Of a stretch of 33,557 nucleotides of DNA, positions 1 to 33,557 are shown in pieces. The position numbers and the translations under genes are program-made. How positions within the stretch are numbered: position 1 is the first letter of the stretch; each line of letters begins with the position of its first letter. The notes beneath the pieces were generated by a model. That model worked only from the letters and a program-made list of their open reading frames with translations, did not search any database and had not been told where the DNA came from. Source of the DNA: Candidatus Bathyarchaeota archaeon (lineage in GTDB: Archaea; Thermoproteota; Bathyarchaeia; Bathyarchaeales; Bathyarchaeaceae). The DNA is taken from contig JAUWZP010000013.1 of assembly GCA_030615265.1 (NCBI GenBank), positions 1 to 33,557 of the forward strand, in the 5' to 3' direction.

Positions 1-612
1 GTTTTTCACTCCAACTTTTTCCGCTATAACTCTGCTCATGCTGCAAAGCGCTACTTGTCGAATCGTCATGCGGTAATGACGCTGAGCCTCTCTGCTTCGC
101 TCTAAAACTTCCTTGGCAAGCGCAAAGTTCCAGTTCAGAACTGACTTCACGGCGTCTTCCTGTAGATGAAGCGAAAAAGAAGAAGTCTTTTCTATGAGCG
201 ATTCCAAGGAGAAAGCTGTAGGGTCTATCAAGACCTGGAAACTTAGCTTGTCCGCTGCCTCTTCTGCCACTTCAACGCCGGGCAACTCCATACGAAGCTG
301 TTTAAGCCTTCGTTTTTGTTCTGCTGGGATTATCTTCTGGCAAAAGATGTGGATTTGGCTGCTTCCTTGAATGTAGTAAGTTCCGACACAATATTCAAGA
401 GCGGTAAGATCGGGGTAGTCTTCAAGCGGCAGCATCACTTCCAAAGGTTTTTCCGTAGCCGCTACCAGTGGGTAAAGCCTTAATGAGCCGTCTTCTTCCT
501 CTGAAACAGCGATCTGCTCGCCGCTTGTGAGCTTCCTTTGTTCAACCCACTGTTTGGGAAGCGTTAAGGTGAAGCTTCCTCCCTTGATTTTCTGTAGTTT
601 TCTGATCTCCAA
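1..612 (-). CDS. AbrB/PhoU-type phosphate uptake regulator (partial, 3' end off the window)
   Basis: The minus-strand frame is open from position 612 to the window edge and gives about 204 residues. The start is TTG at 612-610, reading MEIRKLQKIKGGSFTLTLPK, preceded by GAGG on the minus strand; a TAA lies in frame at 636-634, so the start cannot be far upstream. The first ~45 residues match the SpoVT/AbrB-like swapped-hairpin domain that opens many archaeal PhoU homologues (pattern R.LQK...GS...TLPK.W). The rest is helical and PhoU-like, for example VLERSREAQRHYRMTI. Family members are thought to regulate phosphate uptake or act as DNA-binding regulators; no phosphate transporter is visible here. 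The gene is divergent from the AOR operon, so it could share its control region. The C-terminus is missing. Confidence 0.8.
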   Translation of the reverse strand, partial: MEIRKLQKIKGGSFTLTLPKQWVEQRKLTSGEQIAVSEEEDGSLRLYPLVAATEKPLEVMLPLEDYPDLTALEYCVGTYYIQGSSQIHIFCQKIIPAEQKRRLKQLRMELPGVEVAEEAADKLSFQVLIDPTAFSLESLIEKTSSFSLHLQEDAVKSVLNWNFALAKEVLERSREAQRHYRMTIRQVALCSMSRVIAEKVGVKN

Positions 613-645
613 ACGGCATTCCTCACGTTGCAGTTATGTATAGGA

Positions 646-663
646 AATATATAAGTTATATAA
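646..663 (-). promoter_or_regulatory. Probable TATA box for the AbrB/PhoU gene
   Basis: On the minus strand this AT-only stretch reads TTTATATAACTTATATAT and sits about 35-50 nt before the TTG start at 612. It is the strongest TATA-like element in the divergent region. Archaeal TFB/TBP promoters place the TATA box about 25 nt before the transcript start, which would give a short leader here. The call is inferred from position and composition only. Confidence 0.45.
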
Positions 664-738
664 AAATGTCGACGCAAATATTTTTGAGCGAAAAATTAAA
701 ACCTATGTCATACTTTAATATTTCAAGAATCCCAACGA

Positions 739-1032
739 GTGTGTCATGCTGTGACCGCCCACGTGAAAATCTTGCTCCACGCAATGTTCAAAGAAGTAGC
801 GGGGCAAAGAGAAATACTGCAAGAAATAAGCGCGGACTCTACACTTCGAGACATGCTTAACACGCTGGCGAGAAAGTATGGAAAAGAGTTCAACAGCATA
901 ATTGACCCAAAAACCGGTCAGGTTAATCTTGACACGCTTGTCATGGTAAACGGCAAAAGCATAAGAAAGCCAGATTTCCAACTTGAAGACAACGATGTTG
1001 TCATGATAACCGTTCCAGTTGGCGGAGGATAA
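739..1032 (+). CDS. MoaD/ThiS-family sulfur carrier protein, linked to an AOR
   Basis: A small ubiquitin-fold protein of 97 residues ending VPVGGG. The terminal Gly-Gly is the hallmark of MoaD/ThiS carriers, which are adenylated and thiocarboxylated at that glycine and give sulfur to molybdopterin (or tungstopterin) or thiamine synthesis. Three in-frame GTG codons could start it: 739, 751 and 763. GTG 763 gives MKILLHAMFKEVAG, the usual start of the family, so the true protein may be 89 residues. A TATA-like element at 711-720 suggests a very short leader. The gene is 12 nt before a zinc-ribbon gene and heads the AOR operon, so a role in making or loading the pterin cofactor of that AOR is likely (inference). 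Confidence 0.8.
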   Translation: MCHAVTAHVKILLHAMFKEVAGQREILQEISADSTLRDMLNTLARKYGKEFNSIIDPKTGQVNLDTLVMVNGKSIRKPDFQLEDNDVVMITVPVGGG

Positions 1033-1044
1033 GAGGGAAGCCAA

Positions 1045-1188
1045 ATGAGCGAAGTCAGATGTTTAAACTGTCTAAAACGATTCGAAGTTCAATCAAACGC
1101 CAAAGAGGCAACATGCCCAAACTGCAAAACCAAATACCGCATCTCCTGGCCCACACCAACTCAAGCCAAAATCCGAGGACCAGCATGA
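1045..1188 (+). CDS. Small zinc-ribbon protein, 47 aa
   Basis: ATG at 1045 follows GAGGGA at 1033-1038 and the frame ends with TGA at 1186-1188. The protein starts MSEVRCLNCLKRFEV and has two CxxC pairs, CLNC (residues 6-9) and CPNC (residues 25-28), which together form a four-cysteine zinc ribbon or rubredoxin-like knuckle. The tail is basic and short. It sits between the MoaD-like gene and the AOR gene, 12 nt after one and 27 nt before the other, so it is almost certainly co-transcribed. A role in tungsten/pterin cofactor insertion or in regulation of the operon is possible, but nothing in the sequence shows it. Confidence 0.7.
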   Translation: MSEVRCLNCLKRFEVQSNAKEATCPNCKTKYRISWPTPTQAKIRGPA

Positions 1189-1215
1189 AAAGCTTGCTAA
1201 ACGAGGGAAACATGA

Positions 1216-3105
1216 ATGGTTTGGAACCGAAAAATAGCTTACATCAACCTTTCAACCAGAAAAATTATTAGAAAACCAGTTCCCAAGACGATGCGCCAAC
1301 TTTACTTAGGCGGCAGAGGCATCGACATGTACCTTCTCTATAATCATGTAAAGCCAAAAATAGACCCGCTAAGCCCTGAAAACGTGTTGTTCATTGGCGC
1401 TGGATTGCTTGGAGGAATTCCCTGTCTTGGCGCAGGCAGATGCGACGTAGCCGCCAAGTCTCCTGTAACGGGTGGTGTTGGCGATTCAAATGTAGGTGGT
1501 TTCTTCGGAGCTGAGCTGCGGTTCGCTGGGTTTGACCACTTGGTGGTGACTGGAAAATCCAAGAAAACCGTTTACATTTGGGTGCAAGATGGCGAAATTG
1601 AAGTCAGAGATGCCGCTGATCTTTGGGGAAAAGACACTGTTGAAACTCAGACAGCGATCAGGCAGAATCATGGAGACGAGGACATAAAAAGCCTAGTCAT
1701 CGGAGTAGCTGGCGAAAACTTGGTGAGATTCGCTAATGTGAGGACGGGAATGAAAAACTCGGGTGGAAGAACCGGCATGGGCTGTGTTATGGGCTCTAAG
1801 AATCTTAAGGCTGTCGCAGCTAGAGGAACAATGAATCTTGAATTCGCCAAACCTGAGAAGCTTCTCGATTACTGCAAAGAGATGAACGACATGATTATAA
1901 GCACTCGCTGGGCTAGAGCGCAGTCCCGATGGGGCACAATGATAATCTTCAGCAACACGAATACTACTGGCTTGATTAGAACCAAAAATTTTCAGTTAAA
2001 TCTGCTTGAAGATGGCCAAGACTTAGAACCTGAAAACATCGACCGTTACTCAATAGGCACGGCTGGATGCTACGGCTGCGTGGTTCACTGTAGGCATCGC
2101 TATGTTTTAAAAGATGGACCTTACGCGCCCTTTTTTGATGAAGGCCCAGAATACACTTCGTTAGGTGCCTTCGGAACAATGGTTAACGTTAAGAAATTAG
2201 AAACGGTTCTCGCAGCTAATCATCTGGTTAACAAGTATGGCTTAGACACGCTTGAAACAGGGGGGCTTATTGCTTGGGCTATGGAGCTTTATGAAAAGGG
2301 GATAATCAACGACAAGATGACTGGAGGCTTAAAACTGAACTGGGGCAACGAAGAAGCCCTGTTCGAGTTGATACATCAGATCGCCATGCGAGAAGGCTTT
2401 GGGAACGTTTTAGCCAACGGGTTCCGAGACGCCATTGCTAAGATTGGGAAAGGCTCTGGGTATTATGCTATTCAGGTTAAGGGGATGAGCAATCTTCACT
2501 CGGATGAGCGTCCTACTCCAAGCTTTGCGTTAGGCATAGCCACAGCCACAAGGGGAAGTGACCACTTGCGGAGTCGCCCTGCGGTTGACATGTACGGCTT
2601 GCCCGAGGAGTTTCTGCAGGAACTATACGGAGGACCAGTTTCGTCAGATTACACCTCTTACGACGGTAAAAGCCGAATGATCTGGTGGCAAGAACGTCTC
2701 TATGCCGTGACGGACTCGATTGGGATATGTAAGTTTCAAACGGTTTTCTGCGCGGTGCATGCGCCCAAATGGAACGAATTCTCAAAGCTGATTCAACTGG
2801 CAACCGGCATGAAATTTTCGAAGTCGCAGCTTATGCAGATTGGGGAAAGAATCTACACGTTGGAGAGGATGTTCAACTTGCGCGAAGGCTTCACGCGAAA
2901 AGACGATAAATTGCCTGAACGGTACTTTAAGGAGCCAACTCCACTGGGCTTGCCGATCGCAAAGGGCAAAAAGATAGATAGGAAAAAATTTGAAATCATG
3001 CTCGATGAGTACTATGCGCTTCACGGCTGGAGCAAGAATGGTGTGCCTACGAAGAAGGCGCTCGTAAAACTTGGGCTCGATAAGGAGCCGACTCACATGA
3101 TTTAG
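1216..3105 (+). CDS. Tungsten-type aldehyde:ferredoxin oxidoreductase family protein
   Basis: The 629-residue product is full length for the AOR family (about 600-650). ATG 1216 is preceded by GAGGG at 1203-1207. The N-terminal domain has the expected GGRG (residues 32-35) and the glycine-rich GVGDSNVGGFFG pterin-binding loop (about 87-98). The [4Fe-4S] ligands are visible as C285-x2-C288-x3-C292 with the distant fourth cysteine C505 in DSIGICKF. The ATRGSDH segment (444-450) is also typical. Such enzymes oxidise aldehydes to acids with ferredoxin as acceptor, or run backwards. The family also includes BamB of class II benzoyl-CoA reductase, and the substrate cannot be read from sequence. The next gene, a polyferredoxin, is probably its electron partner. 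Confidence 0.92.
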   Translation: MVWNRKIAYINLSTRKIIRKPVPKTMRQLYLGGRGIDMYLLYNHVKPKIDPLSPENVLFIGAGLLGGIPCLGAGRCDVAAKSPVTGGVGDSNVGGFFGAELRFAGFDHLVVTGKSKKTVYIWVQDGEIEVRDAADLWGKDTVETQTAIRQNHGDEDIKSLVIGVAGENLVRFANVRTGMKNSGGRTGMGCVMGSKNLKAVAARGTMNLEFAKPEKLLDYCKEMNDMIISTRWARAQSRWGTMIIFSNTNTTGLIRTKNFQLNLLEDGQDLEPENIDRYSIGTAGCYGCVVHCRHRYVLKDGPYAPFFDEGPEYTSLGAFGTMVNVKKLETVLAANHLVNKYGLDTLETGGLIAWAMELYEKGIINDKMTGGLKLNWGNEEALFELIHQIAMREGFGNVLANGFRDAIAKIGKGSGYYAIQVKGMSNLHSDERPTPSFALGIATATRGSDHLRSRPAVDMYGLPEEFLQELYGGPVSSDYTSYDGKSRMIWWQERLYAVTDSIGICKFQTVFCAVHAPKWNEFSKLIQLATGMKFSKSQLMQIGERIYTLERMFNLREGFTRKDDKLPERYFKEPTPLGLPIAKGKKIDRKKFEIMLDEYYALHGWSKNGVPTKKALVKLGLDKEPTHMI

Positions 3106-3113
3106 TTTGGAGG

Positions 3114-3608
3114 ATGAAAGCTTTGCAGAAGATCTTGTTTATAGACCCAGAGAAATGCACGGGATGCAGAATATGCGAAACCGCTTGTTCGATGCATCAT
3201 GAGAAAGTTTGCAATCCTGCGAGAGCGAGAATTCATATTGCGAAGTGGGAGACTGCGGGCTTGTACATTCCAGTTGTCTGTTTGCACTGTGAGACTCCGA
3301 TTTGCGAAACAGTCTGCCCCGTTCGCGCTATAAAGCGGAATGAAAAAACTGGTGCTGTGATTATTGACTATAATCTCTGTGTGGGATGCCGACTTTGCGT
3401 GCTGTATTGTCCCTTTGCTGGAGCTGGAATCGACCCCTTAACTGGAAAAGTCTTGAAGTGCGACCTATGCGATGGAGACCCTGTGTGCGTCCGGTTCTGT
3501 GAACCAAAAGCCCTACAATACGTCAAAGCGACAAGAGCGAACACGATGAAGATGCGAAAAGCAGCCGAGAAGTTCTCAGAACTAATGCAAAAACTACTAG
3601 CTCCTTAG
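3114..3608 (+). CDS. Four-cluster ferredoxin, AOR electron-transfer partner
   Basis: A 164-residue iron-sulfur protein with sixteen cysteines in four groups: C15/18/21/25, C56/59/64/68, C89/92/95/99 and C116/119/125/129. This HycB/DmsB-like layout carries four [4Fe-4S] clusters and suits electron transfer between the AOR and another acceptor. It lies 8 nt after the AOR stop. The start is unsure: GGAGG at 3109-3113 touches ATG 3114, but it lies 9 nt before the in-frame TTG at 3123, giving MQKILFIDPEKCTG. TTG 3123 may therefore be the real start (161 aa). It is soluble, with no signal peptide or membrane segment. Confidence 0.9.
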   Translation: MKALQKILFIDPEKCTGCRICETACSMHHEKVCNPARARIHIAKWETAGLYIPVVCLHCETPICETVCPVRAIKRNEKTGAVIIDYNLCVGCRLCVLYCPFAGAGIDPLTGKVLKCDLCDGDPVCVRFCEPKALQYVKATRANTMKMRKAAEKFSELMQKLLAP

Positions 3609-3618
3609 TACGCGTTTT

Positions 3619-5163
3619 TTACAGTGTAGCTTTTTCGGATTTCAAAAGGGATTTTGCTATTATTTCCATGATATCGTAGATTTTTATGCCCAGCGACTTT
3701 TTAACCGATGCATGTCGAAGATTAACCTGGCATGTCGGGCACGCCGTTGTAAGCGTATCCACTCCTAAAGGCACAACATCATTGGCAAGTCTAATATGAG
3801 CCGAGTTAACGCTTACTGGATAGTTAAATGACCAGAGTCCACCTCCTGCACCGCAACATCGGGCTCGTCTTCTGTTTAACGGGGTCTCAACTAGCTGCAG
3901 GTTAGGTACGGCTTTCAAAACATTGCGAGGCTCGTCGAAAACTTTGCTGTGTCGTCCAAGCGAACAGGGGTCATGATAAGTAACCTTAACATTTAATCCT
4001 TTTAGTTCAAGCTGCCCATTTTTTATCAAGTTATGAGCAAACTGCGATGTGTGTACAACTTCAACTGGCATCTCTACATTCAAGACTTCTGGATAAAGCT
4101 TCGAGAAAGTGTAGTAGCAACCCGCACACGAAGTGACAAGAACCCTCGCTCCAGCTTCTTTCACCCGCTCAACCACATGTGCAGCAACGTCTTTCGCTTC
4201 TTTCCACAGTCCAGAAGCCAACAAAACATAGCCACAACAACCCTCTTTCTCGCCTAACAGGGTGAAATCAACATTGGCGTTACCTAGAACGTTAACAACT
4301 GCCTTAGCGGTGTTTGGCGTGCGGGTAGCCACCACGCAGCCAACCCAGTAGAGAACATCAGCCTTTTTCAGAGGCCTAACTGGAAGATTTTTCATCCAAG
4401 CGAGACGTCGAGGAGACGATGTTCCACCGACATCGCCGGTCTCCAAAATGTTCTTCGCGGTCATAGTGAACAGGTCGGGAGCCAAACCCTTCTCGGCGAG
4501 GCGTCGTCGAGCGTCCAATATGGCTTTCCTAACCTGCGTGTCTTCAAAACATTCAGCGAAGCAGAGTCCGCAGAGGCTACAAGTGTAAAGAACATCTGTT
4601 AGCTTTCTGGAAGGTTGCAGTTCTCCGCTTGAAAAGCCCCGTATTAAGAGGGCTCTTCCCTTTGAGGACCATGTTTCAACGCCGTTAAAAGACGGCGTCA
4701 CAGTGCAGTAGCCGCTGCATGTGGTGCACTCTAAACATGTGCTCGCTGGCATTTTCATAAACAATGTTTTGAGGGCTAAGGCAAAGTTTCTAAACGTGCC
4801 ATGACCCGCCCTATAAATTTCCCTCATGTATTCTGCTATCCGCTCTCTTTCCTCTGCCTCACTTAGAATCTCAAGTTTCGGAGGAACAACATCGTCAAGT
4901 AAAACTATTGAGGAACGCGCAGACCCGAAGACTTCAGCTTTTCCAGAACCTCTGCGGATAACTGTAAAGCCTTCTTTCTTGGCTAATTCCAGTATTTTTT
5001 GTGCTTGTTCGTTGGAGCTAACCCGTAAAACAAGGTTGAGTTTAGGATATTGCTGCTTTCTGAAAAAATGTTCATAAGAGTAGACATAAATGTCTTCTAT
5101 ATCCGTGAGAACGTTTGCAGCGTCCACAATTTGTTTTAGATGCTCAACGATGTTCTCTTTCAC
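3619..5163 (-). CDS. HdrD/GlpC-like iron-sulfur oxidoreductase with short FAD-domain remnant
   Basis: GTG start at 5163, overlapping the upstream gene by 4 nt (GTGA). Residues 1-95 resemble the front of a GlcD-type FAD-binding domain (LVLRVSSNEQAQKILELA, then RRGSG), but the rest of that domain is absent. Residues 143-153 and 195-205 hold two [4Fe-4S] motifs (CLECTTC.., CSLCGLC..). Two CCG domains follow: C276, C309-C310, C346/C349 and C400, C436-C437, C475/C478. In HdrB/HdrD and GlpC/LldE such domains bind unusual iron-sulfur clusters that handle disulfides or pass electrons from a flavin. The physiological donor is unknown. Convergence with the AOR-ferredoxin operon, only 10 nt apart, may hint at linked electron flow but is not proof. 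Confidence 0.82.
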   Translation of the reverse strand: MKENIVEHLKQIVDAANVLTDIEDIYVYSYEHFFRKQQYPKLNLVLRVSSNEQAQKILELAKKEGFTVIRRGSGKAEVFGSARSSIVLLDDVVPPKLEILSEAEERERIAEYMREIYRAGHGTFRNFALALKTLFMKMPASTCLECTTCSGYCTVTPSFNGVETWSSKGRALLIRGFSSGELQPSRKLTDVLYTCSLCGLCFAECFEDTQVRKAILDARRRLAEKGLAPDLFTMTAKNILETGDVGGTSSPRRLAWMKNLPVRPLKKADVLYWVGCVVATRTPNTAKAVVNVLGNANVDFTLLGEKEGCCGYVLLASGLWKEAKDVAAHVVERVKEAGARVLVTSCAGCYYTFSKLYPEVLNVEMPVEVVHTSQFAHNLIKNGQLELKGLNVKVTYHDPCSLGRHSKVFDEPRNVLKAVPNLQLVETPLNRRRARCCGAGGGLWSFNYPVSVNSAHIRLANDVVPLGVDTLTTACPTCQVNLRHASVKKSLGIKIYDIMEIIAKSLLKSEKATL

Positions 5164-5399
5164 GGAGATGTCTCCAATCTTTCTAAATCCTCTAGAACAT
5201 TTCTCTTTTCAAACGAGCTTCCTATGCCAATAATATCTTTCAATGGGTTATCGCTAGGCGAAAGTTTGCGTAACAAATATTCATATCTCTGTATGTACAG
5301 TTTGAGGGCTTCTTCTCCTTCAACGCCTAATTCTAGTTTGCCATGTTTAGCAAATACTATTTCCTTAGATACAACGATTTCTATTTGAGCCATCTTCAT
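5160..5399 (-). CDS. Small protein of unknown function, paired with HdrD-like gene
   Basis: ATG 5399 (or ATG 5393) behind GGAGATGG on the minus strand; 79 residues. I do not recognise the family. The sequence is charged and soluble, beginning MKMAQIEIVVSKEIVFAKHG, with a possible beta-hairpin followed by an acidic-basic helix, and no cysteines. Its stop overlaps the start of the HdrD-like gene by 4 nt, so the two are translationally coupled. It may be a subunit or adaptor of that oxidoreductase (inference). Confidence 0.6.
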   Translation of the reverse strand: MKMAQIEIVVSKEIVFAKHGKLELGVEGEEALKLYIQRYEYLLRKLSPSDNPLKDIIGIGSSFEKRNVLEDLERLETSP

Positions 5400-5525
5400 T
5401 AAACATCCATCTCCAAGTAAATATAACCATTCTGAGCTTAATATTGAAACTATGAAATAGTTGTAGCCTTCTAAAACTATTTCTCTTCAAAATGAGGTGA
5501 AAATGTTTGGGTTTACCTAGATACC

Positions 5526-5830
5526 ATGTTAAAAAAGCCAGAAGAATACGGGTTTCAAGACATAATCCACGAGAAGACAGACTGGGTAGCAAGAATCACC
5601 ATCAACCGTCCGCAAGTATATAACGCCTATAGACTGATTTCACTGCAAGAGATTTGCGAGGTTTTACATGACATTCTATGGGATGGGTCTGCTGGCTTAG
5701 TTAACAAGGTTGTGCCCTACGAAAAGTTAGATGAAGCGTGAATGAAGTCTGCAAGAAACTTAGTGACAAGATGCCCGGCTGTCTGCGCTACACGAAAACT
5801 CAAGCCAACTTCTGGGGCGACCTCGCATAG
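5526..5830 (+). pseudogene. Decayed enoyl-CoA hydratase/crotonase gene
   Basis: ATG 5526 opens a frame reading DIIHEKTDWVARITINRP, the first strand-helix unit of a crotonase of the BadI type. After about 50 residues the sequence jumps to GLVNKVVPYEKLDEA, which in crotonases lies about 130-150 residues later, so the oxyanion-hole and active-site region is deleted. A TGA follows at 5739-5741. In another frame from 5744 the family's C-terminal helix continues (KKLSDKMPGCLRYTKTQANF) to TAG 5828-5830. One large internal deletion plus a frameshift therefore explain the remains. It may be a lost paralogue of the intact crotonase gene at 6361-7332, though the N-termini differ. Confidence 0.75.
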
Positions 5831-5915
5831 AGCACGCGCAAAAACAATGTTGTAAATGACCATGGGTTGCGTTAGTTGCAACACTAATTAGTTTTGATAA
5901 CTGCAAGAGGGTGAG

Positions 5916-5955
5916 CATATTTGGATCCTAATAACGGGTTATGTTGAAAAATACG
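5916..5955 (+). repeat. 40-nt repeat, copy 1
   Basis: Core CATATTTGGATCCTAATA (5916-5933), then a 6-nt spacer and TATGTTGAAAAATACG. It matches copy 3 in inverted orientation over all 18 core bases. The core is nearly palindromic around GGATCC. Confidence 0.7.
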
Positions 5956-6019
5956 GGGGGGTATCGTTTTTGGCAGGTGAAACCTCTCGCAAAAACTAAC
6001 TTTTTATTTTAGACGCTAA

Positions 6020-6059
6020 CATATTTGGATTCAAATATAAAAACTATGGAAAAACAACG
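6020..6059 (+). repeat. 40-nt repeat, copy 2
   Basis: Core CATATTTGGATTCAAATA (6020-6037), then a 7-nt spacer and TATGGAAAAACAACG. Same orientation as copy 1; the core differs from copies 1 and 3 at two positions, and the change keeps it near-palindromic. Confidence 0.65.
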
Positions 6060-6216
6060 TGTTTTTTCAGAAATGAAAGCTGCTAAGCACATTCTTAACA
6101 AGTTAGTTCTGGTTGTTCATAACCGATAGGATAATCATCCTGTTGTGCGAAATTTTAAGCACAAAAGGCATATCCCCTACGTTTTTTGCTATTTTTTGAT
6201 CTTTGGAAAAAAGGGT

Positions 6217-6254
6217 CGTTTTCAACATACCTTGCCTATTAGGATCCAAATATG
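6217..6254 (-). repeat. 40-nt repeat, copy 3 (inverted)
   Basis: On the minus strand: core CATATTTGGATCCTAATA (6254-6237), then a 7-nt spacer and TATGTTGAAAACG. With copy 1 it forms inverted ends around about 340 bp, as in a small mobile element; alternatively these are binding sites for a regulator. Confidence 0.7.
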
Positions 6255-6360
6255 TTCAGCCAGTTGGCGTACAATCTGAACCTATGTACGCGCGTATCTT
6301 TTTCAAAGATCAACTATTGAAGAATCAATTTTTATGGAAACGGTGCGTCTTCAGTCACGA

Positions 6361-7332
6361 TTACTTGAGTTTGGCTCCGCATTTTAAACAGTATTTAGAC
6401 TTTTCTGGGAGGTATTCTGCACCACACTTGTCACACTTAGCCATGTACGGCCCATAAGGAACCCTCGGATCCCCTCCCTTGGCGATAAACGAGCGGATCT
6501 TTTCCATATCAGGCTTTCTCTTTTCCTTGAACGCCCATAGTCCCTCAGTGGGCTCCATAGAGCCAAGGTTGAGAGCGAACCATGCCTTTCCATGTTCCCA
6601 GGTGAGGCGCCAAACCAGTTCTTTCCACCAGTTGTGTTGAACCTTATAATACCATAGGCTGGACGGAGACAGTTTTTTCATCTTATCGATGTACTCTCTC
6701 ACCTTATCGTCTAACTTTTCTTTGGGCACCACAGCGTTCACTACGCCGTACTTGAGAGCCTCTTCCGCGCTTATCTTTAAGCTTAGAAGAACCATCTCCG
6801 CCGATTTCTTTATGCTCATGTGTAAGGGAAGCCATTGAGACAGCCCACCAATAGAAGTCATGCCCACCCTGGGACCGGGAGAGATAAAAGATGCGTGATC
6901 CGCTGCAATTGCAAGGTCACAGCAAGCGACGAACTCCCAGCCACCGCCTGCTACTACTCCGTTTACTCGAGCAATAACCGGCTTTCCACAGTGCATTATC
7001 ATGTCGAAGACTCTGCCGTAGAATTCTCCCCACTCCCAGAACTTCCAAGGCTTTTTATTGTATATCCCAGCGTACTCGTGGACGCTTCCACCTGTGCAGA
7101 AAGCTCTGTCGCCTTCGCCGGTCATCACTATGATTTGAACGGAATCGTCTCCCATAGCCTTCTCGTAAGCGGTGCACAACTCTTTGAGGGTTCCCAAGAC
7201 ATATGAGTTCAACGCTTTAGGGTTGTTGATGGCAATTAAGGCAGTGTAATCGTACCAGTTAGGATCGTACTTGACGGTTCGCCAGTCTTTTGGATCCTCA
7301 GCTGGATACCAGTCGTATTCCGTTTTCGACAT
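6361..7332 (-). CDS. Enoyl-CoA hydratase/BamA-like ring hydrolase with C-terminal zinc ribbon
   Basis: Crotonase-superfamily protein of about 323 residues from ATG 7332 (MSKTEYDWY); an in-frame GTG lies 9 nt upstream at 7341, numbering 326 residues from there. The strand INNPKALNSY, the oxyanion-hole segment DRAFCTGGSVHEYA and the second loop GVVAGGGWEF are present. FCTGG and HEYA spacing recall 6-oxocyclohexene-1-carbonyl-CoA hydrolase (BamA/Oah) and BadI more than ordinary enoyl-CoA hydratase. The last 24 residues carry C303-x2-C306 and C318-x2-C321, a zinc ribbon not normal for crotonases. A TATA-like element at 7366-7376 gives almost no leader. Substrate is unproven; the neighbouring AOR-family enzyme would suit aromatic or cyclic acyl-CoA metabolism (inference). 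Confidence 0.85.
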   Translation of the reverse strand: MSKTEYDWYPAEDPKDWRTVKYDPNWYDYTALIAINNPKALNSYVLGTLKELCTAYEKAMGDDSVQIIVMTGEGDRAFCTGGSVHEYAGIYNKKPWKFWEWGEFYGRVFDMIMHCGKPVIARVNGVVAGGGWEFVACCDLAIAADHASFISPGPRVGMTSIGGLSQWLPLHMSIKKSAEMVLLSLKISAEEALKYGVVNAVVPKEKLDDKVREYIDKMKKLSPSSLWYYKVQHNWWKELVWRLTWEHGKAWFALNLGSMEPTEGLWAFKEKRKPDMEKIRSFIAKGGDPRVPYGPYMAKCDKCGAEYLPEKSKYCLKCGAKLK

Positions 7333-7522
7333 GTCTATCACGTCAGTGTGATTAATTCTGTAAGTATTTAATATTTACTTGGAGGCGGAGAATTTGCGGA
7401 GAAATCTATCGAACCGCGCGAAGCATTGATGAGTAACCATTGTAGCTTTTGATTGAGATATGCTTTTAAGATTAAACAGTAAAGAAGAAAATGTGACCAG
7501 AGGTTAATATGGAGAAGTTCTT

Positions 7523-10500
7523 GTGCCATCTGATAAGTCGAGAGTTGTTGTTCCGAGTCCCCGTCCGTCTGCTATGAGAGAGATTCAGCTTATCGACAGA
7601 GTTGAAGAGATGCGTGTTCTCAGAGATGTTGTCGACAGGGTGATTCATGGAGAAGGCGGTGTTGTTTTCCTGCACGGGGAGGCTGGAATCGGCAAGACAA
7701 GGTTGGCCAAAGAATTAAAGGCTTACGCACGTTCCCGTGGCATGCAAGTTCTATCTGGAAGATGCCCAGCTTTGTTCAAGATGGATGGCGTTCCTCCCTA
7801 TGTTCTCTGGAACGAGGTGATTAGAGATTATTTGGAAGTTTGCACTCCTGAGCAGTTGCATAGAGTGATTGGTTTCTATCCAGGCGAGGTTTCCAAGTTG
7901 GTTCCTGAGCTTACGCGGAAGCTTAGGGCGATCCCGAAGTCTCTGCCCATAAATCCTGAGCATGAACGTAACCGTCTTTTTGAGGCGGTTTCACAGTTTA
8001 TTACCAATATTTCTAGGGAAGCTCCATTGTTGGTTGTTCTTGATGATTTACAGTGGACTGATCAGTCTTCGCTTTTGCTTCTGCATTATTTGGCTCGCGG
8101 AGTCCACAAGGAGTCTCTGCTTCTCTTGGGTGCTTATCGTGATACTTACGTGGACGAGAAACATCCCTTGTCTCCTGTTTTAACGGAACTTAACAGGGAA
8201 CGTCTGCTTCAATCCATCCATTTGAAACGTCTGTCTTTCAATGATGTTTCAGAGATGATCAAGCGAATACTGGAGCAAGACGACGTATCAAGAGAATTCT
8301 GCAAACTGGTCTATGAAAAGACGAGGGGCAACCCGTTCTTTGCTGAAGAAGTGATTAACTCATTAAAGGAAGAAAACGTCATCTACCGTGAGAGAAGTAA
8401 ATGGAAGATCAAGGAAATTTCGAGAATTAAGTTTCCTAAGACCGTTAAGAGCGTCATAAAGAAACGGATAAGCCAATTAGATGATGAATCTCAACGAGCG
8501 TTAACTATGGCATCTTTTGTTGGCAAAGATTTCACTTTTGAGACTTTATGCGAAGTTACAGGCGTTGAAGAAGATAAAATGCTTGAAATCATGGAGAAAC
8601 TGCTCAAAACAGGATTGTTTAAGCACAGGGTCACACATGGGGAAGACGTGTGTTCCTTCGGCGATATCATGGTGAGAGATGTTGTACATGAAGAAGTTAA
8701 TCCCTTCAGACGTAAGAAGCTTCACGGTGTTGTGGGACGCGCATTAGAGAAAGTATACGCTGAAAAGATTGACGAGCATTACGGGGAACTTGCTTATCAT
8801 TTTCTAGAAAGCGGTGACAAAGGTAAGGCGCTTGATTACTTCTTGAAAGCCGCGGAAAAAGCAAAGAAGGTTTACGCTTATGATGAAGCGTGCTCCTATC
8901 TTCGGCACGTTCTTGAGCTTCTTAGAGAAGATGCTCTCGAACAGCGAGTTCGTATAACCGAGGGGCTTGGCGACCTCAAAGGGTGGATGGGTGAAAGTGA
9001 GGCTTGCATAGAATATTGGAATAAATCGCTAGCTTTGTGGAGTCGGATAGGAGATGAAAAAAACGTTGCAAGGCTTCATGTCAAAATGGCCAACAGATTT
9101 TGGTTTGTGGCTGCGGACCAGGAGGAAGCTTCTGAGCATCATCGCTTAGCTAAAGAAATGCTTGAGAAAGAGCGTGAGAGTGTGGAATTAGCCAGTTTGT
9201 ATGAAGATATTTCGCACATGCTTTGGCGAACTGGAGATCTTGCTGAAGCTTTGCCTTGGGCACATAAAGCCCTTGAACTGGCAGAGAGATTAGGCGCCCT
9301 CGAAGTTCTTGCACGCTGTTATAACGATCTAGGAGTGTTAAGTCAAAAGTCCGGAGAATCCGAAAAAGCGACAAAATACTATGAACAAGGACTGAAAATA
9401 GACCTTGAACACAAGTTCTTAGGAGATGCCCTCACATTGTACAACAACCTTTCCGAACACTACAGGATTATCGGAGAATTTCAAAAGAGTTTCGAAACCG
9501 CTGAAAAAGGAGTAGAATTGGCCCAGAAGATTGGTGCCCTAGGCGCCTTAGCCTGGATTGGCTCTGGATTGGCAATGTATTATGTGTTCATGGGAAAAAT
9601 CCAGAAAGCCATTTCCATGTTGGAAGACTTTTTAGCATTGGATAAGAGAATAAAGTTCACCGCTCATATCTCCTACGCGATGGGAGGTCTCGGAGACTGT
9701 TATTATTGGCTAGGAGAATGGGACAAAAGTCTCCACTATCTGATGGAAGCTCGCGATCTAGCAAAAAAGACGAGAGAATATCAATCTTTTGGAACTGCAA
9801 CCTTTTCGCTTGGAGAATTATTTATGGAAATGAAAGATTATGCAGAAGCTGAGAAATACTTCAACGAAAGCAACAGCATCTGTGAAGAAGTTGGAGAGCC
9901 CGATTTTCAGCATACGTGGGTATTCCCAGCTCTTTCAAAATTGTATTTGAAGAAAGGTGAGCTTGAAAATGCGGATGACATCATTGAAAAAGTCTACGAA
10001 TATGCAAGAAAAACAAGAAGCAGATTAAACCTCTCTTACGCTGAAATGTTGAAAGCGATGCTTTTCAGAGAGCAGAAAAACTGGGAACAATCCATACAAC
10101 ACTTCGAAAAAAGTCTTCAAGGATTCAAATCTCTAGGCGTGCAAAAATGGGGTGTGCAACGATTTGCTGAACTTCTATTCGAATATGGCTCGATGTATCT
10201 CGACAGGAATGAGGAAGGCGACAAAGAGAAAGCCTATTCGTTTCTAAGCCAAGCTTTGGAAGTATTCCAAAAAATTGGTGCAAAAAAGAAGATAGAAAGA
10301 GTAAATTCAAGGATGGCTCACGTAGAAATTAAGCAACAGATGATTTCAGAGCCCGAACTTGTGGCAGTTGAGGCTTCAAAAGTTGCCCTCCCTGGTCGTG
10401 TTACTACTGGATTTGACGATCTTGATGATCTGTTATTTGGTGGGATTCCTGAAAATTACGCGGTTATATTGACTTCACCTTCATGTGATGAAAGAGACCT

Positions 10501-11068
10501 GTTGATTAAGCGTTTTCTCGAAGCAGGCGCAAAAGAGGGGCAGATCACGTTTTACGTTACCACAATGGCAAGTAGAGTAAGGAACCTCGCAGAAGAATTC
10601 CAGTCAAACTTCTACCTTTTCATGTGCAATCCTCAGGCAGACATAATGATCAAAAGCCTGCCCAACGTGTCCAAACTGAAAGGCGTTGAAAACCTAACTG
10701 ACATAAGCATTGCTTTAGCCTCAGCTTTTCGTAAATTGGACGTTTCAGTCAAAGGTCCAAGAAGAATTTGCATTGAAATCGTATCAGACGTTTTACTGCA
10801 ACATCGTGCTGTGCAAACTAGGAGATGGCTAACCGCGCTTATTCCAGAATTGAGGGCAAAAGGCTTCACCACTTTAGCAGTGATAGATCCCCAGATGCAT
10901 TCTACAGAAGAGGTTCAAGCGATTGTAGGCCTGTTTGAAGGAGAGATCAACGTCTTCAAGAAAAGGACCGAAAAAGGCTTGGAAAAATTTCTGAAAATTG
11001 AAAAGATGACCAATCAAAGATATTCAGATAGCGAACTTCCTCTGAGAAAAAAGAAACTACAGAAATGA
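7523..11068 (+). CDS. AAA/STAND-like ATPase with TPR array and C-terminal degenerate KaiC-like domain
   Basis: GTG 7523 preceded by GGAGAAG; 1181 residues. Residues 20-330 form a MalT/AAA_16-type NTPase: Walker A GEAGIGKT (52-59), Walker B LLVVLDDLQWTD (169-180) and an adenylyl-cyclase-associated-like R.D motif after. About 330-430 looks like a winged-helix linker. About 430-930 is a run of tetratricopeptide repeats, with the usual G.Y..A pattern (for example GDLAEALPWAHKALELAERL). Residues 954-1181 are a KaiC/RadA-like domain in which the P-loop is replaced by TSPSCDERD (984-992). No HTH domain follows the TPRs. Such proteins usually switch conformation with a ligand or partner bound to the repeats. 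The C-terminal domain is closely similar to that of the gene at 29624-30591. Likely a cytoplasmic signalling or regulatory protein; its target is unknown. Confidence 0.85.
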   Translation: MPSDKSRVVVPSPRPSAMREIQLIDRVEEMRVLRDVVDRVIHGEGGVVFLHGEAGIGKTRLAKELKAYARSRGMQVLSGRCPALFKMDGVPPYVLWNEVIRDYLEVCTPEQLHRVIGFYPGEVSKLVPELTRKLRAIPKSLPINPEHERNRLFEAVSQFITNISREAPLLVVLDDLQWTDQSSLLLLHYLARGVHKESLLLLGAYRDTYVDEKHPLSPVLTELNRERLLQSIHLKRLSFNDVSEMIKRILEQDDVSREFCKLVYEKTRGNPFFAEEVINSLKEENVIYRERSKWKIKEISRIKFPKTVKSVIKKRISQLDDESQRALTMASFVGKDFTFETLCEVTGVEEDKMLEIMEKLLKTGLFKHRVTHGEDVCSFGDIMVRDVVHEEVNPFRRKKLHGVVGRALEKVYAEKIDEHYGELAYHFLESGDKGKALDYFLKAAEKAKKVYAYDEACSYLRHVLELLREDALEQRVRITEGLGDLKGWMGESEACIEYWNKSLALWSRIGDEKNVARLHVKMANRFWFVAADQEEASEHHRLAKEMLEKERESVELASLYEDISHMLWRTGDLAEALPWAHKALELAERLGALEVLARCYNDLGVLSQKSGESEKATKYYEQGLKIDLEHKFLGDALTLYNNLSEHYRIIGEFQKSFETAEKGVELAQKIGALGALAWIGSGLAMYYVFMGKIQKAISMLEDFLALDKRIKFTAHISYAMGGLGDCYYWLGEWDKSLHYLMEARDLAKKTREYQSFGTATFSLGELFMEMKDYAEAEKYFNESNSICEEVGEPDFQHTWVFPALSKLYLKKGELENADDIIEKVYEYARKTRSRLNLSYAEMLKAMLFREQKNWEQSIQHFEKSLQGFKSLGVQKWGVQRFAELLFEYGSMYLDRNEEGDKEKAYSFLSQALEVFQKIGAKKKIERVNSRMAHVEIKQQMISEPELVAVEASKVALPGRVTTGFDDLDDLLFGGIPENYAVILTSPSCDERDLLIKRFLEAGAKEGQITFYVTTMASRVRNLAEEFQSNFYLFMCNPQADIMIKSLPNVSKLKGVENLTDISIALASAFRKLDVSVKGPRRICIEIVSDVLLQHRAVQTRRWLTALIPELRAKGFTTLAVIDPQMHSTEEVQAIVGLFEGEINVFKKRTEKGLEKFLKIEKMTNQRYSDSELPLRKKKLQK

Positions 11069-11099
11069 AAGTGACCGCGAAAGAGAAACTACTTGTGGA

Positions 11100-11251
11100 T
11101 TAATTTTCCTCATACGCCAGAAAGCAGTTTTCGCAAAGAGTTCTGCGCGTATTTCTCTGCAGAGCGTCTTTTTTCCAACATGATGAGTGGTGTGCGCGTT
11201 GGGCTTTCCCTGAACTGTACAGGAACAACATGTAAGGTAGAGCTCTTTCAC
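11100..11251 (-). pseudogene. Small zinc-finger protein, 1-nt frameshift in an A run
   Basis: GTG 11251 opens MKELYLTCCSCTVQGKPNA, then HTTHHVGKK. At a six-A run (six T on the plus strand, 11169-11174) the frame is lost. If one A is restored, the sequence continues in the next frame to RRTLCENCFLAYEEN and TAA at 11102-11100. The restored 50-aa protein has CxxC, a histidine cluster and a second CxxC, a sensible zinc-binding layout, and ends cleanly before the end of the converging ATPase gene at 11068. The unshifted frame instead runs into that gene. So this is either a recent frameshift or a base lost in sequencing. Function unknown. Confidence 0.45.
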
Positions 11252-11263
11252 AATAATTTTATA
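11252..11263 (+). promoter_or_regulatory. TATA-like element before the thiolase gene
   Basis: AATAATTTTATATG lies about 40-50 nt before ATG 11302. It overlaps the in-frame ATG at 11263, which argues that this more distal ATG is not the translation start. Confidence 0.4.
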
Positions 11264-11301
11264 TGAACCAGATGAGCTACCACGTTCAAGAGGAAAGTAC
11301 G

Positions 11302-12450
11302 ATGAAAGTTACAATTGTGGGAGTCGGTCAAACCCCTTTCAATAGGAATTGCGGGGTAAGTATCCGAGAACTGTGCTTCGAGGCTTTCAAAGACGCCTTA
11401 GAAGACTTAAATCTCACGCCTAAGGAGATAGACGCCTCCATAATCTGTTCAGCTCCAGAGTATGATAGACAGAGGTCTCCCGCCGGCTTAATAGCTGAAT
11501 ATCTCGGTCTAAACCCACAGCCAACATTCTTAGCCGAGTCCATCTGCTCTTCCAGCAGTACCGGAGTGAAAGTTGCGTACAGCTTCATAAAATCCGGTCT
11601 CCACGACATAGTTGCAGTGATAGGCTTCCAAAAAATGTCCGAGATATCCTCTGCAGAGGTTCAGGAAAGAATGGGTAGAGGCGCAGACATACAGTGGGAA
11701 TCTCCTTTCGGCCCTATGATGCCAGCGGGCTACGCCATGTGTGCTCGTGCTCACATGCAGAAATATGGAACTACTGAAGAGCAACTGGCAAAGGTTAAAG
11801 TTAAAAGCGGAAAATACTCGCTTTTGAACCCTAAGGCTATGTATCGGAGAGCTGTAACCTTGGAAGAATGCTTAAAAGCCAGAGTCATAGCAAGCCCGTT
11901 GAAGATGTTTGACTGCTGTGCTAACGCTGATGGAGCTTCATGCATGATTTTGGCAAGCGAAGAGAAGGCTAGGAAAATTACGGACACGCCAGTTTCGGTT
12001 GTAGGAATAGGTGCCGCCAGCGATACACAGTCCACTACAGGGAGAGCCAACTTAACGGGTCTCAACTGCGCCATTGAAGCTGGAAAACAGGCTTACAAAA
12101 TGGCTCACATAACGCCTAAGGATGTAGATGTGGCAGAAGTCCACGACTGCTTCTCCATAGCTGAAATAATGGCATACGAAAACCTAGGATTCTGCAAACC
12201 TGGCAAAGGCGGCAAGCTGATAGAAGAGTCCCAAACCTATATAGGCGGCAGAATCCCCGTGAACATCGACGGCGGATTGCTATCCAAAGGACACCCAATA
12301 GGCGCCACAGGGGGCTCTCAGATCAGAACAATCGTGCTCCAGCTCCAAGGAAGGGCCGGAAAAACGCAAGTTGACGGTGCCGAAGTGGGCTTAGTCCATA
12401 ATATCGGAGGAGTTGGATTGTACGGAAACGTGACAATCCTCAAAAGGTGA
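11302..12450 (+). CDS. Thiolase (acetyl-CoA acetyltransferase family, archaeal/SCP-x type)
   Basis: Start chosen at ATG 11302 (MKVTIVGVGQTPF) because AAGAGG at 11288-11293 is 8 nt upstream; an in-frame ATG at 11263 lies inside a TATA-like box. The 382-residue protein has the nucleophilic cysteine C82 in ESICSSSST and the GHPIGATG loop with H331. The usual second catalytic cysteine (CAGGG) is replaced by HNIGG (H366), as in archaeal thiolases and SCP-x-like enzymes. These enzymes condense or cleave acyl-CoA units and commonly work with a DUF35 OB-fold protein, which is the next gene, 6 nt downstream. No HMG-CoA synthase is adjacent, so fatty-acid or branched-acid degradation is as likely as mevalonate synthesis. 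Confidence 0.9.
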   Translation: MKVTIVGVGQTPFNRNCGVSIRELCFEAFKDALEDLNLTPKEIDASIICSAPEYDRQRSPAGLIAEYLGLNPQPTFLAESICSSSSTGVKVAYSFIKSGLHDIVAVIGFQKMSEISSAEVQERMGRGADIQWESPFGPMMPAGYAMCARAHMQKYGTTEEQLAKVKVKSGKYSLLNPKAMYRRAVTLEECLKARVIASPLKMFDCCANADGASCMILASEEKARKITDTPVSVVGIGAASDTQSTTGRANLTGLNCAIEAGKQAYKMAHITPKDVDVAEVHDCFSIAEIMAYENLGFCKPGKGGKLIEESQTYIGGRIPVNIDGGLLSKGHPIGATGGSQIRTIVLQLQGRAGKTQVDGAEVGLVHNIGGVGLYGNVTILKR

Positions 12451-12456
12451 CCCCTT

Positions 12457-12870
12457 ATGAGTTTCAGCAAATTCGGAAAGATTGGCTATGTCTCCGAGAC
12501 AAAGGTAGCGGATTTCGTAAAGCACCTGGAAAAAGGAAAGATCATGGCAACTAGATGCCGTAAATGTGGGCAGCTTTACTTTCCCCCCAGAGCTGATTGC
12601 CCGAACGATCTTTCAACGGACATGACATGGGAGGAGTTAAGCGGAAGATGCAGACTGCTGACGTACACCACGGCTCATTTCGCACCGACTGGTTTCCAAA
12701 AGGATTTGCCTTACACTTTGGCGTTAGCACGTTGCGAAGAAGGCGTGAATGTGTATGCGCGTTTAAACAAAGACATCAACAAAAATGAAACTCGTATTGG
12801 TGTGGATCTCAAACTTACATCATTACGGTTACCCGATGGCAGAATCACATACGAGTTCAAGAAAGCGTAA
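12457..12870 (+). CDS. DUF35 OB-fold acyl-CoA-binding partner of thiolase
   Basis: 137-residue protein with an N-terminal rubredoxin-like zinc ribbon and a C-terminal OB fold (about residues 58-137, RCRLLTYTTAH onwards). In archaea DUF35 proteins bridge thiolase and HMG-CoA synthase or shuttle acyl-CoA. The ribbon shows C34-x2-C37 and C48, but the fourth ligand position is aspartate (CPND), so the zinc site is incomplete or uses another ligand. It lies 6 nt after the thiolase gene and is surely its partner. A short overlapping frame at its 3' end is not counted as part of the next gene. Confidence 0.88.
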   Translation: MSFSKFGKIGYVSETKVADFVKHLEKGKIMATRCRKCGQLYFPPRADCPNDLSTDMTWEELSGRCRLLTYTTAHFAPTGFQKDLPYTLALARCEEGVNVYARLNKDINKNETRIGVDLKLTSLRLPDGRITYEFKKA

Positions 12871-12904
12871 GTTTAATGCATACAAGCATGAGGTAGATTT
12901 TGAT

Positions 12905-13984
12905 ATGAGCCCCGGTGAATCAGTGAAGTTCGGCATTGAAGGTCCCAACTATCCTTGGAAAGTAATATGTGATACAGCCCTCCTCGCGGAGAAAATTGGA
13001 TTCGACTCCTACTGGATGCCTGATCACCTTGTGGCTACCGGAGTGAGACGCTGGGATGCACTGGAGGCTTGGAGCATCCTTTGTGCCCTTGCGGTGAAAA
13101 CTAAGAGAATCAAGCTTGCCAGCGGTGTAAGCGACACGCACAGGTGTCATCCCGCTGTTTTAGCTCAAAGGGCGACAACTTGTGATATCTTGTCAAACGG
13201 CCGGGCAATACTTGGGATAGGCATTGGTGAAGCGATGAACTTGGTGCCTTTTGGCATCGCTTTAGACAAGCCTGTTGGGAGAACGATTGAAGCCATTAAG
13301 ATCATCAGAAGACTTTGGAGCGAGGATTTTGTTGATTTTGAAGGAAAGTACTATACGCTGAAGAAAGCTTTTCTGCAACCCAAGCCTTCGGTGCCAATTT
13401 CTGAAACGAAGTATCGGCCTACTGTTCCATTGTTCATTGCTGCAAGTTCACCGAGAACTCTAAGAGTGGTTGCCAAATACGGCGACGGGTGGTTGCCTGC
13501 AAACTTGACACCGGAAGAGTACAAAGTTAACTTGGAAAAGATACGGGAAACGGCAAAAGCTCATGGCAGAGACCCTTCGAATATAGAGCCCGCTCATTTT
13601 ATGTACGTAGTTGTCGCTAAGGATGCCGAAACCGCTAAGAAGGCCATGATGCTATCTGGCAAAATGATGCTGCTTTCGAGGCCGAGAATACTTGAGAAGA
13701 TCGGATTCCAACCGCCAACATACGACTTTGAAATGACGTTTAAACTCGTCTTCCCAAGAGACGCTAAATCTTGGCTGGCGAAATCCCGAGAGCTACCCGA
13801 TGAAGTTGTTGAAAAATCACCCTTTCTCTACGGGACACCCGATGACATTATAGGGAAACTTGATAAGTTCGCCGAAGCTGGATGCCGTCACCTCGTTATC
13901 AATTTTCAAGTGTCACCGAGGATTCTAAAGCAAACCTGTAAGCTTTTCGCTGAAAAAGTCATACCCTACTTCAAGCAAAAGTAA
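12905..13984 (+). CDS. LLM-class, probably F420-dependent oxidoreductase
   Basis: Start chosen at ATG 12905 (MSPGESVKFGIEGPNYPW), with GAGGT at 12889-12893 upstream; the open frame extends back into the DUF35 gene but that part is out of frame with family similarity. The 359 residues form a luciferase-like TIM barrel: early FGIEG strand, SYWMPDHL, GVSDTHRCHPAVLAQ and LSNGRAILGIGIGEAMNL, which are typical of Mer-like F420-dependent enzymes. F420 use is inferred from these motifs and archaeal context. The reaction may be a CoA-thioester or alcohol oxidation, given the thiolase next to it. Confidence 0.85.
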   Translation: MSPGESVKFGIEGPNYPWKVICDTALLAEKIGFDSYWMPDHLVATGVRRWDALEAWSILCALAVKTKRIKLASGVSDTHRCHPAVLAQRATTCDILSNGRAILGIGIGEAMNLVPFGIALDKPVGRTIEAIKIIRRLWSEDFVDFEGKYYTLKKAFLQPKPSVPISETKYRPTVPLFIAASSPRTLRVVAKYGDGWLPANLTPEEYKVNLEKIRETAKAHGRDPSNIEPAHFMYVVVAKDAETAKKAMMLSGKMMLLSRPRILEKIGFQPPTYDFEMTFKLVFPRDAKSWLAKSRELPDEVVEKSPFLYGTPDDIIGKLDKFAEAGCRHLVINFQVSPRILKQTCKLFAEKVIPYFKQK

Positions 13985-14006
13985 ACGCTGGAAAGCCTTT
14001 ACCGTC

Positions 14007-14807
14007 CTACTTGATGAGTCTCTTCTTCATCAGGTTTATGGACAACACAAAGAAGAACGGAGTAACCAAGAGCAACCAGGCGAGGTTTAGAAGTAGTGTA
14101 AGTTCAAGTCTACCCAAGACCAGTCCTCGAGCCAACGTTACTGCATGTGTCAAAGGCAGAAACAGCTGTGCAAGGATTTGCAGAGAAGCGGGCAGAGCGG
14201 TTAATGGAAAGAATGTTCCGCTGAGGAGGAACATGGGTGTTATGAAAAGAAAAGTTGGGTATTCAAAGGAGTTTATGGTTGGCGATATGGCGGTGAAGCA
14301 CATGGCTATTGCCGCGAACAAGAGTCCTACGAGAAAAGAGATCGGTGGAATAAGCAGAAACAGCGGGCTAGGGGTCAAACCAAAGGCGGCTATTACGCCT
14401 AAAACTATTGTAGAATTGATCAGGCTTTTGGTTGCGCCCCACAGAATTTCTCCGGCTATTACTTCTTCTAGGCTTACAGGCGTGGCTATTATGGCATCAA
14501 AAGTCTTTTGATAATACATGCGTACGAAAGAGCCGTAAGTGCACTCGAAAAACGAGGAAAACATCATCGAGACCGCCACTAGCGCTGGAGCGATAAACTG
14601 AATGTATGACTCGCCATCGATTAGTTGAACGAAGCCTCCTAGTCCAAAGCCCATCGCAAGCAGGTAAAGAATGGGCTCCAAAAGAGGTGGAAGAAAAGTC
14701 GTTTTGTAAGTTTTCATTAAGACGTCTCTGTCGCGCATCCACACTTTCCAAACGCGATAGCTGAGTTTAGGTATTCGAAAATGCGAGGGTACATTACTTA
14801 ACTTCAT
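14007..14807 (-). CDS. ABC-2 type exporter permease
   Basis: 266 residues with about six hydrophobic segments (for example around residues 40-60, 65-85, 115-135, 140-165, 175-200 and 230-255) and the ABC-2 signature region with LSGTFFPLTALP. It begins with ATG at 14807, overlapping the ATPase stop by 4 nt (ATGA). With the ATPase it forms a two-gene exporter for drugs, lipids or polysaccharide; the substrate cannot be told. Confidence 0.88.
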   Translation of the reverse strand: MKLSNVPSHFRIPKLSYRVWKVWMRDRDVLMKTYKTTFLPPLLEPILYLLAMGFGLGGFVQLIDGESYIQFIAPALVAVSMMFSSFFECTYGSFVRMYYQKTFDAIIATPVSLEEVIAGEILWGATKSLINSTIVLGVIAAFGLTPSPLFLLIPPISFLVGLLFAAIAMCFTAISPTINSFEYPTFLFITPMFLLSGTFFPLTALPASLQILAQLFLPLTHAVTLARGLVLGRLELTLLLNLAWLLLVTPFFFVLSINLMKKRLIK

Positions 14808-15724
14808 TTCCTTAGTCGCCTCCCAGTCAACTTTAAGAAAACGTCTTCAAGGTTGGCATCTCTGATTACAGCCTCTTTGAATGGAACTTCCCTTAGCATC
14901 TGGGCGAAAACTCCTCTGGACTTGTTGGTGAAAACGTGGATCTTTTCACCTACTACTTCAAGTCTAGCTCCTTGAAAAGTCTCTTGGAGAAGTCGCATCA
15001 CTTTTTCGTCGTGTGCAACCTCTAGAACTTCTTCGCCCACGTGCTTCTTTACCAGGTCTGGGGGATTCCCTTCCTCGATTATTTTGCCGCGGTCCATGAT
15101 GATCAGTCTGTCGCAGAGTTTGGCTGCTTCATCCATGTAGTGGGTGGTTAAAACTATGGTGACTCCCTGTTTCTGCAGGCTTCGAATCTTGCTCCATATA
15201 AGATGGCGAGCCTGCGGGTCTAACCCTGTTGTGGGCTCGTCTAAAATTAGTATCTGCGGCTCGTTCAGCAAGGCTCTAGCTAAAATCAATCTTCGCTTCA
15301 TGCCAACAGATAGATGTTCAATTATGACATCTCTTTTCTCCTCTAACTGTACAAAATTGAGCAGTTCGTCCGCACGCTTTTTGGCTTCAGCCTTTGAAAT
15401 GTCAAAGTAGCGGGCGTAAACAATAAGATTATGGAAAACCGTGAAGTCGGGGTCTAAATTGTCTTCCTGCGGAGCTACACCAATCATCTGTCTTATCTCT
15501 CTTCCGTTCCTTGCGACGTCCATGCCAGCCACGGTTAGCTCACCCATAGTTGAGGGCAAGACGCAATGAATCATCTTCATAGTTGTTGTCTTACCGGCGC
15601 CATTAGGTCCAAGAAAACCGAAGCATTCGCCTTTAAGAATCTTGAAACTAATACCATCCACTGCCACTAGGTCCCCGAACTTCTTGGTCAACTTTTCAGC
15701 TTCGATGAGAACCTCTGACTGCAT
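14804..15724 (-). CDS. ABC-2 exporter ATP-binding subunit
   Basis: 306-residue ATPase with Walker A GPNGAGKTT (39-47), Q-loop APQEDN (84-89), signature LSVGM (138-142) and Walker B ILILDEP (158-164), followed by a TTH switch (HYMDEAA). The ~80-residue tail after the nucleotide-binding domain is typical of DrrA/CcmA-like exporters. It is translated before the permease in the same operon. Upstream (15725-15940) shows no gene. Confidence 0.93.
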   Translation of the reverse strand: MQSEVLIEAEKLTKKFGDLVAVDGISFKILKGECFGFLGPNGAGKTTTMKMIHCVLPSTMGELTVAGMDVARNGREIRQMIGVAPQEDNLDPDFTVFHNLIVYARYFDISKAEAKKRADELLNFVQLEEKRDVIIEHLSVGMKRRLILARALLNEPQILILDEPTTGLDPQARHLIWSKIRSLQKQGVTIVLTTHYMDEAAKLCDRLIIMDRGKIIEEGNPPDLVKKHVGEEVLEVAHDEKVMRLLQETFQGARLEVVGEKIHVFTNKSRGVFAQMLREVPFKEAVIRDANLEDVFLKLTGRRLRK

Positions 15725-15940
15725 TTGGCATCTGTACTCCGCTATTTGTTCATAGTTTAGAACTACTCTCTTAAGAAAATTCTTCTCAGTGAGAGAAGAT
15801 ACTCCATGTTTGCAATCAAAAGAAGGAAAAAGTTGGAGAGTTGGTCTTTATTCAACGAAGATTGGAGGTTTTCCCTCGCAACTCCCCTTTTTTACATGCT
15901 AGAGATTTCCGCGGAGGTTTATTGCGTGCACACCTATGTT

Positions 15941-16144
15941 TCATCTTTCCACTATGAAAGCGATTTTGACATCGGCACGGTATTCCACAATCTTGTTGTC
16001 TTTCACTTTTGCAGTGCATCGCTTCACGTGAACTCCCTTGATGTTCTTAATTGTCTTCGCTGCCTCTTTCACAGCGTTTTCAACTGCCTCTTTCCAGCCA
16101 TCTTGTGAACTACCTATCAGCTCAATTATCTTCACAACTGACAT
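15941..16144 (-). CDS. Dodecin, flavin-binding protein
   Basis: 67 residues from ATG 16144 (MSVVKIIELIGSSQDGWKEA), chosen because GGAGGTG lies 6 nt upstream; a longer in-frame opening exists but overlaps glnA. The sequence matches dodecin throughout: S..GW.EAV..AV..A..TI.NI.GV.V, a C-terminal YRADVKIAFIVE strand, and the conserved tryptophan that stacks on flavin. Dodecins form dodecameric shells that store or buffer FMN/FAD or riboflavin. The gene follows glutamine synthetase by about 86 nt and may share its transcript. Confidence 0.9.
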   Translation of the reverse strand: MSVVKIIELIGSSQDGWKEAVENAVKEAAKTIKNIKGVHVKRCTAKVKDNKIVEYRADVKIAFIVER

Positions 16145-16230
16145 AAATTTCACCTCCAAAGCTGAGTAGCCTCTGTACCACTTCAATTTTTCGATGCGCG
16201 CGCAGTTAAGCCAGTTTACACGCAAGAAGG

Positions 16231-17550
16231 TTATAAATCTCTGTACTTCTTGAGCTCCCAGTCTGTAACATTCCTCTGGAATTCTTTCCACTCTGTCATT
16301 TTGATGTCAAAATACTTGCTGAAGATATGTTCTCCCAGCGTTTGTTTCATTAGTTTGCTTCTTTTAAACTCTTCTAAGGCTTCCCCTAGATCTTCAGGGA
16401 GTGTTTTGATGTAGAATTTTGCGAGCTTTGCGTCGTCAAATCCATATACATCCTCTTCCACAGGGTCAGGAGGGTCAATTTTCTCCTTGATTCCCTTAAG
16501 CCCAGCGGCAAGCATAACCGCGAAGGCTAGGTAAGGATTACAGCTCGGATCTGGACACCGTAGTTCTAGTCTAGTTGACTTCTTTCTACCTCTGCTGTAT
16601 CTCGGCACCCTGATCAACGCGGATCGGTTTCTTTGAGCCCAGCAAATGTATACTGGCGCTTCGTAGCCTCGCACAAGACGCTTGTAGCTGTTCACAGTAG
16701 GACACAAGACTGCTGCCATCTCTCTGACGTGTTTCAACTGGCCGCCCATGAAATGGTAAGCCAAAGAGGAGAGCCTGTACTTGTCCTTTCGATCATAAAA
16801 GAGGTTATTGCCATCTTCATCAAACAACGACTGATGAGTGTGCATCCCGCTTCCGTTAATGCCGAAGACGGGTTTCGGCATGAAGGTTACATGCAGATCT
16901 CTGCTGTCTGCAACTTTCTTGATGGCTTGTTTCAAAACCATTACTTTGTCTGCAGTGTTCAGAGCTTTACCGTATTCTATGTCAATTTCGTGTTGGCTAG
17001 GGGCAACTTCGTGATGAGTCATTTCAACGTTTATTCCAAGGCCTTCAAGGGTAGAAACCATGACGGCTCGTATGTCTGTAGCCATATCGCGTGGAGAAAA
17101 ATCAAAATATCCCGCTGTATCGTGATAGTCTCTACTCTCTTTTGACCTAAACAAGAAGAACTCCATCTCGGGTCCAACGTAGTAGAAATAGCCCTCTTTC
17201 TTCGCTTCTTCTTGAACTCTCTTGAGGGCGTACCGCGGGTCACCGACGAACGGATTCTTACTTGGATCATAAACATCGCAGATCATTCTCGCAGCTCTCG
17301 TAGTGTCACGTGGCCAAGGGAGAATAATGAAAGTTGACAGGTCTGGGATTAACATCATGTCGCTTTCATGGATTCTGGTGAAACCTTGAATCGAAGAGCC
17401 GTCAAACCATTTTCCATTATCCAAGCAATCTTTCAGTTCTCTTGGAGATATTGTCACATTTTTTGAACGACCAGACAAGTCTGAAAACATCAAATCGATG
17501 AATTCTATCTTTTCTCGCTTAACTTTCTGCATTATCTCCTGTTTCTGCAT
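16231..17550 (-). CDS. glnA: Glutamine synthetase type I
   Basis: 439 residues, the length of GSI-alpha. ATG 17550 follows GGTGTGA. Catalytic blocks are visible: DGSSIQGF near residue 50, the EMEFFLF segment, HHEVAPSQHEIDI, the GSGMHTHQS ATP/metal block and NRSALIRVPRY. It makes glutamine from glutamate, ammonia and ATP in the cytoplasm. The tyrosine adenylylation loop of bacterial GSI-beta is not evident: the equivalent part reads KKSTRLELRCPDPSCNPY. A TATA box at 17579-17591 lies upstream. Dodecin is the next gene. Confidence 0.96.
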   Translation of the reverse strand: MQKQEIMQKVKREKIEFIDLMFSDLSGRSKNVTISPRELKDCLDNGKWFDGSSIQGFTRIHESDMMLIPDLSTFIILPWPRDTTRAARMICDVYDPSKNPFVGDPRYALKRVQEEAKKEGYFYYVGPEMEFFLFRSKESRDYHDTAGYFDFSPRDMATDIRAVMVSTLEGLGINVEMTHHEVAPSQHEIDIEYGKALNTADKVMVLKQAIKKVADSRDLHVTFMPKPVFGINGSGMHTHQSLFDEDGNNLFYDRKDKYRLSSLAYHFMGGQLKHVREMAAVLCPTVNSYKRLVRGYEAPVYICWAQRNRSALIRVPRYSRGRKKSTRLELRCPDPSCNPYLAFAVMLAAGLKGIKEKIDPPDPVEEDVYGFDDAKLAKFYIKTLPEDLGEALEEFKRSKLMKQTLGEHIFSKYFDIKMTEWKEFQRNVTDWELKKYRDL

Positions 17551-17578
17551 AAAATCACACCGTCTTCTTTACATCGGA

Positions 17579-17591
17579 ATTATTTAAGTTC
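17579..17591 (-). promoter_or_regulatory. TATA box of glnA
   Basis: Minus strand reads GAACTTAAATAAT, centred about 35 nt before the ATG at 17550, so the transcript would start about 10 nt before the gene. The position and sequence fit an archaeal core promoter. Confidence 0.5.
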
Positions 17592-17722
17592 TTTTGCATT
17601 CAACGTGTGGGGATTTGACTATCACTTCAATGAAGACATTCTACGCGAGACTCTTCTTATTCAAACATTGAACAGCGGAATCTCCCTTGGAAAGCACGAT
17701 ATCTGCGTCAAGCAGGTGGAAA

Positions 17723-19249
17723 CTAGAAGAGATGGTCTTTGTTCATCCATTCTGGGAACCATTGATAATATTCCGGCGGTTTGGCTTCTTTCAATCCTTT
17801 GTATGTTGCCTTCGCCAACGCTATGTTACCTCGTCTATCCTTGTACAGCTTAATGAAACCTTTAGCTTCAAGCGATGTTAACAGCTCATCCAGTTTTTCG
17901 TCGCTTACGCCAGCCAGCTTCTCTTTCATGTCGCCTTTGCTCATGTAAAGCCCAGGGTTCACCAAGTAGTCTTCAGCAAGCATTTCGAGCAGGGTTTTCT
18001 CGTTAACTTCAGCTACGACTGCTGGCTTCATAGTTGAAATTGGTATGCCAAGTTTCGGATGCATATGTCGATGAGGCATCTTCAACTCATCTCTCATTGC
18101 ACGCAGACCCTGCCGGAAAAGAACCATCCTCATGACTTCACTTGTTCCAGCGCCCAGTTGATTGACTTTAGCGTCCCGCACAAAAGTTTCCAAAGGATAG
18201 AACCGAGTCCACCCGTCTCCACCCATAACCTGCTGGGCATCTATAACCAGTCTTTCATAGGCTTCCGACGCGTAAAGCTTAGCAGAGGTTGCCTCCATCA
18301 CAGCTTCCGTTTTCATGTCCATTAAACGGGCTGAATGGTAGGTGAGCAGTCGGGCAGTCTGCAATCTCGCGAACATGTCTGCAATCTTAAACTGGTTCAC
18401 TTCAAAGTCAATTGTGGGTCGATTAAACTGTAAACGTCTTTGAGCATGTCCAACCGCGTACTTGATTGCCTCACGCATTGGACCCAGCATTCCAGCTGCG
18501 AAAAGGTTGCGTTCAAAGTTAAGCCCGTCTACTAGCACTTTCCAACCGTCGCCTTCAGCTCCAAGTCTGTTTTCCACCGGCACTCGAGCATCGTCGAAGC
18601 TCAGAAAGCCATTAGGCAAGCCTATCCAGCCGCCGAGCTCGTTTATTCTCTCCACCGTGAAGCCTGGCATCCCCTTTTCTACGATGAAGGCGCTTAAGTG
18701 ACGATATTTGGCTCTATCTTCACGGCGGTCGCTTGTTTTGGCATAGACACAGTAAATATCCGCCACACCAGCGTTGGTGATGAACCGTTTCTTTCCGTTC
18801 AACACGTACTCGTTGCCCTCGAGTTTGGCAGTTGTCTCTATACCAGCCGCATCCGAACCAATAGAGGGTTCAGTTATGCAGATGGCGCCAAGCATTCCTT
18901 TCACAACTTGGGGTAACCATCGCTTCCGCTGCTCTTCATCGCCGAACTTTAAAAGTTGCTCCACACCGCCAAACATGGTTACCGAATAGGCGCCAACCAG
19001 AGCAGAACATATACGGCTCAGCTCTTCAGCTACAATACAGCAACCTGTCACGCCAGCGTCTACGCCACCGTAGGCTTCAGGTATCAGCGCGCCAAACCAT
19101 CCCTTCTCGGCAACAGCCTTTAACAAGTCTGCTGGAAACTCCTTTGTCCACGCTATCTCCTCTCCGCGAGGCAGACTTTCATCCGCGAACTTACGAGCTT
19201 CCTCAGCCAGCTTCTCCTGTTTTTCATTCCACCAAGGGTAAGTCTCCAT
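17723..19249 (-). CDS. Acyl-CoA dehydrogenase with C-terminal winged-helix-like extension
   Basis: Start chosen at ATG 19249 (METYPWWNEKQ) because GGAG is about 9 nt upstream; an in-frame GTG at 19264 is the alternative. Numbered from the GTG, the 513 residues contain a complete flavin acyl-CoA dehydrogenase (about 10-395): GAICITEPSIGSD, the FERNLFAAGMLG helix and LGAGTSEVMR. The usual MCAD glutamate position is alanine (GAGTSEV), but E251 in FERN matches the isovaleryl/long-chain type catalytic base. Residues about 420-490 (ETLLEML..YMSKGDMKEKLAG.., then a basic hairpin) look like a winged helix. Extra C-terminal DNA-binding-like modules are unusual in this family. FAD-dependent oxidation of a short or branched acyl-CoA is likely; the gene is divergent from the RNR operon. 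Confidence 0.9.
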   Translation of the reverse strand: METYPWWNEKQEKLAEEARKFADESLPRGEEIAWTKEFPADLLKAVAEKGWFGALIPEAYGGVDAGVTGCCIVAEELSRICSALVGAYSVTMFGGVEQLLKFGDEEQRKRWLPQVVKGMLGAICITEPSIGSDAAGIETTAKLEGNEYVLNGKKRFITNAGVADIYCVYAKTSDRREDRAKYRHLSAFIVEKGMPGFTVERINELGGWIGLPNGFLSFDDARVPVENRLGAEGDGWKVLVDGLNFERNLFAAGMLGPMREAIKYAVGHAQRRLQFNRPTIDFEVNQFKIADMFARLQTARLLTYHSARLMDMKTEAVMEATSAKLYASEAYERLVIDAQQVMGGDGWTRFYPLETFVRDAKVNQLGAGTSEVMRMVLFRQGLRAMRDELKMPHRHMHPKLGIPISTMKPAVVAEVNEKTLLEMLAEDYLVNPGLYMSKGDMKEKLAGVSDEKLDELLTSLEAKGFIKLYKDRRGNIALAKATYKGLKEAKPPEYYQWFPEWMNKDHLF

Positions 19250-19326
19250 CTTTTTCCACTCCACACGAGACTAACAATTAAACCCTCAAATAACACTTAA
19301 AACTTTGCTGAATTTGCCGCTTGAAA

Positions 19327-19336
19327 GTTTATACTC
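19327..19336 (+). promoter_or_regulatory. TATA-like element for the RNR operon
   Basis: GTTTATACTC, about 25-30 nt before position 19360. With ATG 19391 as start the leader would be about 30 nt. Confidence 0.4.
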
Positions 19337-19390
19337 GAAGGTATGCAAAAGTTCTATTAATTGAAACTGAGCATTTGTAACGGGATTTAC

Positions 19391-21469
19391 ATGACCGTAT
19401 CTCGAGAGTTTAAGCTTAAAAAAATAAGAAAGAGAGATGGGAGAATAGTTGACTTCAACCCCGACAAGATTGTTGAAGCCATATGGAAGGCAGCCAAGTC
19501 TATTGGAGGCAAAGACCGAGCGCTGGCAGTGAAACTAGCTGAACAAGTTGTGGAAGCCCTTGAAAAACAGCTTCAACCCGACGAAATTCCAACCGTCGAG
19601 CAGGTTCAAGACCTTGTTGAAAAGACCATCATAGAGCAGGGACATGCGAGAACGGCTAAAGCTTACATCATATATAGGCAGAAACGGGCTGAAATAAGAA
19701 AAGCTAAAGCTTTGCTCGGCGTCGTAGACGAGCTCAAGCTTCCGTTAAACGCCATCCTTGTGCTTGAAAGACGCTATTTAAGGAAAGATGAAGACGGCAG
19801 AGTGGTAGAGTCAACGGGTCAACTGTTTAGAAGAGTCGCAAAAGGCATCGCGGCCATAGAAAAACGCTATGGAAAAAGCGATGTAGAAGTGGCAAAATTT
19901 GAAGAAACCTTCTACAAGACAATGACCAATCTAGAGTTTGTTCCGAACTCGCCGACCCTAATGAATGTTGGCACCGAACTCGGGCAGCTCAGCGCTTGCT
20001 TCGTTCTGCCTATTGAAGACTCCATCGGAAGCATATTCGACACCTTGAAGGCAACTGCTTTGATCCACAAAACTGGCGGCGGAACAGGCTTCTCCTTCTC
20101 GAAGCTGAGACCCCGTGGCGATGTTGTTCAGACTACGGGAGGCATCGCGTCGGGTCCAATTTCGTTTGCCAAGATCTTTGATGCTGCAACTGAAGTTATT
20201 AAGCAGGGAGGGCGTAGACGCGGCGCCAACATGGGCATCTTACGCGTGGATCATCCGGAGATCTTGGATTTTATTGTTGCCAAAGAGAAGGAGGGCACCC
20301 TGCGAAACTTCAATCTTTCAGTTGCTGTGACGGACAAGTTCATGAAAGCCGTGGAGAAAGATGCAGAGTTCGAGTTGGCTAATCCTCGAAATGGAGCTGT
20401 GGTTGAAAGCCTCAAGGCTGGGGTGATATGGAACCTGATAGTGATGATGGCTTGGAAAAACGGTGAGCCAGGCGTCATTTTCATAGACACGATAAATCGG
20501 GGTAATCCCACTCCTCTACTTGGAGAGATTGAGTCCACTAATCCTTGTGGTGAACAGCCTCTCCTACCTTACGAATCTTGCAATTTGGGAAGCATCGATG
20601 TCAGCAGTTTTGTAACAGACACGAAAGAGCTAGACTGGGAGCGCCTAAGAGAAGTTGTGAGGCTGGCGGTAAGATTCCTCGACAACGTCATAGATGCCAA
20701 CGTTTACGTTCTGGCTCAAATCGAGAAGATCACAAAGGGCAACCGCAAAATAGGCTTAGGTCTAATGGGCTTTGCCGACATGCTCATAAAGCTGGGCATA
20801 TCCTACAATTCGAAAAAAGCCTTGGAAACTGCTGGGCAGCTTATGAAGTTCATCACCGGAGAAGCTAGAAAGATGAGCGTGGAACTAGGTGAAGAAAAAG
20901 GCAGTTTTCCAAACTTTAGAAATAGCGTCTTCGCCAAGAAATACAAGGCGATGCGGAACGCCACCGTGACAACGATTGCGCCAACAGGTACAATAAGCAT
21001 AATTGCAGGAGTCTCGCAGGGAATAGAACCTCTCTTCGCGATCTGTTACGTTCGTGAAGTTGCTGAAAGCTTAGGTCGAAGCCTCGTCGAAGTTAATCCG
21101 ATTTTTGAAACAACTGCTTTGAAAGAGGGCTTCTACAGTGAGGGGCTAATGTCAACAGTTGCAAGGAGAACGTCGATTCAAGGCGTTGAAGAGATTCCTG
21201 AGCGCATTCGGAAGCTCTTCGTGACAGCTCACGACATCAGCGCTGAATGGCATGTGCGCATGCAGGAGGCATTTCAGAAATACACGGATAACGCGGTTTC
21301 GAAGACTATTAATTTCCCGAATTTGGCGACGCCTCACGATATTGAAAAGGCTTTTTGGCTTGCTTTTAAGCTGGGGTGCAAAGGAATAACCGTTTACAGG
21401 CATGGAAGCAGACAGGTTCAGGTTCTACGTCCAATTGAAAGCGAGGGCATAGTTGCAGACTACAGCTAA
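19391..21469 (+). CDS. nrdJ: Adenosylcobalamin-dependent (class II) ribonucleoside-diphosphate reductase
   Basis: ATG 19391 (MTVSREFKLKK) chosen over the upstream TTG 19361; the 692-residue protein starts with an ATP-cone (about 8-95). Active-site residues: C203 in QLSACFVLP, and N384-x-C386-x-E388 (NPCGEQPLL) with C397. The radical is made from AdoCbl, so the next gene, a cobalamin adenosyltransferase, fits. It makes deoxyribonucleotides. Oddity: the protein stops at TAA (21467-21469) after ADYS, and the next in-frame codons are VCPTC and then TAG (21485-21487). Class II enzymes commonly end with a CxxC tail that re-reduces the active site, so the stop cuts off exactly that tail. Whether this is truncation, readthrough or sequence error is open. 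Confidence 0.93.
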   Translation: MTVSREFKLKKIRKRDGRIVDFNPDKIVEAIWKAAKSIGGKDRALAVKLAEQVVEALEKQLQPDEIPTVEQVQDLVEKTIIEQGHARTAKAYIIYRQKRAEIRKAKALLGVVDELKLPLNAILVLERRYLRKDEDGRVVESTGQLFRRVAKGIAAIEKRYGKSDVEVAKFEETFYKTMTNLEFVPNSPTLMNVGTELGQLSACFVLPIEDSIGSIFDTLKATALIHKTGGGTGFSFSKLRPRGDVVQTTGGIASGPISFAKIFDAATEVIKQGGRRRGANMGILRVDHPEILDFIVAKEKEGTLRNFNLSVAVTDKFMKAVEKDAEFELANPRNGAVVESLKAGVIWNLIVMMAWKNGEPGVIFIDTINRGNPTPLLGEIESTNPCGEQPLLPYESCNLGSIDVSSFVTDTKELDWERLREVVRLAVRFLDNVIDANVYVLAQIEKITKGNRKIGLGLMGFADMLIKLGISYNSKKALETAGQLMKFITGEARKMSVELGEEKGSFPNFRNSVFAKKYKAMRNATVTTIAPTGTISIIAGVSQGIEPLFAICYVREVAESLGRSLVEVNPIFETTALKEGFYSEGLMSTVARRTSIQGVEEIPERIRKLFVTAHDISAEWHVRMQEAFQKYTDNAVSKTINFPNLATPHDIEKAFWLAFKLGCKGITVYRHGSRQVQVLRPIESEGIVADYS

Positions 21470-21487
21470 GTCTGTCCAACCTGCTAG
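21470..21487 (+). other. Downstream in-frame codons encoding a CxxC tail after the RNR stop
   Basis: Immediately after the TAA that ends nrdJ, the same frame reads VCPTC and then TAG. The string ADYS-x-VCPTC resembles the C-terminal tails of archaeal class II reductases, where a CxxC pair reduces the active-site disulfide. Listed so that it is not lost; it is not counted as part of the coding sequence. Confidence 0.5.
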
Positions 21488-21527
21488 CTCTAGCTTCTTT
21501 ATGTGTCTTATTGAAGGGGTTTTCCGT

Positions 21528-22049
21528 ATGGCTCGAAGATGGGGCACCGTCTACCTGTACACTGGCGAAGGCGCGGGAAAAACAACCAACGCTTTAGGCT
21601 TGGCGCTTAGATGCTTGGGTCACGGCTACAAAGTGGTGATCATTCAGTTTCTGAAATGGTGGAAAAACACGGGTGAGTACAAGTTTAGAAAGAAGTTTCC
21701 GTCTCTATACCAGATCTTTCAGTTTGGGAGAAAAGGCTGGGTTGGACTCGACAAGCTGAATGCAAGAGATAAAAAGCTGGTGCAAGAAGGATTAGAGTTA
21801 GCCAAGAAGATCGTTAAAGAAAAGCCGAGACTGCTTATTCTAGATGAGATTAACCTTGCGATGCATTGTGGGCTTCTAGACGTTAACGAAGTGATTGAAT
21901 TTCTGAAAACTGTGCCAAAGCAGACAAGCGTTGTGTTGACTGGACGTTACGCGCCTAGGGAACTCGTCGAATTCGCCGACTTTGTTAACGAGATCTTGGA
22001 CATAAAGCATCCGAAGGATATTCCAACTGTGAAGGGAATTCAGTACTGA
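21528..22049 (+). CDS. Cob(I)alamin adenosyltransferase (CobA/BtuR type)
   Basis: Start chosen at ATG 21528 (MARRWGTVYLYTGEG), with AAGGGG about 9 nt upstream; 173 residues. P-loop GEGAGKTT (13-20), the DEINLA segment and LTGRYAP match CobA/BtuR enzymes, as does the C-terminal KGIQY. The enzyme transfers adenosyl from ATP to cob(I)alamin, making the AdoCbl used by the preceding reductase. The gene lies 58 nt after that gene's stop (about 40 nt after the apparent extension). This is a metabolic pairing visible in the sequence order. Confidence 0.92.
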   Translation: MARRWGTVYLYTGEGAGKTTNALGLALRCLGHGYKVVIIQFLKWWKNTGEYKFRKKFPSLYQIFQFGRKGWVGLDKLNARDKKLVQEGLELAKKIVKEKPRLLILDEINLAMHCGLLDVNEVIEFLKTVPKQTSVVLTGRYAPRELVEFADFVNEILDIKHPKDIPTVKGIQY

Positions 22050-22061
22050 AGGAGATATAAC

Positions 22062-22391
22062 ATGACCGAGCAAGCTGAGGAGAAGAAGGATTGGCTCCTT
22101 AAAGAGCTAATTGAAAAATCCCAGCAGGTAGCTAACTTGAAAGGCTTCAAAGTTGACTGGGACAGTACGCCTACTTATCTGATGCTGATAGTCACAGAGC
22201 TGTCTGAAGCCATGGAAAAGTGGAGAGACGACCAAAAAGAGGGATTCAAAGAGGAGATAGCGGATGCTTTCATCAGGCTTTTCCATATGGTCGGCGATTT
22301 AGGGCTCAAAGAGGAGATGGTAAAGAGCATACTGGGCAAGTTAAAGTATAATGAAACCCGACCCTACAGGCATGGAAGAACTAGGTTATAG
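22062..22391 (+). CDS. MazG-like NTP pyrophosphohydrolase
   Basis: 109 residues, start ATG 22062 after GGAG. The helical sequence carries the metal-binding E-x2-E (TELSEAM, E46 and E49) and E-x2-D (EEIADAF, E65 and D68) pattern of the MazG/RS21-C6 fold. Such enzymes hydrolyse NTPs or dNTPs to NMP and pyrophosphate, cleaning or balancing the nucleotide pool. It is 12 nt after the adenosyltransferase, so it belongs to the RNR operon. It converges on the radical SAM gene, with 3 nt between. Confidence 0.85.
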   Translation: MTEQAEEKKDWLLKELIEKSQQVANLKGFKVDWDSTPTYLMLIVTELSEAMEKWRDDQKEGFKEEIADAFIRLFHMVGDLGLKEEMVKSILGKLKYNETRPYRHGRTRL

Positions 22392-22394
22392 AGT

Positions 22395-23450
22395 TCAACT
22401 TTTTGTATCGTGTCTTTCTGCCAGAAGCAGCTTGATGTTTTTCCATTGGTCGCGCAGAATGCCTAAATTGCTCTTCACGTCGGAGTGAATAGAATAGAAG
22501 ATGTAGCAGAGATAGGAGCATTGGGTGCACTCGCTGTATTTCTGTCTTAGGCTTTGAAGTCGCTGGCTGTCCCAAACTTCTGGCAACTCGAATATTGAAG
22601 CTACTGGTTCTTTGCGGTGGCAACCCGCCACTCTTCCAAGGTGGTCTATCATGAAAAATGCTTGAAGCGCCTTGCACGTCCATGTTCTTTGGTTGTTTTG
22701 GAAGAGGTGTTTAAGTGCTAAAAGCGTTTTTGTGGTTATGTATATGCCTTCATGCTCATTCTTCATCTCTATTAGCGTGTCGCATACTTTAGCCATGGCT
22801 TCTGTGTCAACTATCTCAAACTCGTCTCGTTTCTTACCAATCGCAAACAATGGATTTTCAGTTGGATAATCATAAGCGTAGAGGCAGTACCAAACTGGGA
22901 TGCCACGGTCAATGAAATGCTTCGTAAAGTCTATGATCTCGTAAAGGTTAAGCTGAGAGATCGTGGGCGACACCCCCACCTGAATGCCCTCATCATGCAG
23001 CGTCTCTAATGCCTGCATCGCGGTTTTCCAAGCTCCGCGTACTCCTCTAATATAATCGAACTTCTCCTCATCAAGAGTATCCAAAGAGATCGCAACAAAG
23101 TCAGCTTTGCGCAACGCGTCTATCTTCTCTATTGCCATGCTTCCGTTGTCGTAAACTGTTGTCACGAAGAAGCGGGAAGCATAATCGATGATCTCGTCAA
23201 TGTCACTTCGAAGCAGAGGGTTTCCGCCTGAAAGCACGATTTCCACTACGCCCAGCTTTCGGAGAACATCCAGTCCTCTCTTAACTTCGTCGGTAGACAC
23301 TTCTTCTGCATGCAGTTGGTCAGTCCAAACGTTGCAGCCTCTACAACGGTAATTGCACCGCCGAGTCAAAAGCCACTGAGCATGGTAAGGTCTGTTAGGC
23401 GTAAGAGAACGTTTCATAACGCCAAGCAACTTTTGCGAAGACACCCTCAT
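22395..23450 (-). CDS. Radical SAM protein with C-terminal extra iron-sulfur motif
   Basis: 351 residues. The radical SAM motif is C32-x3-C36-x2-C39 (RRCNYRCRGCN), followed by the SGGNPLL glycine motif. The tail has more cysteines: C259, C277 and C308-x2-C311-x3-C315, typical of SPASM/Twitch-type domains that bind auxiliary [4Fe-4S] clusters. Relatives include heme d1/AhbD-like and peptide-modifying enzymes; I cannot name the substrate. No precursor peptide gene is evident in the flanks. The upstream gap to the next gene is about 100 nt. Confidence 0.85.
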   Translation of the reverse strand: MRVSSQKLLGVMKRSLTPNRPYHAQWLLTRRCNYRCRGCNVWTDQLHAEEVSTDEVKRGLDVLRKLGVVEIVLSGGNPLLRSDIDEIIDYASRFFVTTVYDNGSMAIEKIDALRKADFVAISLDTLDEEKFDYIRGVRGAWKTAMQALETLHDEGIQVGVSPTISQLNLYEIIDFTKHFIDRGIPVWYCLYAYDYPTENPLFAIGKKRDEFEIVDTEAMAKVCDTLIEMKNEHEGIYITTKTLLALKHLFQNNQRTWTCKALQAFFMIDHLGRVAGCHRKEPVASIFELPEVWDSQRLQSLRQKYSECTQCSYLCYIFYSIHSDVKSNLGILRDQWKNIKLLLAERHDTKS

Positions 23451-23549
23451 TGTAACATGCTCCGATTCTGTGAACAGCGGTATACTGAAGATTATTGTGA
23501 TAGAAAAATCTTAAGGTTTACGCGACTTCCCCCGTTCAGCGCAAACTCT

Positions 23550-24572
23550 TCAAAACTTTTTCCCTAAAACCCTCCACAACTCTTCTTTTACAGGCTCCGA
23601 TAAATCCAGCTTAGTTCCATCTTTTCTCAAAACATAGGAACCCCTGCTCTTGTCCACTATTTCACCGACAACAGAGGCGCCAATGCCTTTTTCTCGAAGC
23701 GCGTCTACGATTTCCCTAGTCTTTTCAGGACTCGCAGAGACTATTAATGCGCCTGAACCTATGGTTTTAAGCGGGTCAATTTTTAATGCTTGACAGATCA
23801 GTTTTGTCTCTTCGTAAACCTGAATTTTCTCTTCGTAAGCGATTATGCCGACGTTGGATGCCCAAGCGATTTCCTGAAGCCCCGCAGCAACTCCGCCTTC
23901 GGTGGCATCATGCATAGCGTGGACTCCTCCAACCTTGACCGCAGTTAAGGCGTCTTCTACCACGCTAGTTTCTTTGATGAACTTCTGGGCGTCCTTAACA
24001 ACTCTTGAGTTAATCTTTCTTTGGAGCGATTCAGCCAATTCGCTTGCTAGGATGGCTGTTCCTTCGATGGCTGCGCCTTTGGATAGAATAACTTGGTCGC
24101 CGACTTTTGCTCCGCTCGATTGCACAAGCTTTTCTTTTTTTGTTTCACCCATGGCGGTTGCTACTATAATGGGTCTTTTGATGCCTAACGTAACTTCGCT
24201 GTGTCCACCTACAACGGCGATGCCTAACTCTTTGGCTGCTTTGTCAATCTGCTGAGTTATATGTTTCAGCTTTGCAGAATCCATATTTCTCGGTAGAAGA
24301 AGCACGATGAGCATCCAAAGGGGCTTAACTCCGCGAGTTGCGATATCGTTGGCGACGATGTTGACTGCTAACCAGCCGATGTTTTCTACAGCGCCAGTTA
24401 CGGGGTCGGAGTGAACAACAAGAACTTTGTCTTTAAAGTCAATCACCGAGGCGTCTTCTCCAATCTTTGGACCCAGAATCACACGAGAGTTAGCCGCTCC
24501 TAAACAGGTAAAAACAAGCTGCTTCAGCAAGTCTGGTTCAAGTTTGCCAACCGATAAAGTTTGCCTAGTCAT
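23550..24572 (-). CDS. HypE/PurM-like (AIR synthase-related) protein
   Basis: 340 residues with the AIR-synthase fold: GEDASVI near residue 39, the glycine-rich GGHSEVT, and two-domain N/C halves ending in a long ATP-grasp-like C-terminal lobe (MHDATEGGVAAG). ATG 24572 follows GGAGG. It resembles the archaeal HypE-like group, which bind or dephosphorylate an ATP-linked acyl group. HypE matures [NiFe] hydrogenase but lacks a HypE-type C-terminal PRIC cysteine here, so hydrogenase maturation is not implied. Function is therefore only at superfamily level. Confidence 0.75.
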   Translation of the reverse strand: MTRQTLSVGKLEPDLLKQLVFTCLGAANSRVILGPKIGEDASVIDFKDKVLVVHSDPVTGAVENIGWLAVNIVANDIATRGVKPLWMLIVLLLPRNMDSAKLKHITQQIDKAAKELGIAVVGGHSEVTLGIKRPIIVATAMGETKKEKLVQSSGAKVGDQVILSKGAAIEGTAILASELAESLQRKINSRVVKDAQKFIKETSVVEDALTAVKVGGVHAMHDATEGGVAAGLQEIAWASNVGIIAYEEKIQVYEETKLICQALKIDPLKTIGSGALIVSASPEKTREIVDALREKGIGASVVGEIVDKSRGSYVLRKDGTKLDLSEPVKEELWRVLGKKF

Positions 24573-24641
24573 ATTTAGCCTCCAACATTGATGTTAATCA
24601 TTGTTTTTTGTAACTTAAAAATTGAACATCTTAAGATAGCC

Positions 24642-25403
24642 TTAACTCTTGAGGGAAGGCAAGAAACGCCATATTGCCCTCACTATTGGAAGAGCCACTA
24701 TGAGACCAATTGTCATTTGACCAATGTTCACAGGAATCTCAGCTATTGCCACAACATAAAAGCCAAACAGCGGACCAAGGAAAAACAGTTGATAAATAAA
24801 ATAACCTATCACCATCACTGAACCCCCTATTAGTGTCGTGATAATTAGCCAACCAAATTCAGGTTCAAAAACAAACCCCATTAAACCGACTAATAAAACG
24901 ACTAAAGCTCCTAAAGTATACCAAAATTCTGTTGGAACAAAAAGATTTAGAGTAGGGCTTTCAGAAGGCGGAAAGCCAATGTACAGCTCTACCGATCCGC
25001 TGTAGTAGAGGGATCCTATGGCGCCTAGCAAGACACCAGCGATTAAGCCGAAGGTCACCGTAAAGGCCTTCCATTGGAGTTTGGAACTAAACCTTAGTCT
25101 TTTCCGGTTGAGCACGCCTACAACTGCGCCCTCACATGCCTTTATGACAAGAGTTGCTGGGGCATAATGGGGGAAACCTAAGAAAAGGTCAGCGAGCATG
25201 GAGCCGACGCCGCCAGCGAAGGCACCGACAAAAGGACCGAAGAGCAGCGCTGTGGTAAAAACCATGGTTTCGCCGATGTTGAAGAAGCCTCTGGTTTGCG
25301 GGACATAGATGGAAAATATTGTTGTTGCTACGAATACGAGGGATGTGAAAATTGCTGTGATGGATAATCTCATTGCGGTGGACGCGGTTGTTCGAGGGCT
25401 CAT
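24642..25403 (-). CDS. ECF transporter substrate-binding (S) component
   Basis: 253 residues, about six hydrophobic helices, starting MSPRTTASTAMRLSITAIF. The N-terminal motif VFVATTIFSIYVPQTRGFFNIGE and VGAFAGGVGSMLADLFLG are the family patterns of ECF S-components (vitamins such as riboflavin, thiamin or biotin; or metals). No ECF ATPases or T-component are adjacent, as expected for the shared-module type. I see no clear riboswitch upstream in 25404-25588. Confidence 0.82.
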   Translation of the reverse strand: MSPRTTASTAMRLSITAIFTSLVFVATTIFSIYVPQTRGFFNIGETMVFTTALLFGPFVGAFAGGVGSMLADLFLGFPHYAPATLVIKACEGAVVGVLNRKRLRFSSKLQWKAFTVTFGLIAGVLLGAIGSLYYSGSVELYIGFPPSESPTLNLFVPTEFWYTLGALVVLLVGLMGFVFEPEFGWLIITTLIGGSVMVIGYFIYQLFFLGPLFGFYVVAIAEIPVNIGQMTIGLIVALPIVRAIWRFLPSLKS

Positions 25404-25588
25404 CTAAATCGCTCCATTTAAGGGTATACTTTCAACTATAATATCTTGTCATTATTGTAGGCTCCATCTATGCATAACGTCTTCATAGCTTTTTTTGTCG
25501 GTTTAAAGGAACGCGTAAGAGGCTAGAAGTTGAGTTATAAGAGGCAGCAGACTACTTTACACCTGTTTGTATATCGGGGAGAGAGTGG

Positions 25589-25876
25589 TTGAATATTCGT
25601 GACTTAAAACCTGGAATGAGCCGGGTAAACATTAAAGTTAAGGTTGTCAGCTCAGCTGAGGTTCAGCGGGTAACCTCTGGCAGAGGAGTTGAGTATAAAA
25701 TCCTCGAATTGAAGGTTGAAGACGAAACTGGCACGATTACCTTTGTTCTATGGGACGACAAGATTACGCCGTTAAAGGCTGGAGATACTTTGCAGATTGA
25801 GAATGGCTTTGTCACGTCGTTCAAAGGCGATTGGAGAGTAAACGTGGGAAGAAATGGCGAGATAGTGAAGATTTAG
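25589..25876 (+). CDS. OB-fold nucleic-acid-binding protein (SSB/RPA-like)
   Basis: 95 residues, start TTG 25589 after GGGAGAG. A single OB-fold: an initial IRDLKPGMSRVNIKVKV strand, then DETGTITFVLWDD and AGDTLQIENG, which match RPA-type single-strand DNA-binding folds. Such small proteins occur in archaea as SSB-like or tRNA-binding factors. It stands alone, divergent from the ECF gene and converging on the MFS gene. Confidence 0.85.
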   Translation: MNIRDLKPGMSRVNIKVKVVSSAEVQRVTSGRGVEYKILELKVEDETGTITFVLWDDKITPLKAGDTLQIENGFVTSFKGDWRVNVGRNGEIVKI

Positions 25877-25910
25877 ATTCTTTCTGACAACTTTTCCACG
25901 TTTCTGAGGT

Positions 25911-27149
25911 TTATTCTTCTCTTTTCTCTGGTTCATGCACAAGGAAAAGCATCAGGAACAGCGCGGGAATTATGGCAATGATCATGATAAAGAACGGCAT
26001 CTGAGGGGAAACAACTTGGTAGATAATACCTCCCATTAGTGAACCGAAAGCCATGAACATGTAACTGAAGAAGTTACTGGAGCCGATGACTGTTCCTCGT
26101 TGTTCTCGTGGAACCAAGTCCGCCAGAAGAGACATATAGGCAGACATTGCCAGAAGCTGCCCAATTCCAAAGAGGGGCAGGGCGATGAAAAGCCTCCTCA
26201 CATCGCCATAGATGAACAGGAAAATTGCGGGCAGCATCACGAGAAACGACAGAATAAGCGGAACCTTTCTTCCGATCTTGTCGATAAGTTTGCCCACTGG
26301 AAAAGCGAATATGATCATGGTCGTGAACAAAGCGATCGTGGCGAGTCCCCAGATTTCCTCTGAAATCAGAAGCACATCCAATACGTAGAATAGCATGTTG
26401 AACTGAGTTATAGCGAAAGAAAACCTTACAAGGAGTCCAGATATAAAAAGAAAGAAAGTTGACCGTGGAACGAGCTTCCAGATGCCTATTCCTTCCTTCA
26501 GGGCTTCTGGATATGAGTTAACGAGTTCCCTCAGCTGCATCTTCCCAGGATTCTTCGTTATGCTCTCTTTCAATCTCAACCTAAGAGTTGCCGCGGCAAG
26601 AAAGAAAACCACGATGACCGTGTAGCCAATTCGCAGACCTCCCACAAGGCTGAATTGAACTATCAGCGCGAGGCCTACTGCAGCTGCTGGCGTGGTGGTT
26701 ACGCTCATAATGAGGTTGATGATGGAGTAGCCCATACCTCGTCTTTCAGGGGGCATCGAATCCGCCATCATCGCAAGTAGAGCGGGCTGATAAAGCAAGC
26801 AGAGGTTTGCAACTAGAGTTCCGATCAGTATGAAGTGCCATGTTGGGGCGATTGCGAAGAAGATGTATGACAGTGCGACCCCAAACGTCATTGTGGACAC
26901 AAGCCATTTTCTTCCGTATTTGTCAGCTAGATATCCTCCGGGAAATTGAACTGATGCCAACGCCATGAAGGCGACAAATCCAATTATGCCGACGATGCTT
27001 TCAGTGGCTCCGAGTTGTCTCACGTATTCTGGGTAGTAGGGGGCTGCTAATTCTCCTGCGAAGTCCATTAGAATCCAGCTTAAGATGAGGATCAGGTAGT
27101 TTCCCTGTATGAATCCGAATTCTTTTCTTAGCTTGTCCAGTGTTCCCAG
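25911..27149 (-). CDS. Major facilitator superfamily transporter (possible CTG start)
   Basis: From ATG 27068 the protein has 385 residues, but then it lacks its first membrane helix. Reading upstream in frame gives a hydrophobic helix with FIQGNYLILILSWIL before the ATG, the expected TM1 of a 12-helix carrier. No ATG, GTG or TTG lies between that helix and the in-frame TAA. The best start is CTG 27149 with AAGGAG 6 nt upstream (27161-27156), giving 412 residues. MFS motif GGYLADKYGRKW follows helix 2. Substrate unknown. Downstream gene order suggests it stands alone. Confidence 0.8.
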   Translation of the reverse strand: MGTLDKLRKEFGFIQGNYLILILSWILMDFAGELAAPYYPEYVRQLGATESIVGIIGFVAFMALASVQFPGGYLADKYGRKWLVSTMTFGVALSYIFFAIAPTWHFILIGTLVANLCLLYQPALLAMMADSMPPERRGMGYSIINLIMSVTTTPAAAVGLALIVQFSLVGGLRIGYTVIVVFFLAAATLRLRLKESITKNPGKMQLRELVNSYPEALKEGIGIWKLVPRSTFFLFISGLLVRFSFAITQFNMLFYVLDVLLISEEIWGLATIALFTTMIIFAFPVGKLIDKIGRKVPLILSFLVMLPAIFLFIYGDVRRLFIALPLFGIGQLLAMSAYMSLLADLVPREQRGTVIGSSNFFSYMFMAFGSLMGGIIYQVVSPQMPFFIMIIAIIPALFLMLFLVHEPEKREE

Positions 27150-27223
27150 GTTGTTCTCCTTCCAGCTCGATAGTTATGTGATACAAGTTTTATGAGCTTG
27201 TTTGGTTTGCAAGCGCAGGCTTT

Positions 27224-28444
27224 TCAGAAAGGGAGTTTGTTTACTTTTTGCGGTGGTTTAGCCAGTGATACGTGTTCGCTCATCCTTATTTCACCGGTAT
27301 ACTGTACTTCACCGCTTATGTGACAGTGGGAGTCGATGATAATGTTTTCACCGTAAACGTTCTCTGCGCGCGTTCCCCTTCTGAGTAGAATCTTCTTTCC
27401 GTAAATGTCTCCTGCATGTGCATCTCTACCAATGATAACTTGGTCTGCCTTTATAGGTCCCTGGACTTTGCCTCTTCTTCCTATCTCAACAAAATGTGCC
27501 GTTACACCTTCAACAGTAATTATTGCACCGCCAACCTCTACACGCCCTTCTGCCGTGGCTTTTCTTGACCGTAATACTCCGCCCACCTCAATGTTTCTTG
27601 CTGAAACCTCCTCGTCTACTTCCACTTTGCCTCCAACCTCAAGGGTTTCAGAAAGCCGTAGCGACTTGCCTACTTCTACTTTGCCTCCCACTTCTATTTC
27701 GTTGCCTTCGGCGGAACCAGTTATCTCTACTTTGCCTCCCACGTCGATGTCTTTGAACTCTAAATCCCCTTCAACTTTAAATGAGCCACCAACCTCTATA
27801 CTACCACCCTTATTTTTGTTGGAGAGTCGAACAACTCCGCCCACATCTATCTGTTCAAATTCTAGTGAGCCTTTTGACTCGAAGCTTCCTCCCACTTCTA
27901 CTTCGCGAATTTTCCCGCCTCCAACTTTAGCCGCGCCTCCTACCTCCAAATTTGCGATGTCAACTTTAGACTCGATTGAGACACTTCCACCTACGTCTAT
28001 TTTTTCCGCCTCTACTTCTCCTTTGGCTTTGAAGCTTCCACATACGTCAATGTCTTCAACTCTTACATTACCGTCTACCTTTAGGCCTCCACAAACATCA
28101 ACCTTGTGAGCCGCTAAGTCCTTGGTCACATAAAGAACAGAATCTACACCCACACGTCTTGCAGTCATCTTCCCGTAAACTTCCAGGCGGCCATCTTCCA
28201 CTTCAACATCTTTTTCTATTATCAGGTCCCCATGAATCGTTACGTTATCTTCGGCTTCCATGCTTTCTGCTGAGAGACTGCACTCAAAGGTGTTGTCTCC
28301 TTCGCAGTAAACTGTGCCAGAAACCTTCACTGCGGGCGGTGTCCCTGTTCCCTCGATGACTGCGCGTCTACCCACCACCAAATCTTCTTCAACGAAATCT
28401 AATGTTGTCTTACTTCTTGAGGGAACAGAAATTTTCCGACTCAT
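27224..28444 (-). CDS. Bactofilin-like polymer-forming protein with tandem beta-helix repeats
   Basis: 406 residues. A run of at least twelve repeats of about 17 residues occupies residues 115-340, each carrying an (I/V/L)(D/E)VGG core, for example IDVGGKVEITGS and IEVGGSFKVEGDLEFKD. This is the pattern of a right-handed beta-helix, as in bactofilins (DUF583) that self-assemble into filaments. The N-terminus (about 1-70) and C-terminus (about 350-406) are less regular. No signal peptide or membrane segment is evident, so it is probably cytoplasmic. Paralogous short repeats also exist at DNA level in this gene. Confidence 0.85.
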   Translation of the reverse strand: MSRKISVPSRSKTTLDFVEEDLVVGRRAVIEGTGTPPAVKVSGTVYCEGDNTFECSLSAESMEAEDNVTIHGDLIIEKDVEVEDGRLEVYGKMTARRVGVDSVLYVTKDLAAHKVDVCGGLKVDGNVRVEDIDVCGSFKAKGEVEAEKIDVGGSVSIESKVDIANLEVGGAAKVGGGKIREVEVGGSFESKGSLEFEQIDVGGVVRLSNKNKGGSIEVGGSFKVEGDLEFKDIDVGGKVEITGSAEGNEIEVGGKVEVGKSLRLSETLEVGGKVEVDEEVSARNIEVGGVLRSRKATAEGRVEVGGAIITVEGVTAHFVEIGRRGKVQGPIKADQVIIGRDAHAGDIYGKKILLRRGTRAENVYGENIIIDSHCHISGEVQYTGEIRMSEHVSLAKPPQKVNKLPF

Positions 28445-28754
28445 TGTTATGCCTCAATATATGAAGCTGTAGTTCGAGGCTTAAAAGGAGAACTCACATT
28501 ATGTAGTCACAATTTGTTACTACGTTAAGAGTGCTCCTCTAAACACAGGCGTTACTTTGTAAGTCGTGAGATATGCATAGGGACTTGAGGATACAAGGGG
28601 TGATCTCGCCGATTCTGGAACGCCTTTTGGGTTCTCCCCATACCGGGGCATGGTTAAAAGGATCTTTCCGCTCAATGAGTTACCTCGCGTTATTGTATTG
28701 CACAAGGCATAAATACCTATAGAAATTACTTGAGATTATCAAAGGTGAAGTAAC
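28445..28754. other. 310-bp intergenic region between divergent genes
   Basis: No convincing gene on either strand. A 61-residue minus-strand frame (28520-28705) has no ribosome site and no recognisable family, and I leave it out. The right end carries the KaiC-gene promoter and ribosome site. The middle (28560-28680) is less AT-rich than the flanks and could hold an RNA or an old coding remnant, but I can show no fold or match. Confidence 0.5.
28707..28718 (+). promoter_or_regulatory. TATA-like element for the KaiC-like gene
   Basis: GCATAAATACCT lies about 40 nt before the TTG start at 28755; a GGTGA ribosome site follows at 28744-28748, 6 nt before the start. Confidence 0.5.
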
Positions 28755-29549
28755 TTGCCAAGAAAGATCGCCACTGGAATTAACGGCTTAGATCAGCTGG
28801 TTGGAGGAGGTTTTCCCGAAGGAAGAGTCATTCTTGTTATCGGGGGACCAGGCACCGGAAAGACCATTATGTGCGGCCAATTCTTGTACAAAGGAATCTA
28901 TGAACATGAAGAAAGTGGAGTTTTTGTCAGCCTAGACGAAAGTAAGGATCACTTCTACTCTGAAATGCAAGGATTTGGGTGGGATTTTCGGAAAGCAGAG
29001 GAGGAGGGGAAATTTGCCTTCATAGATGCCACGCGAATGTCGCGAGTAGCTATGCTGAGAGAGAAGCTGGACAAAGAAGGCCGTAGCTTACACGCGCGTT
29101 TGAGAGGCAAGCAACTGCCCATTGATGAACTAATCAAGGACTTGCAAGTAAAAATTCATCACACTAAGATAGATCGGCATGCGCCCGGCGCGCGAGCGAA
29201 AAGGGTTGTGGTGGACACTTTAGCATCACTTATCTACCGAATTCCAGATCCTGTAGAACGAAGGACTGCTGTTGTGGATTTGATTGAATCACTGGCGGAT
29301 TTAGGAGTTACCAGTCTTGTGACCACTGAACTAGAGTACTTGGGTCTTGAACGAAATGCCGTGGAAGAAGAATTCCTGGTTCACGGAGTTATCATGATGC
29401 AGACTCTGTTTTCAGGAGGAACTACAACGAGAGCGATACAAGTTGAAAAGATGAGAGAAGCCAAGGTCAACCCGAATCTTGTGCCATACTCGATAGATCA
29501 GAATGGCATTCAGGTCTTTCCCAACATGCCACTATTTGGGGAAAAATAG
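28755..29549 (+). CDS. KaiC/RadA-like ATPase, intact P-loop
   Basis: 264 residues from TTG 28755 with GGTGA upstream. Walker A GGPGTGKT (30-37) and Walker B-like VVVDTLASLI are present. The single-domain KaiC/Rad55 fold is common in archaea and is linked to signalling and, for RadA paralogues, recombination. It has SLDESKDHF after helix 1, a family pattern. It converges on the wHTH/pseudo-KaiC gene, with which it shares only fold, not close sequence. Confidence 0.88.
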   Translation: MPRKIATGINGLDQLVGGGFPEGRVILVIGGPGTGKTIMCGQFLYKGIYEHEESGVFVSLDESKDHFYSEMQGFGWDFRKAEEEGKFAFIDATRMSRVAMLREKLDKEGRSLHARLRGKQLPIDELIKDLQVKIHHTKIDRHAPGARAKRVVVDTLASLIYRIPDPVERRTAVVDLIESLADLGVTSLVTTELEYLGLERNAVEEEFLVHGVIMMQTLFSGGTTTRAIQVEKMREAKVNPNLVPYSIDQNGIQVFPNMPLFGEK

Positions 29550-29561
29550 GCGCATAGAAAC

Positions 29562-29598
29562 TCTAAACCAAGCAGTTTAGACCTTACAGCTACTTTTT
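29562..29598. terminator. Hairpin and T run between convergent genes
   Basis: TCTAAAC (29562-29568) pairs with GTTTAGA (29575-29581) around a six-base loop, and a T run follows at 29593-29598. It lies just after the KaiC-like gene stop and before the end of the opposite gene, as expected for transcript termination on the plus strand. Confidence 0.45.
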
Positions 29599-29623
29599 TC
29601 TCTTCTTTCATGTGTTCAGTTTT

Positions 29624-30591
29624 TCACTTTTTTAGAGGCAATTTGGTGCCCAGATATCTTTGATTATGCATCTTCCTGATCTTCAGGAATTTTTCTAAAC
29701 CTCTTTCGGTTTCTTTCTCGTAAATATTGATCTCTCCTTCGAACAGCCCTAGAATAGCATGAACCTCTTGTGGAGAATGCATCTGAGGATTCATCACCGC
29801 CAGAGTGGTGAAGCCTCTTGATCTCAGGTCTGGAAGAAGTCCGGTTAACCATCTGCGGGTTGAAACAGCTTGATGCTGCAGTAGTACGTCTGAGACTGTT
29901 TCGATGCAAGCCCTTCTTGGGCCACTTTTTGACGTGTCTAATCTGCGAAAAGCTGAGTTCAAAGCGATGCTGATGTCAGTGATGTTTTCTACACCTTTCA
30001 ATTTGAATACGTTGGGTAAGCTTTTTATCATTGCATCTGCTCGCGGGTTGCAGATGAAAAGGTAAAAGTTTGACTGGAATTCTTCTGCTAAAGCTCTTAC
30101 CCCACTTGCCTCTATGGTAACGTAAAACGTAGTTTGACCTTTCTTCGCCCCTGTTTCCAGAAATCTCTTAATCATCAAGTCTCTTTCATCGCATGAAGGT
30201 GAAGTTAATATAACCGAGTAGTTTTCAGGTATTCCCCCAAACAGCAAGCTATCAAGCTCTTTGTCTCCTGTAGTGACACGGTTCGGAAGAACAACCTCTG
30301 GAATCTTAACCCTTACAGGCTCCTCCAACGCAGCGAAGAACCGTTGCATCTGCTTGAAGGTCTTCAAGTATTCTAGCCCCCACTTGGTTGCCCTAAATTT
30401 TCGCGAATCACCAGCTGTTACTTCTCTTGCGAACCCGTGTGAAACCAGAAATTTCAAGATCTTCTTTGCTCTGTCTACTGGCAAGTTGCTCCATAAGAAA
30501 TTCTGGTTAGAGAACATGGACCCTTCATTGCAATAACTTCTATTATATCGGCGTAAATGTCGTATTTTGTCCTTCTCCGCTCACTTGACAA
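29624..30591 (-). pseudogene. Winged-helix protein with degenerate KaiC-like domain, 1-nt frameshift
   Basis: The unbroken open frame starts at ATG 30517 (297 aa) but begins inside the DNA-binding domain. In the neighbouring frame, TTG 30591 with GGAGAG about 9 nt upstream gives MSSERRTKYDIYADIIEVIAM and on to GPCSLTRISYGA, the usual front half of an archaeal HTH_45-type winged helix. The second half, NLPVDRAKKILKFL, continues in the other frame from 30487. Restoring one A at about 30487 joins them into a 322-aa protein. Residues from about 95 onwards are a KaiC-like domain, about four-fifths identical by eye to the tail of the AAA-TPR protein at 7523-11068, with TSPSCDERD in place of a P-loop. 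Either a recent frameshift or a sequencing slip in an A run; a start at ATG 30517 would leave half a DNA-binding domain. Likely a transcription regulator if intact. Confidence 0.7.
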
Positions 30592-30730
30592 GGACTGATT
30601 CTCTCCACACCTGTAAATCAATAACTGAACCACTAATAAAGTTTAAAATGGATAATCGGGACGGAGGACTTGCACGCATGTTCAGATAGAGTTTGCGAAA
30701 TCTTAATGAGTCGCCGCTGGAATCTGTTAA

Positions 30731-30883
30731 ATGATGACCAAGGTTAAGTTTCAGAAATCGCTGTGCGAGAAATGTGGTCAACCCTTATTTCTAAGCAAAG
30801 AAGAGTGCAGGAACTTCATCGAGAAAAAGATGAAACAGGGATACATCGTCTGCAGCTGCTGCGGAGCTAAAGAGACGACATAG
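30731..30883 (+). CDS. Small zinc-binding protein, 50 aa
   Basis: ATG 30731 (ATG 30734 also in frame) to TAG 30881-30883. The protein begins MMTKVKFQKSLCEKCGQPL and ends with a second cysteine group CSCCGAKETT, giving C12-x2-C15 and a C-x-C-C cluster separated by a lysine-rich helix. This looks like a compact zinc finger. Shine-Dalgarno support is weak. Stands alone between the frameshifted regulator and the epimerase; function unknown. Confidence 0.55.
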   Translation: MMTKVKFQKSLCEKCGQPLFLSKEECRNFIEKKMKQGYIVCSCCGAKETT

Positions 30884-30942
30884 AGCAGGGCGCTAAACTT
30901 TAACACGCGTGCGGCTAAAGGGAATGTTGGCTCGAAGCTTAA

Positions 30943-30953
30943 CTGTTTATAGG
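30943..30953 (+). promoter_or_regulatory. TATA-like element for the epimerase gene
   Basis: CTGTTTATAGG lies about 40 nt before ATG 30990, and GAGGTGG at 30979-30985 is a good ribosome site just before the start. Confidence 0.5.
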
Positions 30954-30989
30954 ACTACATGATACAATCTAATTGGCAGAGGTGGAAAC

Positions 30990-31388
30990 ATGATCGTTGG
31001 ATTAGACCACATAGCCATTGCAGTTAGCAACCTTGATGAAGCCCTGCAAATCTATCAGAACATTTTAGGCTTGAAGCTTGAAAAGACAATAGTTGTTGAA
31101 GACCAGAAGGTAAGGTTGGCATTTCTCTTAGCTGGCGAAGCAAAAATTGAATTGCTTGAGCCCACAGCCGCAGAGAGCGCAGTGGCAAGGTTCATTGAAA
31201 AGAAGGGTGAAGGCATACATCACATAGCCCTCAAAGTCACAAATATAGAAGCCTTTCTTAAACAATTGAAAGAAAAAGGAATAGCTCTCGTAGACGAAAA
31301 ACCAAGAGTTGGAGCAGAGGGCAGAAAAATAGCCTTTACCCACCCTAAAAGCCTCAAAAACGTGCTGATAGAACTATGCGAGTCCTAG
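30990..31388 (+). CDS. mce: Methylmalonyl-CoA epimerase
   Basis: 132 residues, the usual length, starting MIVGLDHIAIAVSNL after GAGGTGG. It has the vicinal-oxygen-chelate fold with metal ligands expected at H7, the GIHHIAL pair (H77/H78) and E129 near the end. It interconverts (2R)- and (2S)-methylmalonyl-CoA in propionate or branched-acid metabolism, upstream of an AdoCbl-dependent mutase. That mutase is not in this window, but the cobalamin adenosyltransferase at 21528 would support it. Confidence 0.93.
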   Translation: MIVGLDHIAIAVSNLDEALQIYQNILGLKLEKTIVVEDQKVRLAFLLAGEAKIELLEPTAAESAVARFIEKKGEGIHHIALKVTNIEAFLKQLKEKGIALVDEKPRVGAEGRKIAFTHPKSLKNVLIELCES

Positions 31389-31391
31389 AAG

Positions 31392-31427
31392 GGAGATATC
31401 TCCAGTTCCCCTGTAAACTCCTTTTTT
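31392..31427. terminator. Palindrome followed by T run after the epimerase gene
   Basis: GGAGATATCTCC (31392-31403) is a perfect 12-nt palindrome just 4 nt after the stop, with a six-T run at 31422-31427. The position fits a terminator for the epimerase transcript, though the hairpin loop would be tight. Confidence 0.35.
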
Positions 31428-31528
31428 CGTAGACCTTAATGGGGTGTTTGGTGTTTGCTCCATCTGGCTTGCTGTTGCAGTGAAAGCCTGTCGCCAAATG
31501 AGAATTGGCAACCGTTGATGAATTTACA

Positions 31529-32692
31529 CTATTCTTTCAGGACAAAGTAGGAAGCTACATAGAAGATCACAAAAATTGAGGCTGACAGCAAGAACGGCGC
31601 CACAAAACCCAGCGTTGATATGAGAAGCCCTGTCATGGCTAGGCTCACCGTTCGCCCGCTGTGTAAACCCATCATCAACAATCCTATGTCAGTTCCATAA
31701 GATTCTTCGTTTGTGACTCTTGATAATATTCCCTCGTGAACGATACTCAGCAAGCCCTCGCTAATACCGTAGACAACTACAAGGACACCGGCAAGGGCTG
31801 AACTGGAAAATCCAAGCAATGTTAGTACGATTGTGTAGAGCACTCCAGTTATGAGTATGAGTTTTCTTATCTTGAATCTTCCCGCAAAAATATACGAGAA
31901 CAAGCCAGCCAATAAGATCTGCAAGCCAAGGAGAACTCCAATTGTCTGTGTGTCAAATCCATTATCACTCAAGAACAGAGGAAAGACGAAGCCACTTAGA
32001 AATCCGATAGATATTCCCATTACAAAAAACAAAGCTAGGCAGATCTTGAAAATCCTCTTTTTCTTTCTGAAATCCAAGAAATGTAAAGCTTCTGTTACAT
32101 TCAACTTCTTCTTTCTTCTCCTAACTAACAACAAAGGTAGGGGAATCGCAAAAGCTCCAATTATGACACATAACATCAACGTTCCCTCATAAAGGAACCC
32201 GACTACCAAGAAACCAGCTAGTAGGCTTCCGGCAGCCAAAGAGATATATGCTGTCGTCCTCAGGTGCACTAAGGTTCTCCACTTGTTCTCGCTTTTTTCC
32301 AGAAGGAAGGCCCTATTCACTGCCCATAAAGAACCATCCTTGGTTCCTTCCATCACCTTCCCGAATAGAAAATCCAGAGGGGTGTAAGCCAGATAGTAAA
32401 TTGAATATGAAATGACACCTAACCATCCATGTAAAACAAAGAATGGTTTTCTACCCCAAAAATCAGAGACCGTGGCAAATAACATTCTTCCAAGCTGAAA
32501 GATCATCGGCATCGAAGCAAATACAAAACCGATAGTAACTATGTCAATGTTTCTTTCTCTCATCATCAATGGCAACGCAACACCGAGAATGCCTCCTACG
32601 AAGGAATTTAAAACCTGAATGAGGATGACTACTCTACCTTGATTCAAACTTCTTCCTTCCATCTTTGTGACTTGTTGCCAATGATGAAACAT
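31529..32692 (-). CDS. Major facilitator superfamily transporter
   Basis: 387 residues from ATG 32692, with about twelve hydrophobic segments and the MFS motif region ATVSDFWGRKPFF between helices 2 and 3. A basic loop (VRRRKKKLNV, about residue 190-200) divides the two halves. A family of archaeal and bacterial drug or metabolite exporters fits, but the substrate is unknown. It is unrelated in detail to the other MFS protein at 25911-27149. Confidence 0.85.
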   Translation of the reverse strand: MFHHWQQVTKMEGRSLNQGRVVILIQVLNSFVGGILGVALPLMMRERNIDIVTIGFVFASMPMIFQLGRMLFATVSDFWGRKPFFVLHGWLGVISYSIYYLAYTPLDFLFGKVMEGTKDGSLWAVNRAFLLEKSENKWRTLVHLRTTAYISLAAGSLLAGFLVVGFLYEGTLMLCVIIGAFAIPLPLLLVRRRKKKLNVTEALHFLDFRKKKRIFKICLALFFVMGISIGFLSGFVFPLFLSDNGFDTQTIGVLLGLQILLAGLFSYIFAGRFKIRKLILITGVLYTIVLTLLGFSSSALAGVLVVVYGISEGLLSIVHEGILSRVTNEESYGTDIGLLMMGLHSGRTVSLAMTGLLISTLGFVAPFLLSASIFVIFYVASYFVLKE

Positions 32693-32767
32693 AATAGTAC
32701 ACCAATCTCGAATTTAAACCCTTAATGAAGACACCGTACGGCGTGCGCACCAACGGAACACTAACAC

Positions 32768-32972
32768 ATGAAGGATGTCCCAGATATCAAAGAGCTTCTG
32801 AGAAAAAGAACATCAACGACACGTTTATCTACACACACCTTGTCAACTTCGAAAGTGACGAACACACGTGAAAGCTGCTAGAAGATTAGAGAAGGCTTGC
32901 GAACTTGCTGAAGCTGGCTTTGATTACTTCGCTAACATAGAAGGTGTTCAAGCTTCTGGGAAACGTAAATAA
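32768..32972 (+). pseudogene. Tyrosine recombinase/integrase C-terminal remnant
   Basis: Three frames join to the C-terminus of an archaeal phage-type integrase. ATG 32768 gives MKDVPDIKELL; a shifted frame from 32800 reads EKKNINDTFIYTHLVNFESD, with the catalytic-tyrosine segment TFIYTHL; after TGA the next frame reads RLEKACELAEAGFDYFANIE and ends GKRK at TAA 32972. The catalytic arginine/histidine region is lost. At least two single-base shifts show that it is dead. The remnant marks an old integrated element, but no attachment repeat or tRNA was found nearby. Confidence 0.72.
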
Positions 32973-32985
32973 CTGTGTTGAAAGA

Positions 32986-33557
32986 ATGAAAATTACTGCT
33001 GATAGAACTATGCGAAGAACAGAGTCAATAAGATTACAGAAAGTTAAAGAGAACCTCAGAACTAACCTCATCGGAAAAACTATTCACTGGTTTTCTGAAG
33101 TTACTTCCACAAATGATTTGGCAAAGGAAATAGCTGCCATAGGAGCCAGAGAAGGAACGATAATTCTTGCAGAGACCCAAACCCGTGGCAAAGGAAGACT
33201 CAGCAGAAAATGGATATCTCCAAGAGGAGGAATATGGCTTTCAATAATTCTGCGACCAAGACTTAGCGTCAAAGACACTCCAAAACTAACGGTGATGACA
33301 TCTCTGGCTGTAGCTAAAACCATCAATCAACTTTTCAGCTTGAAGACTGAGGTCAAATGGCCCAACGATGTTCTAATCAACACCAAAAAAGTGTGCGGCA
33401 TCCTAACCGAAGCCAACACGAGAGACAGCATAACCAACTTTGTCGTGGTTGGCATGGGAATCAACGCTAACATCGAATTGAATTCTTTACCTAAACAAGT
33501 AAGGGAGAACGCCACATCTTTGAAGCACGAGTTGAAACGAGAGATTGACCGCGAACA
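32986..33557 (+). CDS. birA: Biotin-protein ligase (partial, 3' end off the window)
   Basis: Open from ATG 32986 (or ATG 33010) to the right edge, about 190 residues. The biotin- and ATP-binding motif TRGKGRLSRKW (residues 66-76) and KWPNDVLI (124-131) are complete, as is VVGMGIN (154-160). It attaches biotin to carboxylases through biotinyl-AMP. No N-terminal DNA-binding domain is present, so it is a ligase only and not a BirA repressor. Biotin carboxylases such as propionyl-CoA carboxylase would fit the nearby methylmalonyl-CoA epimerase (inference). C-terminal end missing. Confidence 0.93.
   Translation, partial: MKITADRTMRRTESIRLQKVKENLRTNLIGKTIHWFSEVTSTNDLAKEIAAIGAREGTIILAETQTRGKGRLSRKWISPRGGIWLSIILRPRLSVKDTPKLTVMTSLAVAKTINQLFSLKTEVKWPNDVLINTKKVCGILTEANTRDSITNFVVVGMGINANIELNSLPKQVRENATSLKHELKREIDRE

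Follow-up and report, generated by a model that had tools for sequence, protein, structure and literature searches.

In KaiC rings, ATP sits between the subunits. Makarova, Galperin and Koonin are said to have proposed KaiC as an archaeal signalling hub (2017, mBio 8:e01959-17). Inactivated KaiC-like ATPase domains, termed iKaiC, occur in archaeal response regulators and, according to PMC5847659, are found together with REC and HalOD1 domains, e.g., in haloarchaea. In Haloferax volcanii, motility and cell shape are regulated by CirA, a KaiC-like protein (PMC13286277). Here we analysed a window, i.e., the whole stretch of 33,557 nucleotides, that encodes two copies of a KaiC-like domain without a P-loop, hereafter pseudo-KaiC (Table 1). 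Similar to iKaiC as presented in PMC5847659, pseudo-KaiC is a KaiC-superfamily domain that has lost its ATPase motifs and is fused to signalling domains. Compared with that account, however, its partners are different, namely an Sso10a-like winged helix, STAND-TPR, CARDB, ATP-cone, FIST, CBM96 or propeller receptors and a cyclase. The matches that Pfam scans listed for about 25 pseudo-KaiC members include neither REC nor HalOD1. It further differs in its signature loop SCDE, a conserved convergent active KaiC, a link to bactofilin and its confinement to Bathyarchaeia among the cellular genomes searched. Pseudo-KaiC probably represents a lineage-specific branch of the iKaiC kind, inactivated archaeal KaiC domains as such being already known. 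The locus also recalls CirA, a regulatory archaeal KaiC tied to cell shape, in that its KaiC gene adjoins a bactofilin-like gene; however, the available part of PMC13286277 mentions no pseudo-KaiC partner, and the link to cell shape here is one of gene order alone.

Table 1 Features of the window related to pseudo-KaiC (positions in the whole stretch)
Feature	Position	Strand	Evidence
STAND-TPR-pseudo-KaiC protein, 1181 aa	7523-11068	+	AAA_16 5.7e-27, TPR_12 7.6e-45, KaiC 6.9e-12 (Pfam)
C-terminal pseudo-KaiC domain, residues 954-1181 of the 1181-aa ORF	10382-11065	+	Pfam KaiC 6.9e-12, AlphaFold2
Pseudo-P-loop TSPSCDERD, first copy; Gly replaced by S/C/E, Thr by Asp	10472-10498	+	alignment of 85 relatives
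Bactofilin-like polymer-forming protein gene, divergent from KaiC	27224-28444	-	Bactofilin 3.2e-10 (Pfam)
Predicted active KaiC-family ATPase (GGPGTGKT, KMR finger)	28755-29549	+	Pfam KaiC 1.3e-58
Winged-helix pseudo-KaiC gene, ORF open from ATG	29624-30517	-	Pfam KaiC 3.6e-12
Pseudo-P-loop TSPSCDERD, second copy	30179-30205	-	sequence, alignment of 85 relatives

The first copy forms the C-terminal part of a protein that begins with an AAA_16/STAND ATPase domain, whose own P-loop (GEAGIGKT) is intact, followed by a TPR solenoid. A role of this protein in anti-phage STAND defence was rejected, as only a generic TPR model among the defence-system models matched it. At 6361-7341 lies an enoyl-CoA hydratase-like protein with a zinc-ribbon-like tail (CxxC...CxxC). 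The second copy belongs to a winged-helix protein, and the two domains share 76.7% identity over 223 aa (blastp, E 3e-133), close to the four-fifths estimated in the preliminary description, which had also correctly read TSPSCDERD in place of Walker A in both. It had placed the second gene at 29624-30591, a span in which the frame proved to be broken. The winged-helix start (SSERRRTKYDIYADIIEVIAMKGPCSLTRISYGA, from about 30597/30591) lies in another frame than the sequence from NLPVDRAKK onwards, owing to a one-base frameshift near 30478-30484. Judging from the sequence, this shift may have been introduced by the assembly or may be a true mutation. The same gene is uninterrupted in relatives (e.g., L031 and L033), and the intact homologue L031 matches HTH_45 (Pfam, 6e-13).

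An AlphaFold2 model of 10364-11062 (pLDDT 93, pTM 0.90) showed that pseudo-KaiC, as predicted, has a KaiC/RecA fold, in line with the relationship to KaiC assumed previously. The PDB matches listed for the model are KaiC-family or RecA-like proteins. The closest solved folds are two single-domain archaeal KaiC/RadA-like ATPases, PH0284 (2dr3) and SSO2452 (2w0m), at TM 0.69-0.76, with PH0284 as the best match (TM 0.76). A sequence profile match to 2w0m extends over the full length of the domain, and the Pfam KaiC profile PF06745 matches nearly all members. In contrast to PH0284 and SSO2452, pseudo-KaiC has a destroyed P-loop and is fused to other modules. For a winged helix-CARDB-pseudo-KaiC protein, the model reached a pTM of 0.57, at which the interdomain arrangement is unreliable. 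Over the same fold, the DUF7504 profile (PF24336) gives overlapping matches of weak to moderate strength: members outside the window score 17-36 bits against a cut-off of 27, which some of them exceed (L046 with 34.6 and L160 with 35.6). The window copies, however, score at or just below this cut-off (25.4 bits as protein and 29.4 in the genome search). Among 14 control genomes, DUF7504 was found in Haloferax volcanii only. The MEDS sensory domain (PF14417) was absent among the best 25 of 28 matches of the first window copy and gave no match at E 0.1 for the second.

Residues were counted in an alignment of 85 full-length domains, referred to the GTSGTGKT of KaiC. None of the 85 has an intact Walker A motif (GxxxxGK[ST]) at the P-loop site, so the case considered in the preliminary description, that homologues mostly carry an intact GKT P-loop, does not hold; a regex match in L121 falls in a linker outside the site. 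The last Gly of the P-loop is replaced by Glu in all 85 relatives, and Asp or Glu precedes it in 83. The first Gly is changed to Ser (77/85), the second to Cys (74/85) and the Thr to Asp (64/85). As a result of these replacements, the loop is acidic where phosphates bind. The only truly invariant loop residue is therefore the Glu after CD, and not the Cys as claimed earlier; since 11 relatives have N, S, A, F, W or T in place of the latter, redox sensing by this Cys is unsupported. That the Lys and glycines are gone is right in so far as every P-loop is disrupted, but the Walker-Lys position is still basic in 77 domains (Arg in 53, Lys in 24). The Walker B position holds Glu or Asp in 66/85, and the finger residue aligned to the trans finger (KMR) of KaiC is Lys or Arg in 82/83; the Arg that follows two positions later in KaiC is lost. 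The domain is under purifying selection (dN/dS 0.04-0.39 for the 25 closest pairs), with the pseudo-P-loop more tightly constrained than the remaining domain (pN/pS 0.15 versus 0.24). This selection, together with the 95 distinct copies, ruled out an assembly oddity or a decaying domain. From the sequence, we infer that pseudo-KaiC no longer binds nucleotide. As previously recognized, a strongly conserved KaiC-like domain devoid of a P-loop is common to unlike proteins, which points to a probable signalling role not based on ATP hydrolysis of its own.

Pseudo-KaiC occurs in at least ten architectures. The cyclase fusions aside, every complete member examined carries it at the C-terminus. Its N-terminal partners are STAND-TPR (about 1180 aa), an Sso10a-like winged helix (335-380 aa), a winged helix plus a CARDB-like beta sandwich (about 450 aa), TPR plus CARDB (about 1300-1380 aa), a CARDB-like domain alone, a 500-aa region with an ATP-cone match (about 720 aa), a second winged-helix type and a FIST_C-like region. 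"CARDB-like" is a label chosen here for a beta sandwich with only weak Pfam matches to DUF11 or BatD. Among the more distant Bathyarchaeia, three proteins (L159, L168 and L173) carry secreted CBM96 and Ig-like domains and two (L160 and L169) a beta-propeller, each followed by one transmembrane helix, the helices being called by hydropathy alone. These five are predicted to be single-span membrane receptors with the CBM96 or beta-propeller part outside the cell and pseudo-KaiC in the cytosol. By hydropathy, two further proteins with pseudo-KaiC (L170 and L171) span the membrane several times. In two other proteins, CARDB and pseudo-KaiC precede a class III nucleotidyl cyclase (L161 4989-7094, Guanylate_cyc 3.9e-16; L172 1594-3477). 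Such attachment to varied sensors and effectors is characteristic of signalling modules. Consequently, "two arms of one regulatory system", as the preliminary description put it, rightly saw the module as common to both window proteins, but understates its reach. Two single cases are also recorded: a helical N-terminal segment, ferritin-like by eye, fused to pseudo-KaiC (L174 1449-2357), and a 1556-aa chain with two tandem pseudo-KaiC domains (L162 7895-12562, genome G333).

Bathyarchaeia are an abundant, uncultured class of archaea. Among the cellular genomes searched, pseudo-KaiC is restricted to this class. It was found in 47 of 257 bathyarchaeial genomes, in up to nine copies each, and a phylum-wide sample of 398 genomes yielded 15 carriers, all of the same class. 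All 76 loci with named relatives belong to Bathyarchaeota records, one of which is titled miscellaneous Crenarchaeota group-6. The source genome, a 1.86-Mb draft, has exactly two copies. A quick tree was built from 85 domains, with several branches left unsupported. In it, the winged-helix window copy groups with winged-helix orthologues of other genomes, whereas the STAND window copy is nearest to STAND-type copies. As the tree places each window copy by architecture with copies of other genomes, and the domain is spread over many genomes, a recent, local duplication, let alone a single one confined to this genome, is excluded. The well-supported branches also force several domain swaps between architectures. 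No match was found in plasmids, so a plasmid origin was rejected. The two IMG/VR contigs that match (L177 and L178, one of STAND-TPR type and one with a broken copy) are probably cellular DNA, which likewise speaks against a viral origin.

The best clue to the mechanism comes from a gene overlooked by the preliminary description. The predicted active KaiC, the only strong KaiC in the source genome, lies tail-to-tail with the winged-helix pseudo-KaiC gene at a gap of 75 bp. Orthologous KaiC genes in the class (n=34) have a pseudo-KaiC neighbour in 29 cases, 26 convergent (25 of them within 120 bp) and 3 in tandem, leaving 5 with none; among less similar KaiC genes, 0 of 8 adjoin pseudo-KaiC. 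Pseudo-KaiC is carried by 27 of the 29 genomes that have the orthologous KaiC (Fisher p 1e-21, shared ancestry ignored). Winged-helix pseudo-KaiC genes lie inside the KaiC cluster in 16 of 17 cases, whereas STAND-type genes are usually away from KaiC. In twenty genomes, pseudo-KaiC occurs without the strict orthologue of KaiC; many of the twenty are either incomplete or both more distant and equipped with other KaiCs. Two carriers, G009 and G015, gave no KaiC match at E 1e-30. The bactofilin-like gene adjoins KaiC in 18 loci (e.g., L031 and L033-L035), usually divergent and on the side away from pseudo-KaiC. It closely precedes a winged-helix pseudo-KaiC gene of the same orientation in L060 and L128, which indicates that the bactofilin link survives rearrangement. 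At L071 6938-9602 (G011), the KaiC orthologue is followed by a 605-aa TPR-like protein that resembles TPR-CARDB by eye, in which the pseudo-KaiC domain was not detected. In the literature searched on KaiC with Bathyarchaeota or with bactofilin, no paper describes the pseudo-KaiC family by title and abstract, and none proved to deal specifically with KaiC signalling in this class.

These findings enable us to propose a putative model, towards which we lean with modest confidence. Pseudo-KaiC would be a nucleotide-dead KaiC protomer that Bathyarchaeia employ as a standard plug, both for signalling and for assembly, by which sensors and effectors connect with an active ring of KaiC. We infer that the two assemble physically, with pseudo-KaiC docking into or onto the ring. 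The acidic pseudo-P-loop, with its invariant Glu and nearly invariant Asp, would occupy the place of the nucleotide phosphates and face the basic finger of the adjoining subunit, thus offering a permanent phosphate-like face to its neighbour. Conversely, the retained basic finger of pseudo-KaiC (K/R of the KMR motif) would extend to the ATP bound by a neighbouring active KaiC. The client proteins could thereby read or set the state of KaiC. The ATP state of a common KaiC hub would be linked, on the input side, to membrane receptors and to STAND-TPR, ATP-cone or FIST sensors and, on the output side, to winged-helix DNA-binding proteins or the cyclase. For the window, this would make the KaiC at 28755 the hub and the STAND-TPR and winged-helix proteins two of its clients.

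The same residues would fit equally well an assembly of pseudo-KaiC with pseudo-KaiC only, in which each acidic loop pairs with the next basic finger. The resulting ring or dimer would need no ATP and would bring sensors and effectors together, the adjacent KaiC being separate or a member of the regulon. Acid loop and basic finger are indeed conserved in one and the same domain, two pseudo-KaiC domains stand in tandem in the chain of G333, and G009 and G015 carry the domain without a detectable KaiC orthologue, which also argues that some clients act without one. Such self-assembly, however, leaves the adjacency to KaiC in 29 of 34 cases unexplained, and we consider it possible but rather doubtful. 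Alternatively, the remodelled pocket may bind a non-nucleotide ligand, or the Cys may act as a redox switch. The tighter constraint on the pocket loop and the presence of Cys in most relatives would agree with this, but the Cys is dispensable, and a second sensor in all fusions would be less economical because CBM96, beta-propeller, FIST and ATP-cone already look like sensors. We thus regard a ligand or redox sensor as unlikely. Least credible is a cryptic, degenerate ATPase that binds nucleotide weakly via the retained Arg/Lys and the partly kept Walker B acid. Frequent as these two residues are, the P-loop glycines and the Ser/Thr have given way to other residues in almost every member and an acid stands at the phosphate site in all, which makes such a cryptic ATPase very improbable.

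In summary, pseudo-KaiC is attached to many proteins, often beside a working KaiC, which suggests a little-known, KaiC-centred signalling network in archaea. Building on the plug model, we tentatively put forward, as a conjecture that may well prove wrong, a mode of signalling in Bathyarchaeia with one hub and many clients but without phosphotransfer. One active KaiC ring would sense energy or timing, and up to nine proteins would plug in via pseudo-KaiC, thus joining extracellular receptors, cytosolic sensors, DNA-binding proteins, a cyclase and a bactofilin scaffold. For the proposed archaeal KaiC hub, pseudo-KaiC would provide a concrete and testable connector through which signals may enter and leave.
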